From NCBI RefSeq assembly GCF_001552255.1, contig NZ_BCQV01000013.1:62001-126000 (forward strand): DNA of 64,000 bases, in the 5' to 3' direction. The notes below the pieces were generated by a model, which was not told where the DNA came from, did no database searches, and worked only from the letters and a program-made list of their open reading frames with translations. Position 1 is the first letter of the stretch. Every line of letters starts with the position of its first letter. This document shows positions 1 through 64,000 of this stretch, piece after piece. The stretch is from Alicyclobacillus shizuokensis NBRC 103103. Its GTDB lineage: Bacteria > Bacillota > Bacilli > Alicyclobacillales > Alicyclobacillaceae. A program made the translations under genes and the position numbers.

Positions 1-2
1 TC

Positions 3-995
3 AAGGCGCTGTCCCTGTGGATGACGATTAAGTGCGGCATCAACGGGCTTCCGTACGGCGGCGGCAAGGGCGGCGTGGTGTGCGATCCGCGCGAGATGTC
101 GTTCTCCGAGCTGGAGCGTCTGAGCCGCGCCTACGTGCGGGCCATCAGCCAGATTGTGGGGCCTACGAAGGACATCCCGGCGCCCGACGTGTTCACCAAT
201 TCCCAAATCATGGCCTGGATGATGGACGAATACAGCCGCCTGCGCGAGTTCGACTCGCCCGGCTTTATCACCGGCAAGCCACGGGTGCTGGGCGGATCGG
301 AAGGACGGGAAACGGCGACGGCGCGGGGCGTCGTCATCTGCATCGAGGAAGCGGCCAAGCGCCGCGGTCTCAACCTCGCGGACACGCGCATCATCATCCA
401 GGGCTTCGGCAACGCGGGCAGCTACCTGGCGAAGTTCCTGTACGACCTGGGCGCGCGCGTGGTCGGGATCTCCGACGCCTACGGGGCGCTGTACGATGAA
501 AAGGGGCTGCCCATTCCCGACCTGTTGGAGCAACGCGACTCGTTCGGAACGGTCACGACGCGGTATAAAGACACCATCACAAACAAGGAGTTGCTTGAAA
601 AGCCGTGTGACATTCTGGTCCCGGCCGCGATTGAAAACCAAATCACCGCCGCCAACGCCCAGCGGGTGCAGGCGTCGATTGTCGTTGAAGCGGCCAACGG
701 CCCGACCACCCTGGAGGCCACCCGCATCCTGAGCGAGCGTGGGGTGCTGCTGGTGCCCGACGTCTTGGCCAACTCAGGCGGGGTGACGGTCTCCTATTTT
801 GAATGGGTGCAGAATAACCAGGGATACTACTGGACGAAAGAGGAAGTGGAGCAGCGCCTGGTCCAGGCGATGCGGCAATCGTTCGACAAAGTGTACACGA
901 CGGCCCAGCGGCACGATGTCGACATGCGTCTGGCGGCATATATGACCGGCATTGAACGCACGGCGACCGCCCTGCGCCTGCGCGGCTGGTTGTAG
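3..995 (+). CDS. rocG: Glu/Leu/Phe/Val dehydrogenase, probable glutamate dehydrogenase (5' truncated by window edge)
   Basis: This would interconvert glutamate and 2-oxoglutarate with NAD(P). The reading frame is open from base 3, so the true start lies before the window; about 330 residues are present of a family length near 420. Visible are the substrate-site stretch MTIKCGINGLPYGGGKGG, whose lysines bind substrate and act in catalysis, and a Rossmann motif GFGNAGSYLA in the middle. The C-terminus looks complete. Arginase begins 84 bases downstream on the same strand, which suggests a role in arginine-to-glutamate-to-2-oxoglutarate catabolism, as in RocG. A GudB-type housekeeping enzyme is the alternative, and the symbol is therefore tentative. 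Confidence 0.9.
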   Translation, partial: KALSLWMTIKCGINGLPYGGGKGGVVCDPREMSFSELERLSRAYVRAISQIVGPTKDIPAPDVFTNSQIMAWMMDEYSRLREFDSPGFITGKPRVLGGSEGRETATARGVVICIEEAAKRRGLNLADTRIIIQGFGNAGSYLAKFLYDLGARVVGISDAYGALYDEKGLPIPDLLEQRDSFGTVTTRYKDTITNKELLEKPCDILVPAAIENQITAANAQRVQASIVVEAANGPTTLEATRILSERGVLLVPDVLANSGGVTVSYFEWVQNNQGYYWTKEEVEQRLVQAMRQSFDKVYTTAQRHDVDMRLAAYMTGIERTATALRLRGWL

Positions 996-1079
996 GGCAC
1001 ATGCGCGGCCGGCTTGGCGGGCGCTGCGCGAGGGTGGGGGCCCGCGGCCGGATCGCGGAACGTACAGGAGGTTCAAGGC

Positions 1080-1976
1080 ATGAAAGAGATTCACATCATC
1101 GGCGTGCCGTCCGACTACGGGCAGGGCCGGCGCGGCGTGGACATGGGCCCGAGCGCCATCCGCTACGCGGGGTTGAAGGAAAAGCTGGAGCGGCTTGGAT
1201 ACACCGTCAAAGACCTCGGGGACGTGCCGGTACCCACCCCGGAGACGCGGCGCATTGAGCACGAGAAGTTGAAGTACCTGTCCGAAGTGATCTCGGTGTG
1301 CGAGGCGCTGGCCGACAAGGTGCGCGAGGTGGTGGCGGCGGACCGCACACCGGTGGTGCTGGGCGGCGACCACAGCATCGCCATCGGCAGCCTCGCCGGT
1401 CTGGCCACGGCCGGGAAGAACTTTGGCCTTATCTGGTTCGACGCCCACGGCGACATGAACACGCACGAGACCACCCCGTCCGGCAACATCCACGGCATGC
1501 CGCTGGCCGCGAGTCTCGGCCTTGGGCACGAATCGCTGACACGGCTCGCGGGCGTGAGCCCGAAGGTCCAGGCGGACCGGGTGGTGCTGGTGGGAGCGCG
1601 ATCGATTGACGGCGACGAGGCCAACCTGATTCGCCAATCCGGCATCCATGTGTTCACGATGGCCGAGATTGACCGCATGGGCATGGACGCGGTGATGCAA
1701 AGGGCGATTGAAATCGCCGGCGACGGTACAGACGGCATCCACCTCAGCCTCGACCTGGACGGGCTCGATCCGATGTTCGCCCCGGGTGTGGGCACGCCAG
1801 TGAACGGCGGTGTGACCTACCGGGAAGGCCACCTGGCGATGGAGCTGCTGGCGGCCTCCGGCAAGCTGCTGTCAGTGGACGTGGTGGAGGTCAACCCGAT
1901 TCTCGACCACCGCAACCAGACCGGCCGCATGGCGGTGGAACTGGTGGAGTCCCTGTTTGGCAAACGGGTACTGTGA
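1080..1976 (+). CDS. rocF: Arginase
   Basis: It hydrolyses L-arginine to ornithine and urea in the cytoplasm. The 298-residue length matches bacterial arginases. The Mn-binding motifs GGDHS (about residue 95), DAHGDMNTH (about 121) and SLDLDGLDP (about 223) are all intact, and the Gly-rich GPSAIRYAG start is typical. I chose ATG 1080 because an AGGAGG ribosome site lies about 9 bases upstream; an upstream TTG in frame at 1014 has no such site and adds unmatched residues. It follows the glutamate dehydrogenase gene closely, so the two probably form an arginine-utilisation unit. Agmatinase is the only close alternative, but the overall pattern is arginase. Confidence 0.95.
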   Translation: MKEIHIIGVPSDYGQGRRGVDMGPSAIRYAGLKEKLERLGYTVKDLGDVPVPTPETRRIEHEKLKYLSEVISVCEALADKVREVVAADRTPVVLGGDHSIAIGSLAGLATAGKNFGLIWFDAHGDMNTHETTPSGNIHGMPLAASLGLGHESLTRLAGVSPKVQADRVVLVGARSIDGDEANLIRQSGIHVFTMAEIDRMGMDAVMQRAIEIAGDGTDGIHLSLDLDGLDPMFAPGVGTPVNGGVTYREGHLAMELLAASGKLLSVDVVEVNPILDHRNQTGRMAVELVESLFGKRVL

Positions 1977-2007
1977 CGCATTGTTCGGAGATGCGGCGTA
2001 GGCTGCG

Positions 2008-2157
2008 TCAGCCGGCGAATCGGCCGTCTGCAACGCCTGGAATGTCCACGGGCAGACGGCCCTCGGCCGGCGCACCGAATAATGCGGCAACGCCGGCCCG
2101 CACCATCCAGGGTGTATATTCGTACAAGGCCAATTCTCGCACTTGCTGCCTGGTCAT
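2008..2157 (-). pseudogene. NagZ (beta-N-acetylglucosaminidase) C-terminal remnant
   Basis: A 49-codon reading frame just downstream of murQ reads like the very end of a family 3 N-acetylglucosaminidase: ALYEYTPWMVRAGVAALFG followed by GRLPVDIPG. NagZ is normally over 500 residues, and the missing part would lie where murQ now is. A ribosome-site-like AAGGGGTGG precedes its ATG, so the stub might be translated, but it lacks the whole catalytic barrel. In B. subtilis nagZ sits in the same cluster as murQ, amlX and namZ, so this fits a deleted cluster member. Assignment rests on short similarity seen by eye. Confidence 0.6.
2022..2061. terminator. Inverted repeat, possible bidirectional terminator
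   Basis: GGCCGTCTGC (2022-2031) and GCAGACGGCC (2052-2061) form a perfect 10-bp stem with a 20-base loop between the convergent arginase and murQ units. There is no T-run on either side, and the repeat lies inside the nagZ remnant, so its function is uncertain. Confidence 0.35.
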
Positions 2158-2168
2158 GAGCCCACCCC

Positions 2169-3074
2169 TTACTCGCGCCTCTCGAGAACTTGGCGCAGGC
2201 GGCCTTGGGCAGCCGCCAACAAATCCTCCGCCTGCTCTCTGGGCACATGTTTCTCGTGCATCACAATCGCGGTCTTCACACTGCCTCCAGCGTCAGCCAA
2301 AAGCTTGGCGGCGTCCACGTACTCCAGCCCAGTGGCCAGCATAATAATACGCTTAGAGCGTTCCACCAGCTTTTCGTTGGTCGCCCGCAAGTCCACCATC
2401 AGGTTTTGATAAACCTTTCCCAGGCGCACCATCGTCGCCGTGCTGAGCATATTGAGAACCATCTTCTGCGCAGTGCCGGCCTTCATCCGAGTGGACCCCA
2501 TCAACACCTCCGGTCCGGTGACAACCTCAATCGCCACTTGCGCATACCGGCTGGCGATGGCGTCCGGATTACAGCACAGCGAAATGCGGCCCGCGCCCAC
2601 GCGCTCGGCGTATTGAAGGCCGCCGATGACATATGGGGTGCGGCCGCTCGCGGCAATCCCAACCAGTACATCCTGGTTGCTTAGGCCCAGCGATTGAAGA
2701 TCCCGTTCCGCCCATTCCGGGTGATCCTCCGATTCCTCGACGGCTTCAAACATCGCCTGTCGCCCCCCAGCTATGACCGCCCATACCAACCCTTGGGGAG
2801 TGTTGAAGGTCGGCGGACATTCCGCTGCGTCCAACACAGCCAATCGGCCGCTGGTGCCGGCGCCGAGATAGATAAGGCGGCCGCCGCCGTGCATCCGTTC
2901 CACAATCAAGTCCACCGCCCGCGCAATCTGCGGCAGCGCCCGCTCCACAGCCAGCGGTACTTGTTTATCCGCTTCATTCATCAGACGCAGAATACCCAGC
3001 GTGGAATGCTCATCCAGGTCTCTATACCGTTCGCTCGCCTGCTCCGTCTGCAGCCGCGTCCAAATCGTGTCCAT
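2169..3074 (-). CDS. murQ: N-acetylmuramic acid 6-phosphate etherase MurQ
   Basis: It cleaves the lactyl ether of MurNAc-6-phosphate to give GlcNAc-6-phosphate and lactate in cell-wall recycling. The 301 residues match the family length. Seen are the SIS-domain signature YLGAGTSGRLAVLDAAECPP, the IAASGRTPYVIGG phosphate-site segment, GSTRMKAGTAQK and the C-terminal helical domain. I place the start at ATG 3074, preceded by GGGAGTGGAG; the reading frame stays open a further 129 codons upstream through an aspartokinase ACT scrap, which is not part of MurQ. It is the last intact gene of the leftward NlpC/P60-CocE-murQ unit and matches the sugar kinase and MurR-like regulator nearby. Confidence 0.95.
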   Translation of the reverse strand: MDTIWTRLQTEQASERYRDLDEHSTLGILRLMNEADKQVPLAVERALPQIARAVDLIVERMHGGGRLIYLGAGTSGRLAVLDAAECPPTFNTPQGLVWAVIAGGRQAMFEAVEESEDHPEWAERDLQSLGLSNQDVLVGIAASGRTPYVIGGLQYAERVGAGRISLCCNPDAIASRYAQVAIEVVTGPEVLMGSTRMKAGTAQKMVLNMLSTATMVRLGKVYQNLMVDLRATNEKLVERSKRIIMLATGLEYVDAAKLLADAGGSVKTAIVMHEKHVPREQAEDLLAAAQGRLRQVLERRE

Positions 3075-3206
3075 GCTCTCCACTCCCGTATGCCCCACCT
3101 GCTCTCTACAAGACTGCGGTGGCCAGCCATCTAGACAAAGGATGATTTCGTCATCTTCGTCGGTTGCCCCAAAGTGTAGAGGTAGAAGAAAACTACGGAC
3201 ACCAAG

Positions 3207-3495
3207 CAAAAAACTCATCGTGCACAGCACCTGGATGGCAGTTCCCAGTTCATCCCCAGGAATTAGACACGATATCTCCATCTCCGAAGTGATGACCATA
3301 ATTATGACGATACCTGCATCACTCAGCGTGCGAAACATCTGACAAGCAATTCGTTGGTTGCTGAATACCCCCACACCGAGAAGCGAAACCTTGGCTACAT
3401 TGTCTTGGCACTCGATTCTCGAATACCCTAAGCTATTCTTCATCCGCTTGAGGATGTCCACAACCTGTTCAAGGTCTTGCTGATTGACTAAAACC
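3207..3495 (-). pseudogene. Aspartokinase C-terminal ACT-domain remnant
   Basis: In frame with and upstream of murQ the sequence encodes VLVNQQDLEQVVDIL, NVAKVSLLGVGVFSN and MVITSEMEISCLI. This is the order seen in the last ACT domain of LysC-type aspartokinases (compare DVAKVSIVGVGM and STSEIKISVL). The kinase domain and first ACT repeat are absent because the neighbouring CocE gene ends at 3496. After about 3207 the similarity stops and unrelated codons lead to the murQ start. I infer an orphan 3' end left by a deletion or recombination. A fused regulatory ACT domain on MurQ is possible but unlikely, since murQ has its own ribosome site. Confidence 0.7.
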
Positions 3496-5142
3496 CTACC
3501 GCTTGATCACGGGTAAAATCACGGCGGACGGCCGCAGGGCGTCATGATACACCGTTTGCTCGGCGCATTCGACCCGCTCGGACAGGCCAAGCGCGTCCTC
3601 CGTATTGGGGTTCCTGTCGTACTTGGGGAACGCGCTGGACGCGACGTGTACTCGAATCCGATGGCCGGGCAGGAACACATGGCTGGTGTTCCAGCAGTCG
3701 ATGGTCAGCCTCATCACCTCGCCAGGTTGCGTGAACACGGTCTTGTCCATCCCGTGACGGTACCGCACGCGCACCATCCCGTCACACAGGCGCTGCACAT
3801 AACCGTTCGGCCACACGTCGTGCAACTGCGCCATAAAATCCGTGTCCGGCGCACTGGTTGCCGCATACAACTGCACGCAAACCGGCCCCGTGATTTCCAG
3901 CTCTTCATGGACCGGATCGCTCGTGTATACCAGCACATCCTCTCGTAGATGCACCTCGCGGTAGTCGTCCGGGCCGCCGATCTGTTCCGACGTTGGTTGG
4001 GTGAGAAACGGTACTGGATTCCGTGGATCATATAGATACTGATCCGCCGGCTCCTCCACACTCGGTTCCCGTGTCGACAGGGTTCCGTCTCCGAACGATC
4101 CGTTCGCATTCCCGCGGCTGTGGAAATACCAAGGGACGTACGCGGTGTCAGGTAGCGGCCAGGCAGAAGCGTCGCGCCACTCATTCTTGCCCATGAGAAA
4201 ATAGCGCACAGGCGGCTCACGGTCGACTCCGTTGTCGATGCCCTTCAACCAGCGATCAAAAAACCGCAGTTCCAAGCCGAACAAGTCAATGACCGCCTCT
4301 GGCCCAAAGTCCACATCCCCGATTCGGGTCGATTCATTCACCTGATGCGGCCAGGGCCCCATGACAAGCCGCTGTGCGGCCCGCGCCCGCGCGCTCGGCG
4401 CGCGCGTCGTCATGCCCACAAAGTTGCGCAGCGTCCCCACCTGTTCGTCGTCGTACCAGCCTGAGACGTGCAACACAGGCAGGTCGATCTCGCCAAAACG
4501 CTGTTGGTAAGAAATTTCCTGCCACCACGCATCCAAAGTGGGATGCGCGAACTCTTCCCGCCATTGGGGAATCACCCGCCCAGCCGCCTTGTCCATCGTG
4601 TAGAGCGGAAGGTGCCAGTAGATGTTCTCCCAGTCGAGCGCGTGCGTGTTCTGCACCGTCCGTCCGCTGACCAGGAACAGCCAACACAGGTGGGAGGGGA
4701 CAGGCGTCCCGGTGGGCCATTCGACAAACGCGTCCGACGGCGAGACCAGGGTAACCATGGCCTGGAGGTGGGGAGGGTGTTCCAAGGCGCAGAGCCACTG
4801 GCACTTGGCCAAATAGGACCCGCCGAGCGTCCCCACCCGTCCACTCGCGTACGGCTGGGCAGCCGCCCATTCGACCGTATCGTAGCCGTCCCTTCCCTCG
4901 TTGCGGTACGGTGTGAACACGCCTTCACTATCGCCCCTGCCACGCACGTCCACGTTGAGCACCGCATAACCGTGGCTGGCGAAGAAACGCGCCTGTTGAA
5001 TCAGAGCCTGGGACTGGCGACCGTAGGGTGTGCGTACGACAATCGTCGGCATTCTATCCTCAGTGGTATCGGGCAAAAACAGATCCGCGGCCAATTGCAT
5101 ACCATCCCGCATGGGAATCGAGATCCCCCATCGTTCCGCCAT
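3496..5142 (-). CDS. CocE/NonD (X-Pro dipeptidyl-peptidase S15-type) hydrolase
   Basis: A 548-residue alpha/beta hydrolase of the CocE/S15 group, which cleaves acyl, ester or X-Pro peptide bonds. The N-terminal hydrolase fold carries the nucleophile elbow GGSYLAKCQW (Ser), an acid region SGWYDDEQVGT and a His segment GPWPHQVNES; the C-terminal part is the beta-rich jelly-roll of the family. No signal peptide is visible, so it is probably cytoplasmic. ATG 5142 has a GGGAGGGG site and starts only 4 bases after the NlpC/P60 stop, suggesting translational coupling. Its position between a wall-peptide endopeptidase and murQ suggests, by inference only, action on muropeptide-derived peptides or esters. 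Confidence 0.88.
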   Translation of the reverse strand: MAERWGISIPMRDGMQLAADLFLPDTTEDRMPTIVVRTPYGRQSQALIQQARFFASHGYAVLNVDVRGRGDSEGVFTPYRNEGRDGYDTVEWAAAQPYASGRVGTLGGSYLAKCQWLCALEHPPHLQAMVTLVSPSDAFVEWPTGTPVPSHLCWLFLVSGRTVQNTHALDWENIYWHLPLYTMDKAAGRVIPQWREEFAHPTLDAWWQEISYQQRFGEIDLPVLHVSGWYDDEQVGTLRNFVGMTTRAPSARARAAQRLVMGPWPHQVNESTRIGDVDFGPEAVIDLFGLELRFFDRWLKGIDNGVDREPPVRYFLMGKNEWRDASAWPLPDTAYVPWYFHSRGNANGSFGDGTLSTREPSVEEPADQYLYDPRNPVPFLTQPTSEQIGGPDDYREVHLREDVLVYTSDPVHEELEITGPVCVQLYAATSAPDTDFMAQLHDVWPNGYVQRLCDGMVRVRYRHGMDKTVFTQPGEVMRLTIDCWNTSHVFLPGHRIRVHVASSAFPKYDRNPNTEDALGLSERVECAEQTVYHDALRPSAVILPVIKR

Positions 5143-5146
5143 CTTC

Positions 5147-6409
5147 TCACCCCTCCCACAGTCGTCCAGCGAACGGATCGAGCGCTCCCGTAAGGGATTC
5201 CAGAAAGGTCATTCCGGTTCTGGTTTCAATCTCTAGCGGCGACACCATAACAGCGTCGACCGACACATACCGTGCCCTGCCGTTCACCCGGTCCACGTAG
5301 CCGGCGAAACCGTGAATCACGTAGTGCTTACCGCCCTCCGCACCCAGGTACATCATGACGTGTCCCGGCATAAACAGCAGATCGCCTGCCGAGAGTCCTG
5401 CCAAGATGTCCATTCGAGCCGTGATGGACGCCTTTTGCGGAATGACAATCCGATTGGGCAGGGCGACCTCCTGCATGGCGGCGTCGCGCGGCAGCTGGAC
5501 GCCCACGGTGCGATACACATCCATGACGAAGCTGGAACAGTCGTGCATGCCAAAGGCGCCGCCCCAACCATACCGCTCGCCGAGCAGTCGAAAGGCCACA
5601 CGTACGATGCTCTCGCGTGTGAACGGAAGGTATCCGACCTGGGTCCTGCCGTTGTCACGAATCGACGCCATCATCGGGGTGAGTGTCCCTGCCTCGCTCC
5701 GGCACGGCCAGGCCACATGGATACTGCCAAACTCCCTTTCCGCGTCCCACAGCGGCAAAACCGCCGCGAACTCCACCGCCTTGTTGGAGACAGCAGGATG
5801 ATATGGATTGGGCTGCGTAGCCACCCCGGTGTCCGCCACCACGAGCACGTGTTGCGGGTGAGCCCAGCGTTCAAACTCCGCCTGGGTCATATCGGCGACA
5901 TCGTGATCCCGTACCCACCCGGCATAGGTGCGCGATATCACATAGCGCCACTCTCGGTCCCGGCTGAGTCCAAAACTCAGCAGCGGTTCAAAAGTGTGCA
6001 GTGTGGTATCCTGAAACTGGTCATCCACACGGTCCTCCGGCGTCCGAAACGCCTTTGCAGCCGTTGGAAAGCGACGAAGATCCGTCTGCCGGACCGCGAC
6101 CCCGGGTATGCAAGCCAAGACGGACGCTGAGGCGTTGTCCTCCACTTCGGCCCAGAATCTATCGCCCAGAGGCTCGCCGGTCTCGTCAAACAGCGTCCTT
6201 GCATCTCGTTGGACCGGTGGAATGGGCCGGTCAAGCACCGGCGCAGCGAGCAGCGCCGTCAGGTCAGTCAATCCCTCGCTGAAGCAAGCCAGGGCTTGGT
6301 TGCATGCGTCGCGGTCGCCGCTGCCGTGGCTGTCCGAGGGAAGACGGTCAAGCCAGTATTCAGGACAGAGATGTTCATCGCGGACACCCCGGATGTATTC
6401 AGCCACCAT
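5147..6409 (-). CDS. NlpC/P60 (C40) endopeptidase with SH3b domains, YkfC-like
   Basis: A predicted cysteine peptidase that would cut gamma-D-Glu-diamino acid bonds in released wall peptides. The 420 residues hold an N-terminal helical stabilising region, SH3b-type domains in the middle and a C-terminal NlpC/P60 domain with the Cys motif YGWGGAFGMHDCSSF and the His motif PGHVMMYLG. No signal peptide is seen, which fits a cytoplasmic recycling enzyme such as YkfC, although this protein is longer. I start at ATG 6409 because TGGGAGGGG lies 5 bases upstream; an in-frame TTG at 6445 lacks a site. It leads a leftward operon from the promoter at 6514-6542. Confidence 0.9.
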   Translation of the reverse strand: MVAEYIRGVRDEHLCPEYWLDRLPSDSHGSGDRDACNQALACFSEGLTDLTALLAAPVLDRPIPPVQRDARTLFDETGEPLGDRFWAEVEDNASASVLACIPGVAVRQTDLRRFPTAAKAFRTPEDRVDDQFQDTTLHTFEPLLSFGLSRDREWRYVISRTYAGWVRDHDVADMTQAEFERWAHPQHVLVVADTGVATQPNPYHPAVSNKAVEFAAVLPLWDAEREFGSIHVAWPCRSEAGTLTPMMASIRDNGRTQVGYLPFTRESIVRVAFRLLGERYGWGGAFGMHDCSSFVMDVYRTVGVQLPRDAAMQEVALPNRIVIPQKASITARMDILAGLSAGDLLFMPGHVMMYLGAEGGKHYVIHGFAGYVDRVNGRARYVSVDAVMVSPLEIETRTGMTFLESLTGALDPFAGRLWEG

Positions 6410-6513
6410 GGACCCCTCCCATGTCAGAACGTCGTCGATGGCCAACCCTGTGAGAGAACGACAAACACCTCATGAAATTCTGTTTCAATCCATTCACTCA
6501 TTCGATTAAATAT

Positions 6514-6542
6514 ATTATCATATCATTGATTTCATTGGTCAA
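6514..6542 (-). promoter_or_regulatory. SigA-type promoter for the NlpC/P60-CocE-murQ unit
   Basis: On the minus strand TTGACC (6542-6537) and GATAAT (6519-6514) are separated by 17 bases in an AT-rich divergent region. The expected start is about 100 bases before the endopeptidase ATG. On the plus strand, TTGATT with 17 bases to ATATAC in the same stretch could serve the namZ side. Confidence 0.65.
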
Positions 6543-6591
6543 TTCACAATATACGTTCAACCCATTCTGTCTATTTGCCAGGAGGATAATC

Positions 6592-7148
6592 ATGGACGCA
6601 TCCTTTGGGGTCGAAGTCCTTCTGTCCAAACGAACTGATCTCCTTCGCGACAAGCAAATCGGAATTGTCTCCAACTACGCCACCACGGAGAGGCATTTCC
6701 GACCGACGATCAACCTGCTCATCGAAGTGACGGAATGGCGAGTGACGACCTTGTTGGCCCCCGAGCACGGCCTCATGGGCTGCGCGAAGGAGGGCGAGTT
6801 CGTTGAATCCCAAACTGATGCTCACAGCGGTCTCACAGCCTACAGTCTCTATGGGAAACACCAAAGGCCGACCCGAGAGATGCTGGCGAACGTGGATGTT
6901 CTCATCATCGACCTGGTGGATATCGGGGTGCGTTACTACACGAACATCGGCATCGCTGTCAATTGCCTGGAGGCCTGCGCGGAGCTGGGTCTTCCAGTGG
7001 TCGTGCTGGATACACCCAACCCTCTAAACGGAGTGACGCGGGAGGGAAACATTTTATCGGCGCCGTTCGTTTCCCTGGTCGGGAGACTGGCCATTTTCAA
7101 GACTTGGAGAAATTCAACGAGCATATTGTGCAGTTCTATCTCTACTAG
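6592..7148 (+). pseudogene. namZ: NamZ (YbbC, DUF1343) exo-beta-N-acetylmuramidase, internal deletion
   Basis: The intact protein (about 360-410 residues) releases MurNAc from the non-reducing end of wall fragments. ATG 6592 follows CAGGAGG, and the first 165 or so codons are normal NamZ sequence, with APEHGL, DLVDIGVRYYTN and DTPNPLNG. Near base 7093 the sequence jumps, in another frame, to QDLEKFNEHIVQFYLY and a stop at 7148, which is the expected NamZ C-terminus. The 150-200 residues between are missing. Reading on in the first frame gives only a nonsense tail ending at 7200. No signal peptide is present, so the ancestor was probably a cytoplasmic form. Confidence 0.85.
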
Positions 7149-7227
7149 AGACTGCGCCAACGTGGCGCGTTTCCCGACGCTGCTCTTCAGCCGCATATGA
7201 CAATCTTACTGTGGCAGGTGACGTGAG

Positions 7228-8283
7228 GTGTGTATTCGCAGGGACAGGCTCACAGCTCTTGGCAGCCGTTTGCAGCAGGAAGTGGAATCATTTCGGATTC
7301 CCGGGGCAGTCGTTGCACTGGGGATTCGGCAAGAGATTGTTTATTACGAGACATTCGGATACGCAGAAAACCGCAACGGCACCGTCCGGAAGATGTCGCC
7401 AGACACCCTGTTTGACCTCGCTTCCCTGACAAAGGTTGTAGCCACGCTGCCATCGTTGCTCATGCTGATGGATGACGGGCGCCTGCGTCTCTCAGACAAG
7501 GTGGTGGACTTTATCCCCGAGTTTCCTGACCACGAAGTCTGTGTCCTACACCTGCTCACCCATACCTCAGGATTGCCCGCCTCTCGTCCCTACCATCGAA
7601 TCTGCAAGACTCCAGATGACATCTGGCATCGGGTTCGGACAGAAACCCTGGAGTACCGACCAGGCACTCGCGTCGTTTACAGCGATGTCGGATTCATGCT
7701 GCTGGCCCAGATCATCCAAGTTGTGGGCGGTCAACCGATCGACGAATACGCCCGCCAGCACATCTTCCAACCGTTGAAGATGAATCGAACGATGTACTGC
7801 CCACCACGCGAGTTGCAAAACCTGTGTGCTGCAACCGAAGCGAGTCACGACGGACCGGCCAAAGTCGGCATAGTGCATGACGAGAACGCCGAGGCCATGG
7901 GCGGAATTTCTGGCCACGCTGGCCTGTTTGCCCCCATGACGGACCTCATCCGTTACGTCCAGATGTGGACGTCCCCCCAGTACGCCCTGCTGTCATCCGC
8001 AGTGCGTCGTGTGGCCGTCCGCTGTCACACCGCAGACCTGGACGGCCGTCGCGGCTTGGGCTGGGTGTGCCGAGGAGACAGATACGATCACATGGGCGAT
8101 ACGTGGCCGCAAACAGCCGTTGGGCACACCGGCTTTACCGGCACCAGCCTCGCGTTCGACCCGGAAACCGGCCTATGGATGATACTGCTCACCAATGACG
8201 TCCACTACGGAAGGGAAAACCGGACCATCGTGAGGCTGAGAAGCTTGTTGCACAACATAGTGGGCAGCGCCATGGTGCCTTGA
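7228..8283 (+). CDS. Serine beta-lactamase-fold hydrolase, AmlX/YbbE-like
   Basis: A 351-residue class C beta-lactamase/esterase family protein. The catalytic SxxK is in LASLTKVVA (about residue 70), the second motif is YSDVGF, and the third, HTG, is in VGHTGFTGTS; LLTHTSGLP is also typical. In B. subtilis the homologue AmlX (YbbE) is encoded beside namZ and murQ and is thought to act on wall peptides or amides. No signal peptide is visible. The best start is GTG 7228 after AGGTGACGTGAG; the gene follows the broken namZ by 79 bases. Its exact substrate is unknown. Confidence 0.85.
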   Translation: MCIRRDRLTALGSRLQQEVESFRIPGAVVALGIRQEIVYYETFGYAENRNGTVRKMSPDTLFDLASLTKVVATLPSLLMLMDDGRLRLSDKVVDFIPEFPDHEVCVLHLLTHTSGLPASRPYHRICKTPDDIWHRVRTETLEYRPGTRVVYSDVGFMLLAQIIQVVGGQPIDEYARQHIFQPLKMNRTMYCPPRELQNLCAATEASHDGPAKVGIVHDENAEAMGGISGHAGLFAPMTDLIRYVQMWTSPQYALLSSAVRRVAVRCHTADLDGRRGLGWVCRGDRYDHMGDTWPQTAVGHTGFTGTSLAFDPETGLWMILLTNDVHYGRENRTIVRLRSLLHNIVGSAMVP

Positions 8284-8357
8284 CGCACGCAACAGGGCGA
8301 AGGGTTGGCGGCCGATAGGCGTCGCCGTCCCGTCGTTCCCTGCCCAACGACAACCCT

Positions 8358-9365
8358 TCAGACGTCTCTCTGTTGGGCCGTAAGCGCCAATCGTCGCGCG
8401 ATGTCAGCCTGACCCCTCACGGCGGCGTGGGAACCCTCGCTTGCCGCCTGCCATAGGCGAATGGCGCGCAGAACCGAGCCTGCGGCCGGCGCACGCCGCA
8501 AGACGGAGCACACACCCCCTCCAGGCAACAATCGGACAAGCCGCTCCCGAAGGACATCGGTTCGCGTGAACAGGCTGCCGGCAAGCACCACGTTCCTCGG
8601 TGTATCTGGGGGCAGTTTTTGCCACACCGCTTCAATCAAGTGCTGATGATCCACCACAGCGGCGTCCGTGATCGCTTGGGCGACCGGATCGGCATGAGCG
8701 TGGGCAGCCTCAAGCACGACCCGAGCAAAGGCGGCCACCGTGGCCACCGGCTGGGTGGATTCGTAAACACGCGAAATCAGGTCCGAGGCCTCGCGTACAC
8801 GGAACCACCGCTGAGCCATATCCCACAGGATGGTCTTGGGCCCCCGCCCTTCGAAGGCCTGAATGGCAGCCATCAGGCCCTTGCGGCCCATGTCGAAGCC
8901 ACTGCCTTCGTCGCCTATCAGGCTGCCAAAACCGCCTGCGCGCACGACGGTCCCGTCCGCCGTCTCCCCGAGCGCGATTGACCCTGTCCCGGCAATCAAA
9001 ACCGTGCCAGGGCGGCCTTCGGTACCCGCAGCGAGAGCAGCCAAACCATCGTTCACAACCTCCAGCTTGGCTGGCTCAAGTTGCTCCTGCATGGCTGCGC
9101 GAATACGCTCCGCCTGATGGGGCCTGTCGACGCCTGCCAAGGCCAGCGAAACGGAATCCGGCTGAGGCAGACTCTCTTTATGTGGCTGAAGCTTTCGCAG
9201 CACCTCCGCGATGAGCTGGGTAATGACCTCCACACTTGTCTCAAGCCCCACCCCCTGCGGGTTGCACCCTGCACCGACGGCCGTCGCCACAACGGACGTA
9301 TCGGTGTCCACGGCCATGACCTCGGTTTTGCTGCCACCGCCGTCCACCCCGACGAATATGGCCAT
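8358..9365 (-). CDS. BadF/BadG-type ATPase, probable N-acetylmuramate/N-acetylglucosamine kinase (MurK-like)
   Basis: A 335-residue ASKHA-fold sugar kinase. Visible are the phosphate-1 motif FVGVDGGGSKTEVMAVD at the N-terminus, the adenosine-region motif IAGTGSIALG and GDEGSGFDMGRKG. MurK-type members phosphorylate MurNAc or GlcNAc at O-6; the product MurNAc-6-phosphate is the MurQ substrate, so the context supports this role. ATG 9365 follows GGGGGGTGAA; the frame is open further upstream but without family similarity. It is transcribed towards amlX and divergently from the murR-like gene. Without binding assays a plain GlcNAc kinase cannot be excluded. Confidence 0.85.
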   Translation of the reverse strand: MAIFVGVDGGGSKTEVMAVDTDTSVVATAVGAGCNPQGVGLETSVEVITQLIAEVLRKLQPHKESLPQPDSVSLALAGVDRPHQAERIRAAMQEQLEPAKLEVVNDGLAALAAGTEGRPGTVLIAGTGSIALGETADGTVVRAGGFGSLIGDEGSGFDMGRKGLMAAIQAFEGRGPKTILWDMAQRWFRVREASDLISRVYESTQPVATVAAFARVVLEAAHAHADPVAQAITDAAVVDHQHLIEAVWQKLPPDTPRNVVLAGSLFTRTDVLRERLVRLLPGGGVCSVLRRAPAAGSVLRAIRLWQAASEGSHAAVRGQADIARRLALTAQQRDV

Positions 9366-9401
9366 TCCGGGTTCACCCCCCCGAGCCGGATCGCTTTTAT
9401 T

Positions 9402-9430
9402 TTGACACTTCGGCAAAATGCCGCTACACT
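9402..9430 (+). promoter_or_regulatory. SigA-type promoter with embedded palindrome upstream of the murR-like gene
   Basis: TTGACA (9402-9407), a 17-base spacer and TACACT (9425-9430) form a near-consensus promoter. The spacer contains the inverted repeat CGGCA-AAA-TGCCG (9411-9423), well placed for a repressor. The predicted transcript has a leader of about 95 bases before the regulator ATG at 9534. Autoregulation by the RpiR protein is an inference. Confidence 0.7.
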
Positions 9431-9533
9431 CATAGTAACTCGTTTCATGATTTATCGGCAATGCTTTGAAACAAAAGTTCAGTGATGAACTCAGCGGAAA
9501 AGCGTCGCGTTGTCTGCGGGAGGCAGTCATCCT

Positions 9534-10388
9534 ATGTACATTCCCGGTGGAGGGCTCGTGCGGCTGAGGGAATCGCTCAGCTCCCTGGCTGAATCGGAAG
9601 CACGTATCGCAGAATACATCCTTTCCCATCCCTCCGAGTTTCTGCACCTGACCGTGCAGGAACTGGCGCAACGCAGCGGTGGGAGCACAGCGGCTGCGGT
9701 GCGTCTTTGGAAATCCTTGGGCTTCGATGGGTATCAGGACTTCAAGCTGCGGGTCGCCAGCGACCTGCAGTCGCATATGCATGAACCATACCGTGAATTA
9801 ACCATCGGCGACTCGTTTGCATCCATCGTCCAGTCGGTGCACGACAGTCACATCGCATCCATCCAGAACACCTTGCGGCTGCTCAAAGAGAATGACCTGC
9901 ATGCTGCGGCGGATGTGCTGATGAAGTCGCGCCACATCCTGTGTTACGGCGTCGGTGCGTCCAGCATGGTAGCCGCAGACCTGGCCCAGAAACTGACGCG
10001 CATCGGGCTTTGGGCGCAAGCGGCGTGCGATTTTCACACGGCCGCGGTCACCGCCGCCGCGTTGCGCCCCGGCGATGTGCTCGTGGCCATCTCTGACTCG
10101 GGGAAGACCTCGGATGTGGTGGAAGTGGCACAGGCCGCCGCCGGAGCGGGCGCCCACATCATTGCCATTACGCGCTTTGGCGACACGCCGCTGAGCCAAA
10201 TCGCCCATACCCGCCTGTACGTGAACGCCGTGGAACCTCAGCCGCGAGTCGCCGCCACCGCTTCCCGCATGGCAGCCTTGGTCGTAGTGGATACGTTGTT
10301 CATCTATCTCGTCAACCAGCACCAGAATGAAATCTATCCGGTTCTGGAAGCCACCCGCCAGGCGGTGCAGTCGCACCGATTGTCCTAA
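9534..10388 (+). CDS. murR: RpiR-family transcriptional regulator with SIS domain, MurR-like
   Basis: A 284-residue regulator. Residues 1-77 form the RpiR helix-turn-helix domain (ESEARIAEYILSHPSEF, then an HTH with TVQELAQRSGGSTAAAVRL), and a SIS sugar-phosphate-binding domain follows (CYGVGASSMVAADLAQKL, VAISDSGKTSDVV). The family senses phosphosugars; MurR proteins respond to MurNAc-6-phosphate and control murQ clusters, which fits the neighbours here. I chose ATG 9534 with GGGAGG upstream over the in-frame TTG 9510. The symbol is given on context plus family; ligand specificity is inferred. Confidence 0.85.
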   Translation: MYIPGGGLVRLRESLSSLAESEARIAEYILSHPSEFLHLTVQELAQRSGGSTAAAVRLWKSLGFDGYQDFKLRVASDLQSHMHEPYRELTIGDSFASIVQSVHDSHIASIQNTLRLLKENDLHAAADVLMKSRHILCYGVGASSMVAADLAQKLTRIGLWAQAACDFHTAAVTAAALRPGDVLVAISDSGKTSDVVEVAQAAAGAGAHIIAITRFGDTPLSQIAHTRLYVNAVEPQPRVAATASRMAALVVVDTLFIYLVNQHQNEIYPVLEATRQAVQSHRLS

Positions 10389-10395
10389 TTCAAAG

Positions 10396-10424
10396 CAAGC
10401 GCACGGCGCGTTGCCGTGCGCTTG
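10396..10424. terminator. Hairpin terminator between convergent murR and permease genes
   Basis: CAAGCGCACGGC (10396-10407) and GCCGTGCGCTTG (10413-10424) form a perfect 12-bp stem with loop GCGTT, placed just after the murR stop and before the stop of the opposing permease gene. There is no clear T-run. Confidence 0.65.
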
Positions 10425-10478
10425 GCGTGTGCGTCAACTCGACGACACAGGCGGATGATACCGATGCAGGCGTTCGCC

Positions 10479-11936
10479 TCACGCATCGGCCGACGGTGAA
10501 TCCGAATGTGGAGATCCCGTCTGCAAACCGGATCGGGAACCCTTCACCAGATGCCACAGTCCGTAGAGAAGACTCAACATAACCAACCAGAGAACCCCGA
10601 ACACAATCGCCGCGTGAAACGGTCCAGTAAACCACATGCTGACAAACACGGCCAGGAGCATGAGCAGCCCGAACACAGGAAGGTACGGGTAGCCGGCCAT
10701 TCGAATGGGCAACCTGCGACTCACCTGCCGCGCCCAGGCCCGGCGGAAAAATAGATGGGTGAGCAAGATGATGAACCAGGTAATCAACGCCCCAAACAGG
10801 GCCAACCCCATCAATATCGTGTAAGCGACGCTGGACGTGTTGAGCGTTAAGAGCGCCGCCAGCACGACACCGAACGCCGAAACGGCCAGTGAGGCTGCCG
10901 GCACTCCGCGCCGCGTCAGGCGGCCAAACAGCTTGGGCGCGTAGCCACCGCGCGCCAGGGAAAACATCATGCGCGTGGTGGCGTACAACTGCGCATTCAT
11001 GGCCGAGAGCGCCGCCGTCAGAACGACGAAGTTCATCACGCCGGCGGCACCTGGGATGCGCAGGATCTGCATCACCTTTACGAATGGGCTTTCGTCCGTT
11101 CCCGCCTGCTGCCAGGGCACCACCATCAGCATGATGGCGATGGCCAGCACGTAGAACAAGACCAGCCGCACCACCGTCCAGCGGAACGCCTTGGGCACCG
11201 CCCGCTCGGGGTCTTTGGCTTCACCGGCGGTGATGGCGACCACCTCAAAGCCGATGAAACTAAACAGGGCGACAAACCCGCCAACCCACGTCCCCCACGC
11301 CCCATGCGGGAAAAATCCGCCATGATTGACGTAGTTGGCGAGGCCGGTACCCGGCACGCCCAGGCCGAAGACGACGTAAGCTCCGACAAGAATGAACAGG
11401 ATAATCGCGGCCACTTTGATCATCGAGAACCAGAACTCGAACACGCCAAACAAACGCACACTGTACGCATTCGCGGCCAAAAGCAAGGCCCCGAACAAAC
11501 CAATCCACAACAGTCCGGGCGAGTCGGGGAACCAGTACTTCATATAGATGGAAATCGCCGTCACTTCGCCGCCGACGGCCACCGCGTTGGCCGCCCAGTA
11601 CGAATATCGGATGATAAAGCCTGCCCATGGGTGCAGATACTGTTCAGCAAACATCCCAAACGATCCGACGGTCGGATGAGCGACGCTCATCTCAGCCAGG
11701 CATCCCATCAGCACAAAGATCACACAGGCGCCAATCAGGTAACTGATGATAATGCTCGGCCCCGCACTCCCAATGGCCGATCCGCTGCCCAAAAACAGCC
11801 CGGTGCCGATGGCACTGCCCAGCGCAATCATCGATAGTTGCCCCGTCCCAAGACCGCGCCGCAAACCCTGCTCGCGCGCCTCGAACGGATTTTCCGCACC
11901 CTGGCCGGGTGCGGATGGATGCGCATTTGTCGCCAT
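10479..11936 (-). CDS. APC-superfamily amino acid permease
   Basis: A 485-residue cytoplasmic-membrane transporter with about 12 hydrophobic segments. The first helix has the family signature MIALGSAIGTGLFLGSG, and TM6-7 show FSFIGFEVVAITAGEAKDP, both typical of AAT-family (D-serine/D-alanine/glycine, proline or GABA type) permeases. ATG 11936 follows AGGAGGAATTGTGA. It is alone on this strand, with no linked catabolic gene that would reveal the substrate; uptake of a wall-derived or free amino acid is possible. Substrate prediction is not justified from sequence alone. Confidence 0.92.
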   Translation of the reverse strand: MATNAHPSAPGQGAENPFEAREQGLRRGLGTGQLSMIALGSAIGTGLFLGSGSAIGSAGPSIIISYLIGACVIFVLMGCLAEMSVAHPTVGSFGMFAEQYLHPWAGFIIRYSYWAANAVAVGGEVTAISIYMKYWFPDSPGLLWIGLFGALLLAANAYSVRLFGVFEFWFSMIKVAAIILFILVGAYVVFGLGVPGTGLANYVNHGGFFPHGAWGTWVGGFVALFSFIGFEVVAITAGEAKDPERAVPKAFRWTVVRLVLFYVLAIAIMLMVVPWQQAGTDESPFVKVMQILRIPGAAGVMNFVVLTAALSAMNAQLYATTRMMFSLARGGYAPKLFGRLTRRGVPAASLAVSAFGVVLAALLTLNTSSVAYTILMGLALFGALITWFIILLTHLFFRRAWARQVSRRLPIRMAGYPYLPVFGLLMLLAVFVSMWFTGPFHAAIVFGVLWLVMLSLLYGLWHLVKGSRSGLQTGSPHSDSPSADA

Positions 11937-12056
11937 TCACAATTCCTCCTGCTCCGCTCATCTCGGCTCATAAATAGCTTACCGTGCTATCGTACCATCC
12001 GAGCGGGCCAAAAGGCACCTGACGACTCTACCAGTTTCTTCAATGGCACCCATGCC

Positions 12057-12833
12057 TCAATTTGACCCGGGGCAGCCGAGGCGTCGGGAAATCTCCCGCG
12101 TTGCGTTCAACAATTGTTGCTTGGCGTCTTCGAGCACGGGGCCTCGAAACTGAACGGCCGGCCCAATAATGCCAACCACGGCGGCGAGTTGGCTGTTGGC
12201 GTCAAAAACCGGCGCGGCGACGCCGCTGACGCCCATGGTGGTCTCGTCTACGTCGACAAACCAGCCATCCTGCCGAATCTGCTGAATTCGCTGCCGGATG
12301 GCGCCGACGTCCGTCATGGTCTTTTCCGTCCAGGCCGGCAAAGGTTGGCGCAGAATGCGCTCCCTATCCGCTTCTGGCAGATAAGCCAGCATGACTTGCC
12401 CCACGACGCCGAACGGGATGCGGCGACGCTGCCCGAATAAGGATGAATACTTGAGCCCTTGTGCATTTTCGCGACGAAATACGTAGACCATTTCATCGCC
12501 TTCGCGCACCACCATCAACACCGTTTGCGCCACGCGCGCCTGCAGCTCGACCAGCACGTCTTCCGCCTCACGGCTGACGTCGAAGGTGGCCGACAGGACA
12601 CCCGCAAACTCCAGCAATCCAAGCCCCAAGCTGTAGCGGGCGGTAGCCGGGTTATACCGAATCAACCCACGCCGTTCGAGCGTGTACAAAATCCGGTATG
12701 CCGTGGCTTTCGGCAGCTTCGTAGCTTCCATCACTTCGTCAATGGTCATCTGCGGGCGTTCCACTGTAAAAGCCAGCAGGACGTCCACAGCACGATCCAA
12801 AACGCGAATCGGATTTAACTGAAGCTCGCGCAT
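12057..12833 (-). CDS. IclR-family transcriptional regulator
   Basis: A 258-residue regulator with an N-terminal winged helix-turn-helix (PQMTIDEVMEATKLPKATAYR) and the C-terminal IclR effector domain (GVSGVAAPVFD, AAVVGIIGPA). IclR proteins of this kind control aromatic-acid operons. I set the start at ATG 12833, after GAGGACAGAGAAC; the frame extends to 12914 but those residues look non-coding. The gene is the last of a leftward series behind the aromatic acid transporter and gentisate enzymes, so it is the likely local regulator and may bind the palindromes at 17840-17876. Confidence 0.9.
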   Translation of the reverse strand: MRELQLNPIRVLDRAVDVLLAFTVERPQMTIDEVMEATKLPKATAYRILYTLERRGLIRYNPATARYSLGLGLLEFAGVLSATFDVSREAEDVLVELQARVAQTVLMVVREGDEMVYVFRRENAQGLKYSSLFGQRRRIPFGVVGQVMLAYLPEADRERILRQPLPAWTEKTMTDVGAIRQRIQQIRQDGWFVDVDETTMGVSGVAAPVFDANSQLAAVVGIIGPAVQFRGPVLEDAKQQLLNATREISRRLGCPGSN

Positions 12834-12970
12834 GTTCTCTGTCCTCGATAGGTTTGTCTTGGAAAGGGCACTCATGAGTCCGAGTGACTCCTGAACACAC
12901 CATGAACATACCACGGAGAACAGGCCAGCTCCAACGGAGCCAGCCCGAAAAGCGCTTTCAAAGCAACGAA

Positions 12971-14326
12971 TCAGAGTGGTTGCTGCTCGGCGGACACATT
13001 GGCTGCCGCCGTTTCCAAAGACCGCATACGCATGCCAAGGGTGGCAAGACCGGCGATGAGTGCGGGAACGGCGGCGACAAGAAAGATGGTCTGCAGGCTG
13101 GCGTGCGCCGCTATCAAGGAACCGCCAATCAGCGGGCCCACAATGGAGCCGATGCGACCGATACCCAACGCCCAGCCGACCCCTGTGGATCGCACCGAGG
13201 TCAGGTAGATGCTCGCTGCCAAGGCGTTGATCCCAAACTGAGTCCCCACGACGAGCAGTCCGGAAATGAATACCATCGTCATCACACTAGCGAGCGTGTG
13301 CATGGCGCCCGTCACTGCGAGAGACACGGTTCCCACCAAGAAAGCGACGGCCAATACAGCGCGAATGCTTTTCCTGTCTCCCAAACTGCCGATGAGAATC
13401 CCGCCAACCACTCCGCCACCCTGCAGCATGACGACGCCGATGATGGCTTTATCCAATGGCAGACCGGCGTCCTCCAACAAAGTGGGCATCCAGTTGCTGA
13501 CGAAGTAGATGATCATCAAGTTCATGAAGAAGACAATCCACAAAAGCACGGTGTTCACAGCGTAGCCAGGGCGAAACAGATGCTTGACCGGTATGCCCGG
13601 CTGCGGAGGCTCCGAGAGATAAAACGTCACCCGGTCAGCCACCGCCACGGACGGAGAGATCCGCGACAAGATGCGAGCGATTTTGGGAGATTCCGCATGC
13701 TTGGTCACCAGGAAACGAATCGACTCAGGGAGAGCGCACGCACTCAATAAAGCGATGGCCATGGGTATGATGCCGCCCAGATAGAACAGCGACTGCCAAC
13801 CTAAAGCCGGGATCATCGACGTCGCCAGCAGTCCGCCAACCACAGCCCCGACCGGCAAGCCACAGAACATGGCGGAGATCATCGACTTACGGACGCGCTC
13901 GGGCGAATATTCGGCAGTCAAAGAGATAATGTTCGGCATGGAACCGCCGAGACCCAGTCCCGTGAGAAAGCGGAAAACCATCAACTCACTGGTGTTGTGA
14001 GACAACACGGTCAGCAGGCTGAAGACGCCAAACGCCAGCGACGAGTACGTTACCACCATTTTGCGCCCCGCCCGGTCCGCAATCGGGCCGGAAATGAGCG
14101 CCCCCAGCATGAGTCCGAGGAGGCCAATGGAGAACACCGGCGCCATGGCCGACTCGGCCAGTCCCCATTGCTTGGAGAGAACCGGCGCGACAAATGAGAT
14201 GGCCTGTAGATCGTATCCGTCAAGCATGGCGACAATCGCGCACACAACAATGATGAAGACCTGAAAGCCGCTGATAGGACTGTTGTCGATCACCTCAGAT
14301 ACATTGACTCGATCCGTCTGCCTCAT
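12971..14326 (-). CDS. MFS transporter, aromatic acid:H+ symporter (AAHS) type
   Basis: A 451-residue membrane carrier with 12 predicted helices. It shows the AAHS hallmark LDGYDLQAISFVAPVL in TM1, GPIADRAGRKM in the TM2-3 loop and PESIRFLV before the central loop. The family imports benzoate, hydroxybenzoates, gentisate or related acids. ATG 14326 is preceded by GGAAGGGGG; other in-frame ATGs lie 6 and 24 bases earlier. It sits between the FAD monooxygenase and the IclR gene of the gentisate unit and probably brings in the substrate of that pathway. It is a paralogue of the carrier at 61533-62861. Confidence 0.9.
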   Translation of the reverse strand: MRQTDRVNVSEVIDNSPISGFQVFIIVVCAIVAMLDGYDLQAISFVAPVLSKQWGLAESAMAPVFSIGLLGLMLGALISGPIADRAGRKMVVTYSSLAFGVFSLLTVLSHNTSELMVFRFLTGLGLGGSMPNIISLTAEYSPERVRKSMISAMFCGLPVGAVVGGLLATSMIPALGWQSLFYLGGIIPMAIALLSACALPESIRFLVTKHAESPKIARILSRISPSVAVADRVTFYLSEPPQPGIPVKHLFRPGYAVNTVLLWIVFFMNLMIIYFVSNWMPTLLEDAGLPLDKAIIGVVMLQGGGVVGGILIGSLGDRKSIRAVLAVAFLVGTVSLAVTGAMHTLASVMTMVFISGLLVVGTQFGINALAASIYLTSVRSTGVGWALGIGRIGSIVGPLIGGSLIAAHASLQTIFLVAAVPALIAGLATLGMRMRSLETAAANVSAEQQPL

Positions 14327-14464
14327 CGACATCCCCCTTCCAACTCGCATCTATGGCATCGCAACACCAGTCAAGGCCCGGGCATCCGGGCGGCCTCACG
14401 CGCCGCATCCGCATGCGTCCGTACCCGGCCGCCCAAAACCGTCCAAAGTACAAGCCCGCTGTTC

Positions 14465-15724
14465 TCAGCTCACCTGGCGCTTCGGCGGAGTGCCAATCCC
14501 CTGCTCCCGCACCGCCTGCAGCAGCGTCGAGCGCAACAGCCACTGCCGAGCGCGCACAGGGTCCGCCGCTTCCGCGGCCATCTCCTGCTGCAACTGCAGC
14601 CGGCGCACCGGGTCCTTTTCGGTGAGGACATTGGTGTTGCGCTCGCTGATTTGACGCACATAAGCCAACGCCACCTGGCGGCGGACCTCGGAGTACGTCT
14701 CCAGTTCTTCGACGATCCGGTCGAAATCCCGGTACTCGGCGATGCGCAGGAACCGGCGCCCGAGGTCCACCGCGTCGTGAATGCCGCTGTTGAGCCCCAG
14801 TCCCCCAAGCGGACTGTTGACATGCGCGGCATCCCCCAGCAGGATGACGCGACCGTCGTAAAAGCGCTCCGAGACTCGTTGGTGCACGCGGTAAATCATG
14901 CGTTCCACAATCGGGAAGCGGTCTTCAGTGCCCAGCGCCTGCTGCATGGAGGCCTGAATCGGCTCCTCAGCCAGGGCCGCTTCATCCGACACCTCGGGTG
15001 GCACCGGATACAGCAACCGCCAGGCCTCCGGCACGCGGAGAATGAAGAGGAATTGGTCCGGATTGGAAATGTAGTTCACATAAGCGATGTCAGGAAGATA
15101 TTGGTTGAATGAGACGGGGGTGCCGATGAGCAGGAAACGCTGCTCAAGGGTATACCCGGAAAACGCGAACCCGAGCCGTTTGCGCACGCTGCTGCGGGCG
15201 CCGTCCGCGCCGAGCAAAAACGAGGCGCGGATTTCCTCCCGCCCGCTCGGCGTGTCCACCTGAACCGTCACGCCGTCGCCGTCCTGGGTGAAATCGACCA
15301 CCTCCGCGTTGAACCGGATGTCAGCCGACGGACGCTGCTGCAGGCGTTCGTAGACCACCTGCACGTAGGTCGACTGCGGGCACTGCAGCCGAAACGGGTA
15401 TCGGGTCTCATCGCGGATGAGAGAACAGTCGAACTCCGCGAACAGCCCGCGCACGCGATCCCGGTACTGCACCGTTTCAGCCTTCAGCCCGCGCGAGACC
15501 AGTGCCTCCGACAACCCGGTGGGTTCCAGCAGTTCGAGGGTGGCCGCGTGGAACGTGGATGCGCGCCACTCCTTACTTGGGGTTGAACCTTTCTCCAGAA
15601 CGGTCACGGGTATGCCCTGGGAAGTGAGAATCTCCGCCACCGTCAGCCCGACGGGGCCGGCGCCGACAATCACCACAGGATGGTTGAACAATCGGATCAC
15701 CCGTTTCTGTGTGAATTTCTCCAA
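14465..15724 (-). CDS. FAD-dependent aromatic monooxygenase (hydroxybenzoate/salicylate hydroxylase type)
   Basis: A 419-residue class A flavoprotein monooxygenase. It has the FAD fingerprint VVIVGAGPVGLTVAEIL near the N-terminus, the DG motif LLGADGARSSVRKRLG and the GD motif VILLGDAAHVNSPLGGLGL. Members hydroxylate phenolic rings using NAD(P)H and oxygen. Next to gentisate dioxygenase the likely reaction is formation of gentisate (for example 3-hydroxybenzoate 6-hydroxylation or salicylate 5-hydroxylation), but this is context only. The start used is TTG 15724; no strong ribosome site was seen, and a GTG a few codons downstream, before the FAD motif, is an alternative. Confidence 0.85.
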   Translation of the reverse strand: MEKFTQKRVIRLFNHPVVIVGAGPVGLTVAEILTSQGIPVTVLEKGSTPSKEWRASTFHAATLELLEPTGLSEALVSRGLKAETVQYRDRVRGLFAEFDCSLIRDETRYPFRLQCPQSTYVQVVYERLQQRPSADIRFNAEVVDFTQDGDGVTVQVDTPSGREEIRASFLLGADGARSSVRKRLGFAFSGYTLEQRFLLIGTPVSFNQYLPDIAYVNYISNPDQFLFILRVPEAWRLLYPVPPEVSDEAALAEEPIQASMQQALGTEDRFPIVERMIYRVHQRVSERFYDGRVILLGDAAHVNSPLGGLGLNSGIHDAVDLGRRFLRIAEYRDFDRIVEELETYSEVRRQVALAYVRQISERNTNVLTEKDPVRRLQLQQEMAAEAADPVRARQWLLRSTLLQAVREQGIGTPPKRQVS

Positions 15725-15817
15725 AACCGGACACCATAACTTGTTACTTCTGGTTCACATCATGAACAGACAAGAACATAAGAGACTCCCACCCGCGAGG
15801 ACGCGGGGCAGGCTTCT

Positions 15818-16930
15818 TTACCGAGCGGACGGCACGTCGTCCGGCAGGAGCGGCACAAAAGTCTCCCGCACCTCCTGATGCCCGTCACCCGCCGTCAACA
15901 TCTCCTCACGCTCAAAGTCGAACGCCTCCATGATGGGCAGGTCATTGACCGAGAACAGGTAAGCGGGTTCACTGCCGGTGTTGACATGTTCGTGCCAAGC
16001 CCAGGTCGGGACCACGAAGAAGTCTCCGGCCTGCCACTCAAAGCGGACGCCGTTGATCACGGTATACCCCTGCCCCCGGTAGGCGCAGTACACGGTGCTG
16101 TGGACGTGGCGGTGCGCCTTGCCGGCAAACCCGGGGGGCAGACACTGCATGCGCGCGCCGATGCGGCCGTCGGCATCGCCGCCTGTGGCGGGATTGATGT
16201 ATTCCACGGCGTAGGCGTCACACGCGTCGGGAGGCAGGGCGGCCATGCGCTGCAGCGCCTGCTCGGTCGGCTGCCAGCGATAGGCGGTCAGTGGCGAGCG
16301 TTTCCGATTCCGATCCGAAATCGGACGCACCATGCCGCCTCCGTAACGGAGCACGCTGTAGTTGTCCGGCACCTCTAGCGACTGCTGCGCCTGGTCAAGG
16401 AACTCCGTGAAGCACACGCCCAGATACAGGGTGAACGGCGTGTCCAGGCAGTCCATCCACAGGACCGTCTCGTTGCCCGGGTTCATGTGGTCATGCCAAC
16501 TGCCCCCCGGGGTGATGAGATAGTCGCCGGGCGCAAAGTGCAGACGTTCGCCATCCACCGTCCCCATCGCCCCGTGTCCTTCGAGGACAAACCGCAGGGC
16601 CGACGTGGTATGGCGGTGCGCCGGGGCCACTTCGCCGGGCCGGACCGCCTGCACGGCGACGTACAGGGTCTGGGTGGCGCCGCCCCACCCCACCGGCTCC
16701 AGGGCCTGCATGCCCGGGTTGATGAGGAACACCGCCCGGCGCTCGGCGTCCTTGCCGACCTGCAGCCGCCGTCCCGCCTCTTCCAGGTAGTGCCGAATCA
16801 ACTGCGATTTCCAGAGATACGGGACGGGACGAGACACCGGCTCCACCGTGTTCAGCTGCTGGATGGATGCCCACAACGGGCCGAGATGGGCCTTGGCCAT
16901 CTCCGCGTGCAGGCTTTGCAGTTCGTCCAC
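15818..16930 (-). CDS. Gentisate 1,2-dioxygenase
   Basis: A 370-residue bicupin dioxygenase that would open gentisate between C1 and C2 to maleylpyruvate. Both cupins are visible: the first has HRHTTSALRFVLEG and GSWHDHMNPG, with iron-binding histidines; the second has HRHVHSTVYCAYRGQG and WAWHEHVN. 1-Hydroxy-2-naphthoate dioxygenase is a close relative and an alternative. I chose GTG 16930 because a strong AAAGGAGG site stands 7 bases before it; an in-frame GTG at 16954 lies upstream of that site. It lies between the FAH-family hydrolase and the FAD monooxygenase. Confidence 0.9.
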   Translation of the reverse strand: MDELQSLHAEMAKAHLGPLWASIQQLNTVEPVSRPVPYLWKSQLIRHYLEEAGRRLQVGKDAERRAVFLINPGMQALEPVGWGGATQTLYVAVQAVRPGEVAPAHRHTTSALRFVLEGHGAMGTVDGERLHFAPGDYLITPGGSWHDHMNPGNETVLWMDCLDTPFTLYLGVCFTEFLDQAQQSLEVPDNYSVLRYGGGMVRPISDRNRKRSPLTAYRWQPTEQALQRMAALPPDACDAYAVEYINPATGGDADGRIGARMQCLPPGFAGKAHRHVHSTVYCAYRGQGYTVINGVRFEWQAGDFFVVPTWAWHEHVNTGSEPAYLFSVNDLPIMEAFDFEREEMLTAGDGHQEVRETFVPLLPDDVPSAR

Positions 16931-16969
16931 AACCGCTCCTCCTTTCGTTTCCACGCCACCATCACGGAC

Positions 16970-17821
16970 TCACCGCTCCTGGCTCCGCTCCGCCTCCACA
17001 GCGACCGAAAACTCCCCAATGCGCTCAATCTGGATGCGCACGGTGTCCCCCGGTTGTATCGGCCCCACGCCTTCCGGCGTGCCGGTGGTCAGGATGTCGC
17101 CCGGTTCCAGCGTCATCACGCTGCTGGCCAAAGCAAAAAATTGGTAGCTGTCGTAGATTAGGTCGCTCGTGTTCGCGTCTTGCCGCAGGTCATCGTTCAC
17201 CCACAGGCGCAGGTCCAATTGATGAGGATTTTCGACCTCATCGGCGGTCACCAGCCAGGGCCCAATTGGGGTGAAGGTATCGAACGATTTGCGCATCGGG
17301 CGGTCTTCCATGCCCCGCATCGTGATGTCCATGAGGGCGAAGTAGGCGAAGATGTACTTGTGCGCGTCGGCGGCCGAGACATGGCGCGCCCGACGGCCGA
17401 CGACAAACGCCAACTCGGCCTCGTGGTCAAATCGCCGATCCGCGTGGGGAAGCTGCACCGCGTCCCCCGGCCCAATAATGGAAGAAGGCGCTTTCAAAAA
17501 GAAGCCAAGTTTTTCAATCGTGTGCTCGGCGTTGTTGAACTGACGGTTCATTTCGTCCTGGTGGCGGTAGTAGTTCACCGGGGCCGCGACAATCTTGCTC
17601 GGCGCCGGCACCGGTGGGCGCAGCCGGACTTGCGCAAGCGGCTGGGACGGGGCTTCGGCAAACCCCTGCAGCCGAGAGGAAACCTGGTCATAGGACGCCA
17701 TCAGGCGCACTAACGACTCCTGCGGCTTCTCCGCCCGCCAGTTCACCCACGCCCCCACGTCATAGACGCGGCCTTCGCTCACAACACCGAGTTGATAGTC
17801 GTTGAACAAGGCAAGCTTCAT
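16970..17821 (-). CDS. Fumarylacetoacetate hydrolase (FAH) family protein, probable fumarylpyruvate/maleylpyruvate hydrolase
   Basis: A 283-residue FAH-fold hydrolase. The metal-site pattern is visible as the AELAFVVGRRARHV strand with downstream acidic residues, plus GDILTTGTPEGVGP near the C-terminus, a family signature. Family members cleave the C-C bond of acylpyruvates; next to gentisate dioxygenase the expected substrate is fumarylpyruvate or maleylpyruvate. ATG 17821 is preceded by GGAGGTG. It is the first gene of the leftward operon, starting only 19 bases from the first of two palindromic operators. No maleylpyruvate isomerase gene is in the window. Confidence 0.9.
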   Translation of the reverse strand: MKLALFNDYQLGVVSEGRVYDVGAWVNWRAEKPQESLVRLMASYDQVSSRLQGFAEAPSQPLAQVRLRPPVPAPSKIVAAPVNYYRHQDEMNRQFNNAEHTIEKLGFFLKAPSSIIGPGDAVQLPHADRRFDHEAELAFVVGRRARHVSAADAHKYIFAYFALMDITMRGMEDRPMRKSFDTFTPIGPWLVTADEVENPHQLDLRLWVNDDLRQDANTSDLIYDSYQFFALASSVMTLEPGDILTTGTPEGVGPIQPGDTVRIQIERIGEFSVAVEAERSQER

Positions 17822-17839
17822 GCATCCACCTCCGATGTA

Positions 17840-17876
17840 ATTCACATTGTGAATTTATAGATTCACTTTATGAATC
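17840..17876. promoter_or_regulatory. Double palindromic operator upstream of the gentisate operon
   Basis: Two inverted repeats lie just before the FAH-gene ribosome site: ATTCAC-ATT-GTGAAT (17840-17854) and GATTCA-CTTTA-TGAATC (17860-17876). Their centres are 21 bp apart, two helical turns, and the half-sites are nearly the same (ATTCA). This arrangement suits a dimer-of-dimers regulator such as the IclR protein encoded at the operon end. Confidence 0.65.
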
Positions 17877-17903
17877 CAGTCTACAGGAACACCACTCCGT
17901 CCG

Positions 17904-18701
17904 TCAATCCGATCTCCCCACAGCCGTCGATCCGCCCCTCTGCGCGGCTTCTACCAGTCCTTGAAACAATGCGAGAAACTCGGATTGTTCCTGCCACAGG
18001 TTTTCCGGGTGCCACTGCACACCGAGCAGAAACGGTGCGTCAGGGTGCTCCACCGCCTCTATCAGCCCCTCCTCGTCCCACGCCACGGCGCGCAGCCCTA
18101 AGCCCACGTCCTTGACGGCCTGGTGGTGGAACGAGTTCGTCCAGACGCTCGTGCGCCGGCCCAGCAGGCGGTAGAGATGGCTGTGCGGATCGATCAAAAC
18201 CCTGTGGCTGCGGTGGGCGCGCGGGGCGTGCTGCATATGCTGTATCCGCCCCGGCCACTGCCGCCCGAGGTCCTGGTAGAGCGCGCCGCCAAAAGCCACG
18301 ACGAGCACCTGGACGCCCCGGCAAATCCCGAGCACCGGTTTGCCCGCATCCACCATCGCGGCCAAGAGGTGAAGTTCCAGCAGGTCACGCTCCGGGACCA
18401 CGGTGCCCAGGCCCCGCTCCGGCGCTTCCCCGTACAGGGCGGGGTCCGGATCTTCCCCGCCGGCCAACAACAGTCCGTCCATCCTCTGCGCCAGCTGTTG
18501 GACGGTGTCCCCATCGCGCACGTAGGGAACCACGAGCGGCAGGCCGCCGGCCGTCTCCACCGCGCAGGCGTAATCGTCCGCGGAGACGAGGGCCGGGAGC
18601 GAGGCCCCCGCCCCCACGGCAATCTGATGCCTGCTGCCGGTGACGCCAATCAGCGGCCGCCACCCGGTGTGCGACGAGAGGGACCCACGGAAGCTGGGCA
18701 T
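17904..18701 (-). CDS. Class I glutamine amidotransferase-like protein, gamma-glutamyl-GABA hydrolase (PuuD) family
   Basis: A 265-residue peptidase C26 family hydrolase. The triad elements are visible: nucleophile Cys in GKPVLGICRGVQVL, and His-Glu in GVQWHPENLW; LLLAGGEDPDPALYGE is a family segment. PuuD hydrolyses gamma-glutamyl-GABA in putrescine breakdown; other members act on different gamma-glutamyl compounds. ATG 18701 follows a G-rich GGGGGGATGG. It lies between the S-adenosylhomocysteinase gene and the gentisate operon on the same strand, but no polyamine gene is near, so the substrate is open. Confidence 0.85.
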   Translation of the reverse strand: MPSFRGSLSSHTGWRPLIGVTGSRHQIAVGAGASLPALVSADDYACAVETAGGLPLVVPYVRDGDTVQQLAQRMDGLLLAGGEDPDPALYGEAPERGLGTVVPERDLLELHLLAAMVDAGKPVLGICRGVQVLVVAFGGALYQDLGRQWPGRIQHMQHAPRAHRSHRVLIDPHSHLYRLLGRRTSVWTNSFHHQAVKDVGLGLRAVAWDEEGLIEAVEHPDAPFLLGVQWHPENLWQEQSEFLALFQGLVEAAQRGGSTAVGRSD

Positions 18702-18747
18702 ACGCCATCCCCCCGCTGCCGAATTGGATTTCCGACCATCGGATGAA

Positions 18748-20004
18748 CTACTCGGCCTGCCAGCTGTCCAGGTACCGGCGCTGCGCGGGGGTCAGTTCGT
18801 CCATTTGGACACCCCACGCCTCAAGCCGCAGGCGAGCCACCTGTTCATCCATCTCCCTCGGCAGGTTATGCAGGCCGGGCGGGTAGTGCCCCTCCACCAC
18901 CGCGCGCAAGGCCAGGGCCTGCAGAGCGAAGGTGAGGTCCATGACCTCCGCCGGATGGCCGTCGCCCGAGGCCAAGTTGACCAGCCGACCTTCGGCCAGC
19001 AGGTACAGCCGCCGCCCGTCGGCCAGTTGGTACTCCTCCACATTGCGCCGGACGGTGCGCACACCGACGGCCAGACTGGCCAGGTCCGGCTTGTTGATCT
19101 CGACGTCGAAATGGCCGGCGTTCGCGAGCACCGCCCCGTCCTTCATGACCTCGAACGCCTCCTTAGTGATGCAATCCCGATCTCCGGTCACGGTAATGAA
19201 AAAGTCACCCTGCTTGGCCGCTTCGACTACCGGCATGACAGAAAACCCGTCCATCACCGCCTCCAGCGCCTTAATGGGGTCCACCTCGCAGACAATCACG
19301 CGGGCGCCGAGGCCCTTCGCGCGCATCGCTACACCCTTTCCGCACCAGCCGTAGCCGACCACCACCGCCGTCTTTCCAGCCACCACGAGATTGGTGGTGC
19401 GCATGATGCCGTCCCACACTGACTGACCGGTGCCGTAACGGTTGTCGAACAGGTACTTGCAGTACGCGTCGTTGACGGCCATCATCGGGAACCGCAGCGC
19501 GCCCTGGCGCTCCATGGCGCGCAGGCGCAGGACGCCGGTCGTGGTCTCCTCGCAGCCGCCGATGATCTCCCGCGTCTGATCCGGCCGCTCACGATGCAAG
19601 GTGGCTACCAGATCCCCGCCATCGTCGATGATGGCCTGCGGGTGAAAGTCGAGCAGCTGCTGCAGGTGCTGATGGTACTCCTCGGCCGTGGCCCCGTGCC
19701 AGGCGAACGCCGTGACGCCGCGGTCCACCAGCGCCGCGACCACGTCATCCTGGGTGGACAGGGGATTGCTCGCCGCCACGGCCACCTCGGCGCCGCCCGT
19801 CTGGATGGTCAGCGCGAGGTACGCAGTCTTGGCCTCCAGGTGCAGGCAGATGGCCACCCGCTTGCCGGCAAACGGCCGGTCCTCTTGAAACTGCTGGCGC
19901 AGCCGGTTGAGCACCGGCATGTGAGCGGACACCCAGTCTATCTTGAGCGCACCCTCCGGAGCCAGTGAAATGTCGCGAATGGAGGATTGTCCGATGGGAT
20001 TCAT
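18748..20004 (-). CDS. ahcY: Adenosylhomocysteinase (S-adenosylhomocysteine hydrolase)
   Basis: It converts S-adenosylhomocysteine to adenosine and homocysteine, relieving inhibition of methyltransferases. The 418 residues match the family. Seen are [10 protein letters not shown] near the N-terminus, [17 protein letters not shown], the NAD-site Rossmann motif [19 protein letters not shown] and [12 protein letters not shown] 20004 follows AAGGGGAG; the frame is open upstream to 20175 but those residues run into the divergent promoter region. It is divergent from the nitroreductase gene, and I recognise no riboswitch in the 190-base gap. Confidence 0.95.
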
Positions 20005-20192
20005 CCAGTTTCTCCCCTTCCGGGCCTTGCGGCTGGGATGTTCCGTGCAGAAAATTAGGCGCGTATCCCGTGCGGATCGCCTGAACCCATGATAGTGGCT
20101 GAGGAACGACAAGGAAAGCACTCCGGCCCACCACGTTGACGGACGGTGGAGGTTTCGGGGAAAATAGGCAAGCAAAGGAGGGTGTCGGATAC

Positions 20193-20687
20193 ATGAACCT
20201 GGAAGACCTGCGCGAGGTGGTCTTGACCCGTCGCAACATCAAAGTCTTTAAGCCGGATCCGGTCGACGAATCGCTCGTCCTCTCGCTGATGGAGATTGCC
20301 AAATTTGCGCCCAACCACCGCATGACCCAGCCGTGGCACATCGTCTTTATCGGCCCACAGACGCGCCGCCAGTTGAACCACAAGGCCGACTTCGGCGGGG
20401 CGCCGTTGGTTGTCGCCATCCTTTCGGAAGGCGCCGCAAAGGACGAGGATAGAGTGGAACAGATTGTCGCCACCTCGTGCTTCATACAAAACTTCTTGCT
20501 GCTCGCGCACACCGTGGGGCTGGGCGCGCGCTGGACGTCCATTGGCGCGCAGCCGCAAAACCGCGCCTTGCTCCAGGTGCCGGAAGGATACGATGTGCTG
20601 GGTATCCTCGGTATCGGGTACCCGGCGGAGGTCCCGCACGCCAAGGACAGGACCCCGATTGTGGACAAGGTGCGACATATGCCGTGA
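20193..20687 (+). CDS. Nitroreductase-family FMN oxidoreductase
   Basis: A 164-residue protein with a nitroreductase fold, an FMN-dependent NAD(P)H oxidoreductase. The N-terminal FMN phosphate contact is [13 protein letters not shown], followed by [13 protein letters not shown], and the C-terminal part has [11 protein letters not shown] and [14 protein letters not shown]. It is at the short end for the family (about 160-220). ATG 20193 follows AGGAGGG. The physiological substrate cannot be told; quinones, nitroaromatics or flavins are all known in the family. It is alone in its unit and ends at a strong hairpin. Confidence 0.9.
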
Positions 20688-20825
20688 GCGCCCTGCGGCC
20701 GCGAAGACTGCTGGATGGTCGGCCCGAACCTGGGGCACGGGGCACACGGCGTGTGTATCGGCGAAACATGCGGCCCCGTGTCGGCTTTGGGTTTGTGCGC
20801 CAAGACGGAGAGGGCGCGCTGGCCC

Positions 20826-20871
20826 CCAAAAAGCGCGTGGCCAGGTGGATGACCTACCTGGCCACGCGCTT
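20826..20871 (-). terminator. Strong rho-independent terminator of the ndoA unit
   Basis: AAGCGCGTGGCCAGGT (20831-20846) and its perfect complement ACCTGGCCACGCGCTT (20856-20871) make a 16-bp stem with a 9-base loop. Read leftward it runs into TTTTTGGGGG, a good T-run for the ndoA transcript; the stem may also stop the nitroreductase transcript. Confidence 0.85.
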
Positions 20872-20901
20872 CGCCATTTCCCGAGAACAAAGCCTGCGGA
20901 A

Positions 20902-21270
20902 TTAAAAATCAACAAGTCCAAGACTAATCTGCAGAGCTTCGTTCACCCGTTTCATCATGGCTTCGTCGAGGTGCGTGATCTTGTCCGTCAAACGCTGCTT
21001 GTCTATCGTCCGCAACTGTTCCAAGAGCACGACGGAGTCCCTGTCCAGCCCGTACCGATCCGCCGAAATCTCGACATGGGTCGGCAACTTGGCCTTTTGA
21101 ATCTGGGCTGTGATGGCTGCGACGATGACGGTGGGGCTGAATCGGTTGCCGATGTCGTTCTGAATCACCAACACGGGCCGGAAACCACCTTGTTCCGAGC
21201 CCACAACCGGCGACAGATCCGCAAAAAAAATGTCGCCCCGCTTGACGCCCTCCGCGCGTTTGACGTTCAA
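20902..21270 (-). CDS. ndoA: EndoA/MazF-type mRNA interferase toxin
   Basis: A 122-residue PemK/MazF endoribonuclease, very like B. subtilis EndoA, which cuts mRNA at UACAU. Diagnostic stretches are [36 protein letters not shown] and LPTHVEI. It starts at TTG 21270, four bases after the antitoxin stop, with GAGCGGGG across that stop as ribosome site; about seven residues are added before the usual VKRGD start. It is cotranscribed after the antitoxin and probably alr, as in other Bacilli, and ends at the terminator at 20826-20871. Confidence 0.95.
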
Positions 21271-21274
21271 CCAG

Positions 21275-21547
21275 TTACACCCCGCTCACGAGTCGCTCGA
21301 CGGTACCTCCCGCTTCCTGTTCGAGTGGAAACGCCTCCGACGCCAGGCGCAGATTGAGATGCGCCATTTCCATGTACCCTTGCTGCATGAGCGTCCGGAT
21401 ATCGCGCTTGTACTGTTCCGCCAGGTACATCTGCATTGCCTCGCGGATGACCTCGCTCCGGTTGGTGCGCGCTCGTTCTGCGATGCCATCCACTTGCTCA
21501 AGCAAGTTCTGTGGAACATAGACTACGATGCGCTTAGTTTCCGACAC
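21275..21547 (-). CDS. ndoAI: EndoAI/MazE-type antitoxin (ribbon-helix-helix)
   Basis: A 90-residue antitoxin that should neutralise EndoA and bind its own promoter. The N-terminal ribbon-helix-helix ([34 protein letters not shown]) is followed by the toxin-binding tail [13 protein letters not shown] and VERLVSGV, closely matching B. subtilis NdoAI. GTG 21547 is preceded by GGAGGTG at proper distance; an in-frame TTG at 21577 has no site. The gene lies between alr and ndoA, four bases before the toxin start. Confidence 0.93.
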
Positions 21548-21603
21548 GCACGGCACCTCCACTACACTGCGTTGCAACTACCATATCCAACCGCTATTAT
21601 ACG

Positions 21604-22821
21604 TTATTCAATTTCCCCGAGTCCAATGTACAGGCGGGGCACGCGCGCGGATACAGCACACAAGAGTTCATAAGAAATGGTGCCAGCGAGACGCGCCAGT
21701 TCATCTGCCGGCAACACCGGCAAGCACGCGCCCTTGGCGGCGGCAAACCCTGTTTCCATCAGGGACTGTCGCTCCCCGGGCTGGGCGTTCAGCACCGTCT
21801 CCGCGTTCCACGCGTCCGGAGCGGCGCGCCCGAACAGCGTCACGCAGTCCCCCGCCCGCACCTCGGGCACATCCGTCACATCCAGCATCAGCTGGTCCAT
21901 GCACACATTGCCGACAACCGGGACCCTGCACCCGCGCACCAGTGCGTGCGCCCGGTTCGACAGCACCCGGTGATACCCATCCGCGTAGCCGACGGGCAAA
22001 GTGGCAATACGAGTGGCCCTGCGGGCGGTGAAGGTGGCGCCGTAGCCAACCGTCTCTCCTGGGGAAATCTCCTCCACCCGCGTGATGAAGCTGTACACGT
22101 GCATCGCAGGCTGCAGCGCAAAGGGCAGGCTGTAATCCCCACTGGCCGGGTAACCGTAGGCGCTGATGCCCACACGCACCATGTCGAAGTGCCAATCCGG
22201 CCGCCGCACGGTGGCCGCGCTGTTGGCGGCGTGGACGAGCGGCGGCTCCAGACCGGCCGCGCGCAGCGCATCCAGGACGTCCCGAAAGCGGCGAATCTGC
22301 ATCTCACTGTGCTCCAGCGAGGCGGCGTCGGCGCAGGCCAGATGAGTAAACACGCCGGCCCACTCAAGCTGCGGCTGCTCCTCAATCCAACGCGCCAGAC
22401 GCACCACGTCCTCGGGACATCGCAATCCCAGGCGGGTCATTCCGGTATCGACCTTGATGTGGACCTGCAGTGGGGATTCACACGGGGGAACGCGGCTAGG
22501 GGATGGCCCGTCGGCCATCGTTACCGCCACGTGGTGACGGGCCGCCAGCGGAAACGCGGTCACGGGAATCGGCCCCAACACGAGAACCGGAGCTTTAATG
22601 CCCGCCCTCCGCAGCTCCAGGGCCTCCTCCAGCGACGCGACACCCAAGTCCGTGGCTCCGCCGGCGAGCGCAGCCCTTGCCGCCACCTCCGCCCCGTGCC
22701 CGTAGCCGTTGGCTTTGACCGCAACCAAAAGTCGGACACCGTTGGCCAGACAAGCCCGCAAATGCGCCACATTGTCCCGAATAGCGAGCGGATCGACAAT
22801 CGCAAAAGTCCCTCTGTACAC
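21604..22821 (-). CDS. alr: Alanine racemase
   Basis: A PLP enzyme that makes D-alanine for peptidoglycan. The 405 residues hold the PLP-lysine motif LVAVKANGYGHGAEV in the barrel domain and the catalytic tyrosine motif PVGYADGYHR in the beta domain; NVCMDQLMLDV is also typical. I chose GTG 22821 because GAGGAGG stands about 9 bases upstream; ATG 22848 and earlier in-frame codons are alternatives. In Bacilli alr normally follows ydcC directly; here an Rpn-family gene lies between them. Confidence 0.95.
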   Translation of the reverse strand: MYRGTFAIVDPLAIRDNVAHLRACLANGVRLLVAVKANGYGHGAEVAARAALAGGATDLGVASLEEALELRRAGIKAPVLVLGPIPVTAFPLAARHHVAVTMADGPSPSRVPPCESPLQVHIKVDTGMTRLGLRCPEDVVRLARWIEEQPQLEWAGVFTHLACADAASLEHSEMQIRRFRDVLDALRAAGLEPPLVHAANSAATVRRPDWHFDMVRVGISAYGYPASGDYSLPFALQPAMHVYSFITRVEEISPGETVGYGATFTARRATRIATLPVGYADGYHRVLSNRAHALVRGCRVPVVGNVCMDQLMLDVTDVPEVRAGDCVTLFGRAAPDAWNAETVLNAQPGERQSLMETGFAAAKGACLPVLPADELARLAGTISYELLCAVSARVPRLYIGLGEIE

Positions 22822-23149
22822 ACCGGGCGCCTCCTCGTTTGTCCCCATTCTAGCAATTTCCACCTCGGCACGAAAAAGAACGGCCGCGATGCTGGGAGCA
22901 AACCCTGACGCACCGCCCGCCGCCAACCTCACATGTGCTGAAGCATTCGGTGAGAAAGCATCGTTGTTGCGCCGCCGTTCCTGGACGGCTTGACAATCCG
23001 CCCGGCATCGGCGGGCTCTGCGATGGCCGCGCCCTGGTCCTCCGCCTGAAGGACGAACCACTCGGCGACCATGTCACGCGGGAAAAATCGAACCGCAATG
23101 AAGTCGGGCGGAGACATCCCGCCCGATTTTCGTATCTGCATGCAATTGC
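22822..23149. other. Intergenic stretch between alr and the Rpn gene
   Basis: This 328-base gap on the leftward path into alr holds a small hairpin (TCGGGCGG 23104-23111 with CCGCCCGA 23119-23126) that may end the Rpn transcript, but its T-run lies on the rightward side. A 70-codon open frame (23141-22929) lacks a ribosome site, and I do not call it. No clear promoter was seen. Confidence 0.5.
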
Positions 23150-24088
23150 CTACTGTTGTTGCATCCGGAGACTTTCAATTTTCTCTCGACTGAACCCGGT
23201 CGCCTTGGCAATGACGTCCACGTCGATACCCTCAGCCAGCAAGTTGCGCGCCACTTCCTTGGCCTTCCTTTCCGCCCCTTCCTTGAGGCCTTCTTGGCGG
23301 CCTTTTTTGAGACCCTCTTGACGACCTTCTTTACGGCCTTCTTCGCGTCCCTCTTGGAAACCGGCCATAAGCCCTGCCTGATGGCCTTTTTCCCATGCCT
23401 CTTGCTCAATCTCCTGCACGAGCTCGCGAACCACGTCGGTCATCCTCATCATCTCCTTCAGGAGCTGTTTCTGCCCGTCCGTCAGGCTGCGTCCGCTCAG
23501 ACCGAGAATCAACGCAGTCACATAGTTTTGTTCCGCCTGATCGACAATTTGCCGCGTCAACTCCAGAACTTCCACAAACGCTTCGTCTCGCGACCTCTTC
23601 TCAAACTGCATGTGAAACGCAAACGCTAAACGAATTCGGTCCTGCTCCGACCACTCACCACGCGCCAGATGCTCCTTCACAGCATCCAGGGCATCGTCCC
23701 CATTGAGACGATTCAGAAACAGATTCTCAACACGGTACTGGACACTCCCCAAATCCAGCATGTCCATCCCGGAATGTACATTGCCGGTATACAGTATGAC
23801 CGTCCGAATCTTTCGATGAAAACGTTGGGCCAAGGCCACATCATAGGCCAGAAAACGATTGAGTGTACGTTCACGGCTCGATTGAAACTCCAAATGCAAT
23901 ATTTCACCGGTGCATAACTCAAAAACGATATCCGTGAACTGCTGGCGTATCACGACCTCGTACAATTCTGTGGGCAAAGCACGCAAAACGGGAGCGTGCC
24001 GGATGCCAATGACGTCCAGAACCCCGTCCGGGCAAGCGCCGGTCAGATGCTTGGCCAACACATCGTTGGCGTTACGGACACTCTTCAC
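23150..24088 (-). CDS. Rpn-family recombination-promoting nuclease/putative transposase (PD-(D/E)XK)
   Basis: A 312-residue protein of the group often annotated as Rpn or PD-(D/E)XK transposase. The nuclease core is visible as QQFTDIVFEL (Asp) and ILHLEFQSS (the ExQ catalytic pair), followed by the DVALAQRFHRKIRTVILYTG region. The C-terminal third has tandem charged repeats (EEGRKEGRQEG, KKGRQEGLKEG) and ends in a small helix-turn-helix-like segment, GIDVDVIAKATGFSREKI. These genes are numerous and mobile-like within genomes. It interrupts the normally adjacent ydcC and alr genes. No flanking inverted repeats or target duplications are evident by eye. Confidence 0.88.
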   Translation of the reverse strand: MKSVRNANDVLAKHLTGACPDGVLDVIGIRHAPVLRALPTELYEVVIRQQFTDIVFELCTGEILHLEFQSSRERTLNRFLAYDVALAQRFHRKIRTVILYTGNVHSGMDMLDLGSVQYRVENLFLNRLNGDDALDAVKEHLARGEWSEQDRIRLAFAFHMQFEKRSRDEAFVEVLELTRQIVDQAEQNYVTALILGLSGRSLTDGQKQLLKEMMRMTDVVRELVQEIEQEAWEKGHQAGLMAGFQEGREEGRKEGRQEGLKKGRQEGLKEGAERKAKEVARNLLAEGIDVDVIAKATGFSREKIESLRMQQQ

Positions 24089-24563
24089 CGCTTCACCCGC
24101 CTGTCGCCAGTATAGTCCAGAATTCGAGCCCTGTCACCAGACCACAATGCCCGCCACCAAGACACCTAACCTGTCCACGACCGTAAAGCTCGACCCACTG
24201 CCCAGACACGTGGCGGCATGCCGAGCAGAGCCAGCACCAGATTCATTCCACACCCTGCCTTTCATCTATCGAACATACGTTCGTCTCCATGATTCATGAT
24301 TATAGCAGGTGGAGGCCGCTGTGGCCAGGCATGGTAGGCACGGGTGACCCCATCGCCGTGAGTCGACACGGTCTGGGGCAACCTGCGTCTGCACCGGCAG
24401 GGGATCTATACCGGCTGAGAATCGGCGGGGTAGTGAAGGCGCCGCCACAACCAAATGATGGCCGACTCGGGCGAGTCGGCCATCGACTGGCAGCCACCTA
24501 TTTGATTTGAACTCGACAGGCGGGTTTCTCAGTCCGCGCGTATCCTCTTCCCATTCCAACCAG
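24089..24563. other. 475-base gap upstream of the Rpn gene
   Basis: No gene with family resemblance is visible in any frame. The right end holds the ydcC terminator (24457-24484). The middle (24290-24450) is GC-rich with imperfect repeats but matches no riboswitch consensus I know. The gap probably marks the junction where the Rpn gene entered the ydcC-alr locus. Confidence 0.5.
24450..24484 (-). terminator. Terminator after the ydcC-like gene
   Basis: GATGGCCGACTC (24457-24468) and GAGTCGGCCATC (24473-24484) form a perfect 12-bp stem with loop GGGC. Read leftward it is followed by the T-rich ATTTGGTTGT, so it fits the end of the leftward lipoprotein transcript. Confidence 0.7.
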
Positions 24564-25568
24564 TCACTTTCCAACCTGGTCAAACGTGGACACGGCGAGG
24601 CTTTCCATCTGCTCCAACGAGAGGTCCTGGCTGGTCAACCCAAACTCGACACCGTTATGCACCCAGACCAGCCGTTTGCTGTCGCCAGACCCGTCGTACA
24701 ACGCGGGTACACCGTACAAATCCACCAGTTGGGCATCCGCCAGACCGCTGTCGCCAGGGCTCGGGCGCTGCTCGCTGAGCGTGAACGCGTGCGATCCGCC
24801 GTAGCGCAGGATGACCGTGTCCTGGCCCTTCGTGTCGATGAGCGCCTGCAGACGATCCCCCAGCCCGTCGATGTCCGGCCGAACGTAGCCGAAGTCCGAG
24901 TCCGAGACCTCGGCCATCGCCTGCTTCGTGCCGCTCTCCGCAATCTTCTGCGGGTTGAAGTCCGACTCGCCGAAGCGCACGCCGGTCTGGAATTGGGTGA
25001 ACTTGATGGTCACCATCGCCTTACCGTCCCCGTCGTACAGCACGACCTGGCGGGGATGCATGGTTTTCGGGTCAATCGTCACCTGTTCCTTGCTGACCAC
25101 GTCGTTTTTCGGCGTGACCGGCATGTCGAACGTCCAGGCGTCGCCCGTGTGCTTCATCTTGACGTGATCACCAGCGAGAATCTGCTGCAAGATCTGATTG
25201 TAGAGATAGATATGCCCCTGGTTCTGCGCCCAGTTGCCATTGAAGCGGAACACCTTTTGCAACGACGGGCTGACGATGAACATCCCGGTCTTGTTCTTGA
25301 CAATCACCTGGTTGATGTTCTTCTGGTCGTCCCCCAGCTTAATCAGATAGACGTCCGGGCCGTCATACCAGGTCTCGATGTAGTACGTCTGCGCCCCGTT
25401 GTCCATCTGCACCGTCATCATCGCGGTGCTCTTATAATTTTTGTCGGCCAGTGTCTGCATCTGCGACTGCAGCTTGGCATTGACGCTCCGCTGTGTGGGC
25501 GCCCCGCAGCCCGCTGCGACCGTCAGCACCAAGCCGACGGCTGCTGCCCAGCCTATGGCTTTGCCCAT
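24564..25568 (-). CDS. ydcC: LolA-fold lipoprotein, YdcC-like
   Basis: A 334-residue secreted lipoprotein. A signal peptide (MGKAIGWAAAVGLVLTVAAG) ends in the lipobox VAAGC, so Cys21 or close should be lipidated. The mature part resembles outer-membrane-lipoprotein-sorting (LolA) folds, with strands such as MMTVQMDNGAQTYYIETWYD and TFDMPVTPKNDVVSKEQVTI, then a C-terminal domain of the DUF4367 kind. ATG 25568 follows GAGGTGG. Synteny with acpS and alr identifies it with B. subtilis ydcC, whose role is poorly defined. It acts at the outer face of the membrane. Confidence 0.88.
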   Translation of the reverse strand: MGKAIGWAAAVGLVLTVAAGCGAPTQRSVNAKLQSQMQTLADKNYKSTAMMTVQMDNGAQTYYIETWYDGPDVYLIKLGDDQKNINQVIVKNKTGMFIVSPSLQKVFRFNGNWAQNQGHIYLYNQILQQILAGDHVKMKHTGDAWTFDMPVTPKNDVVSKEQVTIDPKTMHPRQVVLYDGDGKAMVTIKFTQFQTGVRFGESDFNPQKIAESGTKQAMAEVSDSDFGYVRPDIDGLGDRLQALIDTKGQDTVILRYGGSHAFTLSEQRPSPGDSGLADAQLVDLYGVPALYDGSGDSKRLVWVHNGVEFGLTSQDLSLEQMESLAVSTFDQVGK

Positions 25569-25619
25569 ACTCCACCTCGCCTCTCTTCGACACACTGTGC
25601 AACACGGTGCACCCTCGGG

Positions 25620-27134
25620 CTATCTGTCGAAATGGAGGTGTATTGCGCGGGAAATGTTGTCGATCACGTCCGACGCCATGACGCTGGCTGGTCCCATCGC
25701 TTCCCCGGCCAGTTCGCCAGCCCGCCCGTGAATCCAGGCCCCGGCGGCGGCCGCGGCAAACGGGGGCAGCCCTTGCGCCAATAGCCCGCCAATCAAGCCG
25801 GCCAGCACGTCGCCCGTGCCCGCCGTGGCCAGTGAAGCGTCTCCTGTCGGATTGACGGCAATCCGCCCGTCCGGATGCGCGACAATCGAATGGTAGCCTT
25901 TCAGGAGGACCACGGCTCCTGTCTGCCGAGCCAGGGTGGTGGCCGCTGCCAAGCGCCGTCCCTGCACGTCCGCGGTTGTCCAGCCTAGGAGACGAGCGCA
26001 CTCCTTCGGATGCGGCGTCAACACCCAGCGCGGCTCTGCAGGATAGCCCTCCACGGGTGGCCGCAAACGCAAGAGCCGCAGACCATCCGCATCCACAACC
26101 ACCGGCCCCTCAAACTTGGCCAGCACCGGCTGCCACAAGTCCACGGCATCGCCCAATCCCGGTCCCAGTACCAACGCCTGGCAGTCGGACACGGATGCCG
26201 CCAAGTCCGGGGCCCCAGCCCGCACGACGAATTCGGGAGGAACAGCCAAGGTAGGCTGGTCAGGCCCCGTCAACGCCACCAACCCAGCGCCGCCGCGCGC
26301 CGCTCCGAGGCCCGCCAGCACCGCCGCTCCCTGCATGCGGCCGATGGCGACAGCCACCCGGCCGTACGTTCCCTTGTGCGAGAGCGGTCCGCGCGCCGGA
26401 AGCCAATCCCTGACGGCCGTCTCCGTCACCCACACGGCCAGCGGTCCAGCCACCTCGCCGGGTTCGATACGGATGCCGATGTCCGCCACGTGCACCCGGC
26501 CCGCGTACTCGCACCCGGGGCTGACAGCGGTGCCCAGCTTCTGCGCGGCAAACGTGACGGTCTCGTCCGCGCGCACGGCGAGGCCGTCGACACAACCGGT
26601 CGAGGCGTCGACCCCGCTCGGAACATCGACCCCCATCACCCAGCCGTCGACCTGGTGGAGAGCCGCAATGACGCGTCCGATGCGCGAATCCGGCGCCACC
26701 GGCCGGTTGCTGCCGGTGCCCAGTAGCGCGTCGATGTACACATCCGCCTGCGGCAACCGGAGGCTTCTTTCCGTCGCGTCCGCCGGCTCACACCCCATGG
26801 TCGGCTCCAACTGCGTCAGCGACCGCTGCGGCACGCCGGCACAAAGAGCCATTTCCGCCGCCAGCCGCGCGTCCCCGCCAAGTTCGTCAGGATGGACGAC
26901 GGTCAGCACTTCCACCGCCACGCCCATGTGATGCAGCCAGCGGGCGGCCACCCAGCCGTCGCCGCCATTGTTGCCCTTGCCGCACAACACCACCACGCGC
27001 TTTGGCCGCCTGGCCGCCGCCCGTTCAGCCACCGCCCTTCCCGCGTGCTCCATCAAGACAATCCCCGGTACACACAGTGTTGAGATGGTCCGTTGGTCGA
27101 ACAACTGCATTTGCTCGCTCGTCACCAGATACAC
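25620..27134 (-). CDS. nnr: Bifunctional NAD(P)H-hydrate epimerase/dehydratase
   Basis: A 504-residue metabolite-repair enzyme that rescues hydrated NAD(P)H. The N-terminal epimerase half (to about residue 215) has VLCGKGNNGGDGWVAAR and GVDVPSGVDAS; the C-terminal ADP/ATP-dependent dehydratase half has LSHKGTYGRVAVAIG, VLGPGLG, LTPHPKECARLLG and the ribokinase-like AGTGDVLAGLIGG. GTG 27134 follows GGGGAGGG and gives the usual N-terminus YLVTSEQMQLFD; the open frame continues far upstream without similarity. It lies between acpS and ydcC on the same strand. Confidence 0.95.
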   Translation of the reverse strand: MYLVTSEQMQLFDQRTISTLCVPGIVLMEHAGRAVAERAAARRPKRVVVLCGKGNNGGDGWVAARWLHHMGVAVEVLTVVHPDELGGDARLAAEMALCAGVPQRSLTQLEPTMGCEPADATERSLRLPQADVYIDALLGTGSNRPVAPDSRIGRVIAALHQVDGWVMGVDVPSGVDASTGCVDGLAVRADETVTFAAQKLGTAVSPGCEYAGRVHVADIGIRIEPGEVAGPLAVWVTETAVRDWLPARGPLSHKGTYGRVAVAIGRMQGAAVLAGLGAARGGAGLVALTGPDQPTLAVPPEFVVRAGAPDLAASVSDCQALVLGPGLGDAVDLWQPVLAKFEGPVVVDADGLRLLRLRPPVEGYPAEPRWVLTPHPKECARLLGWTTADVQGRRLAAATTLARQTGAVVLLKGYHSIVAHPDGRIAVNPTGDASLATAGTGDVLAGLIGGLLAQGLPPFAAAAAGAWIHGRAGELAGEAMGPASVMASDVIDNISRAIHLHFDR

Positions 27135-27184
27135 GAAGCACCCTCCCCGAGGATTGATATATGGATATTCCGCCTGTCCGACGT

Positions 27185-27574
27185 TTATGAAGGGTTGTCT
27201 GGGCTGACCTCCCGCACCGCCACCGCCATCGCCACCGTTTGGCTGTGGGAAATCGACACCCACCAGCGCCCGCGGACAAAGGCGGCGTGTTCCAGGACAG
27301 ACGCAAAACGGACGCGCAGACCACCCTCCTCCAGCACGATGGCCACATTCTGCAGGCCCATGACGCCAAGACCTATCCCCGCCGCCTTGGCGACCGCCTC
27401 TTTGGCAGCGAAGCGCCCGGCGACAAATTCGGTCAGCCGCTCTGCGGGAAAATTCGCAGCCATATTGCGTTCCAGCGGATGCAGGACGCGACGGACAAAC
27501 CGGTCCCCGTACCGCCGCAGCGCCGCCGCGATGCGGGATATCTCCACCACGTCCGTGCCGATGCCACCAATCAC
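27185..27574 (-). CDS. acpS: Holo-[acyl-carrier-protein] synthase
   Basis: A 129-residue enzyme that transfers 4'-phosphopantetheine from CoA to acyl carrier protein. The two signatures are GGIGTDVVEISRI at the N-terminus and VAGRFAAKEAVAKAAG in the middle, carrying the Mg-binding Asp and Glu. I chose GTG 27574, preceded by GGGGAGGA, instead of ATG 27592, which lies inside that site. It heads the leftward acpS-nnr-ydcC group and links in function to the pan genes and coaA elsewhere in the window. Confidence 0.95.
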   Translation of the reverse strand: MIGGIGTDVVEISRIAAALRRYGDRFVRRVLHPLERNMAANFPAERLTEFVAGRFAAKEAVAKAAGIGLGVMGLQNVAIVLEEGGLRVRFASVLEHAAFVRGRWWVSISHSQTVAMAVAVREVSPDNPS

Positions 27575-27615
27575 AGGCCATTCCTCCCCCATCGGCAGGT
27601 CCAATCACCGTTGCA

Positions 27616-27645
27616 TTGAAAAGTCCGATTTCGTACGCGTACAAT
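27616..27645 (+). promoter_or_regulatory. SigA-type promoter for the membrane protein gene at 27693
   Basis: TTGAAA (27616-27621) and TACAAT (27640-27645) are 18 bases apart, giving a leader of about 40 bases. The region lies between the divergent acpS and membrane protein genes. Confidence 0.6.
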
Positions 27646-27692
27646 GAACCTTGACAAGAGCGTGAAGAGCCTGGACGAAGGAGGCGGAGCCT

Positions 27693-28481
27693 GTGCTGCA
27701 GCGGTTTTGGCGCACGATGGCCGGACTTTTCCTGGTAGTCGTCGTGTTTACCCTTTTCTCCTGGCTCGTCCTCGCTGCGCTCGGGTTCCCACTCAACAGG
27801 CCCAATCCGGCCATGGCGATTGCCCACCTGCCGACCGATTTCCCGTCGCTCTGGGACCTCGTGAGCCCGTCACCCCAGGCGGCGAGCTGGGCGGCGCCGG
27901 TGGCGGTGCTGCTTGTCCAGGTGCTGCTGAGCGGAGGGCTGTACGGATCGCTCCTGCGGGCCAACTTGACGTCCACGGTCAGCCCGGGCAGCTTCCTCAG
28001 CGACGCCCTGCGCTCGTTCTGGCGTTTGCTCTGGTGGAACCTGCTGTGGGCTGCGCTCTACCTGGTGTTGGGAACGCTGAGCAGTCTCGGGCGCGGTCTG
28101 CCCAAGGCCGACATCGTCTTCGGCCTGCCGGTGCTCATCCTGCGCTTTCTGTTCCTGTTTGCCGACGCGGCCCTGGTCGCAGAGCGGCGCGTTGCAGCGC
28201 TGACCGCCATCGCGCGGGCGGCCCGGGCCTTGCTGGCCGGTTTTGTGCCGATGCTGCCGTACGCCGTAAGCCTGGCTCTCCTGGCGGATGCCGGAACGGC
28301 CGTCGCCCCGCGCTTGTCCCATGCCGGCCTGCTCGCCGCCGGAATTGTGTACAGCCTTGTGGTGACCTGGCTCCTGCACATGGTCACCGCGCGCTACCTG
28401 TACTTCTCCGCTTGGCGATCCGCCCCCGCGTCGGCCAGCCGGCCTCCGCAGACGGAGTCCCTCCCGCCGGCGGGCAGCTGA
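27693..28481 (+). CDS. Multi-pass membrane protein of unknown function
   Basis: A 262-residue protein with about six hydrophobic segments: LFLVVVVFTLFSWLVLAALG near the N-terminus, further ones around residues 65-85, 105-125, 135-155, 180-200, and 215-235. I recognise no family with confidence; the overall pattern recalls six-helix integral membrane proteins annotated only by DUF. The C-terminal tail is polar and Ser/Pro-rich. GTG 27693 follows AAGGAGGCGGAG. It is monocistronic, divergent from acpS and convergent with the DUF190 gene. Confidence 0.8.
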   Translation: MLQRFWRTMAGLFLVVVVFTLFSWLVLAALGFPLNRPNPAMAIAHLPTDFPSLWDLVSPSPQAASWAAPVAVLLVQVLLSGGLYGSLLRANLTSTVSPGSFLSDALRSFWRLLWWNLLWAALYLVLGTLSSLGRGLPKADIVFGLPVLILRFLFLFADAALVAERRVAALTAIARAARALLAGFVPMLPYAVSLALLADAGTAVAPRLSHAGLLAAGIVYSLVVTWLLHMVTARYLYFSAWRSAPASASRPPQTESLPPAGS

Positions 28482-28523
28482 GCCGCAACGGGTGGCGGCA
28501 CCCGAGCGGGCTGCCTTTGGCCG

Positions 28524-29219
28524 TCAGGGGTGGTGCCAGTGCACGACAGTGGACACCACCACCCCTTGCTTCGACACCAATTCTACCAGTTCGGGCAGGT
28601 GCTTATCCATGCGCTCCACCGTGTCGAGGATGGTGATGATGATGGGGACCTCGTCCTTGCGCAGCCACCATCCGGGCTCATGCCAACGGCCGCCGTCCCC
28701 CAGCCCGCACAGTCCGCGCGTCGTCGAAAGCCAGAGCAGGCCCCGGCGGCGCGCAAACTCGGCGACCGCCTGGTACAACGGCCTGCCCTGGCACCTGCAC
28801 CGTTCCAAAGTATAGATGTCCACGCGCCGGCCCAACCGGGATGCGCCTTCGCCGCGGTCGGTCTCCTGTGACCCCGGGCTTCGTTCCATCACCATCACCC
28901 CGTGTCCGCCCACCAGCTTGGCGGCCCTGGGCAGCCAAGGAAGAAGCCGCTGCGGATGAGCGACAAAGTCGAGCAAGAGCGGCAGTTCATTCGAGGCGAC
29001 CTCGCTCTCAACGCTGCGAAAGGCGCCCCGCGCGTGACCGCCTTCCACCCCGCGCCAGACCGTCGCCCCCGTCAGGCCGCCCGCCTTTGCGTCCAGCAAC
29101 AAGCGCCGATACAGCGGCATACCGCCGACGGTCGCGGCGCCGTTCCACAGCCCGATGCGCAGCGTGGCCACCTGCGCGTACCCGTGCTCGCCTGCAGAGG
29201 TTTCCGATGTTGCGGCCAT
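28524..29219 (-). CDS. Tandem DUF190 (PII-like) domain protein
   Basis: A 231-residue protein with two DUF190 domains, a fold related to PII signal proteins. The first (about residues 15-115) includes LRIGLWNGAATVGGMPLYRR, AGLTGATVWRGVEG-type strands and LPLLLDFVAHPQRL; the second (about 130-231) has DIYTLERCRCQGRPLYQAV and VPIIITILDTVERMDKHLP. DUF190 genes often neighbour crcB fluoride channels, but none is here. ATG 29219 has GGGGTGA upstream. The function is unknown; nucleotide or metabolite sensing is a reasonable guess from the fold. Confidence 0.8.
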   Translation of the reverse strand: MAATSETSAGEHGYAQVATLRIGLWNGAATVGGMPLYRRLLLDAKAGGLTGATVWRGVEGGHARGAFRSVESEVASNELPLLLDFVAHPQRLLPWLPRAAKLVGGHGVMVMERSPGSQETDRGEGASRLGRRVDIYTLERCRCQGRPLYQAVAEFARRRGLLWLSTTRGLCGLGDGGRWHEPGWWLRKDEVPIIITILDTVERMDKHLPELVELVSKQGVVVSTVVHWHHP

Positions 29220-29304
29220 TCTGTCACCCCGCTTTGGTTCCAACCTATGCCCGTTTGTGGCACAATAGTGCGCAGATGCCCTGGGATAAAGGACGGATTG
29301 CCAC

Positions 29305-29520
29305 ATGCCAAGCACACTCTCCGTACTCCTCGACCACGCCGGGACAGCTCTGTTTGTCCTCGTCATCGCCGCCACCTTCTGTCTCATCATGGCCATTCGC
29401 CCGGACGCTCGCACACCTATCAAAAAGACGACCGTGTTCGTCTGCGCGGTCGTCGGAATCGCGATTGGGCTGCTGTTCTTGTCCACATATTCCCTGTATA
29501 CCCAAACCAGCACGTCCTGA
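29305..29520 (+). CDS. Small two-helix membrane protein
   Basis: A 71-residue protein with two hydrophobic helices, TALFVLVIAATFCLIMAI and VFVCAVVGIAIGLLFLSTYS, joined by a short polar loop. The ATG at 29305 has a modest AAAGGA site 13 bases upstream. It is divergent from the DUF190 gene and ends 20 bases before the opposing gamma-glutamyltransferase gene. I recognise no family. Confidence 0.6.
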   Translation: MPSTLSVLLDHAGTALFVLVIAATFCLIMAIRPDARTPIKKTTVFVCAVVGIAIGLLFLSTYSLYTQTSTS

Positions 29521-29539
29521 AACCCCAGCAAGGCGCCCG

Positions 29540-31147
29540 TCAGCGGGCAGCGATGCTCCCGTCGGTGCGCGGCTCGGTACCGCCGATGAGCACGCCGTCA
29601 TGGCGGAGGATGATTTGCCCGCGCCCAAACGATCCGCTGTCACGGGCGATACGGATGTCGTGCCCGCGCCGGGCCAGCGCCTGCGCCAAGTGCGATGGCC
29701 ACGTGGGCTCCACGTCGACACGCCGACCCTCCACCCATTGCCAGCGCGGCGCATCCAGCGCAGCCTGTGGATTGAGGCCAAAGTCCAACAGGTTCATCAG
29801 CACCTGCACGTGCCCCTGAGGCTGCATGAAGCCGCCCATCACGCCAAACGGCCCGACGGGCTCCCCGTCTTTCGTCAAAAAGCCCGGGATGATGGTGTGA
29901 TAGGGCCGTTTGCCCGGCCGCAGGCAGTTGGCGTCGCCGGGTTGCAGGGAAAAACTGTGGCCCCGGTTCTGCAGCGCGATGCCGGTACCCGGCACCACCA
30001 AGCCAGACCCGAAGCCCATGTAGTTGCTCTGAATCATGGAGACCATGTTACCCTCACCGTCGGCGGTCGCCAAGTAGACGGTGCCGCCCCCGGGCGGGCG
30101 TCCGGGTGCTGGATCTCGGGCCGTCTTGGCAATCTCCTTGCGTCGTTCGGCCGCGTAGGCGGGCGACAGCAGGTCCTCCACACGCACCCGCATGTCGGAC
30201 GGATCTGTAATGAATCGGCGGCCGTCGGCAAACGCCAGCTTCATCGCCTCAATGGCCAGGTGCTGCGTCTCCACCGCTGCCCAGGCCGAAAATTCGAACC
30301 CAGACAGGATGTTTAAGGCCATCAGAGCGACCAATCCCTGGCCGTTGGGCGGCAGTTCCCAGACGTCGAAGCCACGGTAGCGCACATGCACCGGGCACAC
30401 CCACTCGGGGCGGTATTCGGCCAAGTCAGCGAGCGTGAAAAACCCGCCCGTCTGTTTGGAAAAGCGGACGATGGCCGCAGCCAATTCGCCTTCATAGAAC
30501 GCCCGCGCGTCCGTCTCGGCGATGACCCGGAGGGTGCGGGCATGGTCCGGGGATCTCCACACCTCGCCGACGCGGGGCGCCCGGCCGGCCGGGGCGAAGA
30601 CGCGAAACCATTCGGCGAACATGTCGTCCCGCAGGTGATGCTGGTAGGCCTGGTGCGCCAAATCCCAAACGTGGCCGAGCACGGGTGACAGCGGGTAACC
30701 TCGCTCGGCATAGTGGATGGCCGGGGCCAGCGTCTCTGTCAGGGGCAGGCGGCCAAACCGCGCGGACAGCTCCGCCCAGGCGGCCGGAGCGCCGGGCACG
30801 GTGACCGGAAACCAGCCGAACCTGGGCATGCTCGTGAGGCCTTGCCGCGCGGCCTGTTCCAGGTCGAGAGCGCGCGGCGCATAGCCGCTGGCGTTCAGGC
30901 CGTGCAGGCGGCCCTCCGCCCAGACGAGCGCAAACGCGTCCCCGCCGAGACCGTTGGAGGTCGGCTCCAGCACCGTCAGGGCGGCCGCCGTCGCCACGGC
31001 CGCGTCGATGGCGTTGCCGCCCCGCTCCAGCATGCTGAGACCGGCCTGTGCGGCCAGCGGCTGGGATGTGGCCACCATGCCCTCTTGGGCCACTACACAC
31101 ACCCGCCGCGAAGGGTGGGGATGATACAACATATCAAAGTCCAACAC
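29540..31147 (-). CDS. Gamma-glutamyltransferase family protein (YwrD-like)
   Basis: A 535-residue Ntn-hydrolase that should hydrolyse or transfer gamma-glutamyl groups, for example from glutathione-like thiols. It is made as a precursor that cleaves itself before a Thr: GGGTVYLATADGEGNMVSM holds the nucleophile, and SNYMGFGSGLVVPGTGI follows. GGNAIDAAVATAAALTVLEP near the N-terminus is a family signature. No signal peptide is seen, in line with the YwrD group. The start is between GTG 31153 and GTG 31147; the latter has GGGGAAGG at better spacing. It is divergent from the Lrp-type regulator. Confidence 0.93.
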   Translation of the reverse strand: MLDFDMLYHPHPSRRVCVVAQEGMVATSQPLAAQAGLSMLERGGNAIDAAVATAAALTVLEPTSNGLGGDAFALVWAEGRLHGLNASGYAPRALDLEQAARQGLTSMPRFGWFPVTVPGAPAAWAELSARFGRLPLTETLAPAIHYAERGYPLSPVLGHVWDLAHQAYQHHLRDDMFAEWFRVFAPAGRAPRVGEVWRSPDHARTLRVIAETDARAFYEGELAAAIVRFSKQTGGFFTLADLAEYRPEWVCPVHVRYRGFDVWELPPNGQGLVALMALNILSGFEFSAWAAVETQHLAIEAMKLAFADGRRFITDPSDMRVRVEDLLSPAYAAERRKEIAKTARDPAPGRPPGGGTVYLATADGEGNMVSMIQSNYMGFGSGLVVPGTGIALQNRGHSFSLQPGDANCLRPGKRPYHTIIPGFLTKDGEPVGPFGVMGGFMQPQGHVQVLMNLLDFGLNPQAALDAPRWQWVEGRRVDVEPTWPSHLAQALARRGHDIRIARDSGSFGRGQIILRHDGVLIGGTEPRTDGSIAAR

Positions 31148-31268
31148 TCGCACACCTTCCCCACACAGGTTTAGCCGATGGCTGTTGGCCGTCCGCGGAC
31201 CGCTCAGTCTGCGAACTTCCGACCAACCTCTGTCGGTTCCATTCTACTGTACAGGTTTTCATCCGTGG

Positions 31269-31274
31269 TATGAT
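31269..31274 (+). promoter_or_regulatory. Extended -10 promoter element upstream of the Lrp/AsnC gene
   Basis: TGGTATGAT provides a TGn-extended -10 (TATGAT at 31269-31274) about 105 bases before the regulator ATG. No good -35 hexamer is present at 17 bases, as is common with extended -10 sites. Confidence 0.4.
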
Positions 31275-31379
31275 CGATAGTAAGGAGTCGCCCAATCTTT
31301 CGCCAACTCCCGTGCCTGCTTCCGCTCGACCGAACGCAAGCATGGTGGGTACCATCCGCGAAGGGAACGAGGTGTACAG

Positions 31380-31874
31380 ATGCTGGAGCACCGCAAACTG
31401 GAGATCTTGCACATCCTGCACGAAAATTCACGCCTGTCGATTGAGACGATGGCCAACATGCTGGGCGAATCGCCGGACGATGTGGCGGCGGCCATCGACG
31501 AATTGGAACGGGACAACATCATCCTCCGCTACTCGGCGGTCATCAACTGGGACAAAGTCGAATCGCGGCGCGTCACGGCGGTCATCGACGTGAAGGTAAC
31601 GCCGCAGCGGGAGGTCGGATTTGACGCGATTGCCGAGCGAATCTACCGCTTCCCGGAGGTCAAGTCGGTCACCTTGATGTCCGGCACCTACGACCTGCAA
31701 GTCATCGTAGAGGGCCACGACATCAAGGAGGCGGCCCGCTTTGTCTCGGAAAAGCTGTCCACGATTGAGAACGTGAATTCGACGACCACCCACTTTTTGC
31801 TCAAGACCTACAAGACAGACGGGGTCATCTTCGATGAACGGGACGGCGACAAACGGCTGGTGATCAGCCCGTGA
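31380..31874 (+). CDS. Lrp/AsnC-family transcriptional regulator (YugG-like)
   Basis: A 164-residue feast/famine regulator. The N-terminal helix-turn-helix is visible (RLSIETMANMLGESPDDV), followed by the RAM ligand domain (VTAVIDVKVTP, VKSVTLMSGTYDLQVIVEG). ATG 31380 has GAGGTG upstream. Its last codons overlap the start of the aminotransferase gene by four bases (GTGA), so the two are translationally coupled; the same pairing exists as yugG-yugH in B. subtilis. Control of the linked aminotransferase by an amino acid effector is inferred. Confidence 0.92.
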   Translation: MLEHRKLEILHILHENSRLSIETMANMLGESPDDVAAAIDELERDNIILRYSAVINWDKVESRRVTAVIDVKVTPQREVGFDAIAERIYRFPEVKSVTLMSGTYDLQVIVEGHDIKEAARFVSEKLSTIENVNSTTTHFLLKTYKTDGVIFDERDGDKRLVISP

Positions 31875-33037
31875 AGACCCTGACCAGCCGGCTTTCGCCG
31901 ATTGTGCAGAACCTGCCCCCATCCGGCATCCGCCGCTTCTTTGACCTGGCCAACCAGATGGAGGAAGTGATCTCGCTCGGCGTCGGCGAGCCGGACTTTG
32001 TCACCCCGTGGCACATTCGCGAGGCGGGCATCTACGCACTGGAGCAAGGATACACCAGCTACACCTCCAACCGCGGCCTGCCTGAACTGTGCGAGCAGAT
32101 TGCCCTGTACCTGGAGCGCTTCGGCCTGACCTACCGCCCGCAGCGCGAGATCTTCGTGACCATCGGCGGCAGTGAGGCGATAGACCTGGCGCTGCGCGCC
32201 CTCGTCTGCCCCGGAGACCAGGTGCTGATTCCCGAGCCTACGTACGTGTCCTACCGGCCGTGCGCTCTGTTGGCCGGGGCGGAGGTGGTCAGCGTGCCGA
32301 CGCGGGCGGAGGACGAGTTTCGGCTCACCCCGGATCTGCTCGCCTCGCGCATCACCCCGCGGGCGAAGGTGCTCGTGCTGTGCTTCCCCAACAACCCGAC
32401 CGGATCGACCATGGACAAGGAGGATTTGGCGGCCATCGCCGAAGTCGCCGTCCGCAACGATCTGTTGGTGATCTCGGATGAAATCTACGCGGAGTTGACG
32501 TACGGGCGGCACCACGTCAGCATCGCCTCACTGCCGGGCATGAAGGAGCGGACCATCGTCATCGGCGGGATGTCCAAGGCGTATGCGATGACCGGCTGGC
32601 GCATCGGCTATGCGGCTGGCCCGGAGGACATCCTCGACGCCATGCTGAAGATCCACCAATACACCATCCTCTGCGCGCCGGTGACGGCCCAGCTGGCGGC
32701 GCTGGAGGCACTCAAACACGGTGAAGCGGAGAAGCGGAAGATGGTGCACAGCTACGACCAGCGGCGACGGTTGATTGTCCAGGGGCTGCGCGATATCGGG
32801 CTGCCCTGCCACGAACCGAAGGGGGCGTTTTACGCGTTCCCGGACATCCGCCCGACGGGACTCAGTTCCGAAGCGTTTGCCGAGCGCCTCTTGACCAACG
32901 AGCGGGTGGCGGTGGTGCCGGGGAACGTATTTGGCGAATCGGGAGAAGGCTTCATCCGCTGTTCGTACGCCACGTCGGTCACCCAGATTGAGCGGGCACT
33001 CGAGCGCATGCGGCGTTTCGTGCAAACCCTTCGTTAG
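31871..33037 (+). CDS. PLP-dependent aminotransferase class I (PatA/YugH-like)
   Basis: A 388-residue fold-type I aminotransferase. The PLP lysine is in GGMSKAYAMTGWRIGYAAG, the cofactor Asn in LCFPNNPTGSTM, the ring Asp in VISDEIYAELTYG and the substrate Arg near the C-terminus in EGFIRCSYATS. It is most like the aromatic/aspartate aminotransferases of the PatA group; the donor cannot be fixed from sequence. GTG 31871 overlaps the regulator stop. It may take part in lysine or aromatic amino acid metabolism. Confidence 0.93.
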   Translation: MKTLTSRLSPIVQNLPPSGIRRFFDLANQMEEVISLGVGEPDFVTPWHIREAGIYALEQGYTSYTSNRGLPELCEQIALYLERFGLTYRPQREIFVTIGGSEAIDLALRALVCPGDQVLIPEPTYVSYRPCALLAGAEVVSVPTRAEDEFRLTPDLLASRITPRAKVLVLCFPNNPTGSTMDKEDLAAIAEVAVRNDLLVISDEIYAELTYGRHHVSIASLPGMKERTIVIGGMSKAYAMTGWRIGYAAGPEDILDAMLKIHQYTILCAPVTAQLAALEALKHGEAEKRKMVHSYDQRRRLIVQGLRDIGLPCHEPKGAFYAFPDIRPTGLSSEAFAERLLTNERVAVVPGNVFGESGEGFIRCSYATSVTQIERALERMRRFVQTLR

Positions 33038-33153
33038 GGTTTTCCGGCCTGCTGTGATACAGTGGAAAGCGTGAACCCAGGCCCTCGGGTGGGTGCTCCA
33101 CAGGCAGCCGTTTTCAGCCTTCCCGGGGCAACCTGTGACTAGGGGGAGACGGC

Positions 33154-33900
33154 GTGATTGTCACCAAAAGCCAATACGAGATTGAGATCATGCGCGAGGC
33201 GGGCAAGGTCATTGCCGAATGCCACGCCGCGCTGAAAGATTTCATTCAGCCGGGCGTCACCACCAAGCAAATTGATCACTTTGTCGAGACGTTCATTCGC
33301 AAGCACAACATGATCCCCGCCCAGAAGGGCTACAAGGGGTACCCGTTCGCCGCCTGCACGTCCGTCAACGACGTGGTCTGCCACGGCTTTCCGGGTCCCT
33401 ATCGGCTCAAGTCGGGCGACATCATCACGGTCGATATGGTCACCCTGTACAAGGGGCTGCACGCCGACTCGGCCTGGAGTTACGCGGTCGGAGAGATCAG
33501 CGACGAGGCGCGGCGACTGATGGAAGTGACCGAGAACGCGCTGTACAAAGGGATTGAACAGGCGGTCATCGGCAACCGGCTGAGCGACATCTCGCACACC
33601 ATACAGACGTACGTCGAAAGCGAGGGGTTCTCCGTCGTGCGCGACTTCATCGGCCACGGCATCGGCCGCGAGATGCACGAGAGCCCGGAGGTGCCGCACT
33701 TTGGCCCGCCCGGGCGCGGCCCAAAGCTGAAAAAGGGGATGACGTTCACCATCGAACCGATGGTCAACGTCGGCGGCTACGAGGTCACGGTGGACGACGA
33801 CGGGTGGACCGCCCGCACCGCCGACGGAAGCCTGAGCATCCAGTACGAACACACCATCGCCATCACCGAAAACGGTCCGGACATCCTGACCAAACTGTGA
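33154..33900 (+). CDS. map: Methionine aminopeptidase, type I
   Basis: A 248-residue metalloprotease that removes N-terminal Met from new proteins. The five metal ligands of the pita-bread fold are present: the two Asp in ITVDMVTLYKGLHADSAW, His in IGHGIGREMHE, Glu in FTIEPMVNVGG and Glu in IQYEHTIAI. GTG 33154 has AGGGGGAG upstream. Here it is separate from the usual ribosomal-protein cluster and so is probably a second, YflG-type copy. It ends at a hairpin facing the mbfA-like gene. Confidence 0.95.
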   Translation: MIVTKSQYEIEIMREAGKVIAECHAALKDFIQPGVTTKQIDHFVETFIRKHNMIPAQKGYKGYPFAACTSVNDVVCHGFPGPYRLKSGDIITVDMVTLYKGLHADSAWSYAVGEISDEARRLMEVTENALYKGIEQAVIGNRLSDISHTIQTYVESEGFSVVRDFIGHGIGREMHESPEVPHFGPPGRGPKLKKGMTFTIEPMVNVGGYEVTVDDDGWTARTADGSLSIQYEHTIAITENGPDILTKL

Positions 33901-33920
33901 TGCCCGGTCCCAGAGGACAA

Positions 33921-33954
33921 GCGCAGGGCGGCGCTTCCTGGCGCCGCCTTGCGC
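33921..33954. terminator. Hairpin between convergent map and ferritin/VIT1 genes
   Basis: GCGCAGGGCGGCGC (33921-33934) and GCGCCGCCTTGCGC (33941-33954) form a 14-bp stem with one mismatch and a 6-base loop. No T-run is obvious, so it is a probable but atypical terminator. Confidence 0.55.
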
Positions 33955-33962
33955 CCTCGGGC

Positions 33963-35117
33963 TCAGCCGAGCAGCACGGACCCCAACATCCCCAGTCCGT
34001 ACGAGACAACGCCGACGATAAGCCCCACCACGGTCATCTCAAAGCCGCTCGCCCACCACGAGCGCACCGTGATCAGGCTCTTGGCGGCGCCCACCGCGAA
34101 GTGCGCGGCCAGGCTGACGACGGCCGCCACCCACATGGCCACAAATCCCGAGAGGAAAAAGAACGGTACGAGCGGAATGATGGCTCCGATGAACGTCGAC
34201 AGACCGCCGAACAGGGCCGATTTCCACGGGTTGCCCTTGCTCGTCTCGTGGATGCCGAGTTCTTCCTGCGCCATCGTCTCCAGAAACTGGCCAGGATTGG
34301 CCGCGATGCGCCGGGCCACGGCCGCCGCCTCCTGGCTTGAGAAGCCCTTCAGTTCGTAGAGCAGCGCCAACTCTTCCAGCTCGTGCTCCGGACTGGCGGC
34401 AATCTCCGCCCGCTCATGCGCCATCTCGGTTTCCATCAGCTCGTTTTCCGACTTGGTCGCCAACCAAGCCCCCGCCGCCATCGAGAGCGTGCTGGCCAGC
34501 GCCCCGAAGAATCCAGAGATGAGCACCGTCTGGCTGCTATCGGTGTAGCCCGCCACACCGGCGATGATGCCGAAAATTGCACCCAGGCCGTCATTGACGC
34601 CGTAAATCGCGTCTCCCACCCAGTCCCCCGTGCGCTGGCGGTGCCAGCGCTCCGCCCCCCATATCGACTGCAGGCGGCTGCGCCGTCCTTTTCCGACAGG
34701 TTCGGGGCGGACATGTGGGGACAGATCGAGGTCCGCATGCTCCGCCTCGTCCCGGTCGATCCGGTCGATGATGGCGGTCAGGGACGGATCGTCCAAGACC
34801 TGGCGCAGTGACTGGTACCACTCGGCATTGCCGCGCTCCACTGCCTCTATCCTGTCCAGCGCCTGTTTGGGTGTAAGCTGGGCCAAATCGTCGCCCGTCG
34901 GCGCGTCCGGAAGCGCGACGCCCAATTCCTGCAGCTTCTCCTGCCACCAGCGGGCGTGGTCTGCCTCCAACTGGGCCAGGCGCGCAAACACGCTGCGCCG
35001 GCGCTCGTCCGCCTCCCGCTCCGCGCATAACTGGTATAGTTTCGCCGCCTCCCACTCGCGGCGCCAACTCTCCTTCAGACTACGCTCCAGCAAACGTCTG
35101 TCCTGTGCCTGTGACAA
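33963..35117 (-). CDS. Ferritin-like/VIT1 (MbfA-type) membrane iron transporter
   Basis: A 384-residue fusion of an N-terminal rubrerythrin-like helical domain (about residues 1-130, with carboxylate motifs EADHARWW and DRDEAEHADL) and a C-terminal VIT1/CCC1 membrane domain (GVNDGLGAIFGIIAGVAG, ISGFFGALASTLSMAAGAWL and three C-terminal helices). MbfA proteins of this layout export iron under iron or peroxide stress. I chose TTG 35117 because AGGAGG lies about 8 bases upstream; the frame runs to 35210 without similarity. A TATAAT -10 is at 35174-35169 on this strand. No Fur box was recognised. Confidence 0.88.
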   Translation of the reverse strand: MSQAQDRRLLERSLKESWRREWEAAKLYQLCAEREADERRRSVFARLAQLEADHARWWQEKLQELGVALPDAPTGDDLAQLTPKQALDRIEAVERGNAEWYQSLRQVLDDPSLTAIIDRIDRDEAEHADLDLSPHVRPEPVGKGRRSRLQSIWGAERWHRQRTGDWVGDAIYGVNDGLGAIFGIIAGVAGYTDSSQTVLISGFFGALASTLSMAAGAWLATKSENELMETEMAHERAEIAASPEHELEELALLYELKGFSSQEAAAVARRIAANPGQFLETMAQEELGIHETSKGNPWKSALFGGLSTFIGAIIPLVPFFFLSGFVAMWVAAVVSLAAHFAVGAAKSLITVRSWWASGFEMTVVGLIVGVVSYGLGMLGSVLLG

Positions 35118-35200
35118 AGGTTCGCCTCCTGTCTGCGGGCCAGGGGCCCGTCTCGTCTGCTCACCTGAATTATACACAGCGGCGGCCAGGTGGACGCGCG

Positions 35201-35444
35201 CCGTGCCCACAGCTGCGGCAGTGGTTGGGCCACCGGCCGGATTGGTTCACGGAGTTTTGCGCCCGCTACGAATCCAAACTTTTGCTCGATCCGTCCCACC
35301 GCGAGCAACTGGACAAGCTGTGCGCCATGGGCGCGTGCGGGCCGCGTCACGCTCGTGTACGCGGCCAAAGACGCGGTGCACAGCCACGTGGTCGTCCTGC
35401 AGGAGGTCTTGCTCCGCCGGGCGGAGGAGCTTGGGGAGGGGTGA
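35201..35444 (+). pseudogene. DUF488 (YeaO-like) protein remnant, truncated and frameshifted
   Basis: Two adjacent frames together give the C-terminal half of a DUF488 protein: PQLRQWLGHRPDWFTEFCAR up to LDKLCAMGA in one frame, then RVTLVYAAKDAVHSHVVVLQ in another, with the shift near 35340. In intact relatives these segments are continuous (ELRKWFGHDPERWEEF, then VTLLYAAKDEEHNHA). The N-terminal half, with its WPRG motif, is missing and has been replaced by the promoter region of the mbfA-like gene. Confidence 0.75.
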
Positions 35445-35546
35445 CCTGCACCAAGATCGACGCTGCAGGCCAGCGGCGTGGACCGGGGACGTGGCCCCAC
35501 GCCGAGCCGGCGTCCCTGTTTCCGCTGTTCGACAGCGGCTGGGGGC

Positions 35547-35918
35547 TCATACGTCCGGGGCTTGCCAACGCTCGTCCACCTCGAAGTGGGCGCGCGCCAG
35601 GATGTCCGCCAGGTGCTCCAGCGGCGTTGTCGCCACCTCGCGGTAGACCTTGCGCGTGTACAGATGGCGGGCGTTGGGAAACTCCCGGCGCAGCTGGCTG
35701 CGCAGGCGATTCCCGGACTCGTCTGCGTCCACCAGGACATACACCTCGTCGTCCCGTATGCTTTTCAAGAGCGACTCCATCTTCTCATAGCCGAGCGTGC
35801 CGTGGGTGCAGATGATGCGGACGGGCTCGTCCAATACCTGTTCCAGCCGCCGCTTGTCGCTCTGGCCCTCGACGATGATCACCTTGCGCTGTCTGGCCCC
35901 AGATCCCAACAGCCCCAT
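35547..35918 (-). CDS. Toprim-domain protein, YusF-like
   Basis: A protein of about 120-124 residues made almost only of a toprim fold. The conserved Glu is in KVIIVEGQSDKRRL, the DxD in VYVLVDADESGNRLRS, and EFPNARHLYTRKVYREV follows, closely like YusF-type small toprim proteins related to RNase M5 and primases. Its role is unknown; nucleic-acid binding or cleavage is expected. The AAGGAG site touches ATG 35918 directly, so TTG 35909, nine bases further on, may be the real start. The open frame reaches 36758 but only this end is similar. Confidence 0.88.
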   Translation of the reverse strand: MGLLGSGARQRKVIIVEGQSDKRRLEQVLDEPVRIICTHGTLGYEKMESLLKSIRDDEVYVLVDADESGNRLRSQLRREFPNARHLYTRKVYREVATTPLEHLADILARAHFEVDERWQAPDV

Positions 35919-36134
35919 CTCCTTGCTGTCGCTGTTTCTCTCACTGTACGCCGTGCAGCGCCAGCAGGCAACCGGCGCGGCGCCGCCCCCCAGAGGCGCA
36001 CGCTCTCTGCATGCCCGTCCCCCGAGGCCAGGGCGTGCGTCGGCGGGAACGGCGCCCGCATATACTGCTCCAAGCTGCGAACGCCGGCAAACTTCTGCAG
36101 GATGCCGGCTTCCAATCGGACGGAGGTGTCGCCT

Positions 36135-37245
36135 GTGCTTCGCCATGCATGGTACGCTGTCGCCGCTGGCGAGGAGGTCGCTGCCGCGCCCAAGGCCGTG
36201 CGGTTGCACGGAGAAGACCTGGTTGTCTATCGGGATCAGACCGGCGCAGTGCGGGCGGTCGCCGGCCACTGCCCGCACCGGGGCTGCAGCTTGGCGTTGG
36301 CCCGCGTGGACGGGGACGATTTGGTGTGCGCCTATCATGGCTGGCGGTTTGCGGCAGACGGACGCCTGCTCGCAGTCCCGGCCAACCGGCAGGGGGCGCC
36401 GCTGCCCCGCACCCGGGTCGCCGCCTACCCGGCACAAGAAGCGGCCGGCCTGGTCTGGGTCTGCGCGGCGGGGCCAGAGACCAGTCCCAGCGCCGGCGCC
36501 GACAGCGACGCCGATGCGCATCGCGGGAGACACGCCGGACCTCGCCCACTCCCTCCTCCCGATTTGCCCTTGTTTCCGGAGTTGACGGAAGAGGGGTGAC
36601 ATCCTGCCGTTTCGCTGCACCTGGCGTGCCCACTTCTCACGCGTCGTGGAAAGCGTGTTAGATGTCTCCCACCTGCCGTTCGTCCACCCAGAGACCACCG
36701 GGCGCAACGTGCCCCCGGTGGTGGAAGGGCCCTCGTTCGGGGTGGAAAATGGGGACATATGGATACACCCAACCCCGTTTGCGCCCGTCCACCCGATGGA
36801 ACCCCTGCCCTATCCGCAGGACACCGCGGGCGCAGGCGCCGGTCGGGGAACGGAGATTGAACTCCTCTTCCCCAACCAGTGGATCATCCGCACGCCGATG
36901 GAAGACGGCCTCTTTATGTGCACATTCCTGACCTTCACCCCGACGGACGACGAGCACACCGACATCTTTGGCCTGGCCATGCGCAACTTTGACTTCACGG
37001 CGCCGCTGCTCGACGCGTTTCACCTCGAGCATACCCGGTTTGTCATGGAGCAGGACGAGGTGGTCGTGGAAAGCCAACGCCCCCGCGTGGCACCCCAGCC
37101 GCAGGCGGAGGCGCACGTCGCGTCGGACGCCCCCACCCTGCGCTACCGCAAGCTGCTGCAGCGGGCTTGGGCCGGGGAACAGCGGTCTAGCCAGCCTGTC
37201 CCGCCCCCGCATACGCTGGAGGAAGCACCTGACAAGGGGGAATGA
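36135..37245 (+). pseudogene. Rieske non-heme iron oxygenase, broken by one frameshift
   Basis: The first frame (GTG 36135 with CGGAGGTG upstream) holds the [2Fe-2S] motifs GHCPHRGCSLA and CAYHGWRF and stops at 36599. The next frame supplies ILPFRCTWRAHFSRVVES, the catalytic iron motif LDVSHLPFVHPE and the rest of the oxygenase domain to 37245. In relatives these parts are continuous. A run of four G at 36593-36596 is the likely site: removing one G would restore one protein of about 369 residues, of the VanA/pheophorbide-oxygenase-like group. A true mutation, phase variation or a sequence error are all possible. Substrate unknown. Confidence 0.85.
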
Positions 37246-37697
37246 GTGTGACCGCGAAGGCGACCAAACGGAGTCCTTCTGGGCGGCCAGGCCATGCATC
37301 CAAGCGTACCCGCTCCCGCCGCACGGAAGCGCCGGTTTCATACATCCGCGGGGAAGACATCGGAGCGGAACCGACCTTTCTGCCCCTCCTGCTGCTGCTC
37401 GGCGGGCTGTGGGGTGCCAAGCGGGCCGGCCGCGGCTGGTTCGGCGGTGGCGGTGGCGCTGCTGATGCTCCACCCGCTGGCTCTGGCGGGATGGGAGCAC
37501 CTGGCGGCTTCGGCGGATTGGGGGGCTTGGGCCCATTCGGCGGTTTCGGCGCCAGGCCGGGTGCCGGGGCTGGCCCCGGCTTTGGCGCAGGGCAGGGCTT
37601 TGACGGATGGGGCCGCGGTCCCGATGCCGGGGGCCCGGGTATGTACGGGCAACGAGCCGGTGCGGGGGGTGCCGGCGGCTGGCCGTTCTTCTTTTGA
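37242..37697 (+). CDS. Glycine-rich low-complexity protein
   Basis: A 151-residue protein. The first 45 residues are basic and Ser/Arg-rich, then comes a short hydrophobic stretch FLPLLLLLGGLWGAK, then a Gly/Ala/Pro/Phe-rich tail (GGFGGLGGLGPFGGFG) ending in WPFFF. This recalls small Gly-rich surface or spore-coat proteins, but I recognise no family. ATG 37242 overlaps the Rieske stop; GTG 37248, with AAGGGGGA in front, is another start. It ends just before a clear terminator, so it is probably cotranscribed with the Rieske gene. Confidence 0.6.
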   Translation: MSVTAKATKRSPSGRPGHASKRTRSRRTEAPVSYIRGEDIGAEPTFLPLLLLLGGLWGAKRAGRGWFGGGGGAADAPPAGSGGMGAPGGFGGLGGLGPFGGFGARPGAGAGPGFGAGQGFDGWGRGPDAGGPGMYGQRAGAGGAGGWPFFF

Positions 37698-37731
37698 CCC
37701 CACCACAGCCAGCAAGTGCGAGGCAGCAGAG

Positions 37732-37768
37732 GCCGATCCGCACGTGAACCGAGCGGATCGGCTTTTGC
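37732..37768 (+). terminator. Rho-independent terminator after the Gly-rich gene
   Basis: GCCGATCCGC (37732-37741) pairs perfectly with GCGGATCGGC (37753-37762) and is followed by TTTTGCTT, ending the Rieske/Gly-rich transcript. Confidence 0.85.
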
Positions 37769-37992
37769 TTGGACCGGGACCCGGGGCGTGTTCGTAAGAC
37801 CCGTGCAGAAAGGCTTGCCATATTCAGAAACTATAGACAAAATAGAATCATCTTTGGTCCCGGGCAGGCGGTCTCCGTCGATACTGGAAGAAAGCCCAGC
37901 AGCCGTGACACGTGCGAGAGACCGGTGGGACGCGGGTGTTCTTTGATACAATGGACATGGACAGGAAAACTGCAGAAAGCGGGGAGCGCGTT

Positions 37993-38919
37993 TTGGCGAA
38001 TCTGGTCATCTTTGGCCCGGGCCGCGTCGGTGCGGCGCTGGCCTGCAGCATGCAGGCCGCCGGACACCGGGTCTTGGCCGCCTACGGCCGGCCTGGCGGT
38101 GCCAGCGCGGAGCGGTTTGAGCAGCTCACGGGCGTTGCGGTCAAACCATCTCCCATCACGGCCGGTGCGCCGGATGCGGCTGGCGACGGAGAAGTCGGCC
38201 ACACCGATCTCATTCCGACACCCGTCATCGACCTGACCGAGGCGCATCTGGTGCTGCTGTGCCTACCTGATCGGCTGCTGGCCACGGCCGCCCAGCAACT
38301 CGCCCAGTGTGCGCGGTTTACTGAGCAAGCGATTGTCGCACATACGGCCGGATCGGCCGATGCGAAGGTGCTGCATCCGCTGGCACGCCAGAGGGTGCGC
38401 ACGGCGGCGATGCACCCACTACAGACGGTGGCGGCTGCCGGGGACGCGGGGGTGTTTCGGGGCGTCTCGTTCATCCTCGATGGCGAGGAAAGCGCCCTGG
38501 CCGAGGTCATCGGCTGGATCCAGCACATCGGCGGGCAGCCGGTGGTGGCCACGGGACTCAATCGCGCCCGCTACCACGCGGCGGCGGCTCTGGCGTCCAA
38601 CGCCCTGGTGGCCCTGGCGGCGGTCGTCGCCGAGGTGTCCACGCTGCCGGGCGGTATCCAGCCGTACTTGCCGCTGATGCGCGGCGCCTTGCGCAACCTG
38701 GAGCAACTAGGGTTGCCCGATGCCCTGACCGGCCCCGTAGAGCGGGGCGATGTGCAGACGGTGGAACGGCACCTGGCGGCGCTCGCGGAGTTGCCGGAGG
38801 CTCTGGCGGTGTACCAAGCACTGGGACGCGTGACGATGCGCCTGGCACAGCAAAAGGGATCTGGGAATACCGCCGCGCAGACGGCGTTGCGTGAATTGTT
38901 TGGGGGGGATCTGGAATGA
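37993..38919 (+). CDS. Rossmann-like and DUF2520 domain protein, pantothenate-cluster reductase candidate
   Basis: A 308-residue protein with an N-terminal NAD(P)-type Rossmann domain (VIFGPGRVGAALACSMQAAG) and a C-terminal helical DUF2520 domain with ARYHAAAALASNALVAL and LPLMRGALRNL. The layout resembles ketopantoate or F420-type reductases, and such genes are often found directly before panB. Here panB overlaps its stop by four bases, so a PanE-like reduction of ketopantoate is plausible but not shown. I chose TTG 37993 with GGGGAGCG upstream; in-frame ATGs at 37951 and 37957 lack a site. Confidence 0.85.
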   Translation: MANLVIFGPGRVGAALACSMQAAGHRVLAAYGRPGGASAERFEQLTGVAVKPSPITAGAPDAAGDGEVGHTDLIPTPVIDLTEAHLVLLCLPDRLLATAAQQLAQCARFTEQAIVAHTAGSADAKVLHPLARQRVRTAAMHPLQTVAAAGDAGVFRGVSFILDGEESALAEVIGWIQHIGGQPVVATGLNRARYHAAAALASNALVALAAVVAEVSTLPGGIQPYLPLMRGALRNLEQLGLPDALTGPVERGDVQTVERHLAALAELPEALAVYQALGRVTMRLAQQKGSGNTAAQTALRELFGGDLE

Positions 38920-39779
38920 CAAAACCGGTGACCACCCGCACGTTCCTCAGGATGAAACGAGCGGGCGAGAAGATTGCCATGATGACCGTGTACGACTACC
39001 CGTCCGCCCGGTTGTTGGAGGAGGCGGGCGTGCACGCCCTGTTGATCGGCGACTCGCTGGGTATGGTGGTGCAGGGAAACGAGACCACGCTGCCGGTGAC
39101 GCTGGATGATATCATCTATCACACGCGTCTGGTGTCGCGGGCGGTGACCCGGCCGCTGGTGGTCGCGGACCTGCCGTTCATGACCTACCAAGTCTCGCCT
39201 GAGCAGGCGCTGATGAGTGCCGGCAGGCTGATGAGCGAAGGCGGCGCGCAGGCGGTCAAACTGGAAGGCGGCACCGCCATGGCGGAGACGGTGCGGCGAT
39301 TGGTCGATGCCGGGGTGCCAGTGATGGGGCACATTGGCCTCACTCCGCAGTCGGTGCACGCCTTCGGCGGCTTTGTGGTGCAGGGACGGACCGCCGGGGC
39401 GGCCAAGCGGCTGCTGGAAGACGCCCTGGCCCTGCAGGAGGCGGGCGCGTTTGCGGTCGTGCTGGAAGTGGTCCCCGACGAGGTGGCCCAGGCCGTGTCG
39501 GAACGCCTGACCATCCCCACCATCGGCATCGGAGCCGGCCCCCACTGCGACGGGCAGGTGCTGGTGTTCCACGACGCGATGGGTTACACCACCGGGTACA
39601 TCCCCAAGCACAACAAGCGTTTCGCCCAGCTGGCGGACACGATTCGCAGCGCGGCCGCCGCGTACGTGCAGGAGGTGGCGAGCGGGCAATTCCCGGGGCC
39701 AGACCAGACCGTGCAGTTGAAAGCGGAGGAACGCGCGGAATGGGAAGACCTGCTGCGCGGCGAAACGCGCGACTCGTGA
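38916..39779 (+). CDS. panB: 3-methyl-2-oxobutanoate hydroxymethyltransferase (ketopantoate hydroxymethyltransferase)
   Basis: A 287-residue TIM-barrel enzyme that adds a hydroxymethyl group from methylene-THF to 2-oxoisovalerate, the first committed step to pantothenate. Typical segments are MMTVYDYPSARLLEEAG, LLIGDSLGMVVQGNETTL (Mg-binding Asp), GHIGLTPQSVHAFGG and VVLEVVPDEVA (catalytic Glu). ATG 38916 overlaps the stop of the DUF2520 gene (ATGA), and panC follows after 58 bases, so the three form one operon. Confidence 0.96.
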   Translation: MTKPVTTRTFLRMKRAGEKIAMMTVYDYPSARLLEEAGVHALLIGDSLGMVVQGNETTLPVTLDDIIYHTRLVSRAVTRPLVVADLPFMTYQVSPEQALMSAGRLMSEGGAQAVKLEGGTAMAETVRRLVDAGVPVMGHIGLTPQSVHAFGGFVVQGRTAGAAKRLLEDALALQEAGAFAVVLEVVPDEVAQAVSERLTIPTIGIGAGPHCDGQVLVFHDAMGYTTGYIPKHNKRFAQLADTIRSAAAAYVQEVASGQFPGPDQTVQLKAEERAEWEDLLRGETRDS

Positions 39780-39837
39780 TCACCCGACGGGCGACGCAGG
39801 ACAAGCCGTCAAAGCGAAGATGAGGTGCCTACATAGC

Positions 39838-40707
39838 ATGCAGACGATAGAGACGATTGCTGAAGTGAGAGAAGCGGTGGCGGCGGCCCGACGTGAGAGC
39901 AAGACGGTGGGCTTAGTGCCGACCATGGGATTTTTGCACGATGGACACATGCGCCTGGTGGACACCGCCCGGCAGGAAAATGACCTGGTGGTAGTCAGCA
40001 TCTTTGTCAATCCACTGCAATTTGGCCCCAACGAGGACTTCGACCGCTACCCGCGCGACGCCGAGCGCGACCAAGCGATGCTCGCCGAGCACGGCTGCGA
40101 TATCGTGTTCATGCCGAGTGTGGACGAGATGTACCCGAGACCACCGGAGACGGTGATTGAGTTGCCCAGGATGAGTGAGACCCTATGTGGCCGGTCCCGC
40201 CCCGGCCACTTCCGCGGCGTGGCGATGGTGGTCTCGAAGCTGCTGCACATTGTCCAGCCCGACCGCGCCTATTTTGGCCGCAAGGACGCCCAACAGGCGG
40301 CCATCATCCAGCGACTGGTGGAGGACCTGAACATGCCGGTGCAGATTGTCACCGTCCCGACCGTGCGCGACGCAGACGGACTGGCGAAAAGCTCGCGCAA
40401 CGTATATCTCACGCCTGAGGAACGCCGACACGCGACCGTGCTCTACCGCTCGCTCAACCGGGCCAAGGAAGCCATCCTGGCCGGAGAACGGTCGACGGCA
40501 AGATTGGTGCAAGACATGCGCGCCACCCTCGAAGCAGAGCCGGGCGTACGGCTGGATTACGCGGACATCGTGTCCCTCTCTGATCTGCAGCCGATGGACA
40601 AGCTGGAAGGCGAAGTGCTGCTGGCGGTGGCGGCCTATGTCGGCAAGACGAGGCTGATTGACAACTTGCAGATGAACGTCACTGAGACCCATGCGACGCT
40701 GATATAG
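39838..40707 (+). CDS. panC: Pantothenate synthetase (pantoate-beta-alanine ligase)
   Basis: A 289-residue ligase that joins pantoate and beta-alanine with ATP. The HIGH-like nucleotide motif is in VPTMGFLHDGHMRLVD, SIFVNPLQFGPNEDFDRYPR follows, and LAKSSRNVYLTPEER is the KMSKS-like loop. ATG 39838 gives the usual MQTIETIAEV start with GAGGTG upstream; ATG 39820 is in frame but less likely. In many Bacillota panD comes next, but here the following gene is an unrelated zinc-ribbon protein on the other strand. Confidence 0.96.
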   Translation: MQTIETIAEVREAVAAARRESKTVGLVPTMGFLHDGHMRLVDTARQENDLVVVSIFVNPLQFGPNEDFDRYPRDAERDQAMLAEHGCDIVFMPSVDEMYPRPPETVIELPRMSETLCGRSRPGHFRGVAMVVSKLLHIVQPDRAYFGRKDAQQAAIIQRLVEDLNMPVQIVTVPTVRDADGLAKSSRNVYLTPEERRHATVLYRSLNRAKEAILAGERSTARLVQDMRATLEAEPGVRLDYADIVSLSDLQPMDKLEGEVLLAVAAYVGKTRLIDNLQMNVTETHATLI

Positions 40708-40783
40708 TTCGCAGCCAGGCCCCAGGGCGGCCGACATCAAGTCCATGCTCGGGCGGCGTCTGCGGCGCGACGGCGCAGTGAAC

Positions 40784-41035
40784 CTATCTGCGCCCGAACC
40801 AGCCCCGCCGACGCCGCTCCCCTCGCTGCGTCCCGCCATTTCCCCGCAACCAGCGGGCGCGCAGAGCGCGCACGCGCTCCTCCATCTCTGCCCGCTCACT
40901 CTCAGTCGTGCACTCGCCGACCAACTGCAGGTCTCGCCGACCGGCATGACAATACGGGCAAGCCGTATACATCTCGTAGGCGGCCGTGTCCGCTCCGCAG
41001 GACTTGCAGAAATAATAGTATATCTTCTCTGCCAT
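40784..41035 (-). CDS. Small zinc-ribbon protein
   Basis: An 83-residue protein with two Cys pairs, FCKSCG and ACPYCH, forming a zinc ribbon in the first 35 residues, followed by an acidic helix and a very basic tail, RRRRGWFGRR. ATG 41035 is preceded by a GAAGGGAAC-like site. Nucleic-acid or protein binding is likely; no specific role can be assigned. It is transcribed towards panC and stands alone. Confidence 0.75.
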   Translation of the reverse strand: MAEKIYYYFCKSCGADTAAYEMYTACPYCHAGRRDLQLVGECTTESERAEMEERVRALRARWLRGNGGTQRGERRRRGWFGRR

Positions 41036-41247
41036 GTGCCATGTTCCCTTCGTTCCCCTAGGACGTTTGCCTCGTCTTCTCTGTATCGGGTCCAGCCCCG
41101 TGTAGACGGACAGCGCCCTGACTGTCCCTCACCCCAAGTTGCCAAACTTCATCTTTAGTGCATTTTACCAGCTGCAAACAGCCTGGTTCCATAGGCCAAT
41201 GTGTCGAGCCTTGTCAAATCGCGTTGAAGAACCAACGAGCATCCGCC

Positions 41248-42462
41248 TCACGCTTCCGTACGGTCCGTCCGCGTCGACGCGGTTTCGAGCACGCGCAAGG
41301 CGCCGGCGAGCATCGCCTTGACGGCAATCGGCAACGCCGCTTCATCGACCGTGAAGCGCGGGTGGTGGTGCGGGTACCGGATGCCCTTGTCCGGGTTGCC
41401 CGCTCCCACGAAGAAGAACGTGCCGGGCGCCGCCTGCTGATACGCGGAAAAGTCCTCTCCACCCATGGTCTGCACCGCATCCACCACGACGCCGGGACCA
41501 AACACGCGCGTCAACGTCTGGCGCAGGGTCTGCGTCAGCTTCTCGTCGTTGACGACCGGCCGGTATCCGTATTCGTAGCGAAATTCGTAGTCCGCCCCGT
41601 GCGCCTCTGTCACACCGCGGATGACGCGCTCCATCCAAACGGGCGCCGATTCACGCAGCTCCTGCTTGAAGCTGCGCACGGTCCCGCTCAGCTGCACCTC
41701 ATTCGGGATCACATTGGTGGTACTGCCGCCCGCAATCTGCGTGACAGAGAGCACGAGCGGATCGAGCGGATCATTGTAGCGAGAGACCACATGCTGCAGG
41801 TTGGTGATCACCTGCGCCGCGACGGTGATGGGATCGACCGTCAGGTGTGGCTGCGCGGCGTGGCCGCCCTGGCCGCGTACGGTCAGGTAGAACGTGTCTG
41901 GAGCGGCCATCAAGTGACCCGGTTTGAGCGCCACCTGGCCGCATGGCAACGGTGCCCACAGATGCAGGCCGAGAACGGCGTCCACGCCCTTGAGCACACC
42001 CAGATCCACCAGCTCCTGGGCGCCGCCCGGATACACCTCTTCCGCGTGCTGGAAGATAAACCGGACCTCCCCGGCAACCTCCTCACGCATGCGGCTGAGC
42101 ACCTTCGCGACGGCCAGCAGGACGGCGGTATGCCCGTCATGGCCGCAGGCGTGCATAACCCCTGGGTTTTGCGACACGAATTCGAACTCGTTCTCCTCCT
42201 GAATCGGCAGCGCGTCCATGTCCGCCCGCAACGCCACCACACCTCCCGGGGCCGATCCGATAAGGCGCGCGACGACGCTGGTGCGCGTGGGGCGCGTCAG
42301 TTCGAAGCCGCCGAATGCCTGCAGGGTGTGGTAGACAAACTGGGCCGTCTTGCGTTCTTCAAACGACAGCTCCGGGTGTTGGTGCAGGTGCCGCCGCCAG
42401 CGGACCACGTCACTCGCCACCGTCTCCACCAGGTGATCCAGGTCGTGCAGGACCATCGCCAT
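41248..42462 (-). CDS. M20-family amidohydrolase (N-acyl-amino acid/hippurate hydrolase type)
   Basis: A 404-residue metallohydrolase that releases amino acids from N-acyl or N-conjugated forms. Metal ligands appear in HACGHDGHTA (His, Asp) and FIFQHAEEVYPGG (Glu-Glu), with GGHAAQPHLTVDP in the lid domain and YPHHHPRF near the C-terminus. The motif pattern is that of the AmhX/IAA-amidohydrolase group rather than of dipeptidases. ATG 42462 follows AAGGGGGG. A TATAAT on this strand at 42549-42544 is a likely -10. The natural substrate is not evident. Confidence 0.93.
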   Translation of the reverse strand: MAMVLHDLDHLVETVASDVVRWRRHLHQHPELSFEERKTAQFVYHTLQAFGGFELTRPTRTSVVARLIGSAPGGVVALRADMDALPIQEENEFEFVSQNPGVMHACGHDGHTAVLLAVAKVLSRMREEVAGEVRFIFQHAEEVYPGGAQELVDLGVLKGVDAVLGLHLWAPLPCGQVALKPGHLMAAPDTFYLTVRGQGGHAAQPHLTVDPITVAAQVITNLQHVVSRYNDPLDPLVLSVTQIAGGSTTNVIPNEVQLSGTVRSFKQELRESAPVWMERVIRGVTEAHGADYEFRYEYGYRPVVNDEKLTQTLRQTLTRVFGPGVVVDAVQTMGGEDFSAYQQAAPGTFFFVGAGNPDKGIRYPHHHPRFTVDEAALPIAVKAMLAGALRVLETASTRTDRTEA

Positions 42463-42678
42463 GGTGAACCCCCCTTTTGTGCGTGTTGAACCGTTCCCTG
42501 CCACATGCTGAACCCGAACTCCTCGTTCTCGCTATTGTCGTCTATTATAGCTGTTTCGGTATTTTTCTGACTAGCATGGACCAGCCGCGGGCGATATTGT
42601 GTCCCTGGTCCGCCGTCGGTCGCCGTGTCCTCCATCGACGCCGGCGTGTGGTAAAGTGAGAGAAGATGGAGAGGATGG

Positions 42679-43611
42679 ATGCGGATGAACCCTGCTGTCT
42701 ATACGGATATCCACGCCCACGTGCTGCCGGGTGTGGACGACGGACCGGCGGACGTGGCGGCCAGCCTGCGGTTGTTGGAGGCGTTCTCCGGACAGCAAGT
42801 CGGCCGCATCTTCTGCACGTCTCATTACCTGAGCCCACATTTTACGGTCGACAAACAACAGCTGCGAGACGCCTACCAGGCGCTCCAAGACGTCCGAGCC
42901 ATGGCTGTCGGTGTCGGCGCCCCCGGTTCGGACCGGGCAGAGGCCGAGCCCACATCCTCATCCGGCAGCGCGGCGGCTTCCGGCCCAGCGGCACCGGGTG
43001 CGGCCGAGACGGCTGCCGGCGAATCCCCGACCACCCGTGCCCAAGCGGCCTCAATCGAGTTGGCGCTCGGAGCGGAGGTACGGCTGACCGGCGACATCGT
43101 CGAAGACATTCGAGGCCAACAGGTGCCCACACTGGGCGGCACCCGCTATGTGCTGGTGGAATTCCCGAGCCACAACATCCCCGAGGAGGCACTGGCCTGG
43201 GTGTACGAACTCCGCATCCGCGGTTACCGGCCCATCATGGCCCATCCAGAGCGCAACCTGGAGGTCCAGCGGCACCCGGAGCGGGTGGCCACGCTCATCG
43301 AAGCCGGACTTTTGTTGCAGCTGACGGCCGCCTGCTTTGTCAGCCCGCCGCAGCACCGCCACCGGGCGGATGACCTGGCCTGGGACATCCTGCGCGCCGG
43401 CCAGGCCAGCCTCATCGCCTCCGATGCGCATGATGCACACCTGCGCGCTCCCCTGCTGGCGGACGCTTACACGGCCATCCGCGGAGAGTTGGGCGACGAC
43501 GTCTGCGACGCGCTCATCGCCAACGCCAACGCCGTCTGGATGGACGAAAAGTGCCAGACCGTTCCCGCCGTCCCCGCCAAGCGACGCTTTTCGCTGCCGT
43601 GGCGGCGGTGA
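42679..43611 (+). CDS. CpsB/YwqE-like PHP-type tyrosine-protein phosphatase
   Basis: A 310-residue metal-dependent phosphatase of the kind that dephosphorylates BY-kinases in capsule and polysaccharide control. The PHP signatures are DIHAHVLPGVDDGP at the N-terminus, IMAHPERN in the middle and LIASDAHD towards the end. A low-complexity Ala/Ser/Gly/Pro insert (about residues 80-125) separates the first quarter from the rest and explains the length over the usual 255. ATG 42679 follows GGAGAGG. No BY-kinase gene is adjacent; the neighbours are wall-synthesis genes. Confidence 0.88.
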   Translation: MRMNPAVYTDIHAHVLPGVDDGPADVAASLRLLEAFSGQQVGRIFCTSHYLSPHFTVDKQQLRDAYQALQDVRAMAVGVGAPGSDRAEAEPTSSSGSAAASGPAAPGAAETAAGESPTTRAQAASIELALGAEVRLTGDIVEDIRGQQVPTLGGTRYVLVEFPSHNIPEEALAWVYELRIRGYRPIMAHPERNLEVQRHPERVATLIEAGLLLQLTAACFVSPPQHRHRADDLAWDILRAGQASLIASDAHDAHLRAPLLADAYTAIRGELGDDVCDALIANANAVWMDEKCQTVPAVPAKRRFSLPWRR

Positions 43612-43702
43612 GCGCCCATCCCTGCATGCGCCCAGCGTTTTCCACAGACATTAAGCGACACAGAGCTGTCGCAGATGTGTCAATTCTGCCGTCCACCGTG
43701 GA

Positions 43703-43711
43703 TGCTATGAT
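43703..43711 (+). promoter_or_regulatory. Extended -10 promoter of the first PBP2 gene
   Basis: TGCTATGAT (-10 TATGAT at 43706-43711) lies about 36 bases before ATG 43747. The same sequence ATGCTATGATA precedes the second PBP gene, which supports its being real. Confidence 0.55.
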
Positions 43712-43746
43712 AGACAGTGGCAATGGTCATGGAAGGAAGGTGCAGC

Positions 43747-45903
43747 ATGAGCCGCCGCTGGAAGCGCCTGCGCTTCAACCCCCGCAGAGCCAACCGAAGA
43801 CGGGCTGGCCAAGCCGAGGACAACGCTAATTCGGAGCGCTTGCTGCGGCCGCATAACCGCCGCATCAACTTTGTCTATGGCGTCGTCTTCGTCACCATGT
43901 CCGCCCTCGTCCTGCGACTGGGCTATGTTCAGATCAACCAGGGAGATTACTTCCGTCAGCAGGCCGCCACGGCCTCGCTGAACCGGGTGCCGGTCCTGCC
44001 GCCGCGGGGCTGGATCTACGACACCAATGGCAACCTGTTGGCCTACGACAAGCCAACGTACAGTGTGACGCTGACCAGGTTTGGCAACGACGAACAGGAC
44101 TTCAACCGCATGGCGGAGCTCCTGGCGCCGGTCTTCCACACCTCCTGGAAGAAGTTGGCGCATACCATGCGGTACGAGAACGAGCAATACCAGGACATCA
44201 CCCTGTTCAAGAACATCGACGACAAGCAGCTGGCGTTTATCCAGGAGCACCTGAGCCAACTGCCGGGCCTGTCGATCCAGACCAACGGCCAACGCACCTA
44301 TCCGAACGGCGATCTGGCGGGTCAGGTGCTTGGATACATCGGACAGATTCCGAAAACGGAGCTCAAAAGCTACCTGGACGGCCAGTACAACGGCATCAAG
44401 TACAAGATGACACAGTACGTGGGCCGGACGGGCATTGAGAAGGAGTACGAAAAGTTACTCCAAGGCCAGGTCGGCGAACAGATTGTCGCCGTCAACGCAC
44501 GGGACAAGTCGCAAAGTCAACTGGGGTTTTCCCCCGAGCCCGAGCCTGGCAAGTATCTGCAGCTGACGCTGGACGGCCATCTGCAAGCGATGGCGCAGGA
44601 GGCCGTAATCAACGAGGTCCAACACTCCAAGTACGCAAACGACATCAGCATGGCCTCGGCCGTCGTACTGGACGTCAAAACCGGTGGCGTCCTGGCCATG
44701 GTCAGCTACCCCTATTTCGATCCGAACTGGTACACACCGGGCAACGGCGGCTACCAGAAGCACGCGCAATACCTGAGTAATACCCTGGCCCAGATCAACA
44801 CCACCATCAGCAGTGCGCAGCCGCCCGGATCGACCGTGAAACCGGCCAACCTCATCACCGGCCTGGAGGCGGGCGTCTTGTCCTCCACGACCGATTGGCT
44901 GGACGTGCCCTATCTCGACGTGGCCAACCAGATCATCAAGGACGACGCCAACCACGGCTGGGTGACCCCGGTAAAGGCGATCGCCGAGTCGTGCGATGTG
45001 TTCTTCTACCGCGTCGGGCTGGCTCTGGCGAACTGGGTCGGCTCGACCATGCATAACCCCGGCCATCCCGCCGGAAAGAGCTTGACCGACTGGCAAGAGA
45101 CGGATTTCTGGAAAGGGTACGTGCGTCTCTTGGAGGGCGAGTGGCGATTTGGCCTCGGGCAGCTGACCGGCATCGATCTGCCGGGCGAGATTGCGGGTAA
45201 AGCCTGGATTGACAACTTTGAGACGGGCAAACCCCAGTACATTCAGTTAAACAAGGTGGCCCAGGAGCTCAAGGACAAAGGCAAGGTCGACCTGTTGGCC
45301 GCGCCGCCCGATGCGGCCTGGGCGGCCATCGGCCAGATGCAGCAATTCACGCCCATTGAATTGGCGCAGTACGTGGCGACGATTGCCGACAATGGCAAGC
45401 GGCTGCAGCCGCACCTGTTGAAGGCGGTTTACAACCCAACCTTGCAACAGCACCTGTCCAAGGACGCCAAGCCGATTGAGACCGTCAAGCCGAAGGTGCA
45501 GGCCGATCTCAAGATCAATTCGGCGTATCTGAAGCTGGCCCAGGAAGGCATGCGCGGCACCTGCAACACACCCGGGGGCACCGCCTACACGGTGTTCCAG
45601 GACGCGCCGTATGTGGCGGCCGGCAAGACGGGTACCGCCGAGATCAGCCTGCACAACCAGCGCATGGACAACTCGGTGTTTATCGGCTACGCGCCGTACA
45701 ACAACCCCGAAATCGCAGTGGTCGTGATGGTTCCCGGCGCAGGCTTCGGCGCCGACACCGCCGCGCCGGTCGCGCGCCAGATCATGGACACCTACTTCCA
45801 GGAACACCACCAGTTCTTCCCCAAGAAAGATTGGCAGAACACGGCCATCCCGGCAAACTGGAAGCAGTCGGCCGCCTACAAGCAGCCGGAACAGGAGAAA
45901 TAA
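43747..45903 (+). CDS. Penicillin-binding protein 2-type transpeptidase (first of a tandem pair)
   Basis: A 718-residue class B PBP that cross-links peptidoglycan during elongation or sporulation. After a basic N-terminus a single membrane anchor (FVYGVVFVTMSALVLRLGY) leads to the dimerisation domain (PPRGWIYDTNGNLLAYD). The transpeptidase motifs are the active Ser in PPGSTVKPANL, the second motif in AESCDVFFYR (SxD, as in MrdA-type PBPs) and KTG in VAAGKTGTAEI. ATG 43747 follows GGAAGGAAGGTG. A close paralogue follows at 46051. No rodA or mreBCD gene is nearby. Confidence 0.94.
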   Translation: MSRRWKRLRFNPRRANRRRAGQAEDNANSERLLRPHNRRINFVYGVVFVTMSALVLRLGYVQINQGDYFRQQAATASLNRVPVLPPRGWIYDTNGNLLAYDKPTYSVTLTRFGNDEQDFNRMAELLAPVFHTSWKKLAHTMRYENEQYQDITLFKNIDDKQLAFIQEHLSQLPGLSIQTNGQRTYPNGDLAGQVLGYIGQIPKTELKSYLDGQYNGIKYKMTQYVGRTGIEKEYEKLLQGQVGEQIVAVNARDKSQSQLGFSPEPEPGKYLQLTLDGHLQAMAQEAVINEVQHSKYANDISMASAVVLDVKTGGVLAMVSYPYFDPNWYTPGNGGYQKHAQYLSNTLAQINTTISSAQPPGSTVKPANLITGLEAGVLSSTTDWLDVPYLDVANQIIKDDANHGWVTPVKAIAESCDVFFYRVGLALANWVGSTMHNPGHPAGKSLTDWQETDFWKGYVRLLEGEWRFGLGQLTGIDLPGEIAGKAWIDNFETGKPQYIQLNKVAQELKDKGKVDLLAAPPDAAWAAIGQMQQFTPIELAQYVATIADNGKRLQPHLLKAVYNPTLQQHLSKDAKPIETVKPKVQADLKINSAYLKLAQEGMRGTCNTPGGTAYTVFQDAPYVAAGKTGTAEISLHNQRMDNSVFIGYAPYNNPEIAVVVMVPGAGFGADTAAPVARQIMDTYFQEHHQFFPKKDWQNTAIPANWKQSAAYKQPEQEK

Positions 45904-45973
45904 GCCCCGTTCCGGCTTCTTTTCTCTTCACCCTGCCGACGCTGTCGAAACGCGCACACAGTTTGCTCAGAAA

Positions 45974-45982
45974 TGCTATGAT
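45974..45982 (+). promoter_or_regulatory. Extended -10 promoter of the second PBP2 gene
   Basis: TGCTATGAT (-10 at 45977-45982) lies about 69 bases before ATG 46051. With the matching element upstream of the first PBP gene it suggests the promoter was copied with the gene. Confidence 0.55.
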
Positions 45983-46050
45983 ATGCCTAGATTTCGTCAT
46001 CCTGTGTCTCGTCGTCTGATCTTGAACTTTCCGTACTTGGGGAGGGATAA

Positions 46051-48261
46051 ATGCCGTTGGCACGTCGATCCCGCTCATGGTTTCTCTCGCACAAAAAGAG
46101 ACACCGCTCCGCAAAACCGAACCCGCCACGGGCCCCGAAGCGGCAACCTGTCGAGGAGGAACCGACGGCGGCGCCGCACCGCCCCCACACAGCCCGCGTC
46201 AACTTTGTCTATGGCTTCGTCTTCATCGCCATGGGGTGCCTCATCCTGCGTCTTGGCTTTGTGCAAATCAATGAAGGCGCCTCCTTCCGCAAGCAGGCTT
46301 CAACGGCGTCCATCCAAAAGGTGGCCGTCCTGCCTTCGCGCGGCTGGATCTTTGACACCAACGGGAACCTGCTCGCCTACAACAAACCGTCGTATTCGGT
46401 GACGCTGGACGTGTTTTCGGATACCAAGCAGGATTTTCACAGCATGGCGCAGCTCCTGGCGCCCGTCTTTCACGTGAACGCCAAGAAGCTGGAGGACACC
46501 ATGGAGCAAAAGGGTGTACCCACAAGTAAGCGCTTGGCCCAGATCAGCCTGTTCAAGGACATCAGCAAGAAACAGCTGTCGTTCATCGAGGAGCACCTGG
46601 ACTCCCTGCCCGGCGTCGCCATTCAGTCGGACGGCATGCGCGAGTACCCGTACGGAGATCTGGCCGGGCAGGTGCTTGGCTACACCAGCTCCATCACCCA
46701 GGATAACGAAGACCAATACCTGCACCCCAAGGACGGCGGCCCAAAGTACCTGCTGAGCCAGAAGGTCGGAACAAGCGGCATCGAACAGGAGTACGAGCGG
46801 CTGTTGCAAGGCACCGTCGGTAAACAGGAAGTCCTGGTGGATCCGTCCGGAGACAGCCAGCAGCAGTTGGGCTTCAATCCGGCGCCACAGCCGGGCAAGA
46901 CCCTGCAGCTGACGCTCGACGGCCACCTCCAGGCGGTGGCCCAAGAAGCGTTGTACTCGCAACTCTTACACACCAAAGACGCGAGCGAGATTCCGTTTGC
47001 CTCCGCCGTGATGATGGATGTGCACACCGGCGCGGTGTTGGTGATGGCCAGCTATCCGTATCTGGACCCCAACTGGTACACCCCGGGCAACGGCGGCTAC
47101 CTGAAACACCAGGACTACCTGAACACACCCGGGGGGGCACAGACCAACCACGTCATCCAAGGACCGCAGACGGTCGGATCGACCGTGAAGCCGGCCAACC
47201 TGATTCTCGCTCTGGAGGCGGGCGTCATCACACCCTGGACGACCATCGCGGACTCCTACTACACGAACCTGGGCGGGTACATTGCGCATGACGATGCGAA
47301 CCACGGGATCGTGGATCCCATCAAGGCGATTGCCGTCTCATGCGACACGTATTTCTACGAAATTGGCCTGCACTTTGCCAAGTGGTTCGGCGCGACCGCG
47401 CAAAACCCCGGTGCCCCGCAGGACGGGAAATCGCTTTTGTCCTGGGCGACGACCGACTTCTGGCAGGGGTACGTGAAGCTGATGATGGGCGAGTGGAGCT
47501 TTGGCCTGGGCCCGAAAACGGGTATTGACCTGCCCGGCGAGGACATGGGCAAGTGGTGGGTGGACGAATTGGGGAATCAGGCGAAGCAGCCAACGGTCGT
47601 TCCGGCTGAAGTCGCCAAGACGCTCAAGAAAAAGGGCCGTGTGGACATCCCCGCTTCGCCCGCGGACGCGGCGTTCATCGGGATGGGACAGATACAGCAG
47701 TATACACCCATCCAACTGGTGCAGTACACGGCGATGCTGGCCAACGGCGGCCAGCGCATCCAGCCGCACGTGCTGAAGGCGGTCTACCCCTCGGTGATGA
47801 AGCCGACCCTGCCCAAGGACGTCAAGCCGTTGCAGGTGGTCAAGCCACACGTGGAGTCGACGGTGAAGATCAAGCCGGAGTACCTGCAGATTGCCCGCGA
47901 GGGCATGCTCGGCGCGCTCAACAGTCCGGGGGGCACAGCCTACGATGTCTTTCACGACGCGCCGTACAAGGCCGCCGGCAAAACGGGTACGGCGGAGATC
48001 ACCATCAACCAGCACAAGGTCGACAACTCGGTGTTCATCGCCTACGCGCCGTACGATAAGCCGCAGGTAGCGATTGCGGTGATGATTCCGGGCGCGGGCT
48101 GGGGCGCAGACGCGGCGGCGCCGGTGGCGCGCAAGATCCTCGATTCGTACTTCAAGGAGCACCACGCGTCGTTCTTCCCCAAGAAGGACTGGGAGAGCAC
48201 GGCCATCCCGGCCAATTGGAAGCAGTCGGTCGCTTACAAGCAGCCGGAGGAGACGCATTAG
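46051..48261 (+). CDS. Penicillin-binding protein 2-type transpeptidase (second of a tandem pair)
   Basis: A 736-residue class B PBP, a paralogue of the preceding gene. It has the same plan: basic tail, anchor FVYGFVFIAMGCLILRLGF, PSRGWIFDTNGNLLAYN, active Ser in VGSTVKPANLI, SxD in AVSCDTYFYEIG and KTG in KAAGKTGTAEI. Both end in nearly the same KDW-STAIPANWKQS tail. The differences are spread throughout, so this is an old duplication and not an assembly copy. ATG 46051 follows GGGGAGGG, and the gene has its own extended -10. Confidence 0.94.
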   Translation: MPLARRSRSWFLSHKKRHRSAKPNPPRAPKRQPVEEEPTAAPHRPHTARVNFVYGFVFIAMGCLILRLGFVQINEGASFRKQASTASIQKVAVLPSRGWIFDTNGNLLAYNKPSYSVTLDVFSDTKQDFHSMAQLLAPVFHVNAKKLEDTMEQKGVPTSKRLAQISLFKDISKKQLSFIEEHLDSLPGVAIQSDGMREYPYGDLAGQVLGYTSSITQDNEDQYLHPKDGGPKYLLSQKVGTSGIEQEYERLLQGTVGKQEVLVDPSGDSQQQLGFNPAPQPGKTLQLTLDGHLQAVAQEALYSQLLHTKDASEIPFASAVMMDVHTGAVLVMASYPYLDPNWYTPGNGGYLKHQDYLNTPGGAQTNHVIQGPQTVGSTVKPANLILALEAGVITPWTTIADSYYTNLGGYIAHDDANHGIVDPIKAIAVSCDTYFYEIGLHFAKWFGATAQNPGAPQDGKSLLSWATTDFWQGYVKLMMGEWSFGLGPKTGIDLPGEDMGKWWVDELGNQAKQPTVVPAEVAKTLKKKGRVDIPASPADAAFIGMGQIQQYTPIQLVQYTAMLANGGQRIQPHVLKAVYPSVMKPTLPKDVKPLQVVKPHVESTVKIKPEYLQIAREGMLGALNSPGGTAYDVFHDAPYKAAGKTGTAEITINQHKVDNSVFIAYAPYDKPQVAIAVMIPGAGWGADAAAPVARKILDSYFKEHHASFFPKKDWESTAIPANWKQSVAYKQPEETH

Positions 48262-48312
48262 GCCGGCGAGGGCGTGCAGGTGGCAGGCCAGTGACGCGTG
48301 CCAAGCCCGCTT

Positions 48313-48333
48313 AGCCCGCCGGGACGGCGGGCT
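48313..48333. terminator. Hairpin between the PBP2 gene and the opposing epimerase gene
   Basis: AGCCCGCCG (48313-48321) and CGGCGGGCT (48325-48333) form a perfect 9-bp GC stem with a 3-base loop between convergent genes. A T-run is lacking. Confidence 0.55.
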
Positions 48334-48368
48334 TCACCAGAGCCTTGGTCGCGCGTGATGCGGGCGGA

Positions 48369-49304
48369 TCAACGAGCGGGGCCCTGTCGCTGATAGTAGT
48401 CGAGCGTCTCGGCCAGGCCGGCGGCCAGCGTATACCGCGGCTCCCAGCCGAGACCCGCGCGGGCAGCTTCGTTGGCCAGCGAGCTGTGCCGGATATCGCC
48501 GGGGCGCGGCGGAGCGTGTTCGGGCTCCAGCTCCCGGCCCAACACCTCGCTCATGGTCCGCAACAGTTGGTTGACGCTCGTGCGCTCGTTGCGGCCGATG
48601 TTGAAGGTGCCTCCATCCCCCGCAGTCAATGCCGCCACATTGGCGGCTGCAACATCTTTGACATAGATGAAGTCGCGCGTCTGCTCCCCGTCGCCGAAGA
48701 CGACCGGGCGCCGGCCCGACAACAGGCAATCGACGAACACCGATACCACCCCACCTTCGCCTTGCGGATCCTGACGGATGCCATACACGTTGGCGTAGCG
48801 CAGGATGGTGTGGCGCATGCCGACAGACTCGGCAAACATGCGGATGTACAATTCCGGCGCGTATTTGGAAGCGCCGTAGGGAGATATCGGCCGAATCGGG
48901 TGCCGCTCATCCACAGGCAGATAGGCCGGATTCCCATAGACTGCGGCGGAAGAGGCGTAGATCAGCTTGGCGACACCCGCGTGCAAACAGGCCTGCAGCA
49001 GGCGCAGCGTGCCGAGGATATTGACGGTCGCGTCCCAGACCGGGTCTGCCACCGACAGTGGCACGGAGATCTGGGCGGCATGGTGGATGACCACCTGCGG
49101 ACGCTCCGCCGCGACAATCGCGTCCAAGTCGTCCCCCGCCAGATCCGCCTGGTAGAACGTCACCCTGGACGGCACATGTTCTCTTCGGCCCGTGGACAAG
49201 TTGTCCAGCACGGCCACCTCGTGCCCACTGGCGACAAGCGCGTCGACAACATTCGATCCGATGAAACCGGCGCCGCCGGTGACCAGCACTTTCAGTATGT
49301 TCAC
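48369..49304 (-). CDS. NAD-dependent sugar epimerase/dehydratase (UDP-glucose 4-epimerase-like)
   Basis: A 311-residue extended SDR enzyme acting on nucleotide sugars, probably for surface polysaccharide. It has the NAD motif VTGGAGFIGSNVVDALV, the Ser-Tyr-Lys triad in IYASSAAVYG and SPYGASKYAPELY, and the substrate-loop segments ILRYANVYGIRQDP and FGDGEQTRDFIYVKDVA. The short length fits the archaeal/Gram-positive epimerase subgroup. The start is uncertain: AAAGGGGTGAA spans GTG 49304, and a CTG 9 bases on or a GTG at about 49289 would have better spacing. Confidence 0.9.
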   Translation of the reverse strand: MNILKVLVTGGAGFIGSNVVDALVASGHEVAVLDNLSTGRREHVPSRVTFYQADLAGDDLDAIVAAERPQVVIHHAAQISVPLSVADPVWDATVNILGTLRLLQACLHAGVAKLIYASSAAVYGNPAYLPVDERHPIRPISPYGASKYAPELYIRMFAESVGMRHTILRYANVYGIRQDPQGEGGVVSVFVDCLLSGRRPVVFGDGEQTRDFIYVKDVAAANVAALTAGDGGTFNIGRNERTSVNQLLRTMSEVLGRELEPEHAPPRPGDIRHSSLANEAARAGLGWEPRYTLAAGLAETLDYYQRQGPAR

Positions 49305-49546
49305 CCCTTTGGCGCGATATCTCTGTTCTCTCCCTATTCTAGCGGTGGCTGTGTGTGGCGGAAACCGCACCTGCCATGAAAATTTGCCCAAATGACTTGC
49401 ATCTGCGGCCGCAGCAAGGCAAGATGTATCAGTGACCATGTGTCGAAACCGGGACTGTGTCCATCACTGCGGGTCACGCATGTGAGCGAGGCAACTTGCA
49501 ATGTGGCCGACCAATTCTTGAGCGACGGCCGCGGGGAGGCCGACCA

Positions 49547-50533
49547 ATGCATATCGGGATGGGAGTACGACAGGCCATGGGCATCCTCAGTCCACGCGTC
49601 GGGTTTTCACCATACATCTCGTTTGACCGCGACGAATGGGCCCGCCTGCGCGATGCCACACCCCTGCCGCTGACCGAGGAAGAGCTGGAAGGGTTGCGCG
49701 GCCTCAACGAAAACATATCGCTGGCGGAAGTAGAGGCGATTTACCTGCCGCTGTCGAGGCTGCTGAACCTGTACGTGGCCAACCGGCAGGACCTATACCG
49801 CGCCACCAGTGGCTTTTTGGGCAGCCAGAGCGCCGAAGTGCCGTACATCATCGGCATCGCCGGGAGTGTGGCGGTGGGCAAGAGCACGACAGCGCGCATC
49901 ATACAGGCGCTGCTCAAGCGCTGGCCCAACCACCCCAAGGTCGACCTGGTGACGACCGACGGGTTTCTGTACCCCAACCGCATCCTGGAAGCCCGCGGTC
50001 TGATGAACCGCAAGGGGTTCCCGGAGAGCTATGACATTCGCCGTCTGCTTCAATTTGTCGCCGATGTCAAGTCGGGCAAACCGGAGGTTGTCGCGCCGGT
50101 GTACTCTCACTTGACATACGACATCGTGCCTGGGGAGTATGAGGTCATCCGCCAACCGAACATCGTCATCTTGGAAGGACTGAACGTGCTGCAGACCGGC
50201 ACCTCGGATGGACGGCGCAGTCCGCGGGTGTTCCTCTCGGACTTCTTCGATTTCTCCATCTACGTGGACGCGGACGTGCGCTACATCGAGGAGTGGTATG
50301 TGGACAGATTTCATACCTTGCGCCGGACGACATTCCGGGACGAGCACTCGTACTTTCATCGCTACGCGTCCCTGACCGACACCGAGGCGGAGGCTGTGGC
50401 GCGGCGCATTTGGCATGAGATCAATGAGCCCAACCTGCGCGAGAACATCGCCCCGACCAAGGCGCGGGCCGACCTGGTGCTGGAGAAAGGGGAGGGCCAT
50501 ACCGTGCAGCAGGTGCACCTGCGTAAGCTGTGA
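49547..50533 (+). CDS. coaA: Pantothenate kinase, type I
   Basis: A 328-residue kinase that phosphorylates pantothenate, the first step to CoA. The P-loop is [15 protein letters not shown] (about residue 105); further family marks are [44 protein letters not shown] and [12 protein letters not shown] 49547 follows GGGGAGG; the frame is open back to 49457 without similarity. With the panB-panC operon and acpS in the same window it covers much of the pantothenate-CoA-ACP route, though the genes are not contiguous. Confidence 0.95.
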
Positions 50534-50557
50534 GTGGACGGAGCCCCGGTCCGCGGG

Positions 50558-50911
50558 TTATTCCAGACCCAGTTCATCGCGTCCCGCGTCCACCCGCACA
50601 GCCAGGGTGCAAAAGCTGCACACCAGTTCGGTGATACCCTGCCGGCGCAATCGCTCAAGCGCGGCTTGGGCGGCTTGCTTCTGCTGCTGCCAACGGGCCG
50701 CGTCGCCGCGCACGGTGGCGAGCTGCATCATGGCCTCGGTGAGCCGGGTCACCTCGAGTTCGCGGCAGTAGTCCTCAAGCAAGATGTAGCGGCCGCGCGG
50801 CAGAACCACAGTGCTCGGCCACTGGCCGTGCTGGTCTTGATATTGTCGAACCTGCTCGTCAATCTCCCGCAGGAGTAAGTCGAACAAGCGATGCCCATGG
50901 CTTGCCGTCAC
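50558..50911 (-). CDS. Hypothetical protein, 117 residues
   Basis: A soluble, helix-rich protein of 117 residues with a Cys pair (LVCSFC) near the C-terminus and a long predicted helix around RWQQQKQAAQAALERLRRQG. GTG 50911 is preceded by GGGGTGG. It converges on coaA with a 24-base gap. I do not recognise the family and can offer no function. Confidence 0.7.
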   Translation of the reverse strand: MTASHGHRLFDLLLREIDEQVRQYQDQHGQWPSTVVLPRGRYILLEDYCRELEVTRLTEAMMQLATVRGDAARWQQQKQAAQAALERLRRQGITELVCSFCTLAVRVDAGRDELGLE

Positions 50912-51178
50912 AGCGCCACCCCACCCGTTGATCTCTCTGTGTCACGGATTCTTCCATGATTACCACGATTCGTGATGGGGAAACAAATTCCTGCAAGGAG
51001 CCCGCGGATTCAATCTGCGTGGATATAATGGGGAATGGAGCGTGGTCTCGAGTGGCCAGTTGACGGAGAGATGGCCATGTGGCATAGTTGCATTACGGCG
51101 ACTAAACAATATAGCCACTAAACCATTTGCCAAGACGGAATATTGCCGCTTCGTGCGGCGAGAGTGGAGGAATGCTGT

Positions 51179-52789
51179 TTGGAACAGGAGAACGTCCTGC
51201 CCAAGGAGCAATCGGGCACGTTTATTCGCCACCGCGCGATGCTCATCACCGGCCTTATCATCGCGATGCTGTTTGGCGCGTTGGACCAGACGATTGTGGG
51301 TACAGCGATGCCGCGCATCGTCGGCGACCTGGGCGGCCTCGCCTACATGACCTGGCTGACCACCGCCTACATGCTGACGTCCACCACCGTGGTGCCCATC
51401 GCCGGCAAGTTGGCCGATTTGCTCGGCCGGCGCGTGGTCTACATTTCCGGGCTGGCGCTGTTCATGATAGGGTCCGCCCTGTGCGGGACGGCCCAGACCA
51501 TGGACCAACTGATCATCTTTCGCGGCTTTCAAGGCATCGGCGGCGGCATCATGATGCCCATGGCCATGGTCATCATCGGCGACCTGTTTACCGGCGCCGA
51601 GCGCGCCAAGTGGCAAGGCGTCTTCGGCGCCATCTTTGGCCTGTCGTCCATCATCGGCCCGCAGATTGGCGGTTGGATTGTGGACGCACTGAGCTGGCGC
51701 TGGGTGTTCTACATCAATCTGCCGATAGCCCTCATCGCCATCGCCTTCATCGCCCTCGGCTTGGCCGGACATGAACGGCACGAGCGCGTCCAGTTTGACA
51801 TCCTCGGCATCCTGACCTTGATTGTCGGCGTCGTCAGTCTGCTGCTGGCGTTCACGTTCGGCGGCAAGGACGCGCCGTGGACGTCCTGGAAGATCCTCGG
51901 CTTGTTTGCTCTCACGGTCATCGCCTTGGCCGCGTTTGTCTGGGCGGAGGCCAGGGCCAAGGAGCCCATCCTGCCGCTGCGCCTGTTCCGCAGCCGGATT
52001 TTCGTGCTCATCAACGGTGTCGGGTTCCTCATGAGCGTCGGCATGTTCGGCTCCATCATGTTCATCCCGCTGTTTCTGCAAGGCATCGCCGGCATCAGCC
52101 CGTCCGCGTCCGGGACCGCCATGACGCCGATGATGCTCACGGTCATGCTCGGCAGCATCGTGGGCGGGCGTCTGGTGACCAAGGTTGGCGTGCGCACCCA
52201 GACGGTGGCAGGGATGCTGATCATGGCGACGTCCTTCTACCTGCTCACGCACCTGAGCGTGCATACGGCCAGTTGGGTGGTTACCGTGTACATGATCATC
52301 CTGGGTCTGGGCCTGGGCCTGGTCATGCCGCTTTTGACCATCGCGCTGCAGGAGAGCTTCCCCAAGACCGAACTTGGGGTGGTCACCTCGTCCAGCCAAT
52401 TTTTCCGCCAGATTGGCGGGACCTTTGGCATGACGATTCTGGGCGCCGTGCTCAACGCGCGTTCCAGCGCGCAGCTCACGGACGCGTTGGGGCCGTTCCT
52501 CAAGCAGGCCGGCAACAACCCAACCGTCGCCCATATTCAATCCATGATCACGACCAACGCGCAGGGGCTGTATTCGTCGCTCTTGAGCCCATCGGCGCTG
52601 GCCCAGATGCCGGCCGCGATTCGTAGGGCAGTCGTGCCTGTGCTCAAGTCCACCCTGGTGGATTCGCTGCACAGCGTGTTTCTCATTGGCATGCTGTTTG
52701 TCCTCTTGGGTGTGATCTGCGCCCTGTTCCTCGGACGCATCCACATCTCCAACTCGCGCGCGCCGCGGGCGAAACCGGTCGCCGAATAA
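51179..52789 (+). CDS. DHA2-family (EmrB/QacA) MFS multidrug transporter, 14 TM
   Basis: A 536-residue proton-coupled exporter with about 14 hydrophobic segments. It shows LDQTIVGTAMPRIVGDLGG in TM1 (motif D1), GKLADLLGRRVVYISG after TM2 (motif A) and the long last loop before the final helix that marks DHA2 members. TTG 51179 is chosen because GGAGG stands 8 bases upstream; the frame opens at 51143 without a site. A TATAAT lies at 51024-51029. No regulator gene is next to it. Drug or metabolite specificity is unknown. Confidence 0.92.
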   Translation: MEQENVLPKEQSGTFIRHRAMLITGLIIAMLFGALDQTIVGTAMPRIVGDLGGLAYMTWLTTAYMLTSTTVVPIAGKLADLLGRRVVYISGLALFMIGSALCGTAQTMDQLIIFRGFQGIGGGIMMPMAMVIIGDLFTGAERAKWQGVFGAIFGLSSIIGPQIGGWIVDALSWRWVFYINLPIALIAIAFIALGLAGHERHERVQFDILGILTLIVGVVSLLLAFTFGGKDAPWTSWKILGLFALTVIALAAFVWAEARAKEPILPLRLFRSRIFVLINGVGFLMSVGMFGSIMFIPLFLQGIAGISPSASGTAMTPMMLTVMLGSIVGGRLVTKVGVRTQTVAGMLIMATSFYLLTHLSVHTASWVVTVYMIILGLGLGLVMPLLTIALQESFPKTELGVVTSSSQFFRQIGGTFGMTILGAVLNARSSAQLTDALGPFLKQAGNNPTVAHIQSMITTNAQGLYSSLLSPSALAQMPAAIRRAVVPVLKSTLVDSLHSVFLIGMLFVLLGVICALFLGRIHISNSRAPRAKPVAE

Positions 52790-52797
52790 GGAGAATG

Positions 52798-53193
52798 CTA
52801 CTTCAGGCGCTGGGTGGCATCCACCACCGTCATCCAGCCCGTGAATTCAGCCCCACCGGCCCCGGCCGGATCGGAAATGTATTCAAAGCGGCCACTCGTC
52901 CAAGGGGCGAAGCCGATTGTCGACACCCGGCCAGGGGCTAAGGTCTCCGTGTAAATGCGGTAGTAGGGTATGGAAAACTGATGCTCCTTCTTGCCGACGT
53001 TGATCACACGCAGCTGCAGCGGCTGGTTCAGCGCCACCAAGATGTTTTGCGGGCGAAAGCCCGCGTCCGTGATGGCAATCTGCAGCGTACGCGGTTGGGC
53101 CTGGACGTGCGGAGCGGAGAGGGGAGAGAGCCCGGTTGCGGCGAACGCCGCTGCCGCCAAAGCCCAACGCCCCCATGTTGAACATCGATGCAT
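52798..53193 (-). CDS. Secreted cupredoxin-domain protein
   Basis: A 131-residue exported protein. The signal peptide (WALAAAAFAATGLSPLSAP) probably is cut near residue 33. The rest is a small cupredoxin-like beta sandwich with ITDAGFRPQNILVALNQPLQ, and NVGKKEHQFSIPY containing a conserved His. The usual second copper cluster (Cys-His-Met) is not obvious, so it may bind copper weakly or not at all. ATG 53193 follows GAGGTGG. It is convergent with the drug exporter gene and upstream-divergent from the LCP gene. Confidence 0.82.
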   Translation of the reverse strand: MHRCSTWGRWALAAAAFAATGLSPLSAPHVQAQPRTLQIAITDAGFRPQNILVALNQPLQLRVINVGKKEHQFSIPYYRIYTETLAPGRVSTIGFAPWTSGRFEYISDPAGAGGAEFTGWMTVVDATQRLK

Positions 53194-53426
53194 AGTTACC
53201 ACCTCAACCATAGATTTCCCGAATAGCCCGGAGGCATACGCGCCACTGGCCTCAGGAATCCGCAAATTCGTCAACGGTGAACACCCGGTCCTATAGAAAT
53301 CGCTGGCTGTACGTGGTAGAGTATGTCTATCCATGTCGTTTGGACGGTTTGCGGCGCACTGTTGGCAGCACGGGATCGCCGTGGACACATGCCGCAGAGG
53401 CTATTCTGTTATGATGAGGGGAAAAT

Positions 53427-54482
53427 ATGGCGAATCGTGAAACCCGACGCGCGTCGGGCAAGCCGCGCAAAAAAAAGCGGCATATCCTGCGCAACACCCT
53501 GTTGTCAATCGCGGTCATCTTGGGCGCGGCGGCCGGGGTTAGCGCGTGGGAATACCACAAACTGCAACCGCAGAACCATTTCAGCAACCTGCCCATCGTC
53601 ACTCCAACGGGCGAATCGAAGCAAAACACCACCCTGCCGAGCGGCGTGTTCAATGTTTTGCTCATCGGATCAGACCAACGCCCGGGAGAGAAGGCCAGCC
53701 ACACCGATTCGATGGTGCTGGTGCACGTCGACCTTCAGAGCCACCAGTACAACATGCTCAGTATTCCGCGCGACACGCGGGTGTACATGCAGGGATACGG
53801 GTACACGAAGTTGACCAGTGTGCAATACATCGCCCAGTCCGTGCACGGCACCAAGGAGGGCATCCTTCAAGCCGTCGCAGCTGTAAGTCAACTGACAGGC
53901 GTTCCTATCAACTACTATGCGGAAACCAACTACTGGGGACTCCAGGACTTGGTCAACGCCCTCGGCGGCATCACGATGGACCTGCCGTTTGACGTACGTC
54001 TGACCCACCCATGGTATAAGGAAGACCGGGGCAAGGTGTACACCAAGGGTGTGCATACCATGACCGGCAAAGATGTCGCGGAAGTGGTGCATGAACGGGA
54101 TTCTCTGCCCGGAACCGATTATGGCCGGCAGCAGCTGCAGCAACTGGCGCTGGCGGGAATCGCCAAGAAGGCGATGAGCCCGGCGGAGATTCCGCATCTG
54201 CCGGCGCTGGCCGCGGAGATTCCCAAATTCCTGATCGCCACCAACATGTCCACAGAGGATTTTTTGAGCCTGGGTTTGGCGGTGAAATCGGACTTCAATT
54301 CAAGCAGTGAAATTCACCATTACCAGGTACCGGGGACCAACGAGACGATGTACGACGACATCCTCAAGAATTATAACTCGGAAATTGTCCTGGATAAAAC
54401 CAAGCTGCACCAAATCATTCAGGAGCATTTTGTCGGACGGATCGAAAACAACTCGGGCGGCAAGAGCTCCACAAGCGGCTGA
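53427..54482 (+). CDS. LytR-CpsA-Psr (LCP) family protein
   Basis: A 351-residue membrane-anchored enzyme that attaches teichoic acids or other polymers to peptidoglycan. A basic start and one helix (ILRNTLLSIAVILGAAAGV) lead to the extracellular LCP domain with NVLLIGSDQRPGEKASHTDS, MLSIPRDTRVYMQGYGYTK and VVHERDSLPGTDYGRQQLQ, which hold the conserved Arg and Asp residues that bind polyprenyl-phosphate. ATG 53427 follows GAGGGGAAA. It belongs to the envelope-gene stretch between 42 and 55 kb. Confidence 0.94.
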   Translation: MANRETRRASGKPRKKKRHILRNTLLSIAVILGAAAGVSAWEYHKLQPQNHFSNLPIVTPTGESKQNTTLPSGVFNVLLIGSDQRPGEKASHTDSMVLVHVDLQSHQYNMLSIPRDTRVYMQGYGYTKLTSVQYIAQSVHGTKEGILQAVAAVSQLTGVPINYYAETNYWGLQDLVNALGGITMDLPFDVRLTHPWYKEDRGKVYTKGVHTMTGKDVAEVVHERDSLPGTDYGRQQLQQLALAGIAKKAMSPAEIPHLPALAAEIPKFLIATNMSTEDFLSLGLAVKSDFNSSSEIHHYQVPGTNETMYDDILKNYNSEIVLDKTKLHQIIQEHFVGRIENNSGGKSSTSG

Positions 54483-54560
54483 GAAGTCTCCCGAGAGGGC
54501 GCTCGTCTGGATGAACCCGCCACCGACTTCCGCGTGGTCTCCGGCTCGTTCGGCCGTCGG

Positions 54561-55217
54561 TCAATCCCCCAGGAATAAGCGCGCAGCACAGTACGCCACG
54601 ATGAACGACGCCACCAGGCAAACCACAAACCAGACCGCTGTGCGCAGCGCCGGGGACTTGCGCTCTCGCTCGCTTACTGGCGCCTGCGACGAATCCATGT
54701 CCGATTCATCAGCACGCCAACGTCCGGCTGGCACATCAATCAGCCGCGTGTCCTCCGGCGTCTGCTGGGGCGTGGCCCACGCGTGCTTGTCCACCGCTGC
54801 ACCACCGGACGGCGCACGGCGGCTGGAGGACTCCCAGTGTTTACTAGATCGCGGCTCATCCGCCTCGCGCCCCTCCCGATGGGAGGAGGCGCCGGTGTCC
54901 AGGCTCTCGCTCAACGGTACACCTATCATCTCGGCCAATTCCACATCGTCTTTGCACCAGACCAAATCCAAGGGATAGAACAACGCGTTACCGTCAAAGT
55001 CGTGACCGACCGGACGGCCGCGATACAGTGCGATGAACACCCCGCGCCCGCGCGCGTCCGAAAGTGCCTGTTCCAGCCACGGGGTCTCTTCGCCCGGGCG
55101 CGCGTAGTAGCGGGAATTCAGGACGTAATTGCCTGCTTCAGCACTCTCCGCCGCTTCTATGTGTCGACGCGCCACGGCTGGGGATTCCTCAAAGCGAATG
55201 AAGACCAGGTACTCCAC
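54561..55217 (-). CDS. Hypothetical protein with C-terminal membrane anchor
   Basis: A 218-residue protein. The N-terminal 100 residues look like a compact alpha/beta domain (MEYLVFIRFEESPAVA, VFIALYRGRPVGHDFDGNA), residues 105-185 are polar and probably disordered, and the end is one membrane helix, LRTAVWFVVCLVASFIVAYC. The globular part would face the cytoplasm as a tail-anchored protein. GTG 55217 has AAGGTGG upstream. I do not recognise the family. It is divergent from the folD region. Confidence 0.75.
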   Translation of the reverse strand: MEYLVFIRFEESPAVARRHIEAAESAEAGNYVLNSRYYARPGEETPWLEQALSDARGRGVFIALYRGRPVGHDFDGNALFYPLDLVWCKDDVELAEMIGVPLSESLDTGASSHREGREADEPRSSKHWESSSRRAPSGGAAVDKHAWATPQQTPEDTRLIDVPAGRWRADESDMDSSQAPVSERERKSPALRTAVWFVVCLVASFIVAYCAARLFLGD

Positions 55218-55329
55218 CTATCCGTACCACCTTCTGTCGCCATCTGCGGATCTCGATCGACCAAACTCGACATGATATGCCCTAGCATACCATGAATCCA
55301 ATCCGTTCGACGACGCTGGCGGGAGCACC

Positions 55330-55358
55330 TTGACCAATTCCGCAACCCTTGTTATCCT
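55330..55358 (+). promoter_or_regulatory. SigA-type promoter for the ZTP-riboswitch-folD transcript
   Basis: TTGACC (55330-55335) and TATCCT (55353-55358) with exactly 17 bases between. It predicts a leader of about 210 bases that contains the whole riboswitch. A further stem (GTTCCTA 55409-55415 with TAGGAAC 55436-55442) precedes the aptamer. Confidence 0.6.
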
Positions 55359-55441
55359 GGGAACGGATTGGCTGGGAGCCGCGCGCTCTGACTCCGCTCC
55401 CCTGCGAAGTTCCTAGCGCGAATGCCAACAATGGATAGGAA

Positions 55442-55556
55442 CCACCATATGACTGGCGGAACGTGGAGCACCACGAGGGAGTATGGTGGATAGAATACAG
55501 CCGACCGCCTGGGCGAACACGTACGAGGTACGTGTGTACAGCTCAGACGGTCTTTT
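55442..55556 (+). ncRNA. ZTP (pfl-motif) riboswitch with attenuator, upstream of folD
   Basis: The conserved pfl features appear in order: P1 arms CCACCATA (55442-55449) and TATGGTGG (55482-55489), GACTGGCGG after the 5' arm, P2 stem CGTGG-AGCA-CCACG (55462-55475), GAGGGAG, then the invariant CCGCCTGGGC (55505-55514). GACCGCCTGGGC (55503-55514) can instead pair with GCTCAGACGGTC (55541-55552), with an inner ACACGTAC/GTACGTGT stem, and TTTT follows: a terminator that destroys the aptamer core. ZTP or ZMP, which build up when 10-formyl-THF is short, should favour read-through into folD. ZTP riboswitches are known in front of folD. Confidence 0.9.
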
Positions 55557-55574
55557 CGTTAGGAGGGGCAGCTG

Positions 55575-56477
55575 ATGACCATGCAACTGTGCGGCCGTGG
55601 CCTGGCTGAAGACATTCGCGCACGCGTTCGCGCGCAGGCGCTGGCGTGGCAGGCCCGCGGAGTCACGCCGCGAATGGTGACCGTGCTGGTGGAAGGTGAT
55701 GCGGCTTCGGATTTTTACGCCAACGCCAAGCGCCGCACTGCCCGCCAGCTCGGCATCGAACTGGAGGTGCGGCAACTGCCCGCTGACACCTCGCAGGCGC
55801 AGCTGTTGTCGGTGCTGGAACAGTTGAACAGAGACCCGCTCGTGCACGGCATCATGGTCGAGCTGCCGTTGCCGCCAAGCATTGATACGCAGACCGTTAC
55901 CGCCGCCATCCGCCCGGACAAGGACATCGACGGCCTGACGCCACACAACCGCATGGCCAACCTCTGCGGCATACCCGGCATTTATCCAGCCACGCCGGAG
56001 GCCTGCGTGCAACTGGCCGAGTATCACGGCTATCCCCTGGCCGGAAGACATGCCGTCCTGGTCGGGTGCGGGCAGACCGTCGGCCAGCCGCTGTTGCATC
56101 TGCTCCTGCGCAAAGGAGCCACCGTGACCGTCTGCCATATCGGTACCCCCGATCTGCGGGTGCACACGCGCCAGGCGGACATCCTGTTTGTCGCCGTCGG
56201 CAAGGCCGGCCTGATTCGTGAGGACATGGTGCACGAGCGGCTGTGGGTGATAGACGCCGGCATCAACGAATCCCCGGACGGTGGCGTGGTGGGAGATGTC
56301 CATCCGGCCGCCGCGGCCCGCGCGGCCGCCTGCTCCCCCGTCCCGGGCGGCGTCGGACCCGTGACCACCGCGCTCTTGTTCTCCAACTTGATGCAGGCTC
56401 TGCGTCTGCAGCAGCCGCGAAAGACGAAGCCGCAAAACAAGCCTGTAGGACGGGCTGGAGGAGGTGCCCAGTGGTGA
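55575..56477 (+). CDS. folD: FolD-type methylene-THF dehydrogenase/methenyl-THF cyclohydrolase, divergent
   Basis: A 300-residue FolD homologue for the one-carbon route between methylene-THF and 10-formyl-THF. The catalytic Tyr and Lys are kept in FYANAKRRTA, the Asp in DKDIDGLTPHN, and PGGVGPVTTALL is normal. But the motif usually QLPLP reads VELPLPP (Gln to Glu), PCTP reads PATP, and the NADP loop, usually GRS, reads VGCGQTVGQP, losing the Arg-Ser pair. The C-terminal 20 residues are basic and disordered. ATG 55575 follows AGGAGGGG and is under the ZTP riboswitch. Activity balance or cofactor use may differ from standard FolD. Confidence 0.9.
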   Translation: MTMQLCGRGLAEDIRARVRAQALAWQARGVTPRMVTVLVEGDAASDFYANAKRRTARQLGIELEVRQLPADTSQAQLLSVLEQLNRDPLVHGIMVELPLPPSIDTQTVTAAIRPDKDIDGLTPHNRMANLCGIPGIYPATPEACVQLAEYHGYPLAGRHAVLVGCGQTVGQPLLHLLLRKGATVTVCHIGTPDLRVHTRQADILFVAVGKAGLIREDMVHERLWVIDAGINESPDGGVVGDVHPAAAARAAACSPVPGGVGPVTTALLFSNLMQALRLQQPRKTKPQNKPVGRAGGGAQW

Positions 56478-56544
56478 AGGGATGGATGCCCACGGCCAGC
56501 GCCGCCACAGCCAGGCATTCTCCGCCGGGCACACCGCACCCATG

Positions 56545-57546
56545 TCAATAATATGTGCGCAGCACCGTCAGCCGACCGTCGCTGGCCAGCTCATAGTCGT
56601 CGATGCTCGCTGGCACCAACAGTGTGTCCCCGGCCTTGAGCGGCAGCTCTTCCTTCTGCCAGCGCAACACGCCCGATCCGTCCGCGCAGATGAGGATGTC
56701 CGGGTTGCCCGGGCGGCCGCTCTGCAGAGTCGCCGATGCCTGCTCCAACTCCACTTTGTCCAGCGTGAAATACGGACAGGTGACCAACCGCAGCATCGTC
56801 CAGCCATTCCCTTTGCCGAGGATGCGACGCTCGGTGGCGTCTTCCACATGCCGTTTCTGAGCCAGAAGCTCGTCCGCGTCATCCCGGAAGATCATGGCAT
56901 CGGCCGCCCTCTCGACATGCAGCTCCCGCGGCCGTCCGTCCTTACCCACGCGATCCCAATCGTACACGCGGTACGTGACGTCCGAAGTCTGCTGCACCTC
57001 AATCACCATCGTTCCCCCCAACAGCGCGTGCAGGGTGCGCGACGGGACGTAGACCACGTCTCCCGGCTGAATCGGCCGGTACTCCAAGAAATCCTTCACC
57101 CGGCCCTCCAGCACCGCTGCCCGATATTGCTCGCGGTTCTGAAAACGGTGCCCGTAATTGACCTGGCCCCGCTCGGGGCACTTGAGCACGTACCAAGCCT
57201 CTGTCTTGCCAAAATCACCCTCGTGTTCCTTCGCGTAGGCGTCGTCCGGATGGATTTGCACGGACAAATCTGTACTGGCTTCCAGGAACTTCACCAACAG
57301 TGGAAAGCGGGGCTGCGGTGAGTCGCCCAGGTACTCCTCTGGATACTGTGCCGTCAGGTCCACCAGCGACTTGCCGGCAAGCCAGCCGTTGCTGACCACG
57401 CTCGTGCCGTTGGGGTGACCGGACAGCACCCAATACTCTCCTATCGGCGCCTCGGTGGCAACACCAAACCAGGACTTGAGCACACCCCCGCCCCAAATCC
57501 GTTCCATGGCGATGGGAGCGAACTTGACTGGATAAAACATGGCCAT
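56545..57546 (-). CDS. manA: Mannose-6-phosphate isomerase, class I
   Basis: A 333-residue zinc isomerase of mannose-6-P and fructose-6-P, feeding nucleotide-mannose or mannose use. The cupin metal site appears in LSVQIHPDDAYAKEHEG (Gln, His, Glu) and VPSRTLHALLGG (His); IWGGGVLKSWFG and GEYWVLSGHPNG at the N-terminus are typical. ATG 57546 has AAGGGGAAGG upstream. It converges on folD with a 67-base gap and belongs to no visible operon. Confidence 0.95.
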   Translation of the reverse strand: MAMFYPVKFAPIAMERIWGGGVLKSWFGVATEAPIGEYWVLSGHPNGTSVVSNGWLAGKSLVDLTAQYPEEYLGDSPQPRFPLLVKFLEASTDLSVQIHPDDAYAKEHEGDFGKTEAWYVLKCPERGQVNYGHRFQNREQYRAAVLEGRVKDFLEYRPIQPGDVVYVPSRTLHALLGGTMVIEVQQTSDVTYRVYDWDRVGKDGRPRELHVERAADAMIFRDDADELLAQKRHVEDATERRILGKGNGWTMLRLVTCPYFTLDKVELEQASATLQSGRPGNPDILICADGSGVLRWQKEELPLKAGDTLLVPASIDDYELASDGRLTVLRTYY

Positions 57547-57953
57547 GCGCACCTTCCCCTTTCGGTATCATCCGTCCCATTGGGCGGCCAAAGGGCCTAA
57601 CCACGCCCCGCGAACATAAAAAACCGCCCCTGCTGTCCAGCATGGCGGCCCGCCCGCCCACAGCGGCCTCTGGCTGCGGGTTTATCTCTGACCGACATCT
57701 TAGCACAGGGGATGGCCTCCGGCAAATCATGCCCGTGGCAAAATCCGGGATGCTCCCGCGCGAAGCGGATCACCACGGAGCCGATCATAAGGGGTCCTAG
57801 ATCCACTACACGATTTAGCGCGCCCGATTCCATCGCCAGTTCAGCCTCAAGATGAGACCCAAAATCTATGATATGATAGCAGATATATCATAATATATCT
57901 TCGCAGATTTCGCAGATGGATTCATGCCTCTTTTAAGGCGGCAGAATCAGACC
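57547..57953. other. Gene-free stretch between manA and the GntR regulator
   Basis: I see no coding frame with similarity. The left two-thirds are GC-rich, with G/C tracts in the manA leader. The right third turns AT-rich and holds the inverted repeat at 57867-57892, suited to regulator binding and a promoter for the GntR gene. A manA promoter must also lie here but no clear hexamers stand out. Confidence 0.5.
57867..57892. promoter_or_regulatory. Inverted repeat upstream of the GntR gene
   Basis: TATGATAT (57867-57874) and ATATCATA (57885-57892) are perfect inverted 8-mers with a 10-base spacer in an AT-rich stretch. They lie about 110 bases before the regulator start and could be its operator. 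Confidence 0.45.
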
Positions 57954-57977
57954 GACACAATTTTTGACACAATTTTT
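57954..57977 (+). repeat. Tandem 12-bp direct repeat
   Basis: GACACAATTTTT occurs twice head to tail (57954-57965 and 57966-57977) in the leader directly before the GntR gene. It may be a slippage product or may influence expression. Confidence 0.7.
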
Positions 57978-57999
57978 ATGGAAGGATCGTTTCCCTGTT

Positions 58000-58722
58000 A
58001 TGCATGAGCATACTTCAACGCCAATCAACACGGCTTTGCCAAACGACTCGAGCGATTTCCCAGTCACTCGCGAGAAGCATGTCGTAGACCGGCTGCGACA
58101 CGCTATACTCGTGGGTCAGTACCGTCCCGGTGAGCGATTGGATCAGGCAGAAATCGCGAAGCAATTTCAGGTCAGCCTGAGCCCCGTTCGTGAGGCCATT
58201 CGGACGCTTTCTGCCGAAGGCTTAGTGACCATATATCCACACCGCGGTGCATTCGTCACCGAACGAAGCCCGGCAGAGATTGAGGAACTCCATTTTATCC
58301 GCGCCCTCCTGGAAGGTGCTGCCATCCGACGGGCGGTTCCGTACATGACCCCGGAGAGGCTAAGCCGTCTGCGTGAAATTATCCATCTCGCGGAGAACTC
58401 AGATGACTTCGTCACCATTCAGGCGTTGAATCATCAATTTCACCAGACCATATACACCGCCTGCGAGCAACCGAACCTCCTGGAGCTCGTGATGCACCTG
58501 CGCAACAAAGTGGCCCCCTATATTCGGTTGTACCTTGATTACGGGATGCGCAGTGAAGCATGGGAATCTCACCGCAAGATTTACGAGGCGTGCGCTAAAG
58601 GGAATGCCGCGCTCGCAGAACAAGAGATGCACGCGCATATCAATCAGGTGTGCCAAGGAATCCTTGCATCCCTGCGAAACGACGCCACAGCCACCGATGC
58701 CTCCAAAGAATCCCGCAGTTGA
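58000..58722 (+). CDS. GntR-family (FadR/FCD subgroup) transcriptional regulator
   Basis: A 240-residue regulator. The N-terminal winged helix-turn-helix (GERLDQAEIAKQFQVSLSPV, REAIRTLSAEGLVTI) is followed by the helical FCD ligand domain (LHFIRALLEGAAIRRAV, NHQFHQTIYTAC, SHRKIYEAC) with the histidines that usually bind a metal. Such proteins sense organic acids or aromatic intermediates. ATG 58000 is used, with GGAAGGAT upstream; an in-frame TTG at 57964 is less likely. The nearest possible targets are the thiolase and maleylacetate-reductase remnant on the opposite strand. Confidence 0.9.
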   Translation: MHEHTSTPINTALPNDSSDFPVTREKHVVDRLRHAILVGQYRPGERLDQAEIAKQFQVSLSPVREAIRTLSAEGLVTIYPHRGAFVTERSPAEIEELHFIRALLEGAAIRRAVPYMTPERLSRLREIIHLAENSDDFVTIQALNHQFHQTIYTACEQPNLLELVMHLRNKVAPYIRLYLDYGMRSEAWESHRKIYEACAKGNAALAEQEMHAHINQVCQGILASLRNDATATDASKESRS

Positions 58723-58813
58723 ACTGTAGGATAGCGTCCCAAACGATCCTCCTCGCCGGATAAGCCAGCGAGCGGTACCGCATAGCACTAGAGTGGAGCA
58801 CGGATAAGGTGCT

Positions 58814-58900
58814 TTACGACAGGTCGGCCGGATAAGGGATGTCCTCCGGCACATAGGTGACATCTAGCAAGAGTTTGCCTTTGTTCATGGGCGCTTCCAT
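58814..58900 (-). CDS. 28-residue ORF following the thiolase gene (possibly a truncated gene)
   Basis: ATG 58900 has a good GGAGGAG site that overlaps the end of the thiolase gene, and the product begins MNKGKLLLDVTY after a short lead and ends at TAA 58814. The strong ribosome site and coupling suggest this was the beginning of a longer operon gene cut short by a deletion. I cannot identify the family from 28 residues. Confidence 0.4.
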   Translation of the reverse strand: MEAPMNKGKLLLDVTYVPEDIPYPADLS

Positions 58901-58901
58901 A

Positions 58902-60101
58902 TCACTCCTCCACCGTTTCGACAACCGTCGCCAAACCTTGACCCACTCCCACGCATAGAGTGGCAAGCCCGTAGCGACCGCCAGCCTGGCGAAGCTGCCT
59001 CACCAACGTCCCAATCAGCCTCGCGCCGGAACAACCCAATGGGTGACCTAACGCAATGGCTCCGCCGTTGGGGTTCACCTTCTCCATCGGCAATCCCAGT
59101 TCGCGAATGCACGCAAGCGATTGAGAAGCAAATGCCTCGTTGAGCTCAATCCAGTCCAGGTCGTCGACCGACAGCCCCGTCTTTTTTAACACCTTTTGGG
59201 TGGCGCCAATCGGCCCGATGCCCATGATGCGCGGACTGACCCCCGACGCGGCAGAGGCAATGTAACGGGCCAACGGCTTCAGCCCCAGTTCACGCCCCTT
59301 TCGTTCCGAGACCAAGAGTAGCGCCGCGGCTCCATCGTTCAAGCTGGAAGAATTCCCGGCCGTCACCGTACCGCCAGGACGAAACGCTGGCCGCAGCTTG
59401 GCCAACGCCTGCCGCGTCGTCTGTGGACGAGGCTGCTCGTCCGCCTCGACCACCGTTTCTCCCTGTGGCCCCCGCACCACCACCGGGACAATTTCGCCCC
59501 GGAAGAAGCCGGCTTCCTGCGCTTTCGCCACCTTATGTTGACTGGAAAGGGCGAATTCGTCCTGGTCCTCGCGCGAGATGCCGAATTGTTCGGCCACATT
59601 TTCCGCGGTCTCGCCCATGCTCTCCAGCGGGTACGGAAAGTTTGGATTCCCCATGCGCCAACCCAAGGTAGTGTCCCACAATGTTTGATTCCCGCGGACA
59701 AATTCCACTTCAGGCTTGGGCAGTACCATCGGCGCACGCGTCATGCTCTCGACCCCACCGGCCACGGCGACGTCAATCTCCCCCAGCGCGATGGCGCGGG
59801 CCGCCTGGTTGACTGCCTCTAGGCCGGATGCGCAAAGCCGGTTGACCGTTACGCCCGGCACGCTGTCTGGAAGCCCGGCCAGCAACAGCCCCATTCTCGC
59901 TACGTTTCGATTGTCCTCACCCGCTTGGTTTGCACATCCCATCACCACTTCCTCGACTTGTCCGGCCTCCACGCCAGCGCGCCGAACCACCTCACGAATG
60001 ACGTGCGCAGCGAGATCATCTGGGCGAACCCGCTTTAATGCACCACCGTGACGCCCAATCGGCGTTCGAACGTATTCCACAATCCATACGGATTCAAGCA
60101 T
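58902..60101 (-). CDS. Thiolase, beta-ketoadipyl-CoA thiolase-like
   Basis: A 399-residue thiolase that would cleave 3-oxoadipyl-CoA to succinyl-CoA and acetyl-CoA. The nucleophile Cys is in [16 protein letters not shown], with [16 protein letters not shown], the His motif [16 protein letters not shown] and the last Cys in TLCVGVGQG. The segment [17 protein letters not shown] is characteristic of PcaF/PaaJ-type enzymes, but a general acetyl-CoA acetyltransferase remains possible. ATG 60101 has GGGAGGG upstream. It lies downstream of the maleylacetate reductase remnant, whose product beta-ketoadipate leads to this step. Confidence 0.88.
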
Positions 60102-60203
60102 GCTTCGCGGATACCCTCCCATCTCCTTGCGTTTCATTCGATTCAAACGTGAACTTTCGGAGGAGGCACAACCGGCACGAAAATCATGTCGACTGCGACC
60201 TCA

Positions 60204-60722
60204 TCAGCCCAACTCCGGGCGCTCCCCGCGGAAAGCAAGTTCCAGCAATCGCCGAATCTCGGACCGCTTGGGCATACGGGGATTGTAAAATGAATCCGTC
60301 GTCACCAATTCGGCAACCTCATCCAAATCGGAAGCCTGCATGCCGAGCTCTTTCAAAGAGGACGGAATCTGGAAGCGACGCTCAAAGTCGTACAGCAAAC
60401 CCGCAACCTCTGAAGGATGGGCATCCGGATGGCCCAACGCCCCCGCAATCGCCCGCATCGCTGAATCGGTCGCTGAGGCGTTGTAAGCCACCGCGTATGG
60501 CAAGACCACGGCGTGGGTCTCGGCGTGCGGCAGATTGCACTTTCCGCCTAGTGCGTGGCATAACTTGTGGTGCAGAGCCATTCCCACAGTGGCGAGAACC
60601 ATACCGCCGATCCAGCCGCCGTATAGGGCTTCGGAACGTGCCTCCCGATCCTCAGGGTTCGCGGCGATGCTTGGCAAGCTTGCAGCCAGGGACCGGATCC
60701 CATCCTCGGCCACTCGGAAAAT
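60204..60722 (-). pseudogene. Maleylacetate reductase C-terminal fragment
   Basis: About 172 codons match the C-terminal half of maleylacetate reductases, iron-type alcohol dehydrogenases that make beta-ketoadipate. Clear segments are AEDGIRSLAASLP, LYGGWIGGMVLATVGMALHH, KLCHALGGKCNLPHAETHAV and the metal-site His there. Intact proteins have about 355 residues with an N-terminal NAD domain; none of it is found in the 500 bases upstream in any frame. The fragment probably results from a deletion. The remaining 3' part shows no stop or shift, so the event may be recent. Confidence 0.82.
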
Positions 60723-60740
60723 GAAGCGGCAGGTATGCAC

Positions 60741-61274
60741 TCGTCATTCCTCCCGCACCGGATGCACCAAGACGGAACAACCGCTTGGTATCGCCCGGTC
60801 GCAAGTTTCCAAGTGGTATCCCGTGAAGTGGTAGAAATCCATCATTTGGATCCCAAGTATGGCAGTCTACTTTTTGTGTAACACAGAATCCGCTGCCAAT
60901 CGTGGTGCGGGTCCCGGCTTCAGCTTTATCATGGACTCCATGCTCAAGCAGCGGAGAGATACCAGCCACCTCTTCGTGTCTTCCTGTAAGAAAGTCCACA
61001 TCAGGCGGTTTACAAAGTCTCGCTTCTGGTTCACCCACCGTACCGTGCAACTGTTCTCGGACTGCTTCCCGAGTGGACCGAGCGATGTTTTATTTTATAG
61101 TAAATATAAAATATAAAGTCGAATTTGTAAAGATAACACCTCTTCTGCTGAGGACAGCTGAATTTCCTAGCCCCGAGTGGCGCAGGAACGTGTCCATGCA
61201 CTGCGGCACGGACGGAGACGCCACGACCCCCCACGGGCAAAACCACGGATCAAGGGGTCGTGGAACTCATGACG
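60741..61274. other. Region between the macA and MFS gene fragments
   Basis: No recognisable gene in any frame; a 132-codon leftward frame (61050-60652) has no similarity I can name. An AT-rich patch at 61087-61130 looks promoter-like. This stretch probably contains the deletion junctions that removed the front of the maleylacetate reductase gene and the end of the MFS gene. Confidence 0.45.
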
Positions 61275-61532
61275 AAAATGCTGGAAGGCCATGTTGAAGC
61301 CGCGCTGGCCAGGCTTGGACGCCTCGGTAGTGGCTGCCACCGCAGTGGGAGTGAACGCGCACTCGAACATTCCCATAAGTGCCCCGCAGACAAGCATGAG
61401 CACGAGGCCGTTGGCCAGGCCCGTAAAGATAGACAGAAATGAAAATGCCACAGCTGCGGGAATGAGCACCTTTCGGCGTCCACTCGCGATTTCATGGGCC
61501 GCGCATGGCCATGAAGTGACGGCGCCGCCCAC
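61275..61532 (-). pseudogene. MFS transporter fragment
   Basis: About 70-85 codons match part of an MFS carrier: GRRKVLIPAAVAFSFLSIF (loop 2-3 and TM3) and FTPTAVAATTEASKPGQRGF (TM4-5 loop). Both the start and the C-terminal eight helices are missing. It differs from the intact carrier immediately upstream, so it derives from another gene. Confidence 0.65.
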
Positions 61533-62861
61533 TCACATGGCGGGGTGGCTTGCGCGCTGCCGCCACTCAGCGTAACGCTGCTGGACCAAGGCCATGGCCA
61601 CGGCGGACACCACGCTGGGCAGCGCGAAGGCGAGAAAGTCGGCGGTCAAAGACAGGTGTCCGGCCACCAACAGGCCACCCATCGTCGGTCCCAAAATGCC
61701 GCCCAGGCGGCCCACACCCAGCGCCCAGCCGATGCCGGTGGACCGCATTTCCGTCGGATAGTACTGGGACACATAGGCGTTGGACGTAATCTGCGTGCCC
61801 GTGGTGGTGGCCCCGGCGACGAACAAGAGAACATAGAGCAGACCGATGGACGGCCTCTGACTCATCGCCACCAGCGAGGCGGCCGCGATGAGAAACGATA
61901 CCACCAGCACCGGTTTCGCCCCCACCCAATCCGCGATGCGCGATCCGATCACCGCACCGACAATGGCCCCGAGATTGAGCGCGAGCAGAGACCCGAGACT
62001 CGACGCCACCGCAAACCCGGCGGTCTGCATCAGCTTCGGAAGCCACGTCGTCAAGCCGTACATCGTCAACAGGCACATGAAAAACGAAACCCAAAAGAGG
62101 ATCGTCGATACGCCCCGGCCTTCGCCGAACAGCCGAATGACCGGGAACCCGCTCTGCACTGGCCGTGTCAACACGTAGCGATCCTGCACGTCATAGGTCT
62201 CCCCAGACACTCGCTCAAACACAGCGGCGAGCTTGTCTGTGCGCTGTTTCTGCGAGTAAAACTGCAGGGAATCCGGCACCCACCAGACAAACAGCGGCAG
62301 CATCAGCAACGGAACGGCTCCTACCCAGAGTACGGCCCGCCAGCCGGCCGTCGGCACCAACCACATCCCGATAAGCGAAGCCACCACGCCGCCGAACGGG
62401 TGGCCGCTGAACATCACAGCGACCAACGTGCTGCGGACGGACGCCGGCGCGTACTCCGTCACCAGAGCGACCGTGTTCGGCATGATACCGCCCAGGCCCA
62501 AACCGGCGATAAACCGCAGCACTGCAAACGCCGTTGGCCCGCCGGCGAATCCAGCCAACCCGGTGAATACACAAAACACAGCGCAGCTGATCACAATCAC
62601 GTTCTTGCGCCCCCACCGGTCCGCCGCAGGCCCCAGCGCGAGAGCGCCAATCATCATGCCCACCAGCGCGTAACTGTTGAGCGATCCGGCCACCACCGGG
62701 GAGATCCCCCAGTCCTTCATCAGCGACGGGACAATCGTCCCGTACATGAAGAGATCGTAACCGTCGCACATGATCATGAACGTACAGCATAAAAGGAGAA
62801 ACCAATGAAAGCGGTTAACCCGAGCGCGTCCAATCACCTCATCCACCTGCACGGTTCGCAC
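61533..62861 (-). CDS. MFS transporter, aromatic acid:H+ symporter (AAHS) type
   Basis: A 442-residue carrier with 12 helices: TM1 has the AAHS signature MCDGYDLFMYGTIVPSL, the TM2-3 loop LGPAADRWGRKNVI, and MRSTGIGWALGVGRLGGI is the TM11 motif. It imports aromatic acids such as benzoates or related compounds. GTG 62861 follows GGAGGTGAAGG. It is a paralogue of the carrier at 12971-14326 and lies directly downstream of an IclR gene, again the same pairing as in the gentisate operon. Confidence 0.92.
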   Translation of the reverse strand: MRTVQVDEVIGRARVNRFHWFLLLCCTFMIMCDGYDLFMYGTIVPSLMKDWGISPVVAGSLNSYALVGMMIGALALGPAADRWGRKNVIVISCAVFCVFTGLAGFAGGPTAFAVLRFIAGLGLGGIMPNTVALVTEYAPASVRSTLVAVMFSGHPFGGVVASLIGMWLVPTAGWRAVLWVGAVPLLMLPLFVWWVPDSLQFYSQKQRTDKLAAVFERVSGETYDVQDRYVLTRPVQSGFPVIRLFGEGRGVSTILFWVSFFMCLLTMYGLTTWLPKLMQTAGFAVASSLGSLLALNLGAIVGAVIGSRIADWVGAKPVLVVSFLIAAASLVAMSQRPSIGLLYVLLFVAGATTTGTQITSNAYVSQYYPTEMRSTGIGWALGVGRLGGILGPTMGGLLVAGHLSLTADFLAFALPSVVSAVAMALVQQRYAEWRQRASHPAM

Positions 62862-62972
62862 CGTCCTTCACCTCCACTCCCCCACCGGGGGTTTCGTTAT
62901 CCGTCCAGCTCTGATTCCCATCAGGGGCTATCGTTGTCCATCCATCCGAGCCCTATCCTGGGCTCCCTCGCG

Positions 62973-63740
62973 TTATGCGTCGCCGCAGCCCAGTTCCCGG
63001 GACAGGCGGCGGCACTCCTCTTTCAACGCCTTCACAACCGGCGATGTCGCGCCCCCGTCCAACACGCCCAGAATCCCGACCACCGTGATGGCCGCGACCA
63101 CTTCGCCGTCGCGCCCAAACACCGGGCAGCCAATCGCCAAAATCCCCGGCAGCAGGCTCTCTTCCGTGGTGGCAAAGCCGTTCTTGCGAATGGCCGCCAA
63201 TTCGACTTCCAACGCCTCAGCGTCGATGCCGTACTCCCGCAATTCGCGACGCTGCACCGCCTCCGTCTGGGTACGCGGCAGATATGCGAGAAACACCTTA
63301 CCGCCCGCCGACTTCACCGCGCTCACCTGTGCTCCGACGCGAATCCCGATGTTGACGGCGCGGGTACTCTCTTCCCACTGCAGAAAGTGCGGCCCCCGCT
63401 CCGTCCACACCGACAGCGCCACCGTCTCGTTGATACGCTCGCGCAGCCGCTCCAGCGCCGGCTTTGCCAGCCTGCGAATGTCCCAGCGGTTCGACGCCAA
63501 CAGCCCCAGCGACATCAGCTCCAGTCCAATCGAGTAACGCAGGTCGTCGTCGCGCGTGAGAAACCCTGTCCGATACAAGCTGGTTAGGTAGCGGTGCAGC
63601 CGGCTCTTTGACATCCCGCATAACTCGCTGATCTCCGTGATGGACAACGGTCGATTCGCTGCCCCAATCTTTTTCAAAATCTCAATCGCTATCTCGACCG
63701 ATTGGATGCCGAGTCCTGTCATGTCGCGTCGATTGGACAT
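62973..63740 (-). CDS. IclR-family transcriptional regulator
   Basis: A 255-residue regulator with N-terminal winged helix-turn-helix (RPLSITEISELCGMSKSRLH) and the IclR effector domain (LLPGILAIGCPVFGRDGEV). ATG 63740 follows GGAGGCAGAGG. It is transcribed just ahead of the aromatic acid carrier and probably controls it and a rightward unit starting at the window end; a 12-bp palindrome at 63839-63850 in the intergenic region is a candidate site. Confidence 0.92.
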   Translation of the reverse strand: MSNRRDMTGLGIQSVEIAIEILKKIGAANRPLSITEISELCGMSKSRLHRYLTSLYRTGFLTRDDDLRYSIGLELMSLGLLASNRWDIRRLAKPALERLRERINETVALSVWTERGPHFLQWEESTRAVNIGIRVGAQVSAVKSAGGKVFLAYLPRTQTEAVQRRELREYGIDAEALEVELAAIRKNGFATTEESLLPGILAIGCPVFGRDGEVVAAITVVGILGVLDGGATSPVVKALKEECRRLSRELGCGDA

Positions 63741-63838
63741 CCTCTGCCTCCGTCCATAAGTCGTTTCTAGCCCTTAACTCTATCAGATTCGTCCTCCCGC
63801 CTCACCCCCCAAACTATCAACAATGAGTAAATAATATT

Positions 63839-63850
63839 CACGATATCGTG
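63839..63850. promoter_or_regulatory. Palindrome upstream of the IclR gene
   Basis: CACGATATCGTG is a perfect 12-bp palindrome in an AT-rich divergent region, about 100 bases before the IclR start; the flanks ATT/AAT extend the symmetry loosely. It differs in sequence from the operators at 17840-17876, in keeping with a different IclR protein. Confidence 0.5.
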
Positions 63851-63985
63851 ATTATCATAGGAGGAACGCATCCGACTTGTCAATCCCCTCTGAATTCAAC
63901 CGTTTACAAAACCAGCCGTGGTTGCTATAGTCAAATTAACGAATCGATAACTATATTTACTATTGGTAAAGGGGCGTGGTGCAGC

Positions 63986-64000
63986 TTGAAGCTTGCGACA
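63986..64000 (+). CDS. Possible start of a further gene at the window edge
   Basis: AAAGGGGCG at 63968-63976 is followed about 10 bases later by TTG and codons for KLAT. The FAH-family gene at 17821 starts with nearly the same codons (KLAL), so this may be another FAH-family gene divergent from the IclR regulator. Only five codons are visible. Confidence 0.25.

Follow-up and report, generated by a model that had tools for sequence, protein, structure and literature searches.

A ZTP riboswitch-associated FolD paralogue with altered active-site residues in the Alicyclobacillaceae

The folD2 locus and its ZTP riboswitch

The window analysed here is a stretch of 64,000 nucleotides from the acid-loving bacterium Alicyclobacillus shizuokensis NBRC 103103, a genome (G000) whose proteins are 96-97% identical to those of Alicyclobacillus kakegawensis. 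Its forward strand carries a gene of the FolD family, termed folD2 (55575-56477), which was delimited by Pfam search, alignment and structure modelling and encodes a protein of 300 amino acids from an ATG start codon. A Shine-Dalgarno sequence, AGGAGG (55562-55567, forward strand), is located 7 nt upstream of the start. The product is a full-length FolD in which the domains PF02882 (158.5 bits) and PF00763 (116.3 bits) both score well over their curated cut-offs and in which the YxxxK motif and Asp125 of the family are present. The AlphaFold2 model of the protein has a mean pLDDT of 91.6, and the top-ranked matches of this model in the Protein Data Bank were all FolD/MTHFD structures. The gene stands alone, the next one being manA-like and located on the opposite strand (56545-57552). 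A pseudogene was ruled out, as the reading frame is intact and the family conserved.

Upstream of folD2, on the same strand, lies a ZMP/ZTP riboswitch aptamer (RF01750, 55439-55521), which was detected by cmscan over the full model (1-86) with 67 bits against a gathering score of 39 (E 1.1e-8). Sequence inspection and RNA folding revealed a terminator-like hairpin, GACCG...CGGTC followed by TTTT (55503-55556, forward strand). The fold of the region 55480-55585 reached -43.5 kcal/mol (z -4.1), with 55503-55507 pairing with 55548-55552, and the 5' arm of this hairpin (55503-55552) shares bases with the 3' end of the aptamer. Because a terminator hairpin that overlaps the aptamer in this way and is followed by TTTT has the layout of a ligand-ON switch, the hairpin is probably the expression platform of such a switch.

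The genome encodes a second FolD (FolD1) on another contig. This protein is canonical, with Gln100 and the motifs GRS and CHS, and no ZTP riboswitch was found at its gene. The original prediction had proposed that the altered copy might be a specialised stress version if another folD existed, and the reading as a specialised second copy is now well supported. No gene for formate-THF ligase (fhs) was found in the genome and PurH is present, so that 10-formyl-THF is expected to be made through FolD in this organism. A single tRNA gene is located near folD1 here as well as in genome G002, and two identical-scoring tRNA genes (1952-2035 and 2426-2509 of locus L078) lie near folD1 of the A. herbarius-like genome G001.

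FolD2 orthologues were found in 34 Alicyclobacillaceae genomes and in one genome of a sister family (35 in total). FolD2 is thus family-wide, which rules out a horizontally acquired oddity of a single strain. The ZTP riboswitch goes with the altered copy in nearly all of this set: it precedes 34 of the 35 FolD2 genes, whereas it precedes only two of 56 Gln-type copies (L088 and L089), 11 of the 56 being covered solely by a genome-wide riboswitch search with stricter filters and three riboswitches near FolD1 (L074, L079, L091) being left out of the count as they lie on the opposite strand. The sole FolD2 gene without the element, L018 of genome G007, showed none within its 294 upstream bases. 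L088 (G021) and L089 (G017) encode Gln-type FolDs with a QHPVP motif, each with its own ZTP riboswitch, beside FolD2 and another Gln-type copy; the only FolD1 of A. shizuokensis is a similar QHPVP protein without riboswitch.

The first open reading frames after the other ZTP riboswitches of the family are, as we take them to be from sequence familiarity, serA-serC, purT and glyA, and the second ZTP riboswitch of A. shizuokensis presumably precedes serA-serC, named on the same basis. Together with serine hydroxymethyltransferase and FolD, serine synthesis makes up a route that carries serine carbon to formyl-folate. The ZTP regulon was already known to include glyA and folD (PMC2864571). The element belongs to the same class, with the same folD and glyA targets, as the ZTP (pfl) riboswitch described upstream of folD, glyA, purH and fhs by Weinberg in 2010 (PMC2864571), but here it picks an altered paralogue and not the canonical FolD.

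Residue changes and phylogenetic position of FolD2

Both motifs on which the original prediction was built, VELPLP in place of QLPLP and GCG (within GCGQTVG) in place of GRS, were found in the folD2 product. Alignment with the human enzyme, whose landmark residues were confirmed in the same alignment, placed the changes at Gln100 (Glu), Arg173 (Cys), Ser174 (Gly) and Ser197 (Ile) in human numbering, with Tyr52, Lys56 and Asp125 unchanged; Glu96 and Lys52 of FolD2 correspond to human Gln100 and Lys56, respectively. These substitutions are conserved among the orthologues. Glu100 and Gly174 occur in all 35, and Arg173 is gone in 34, as is Ser197, which is replaced by Ala, Glu, Ile or Val (Glu197 in 14 of 35); the same number, 34, have no Arg or Lys at positions 173, 197 or 198. 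Tyr52, Lys56 and Asp125 are kept across all FolD2 proteins. Chance or sequencing error was ruled out as the source of the changes, since they are invariant across identities of 45-96%. Gln100, Arg173 and Ser174 are present in 56/56 Gln-type FolDs (FolD1 and related copies from the family and its relatives). The pairing of Gln100 with Lys56 that marks a bifunctional NADP-dependent FolD is therefore lacking in FolD2.

The 2'-phosphate of NADP is held by Arg173 together with His196 and Ser197 (PMC3368264). The earlier assumption that an Arg-Ser pair contacts this phosphate consequently holds for Arg173 and fails for the adjacent Ser174, the true partners being His196 and Ser197. As Ser197 is changed as well, the window protein having Cys and Ile in place of the Arg173 and Ser197 contacts, the suspicion of an altered NADP site survives the correction. 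In comparison with the bifunctional FolD of E. coli (1b0a), to which it is about 40% identical, FolD2 has the same fold and shares Tyr52, Lys56 and Asp125, but differs by a Glu at the position of Gln98 (human 100), by a Rossmann loop of the form GxGxTVG and by other NADP contacts.

A search of 398 Bacillota genomes with a FolD2 profile revealed a second high-scoring group, whose sequenced members carry VELPLP-like and GRGETVGKP-like motifs. These Glu-type relatives mostly keep Arg173 and Arg/Lys198, and none of 20 of their folD loci outside FolD2 had a ZTP riboswitch. In a tree calculated with the trait columns masked, FolD2 formed a single clade (SH-aLRT 99) nested within the Glu-type group and apart from the Gln-type FolDs; Glu100 was invariant among 80 sequences. 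Tree placement and the traits of the relatives together indicate that the exchange of Gln for Glu is old and shared, whereas FolD2 is set apart by its riboswitch and by the absence of the phosphate contacts. The original prediction had named the occurrence of the changes in many well-studied FolDs as evidence against itself, and this applies only by half. Glu100 is indeed common, as it marks a large Bacillota clade, in which no characterised member was found (no solved structure or kinetics of any Glu-type FolD came to light); the loss of Arg173 and Ser197 is special to FolD2.

Cyclohydrolase partners of Glu-type FolDs

Methenyl-THF cyclohydrolase also exists as a separate protein, FchA (PF04961), which 44 of the 45 Glu-type Bacillota genomes examined were found to encode; the folD of the single exception lies 40 bases from a contig end. 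The best 50 genomes of the FolD2 profile search comprise 48 that reach at least 325 bits, together with G210 and G178; most are Glu-type and four are Met/Leu-type. FchA occurs in 49 of them, and in 43 of these 49 genomes it is the gene next to folD, within about 220 bp, as counted by hand from the coordinates. In a sample of 147 single-FolD genomes, part of which was chosen by FchA status and in which PF04961 takes in histidine-pathway enzymes too, FchA accompanied the broken Lys56-Gln100 pair in 72 of 72 genomes; of the 75 genomes with an intact pair, 31 had FchA and 44 did not. The presence of FchA beside 31 intact FolDs means that FchA alone is no proof that a FolD lacks the hydrolysis step. 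The broken pair corresponds to two changes on the tree and to only one or two independent pairs, so that the figure of 72/72 does not amount to a formal test on the phylogeny. A test that set dyad loss against FchA over independent pairs was put aside, the origins being too few to inform. FchA changed about 13 times across the whole tree, yet it was never found missing in the broken-pair group. FchA is again present with other FolDs in which Lys56 is lost as well (Lys to Ala, Leu, Met or Ile; Gln to Met, Leu or Phe).

Among the Bacillota FolDs L304-L322, L236-L238 and L266-L270, Lys56 is replaced by Ala, Ile, Leu or Val and Gln100 by Phe, Met or Leu, and all of these genomes have FchA. Genome G120, at first an apparent case of a broken pair without FchA, was dismissed as an exception because its second FolD (L323) has an intact pair. 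Some Bacillota have two FolDs (L323 and L324 in G120; L299 and L325 in G117; L264 in G129). In one copy the Lys-Gln pair is retained but the Rossmann loop has degenerated (GDSFDLILP, GHSIEVGKP); in the other the Rossmann loop is good, the pair is broken and Glu takes the place of Asp125 (KDVEG/KDIEG). This is perhaps an independent split into a cyclohydrolase-only and a dehydrogenase-only enzyme.

Within the Alicyclobacillaceae, FchA was detected in three of 37 genomes. No PF04961 protein was found in A. shizuokensis, which has the canonical FolD1 instead. Two of the three FchA genomes, G007 and G012 (completeness 91% and 94%), are exactly those with FolD2 in which no FolD1 was found; all other FolD2 genomes encode an intact FolD. 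In G007, folD2 and fchA form an operon of overlapping genes (295-1822 of L018) that has no riboswitch in the 294 bases before it, and FolD2 retains the NADP contacts, with the motifs GRG and CHSRT; this is possibly the ancestral arrangement. The partnering of FolD2 with either FchA or an intact FolD supports a probable loss of cyclohydrolase activity, in agreement with the dehydrogenase bias originally suggested.

A comparable arrangement reportedly exists in Clostridium perfringens, for which Aluri et al. are said to have described a monofunctional FolD together with FchA in 2016. Both systems would have a FolD-family protein restricted to the dehydrogenase step and a second protein acting as cyclohydrolase. 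The partner of FolD2 is a bifunctional FolD1 rather than FchA, and ZTP control and the loss of NADP contacts are additional. Of the marks of the clostridial type, the window protein has membership in the Glu-type clade, but its genome has no FchA.

Proposed role of FolD2 and alternative explanations

Our observations make it reasonably probable that FolD2 is a ZTP-induced, dehydrogenase-only and probably NAD-preferring enzyme which pushes serine carbon toward formyl-folate, with FolD1 carrying out the hydrolysis. A shortage of 10-formyl-THF would lead to a build-up of AICAR/ZTP, upon which the riboswitch would block the terminator and turn folD2 on, and the same switch class on serA-serC, glyA and purT would direct serine carbon to formyl-folate. 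FolD2 would then oxidise 5,10-methylene-THF to 5,10-methenyl-THF with little or no hydrolysis to 10-formyl-THF, because a probable salt bridge between Glu96 and Lys52 would hold the lysine in a protonated form that could not serve the cyclohydrolase step. Hydrolysis of the methenyl-THF would fall to FolD1 of the same cell, or to FchA in two sister lineages, with spontaneous hydrolysis contributing. The loss of Arg173 and Ser197 would remove the pocket for the 2'-phosphate of NADP, making NAD+ the likely acceptor, and a high NAD+/NADH ratio could pull carbon in the oxidative direction.

The use of NAD, although likely, is the weakest step of this reading. The FolD of E. coli is NADP-dependent even though its position 173 is not an Arg, and the loss of Arg173 by itself is therefore no proof of NAD use. 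The proposed role of NAD as the drive for oxidation toward formyl-folate resembles that in the NAD-using human MTHFD2 and yeast Mtd1. In the bifunctional human MTHFD2, NAD is used together with Mg/Pi, which Arg201 and Arg233 hold in place (PMC9173628); FolD2 has no equivalent Arg. Regarding the cyclohydrolase step, the Q98H exchange in E. coli FolD, at the same position as Gln100, leaves about 8% of the dehydrogenase and about 1% of the cyclohydrolase activity (PMC5688156), and Lys54 of that enzyme is essential for the latter. Since Lys56 is kept in FolD2, some cyclohydrolase activity may remain.

It appears unlikely that FolD2 has the usual two activities and uses NADP, with Glu100 being tolerated and the extra copy only raising FolD dosage under formyl-folate shortage. 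The intact Lys56, Tyr52 and Asp125 of all FolD2 proteins, NADP use without Arg173 in E. coli and the occurrence of FchA beside intact FolDs would agree with it, but Glu100 does not vary in any of the 80 sequences, FchA or an intact FolD accompanies every Glu-type FolD bar the one at a contig end, and Q98H nearly abolishes the cyclohydrolase in E. coli. An enzyme that is dehydrogenase-only and yet NADP-dependent via other contacts is very unlikely: Arg or Lys is missing at 173, 197 and 198 in 34 of 35 FolD2 proteins and the Glu197 of 14 of them should repel the 2'-phosphate, which outweighs the retention of Arg173 and Arg/Lys198 in Glu-type relatives and the absence of Arg173 from some Gln-type FolDs.

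Even slighter is the chance that FolD2 serves as an inhibitor-resistant backup against carolacton and other natural products that target FolD, induced through ZTP by the resulting formyl-folate shortage. Q98H confers carolacton resistance on E. coli (PMC5688156), FolD2 also varies at residues that line this site (E. coli P265, near human P277), and FolD inhibition causes exactly the shortage that the riboswitch senses. However, there is no evidence of a producer or of exposure, and in many Bacillota a Glu-type enzyme is the sole FolD and has no riboswitch, which a division of labour between dehydrogenase and cyclohydrolase fits better.

ZTP control of folD and a monofunctional FolD with FchA are already known; in the open-access literature, no report of a riboswitch-bound Glu-type paralogue or of a Lys56-Gln100 rule was found. 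As a tentative generalisation, which we hold to be slightly less than an even prospect, the Alicyclobacillaceae may have divided FolD within one compartment between two enzymes, one bifunctional, NADP-dependent and free of ZTP control, the other a paralogue that is induced by ZTP, uses NAD and performs only the dehydrogenase step, in parallel to the cytosolic MTHFD1 and mitochondrial MTHFD2, and the Lys56-Gln100 pair may predict the cyclohydrolase step from sequence. Automatic annotation and family models name FolDs "bifunctional" throughout. If the rule holds, many Bacillota FolDs would be mis-annotated, and metabolic models would give them a step that they do not carry out. The literature disagrees on the residues that divide dehydrogenase from cyclohydrolase chemistry (PMC9173628), and the FolD variants offer a natural series for asking which ones do so. 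FolD2 itself would represent a case in which a stress riboswitch has recruited a redox-rewired paralogue.
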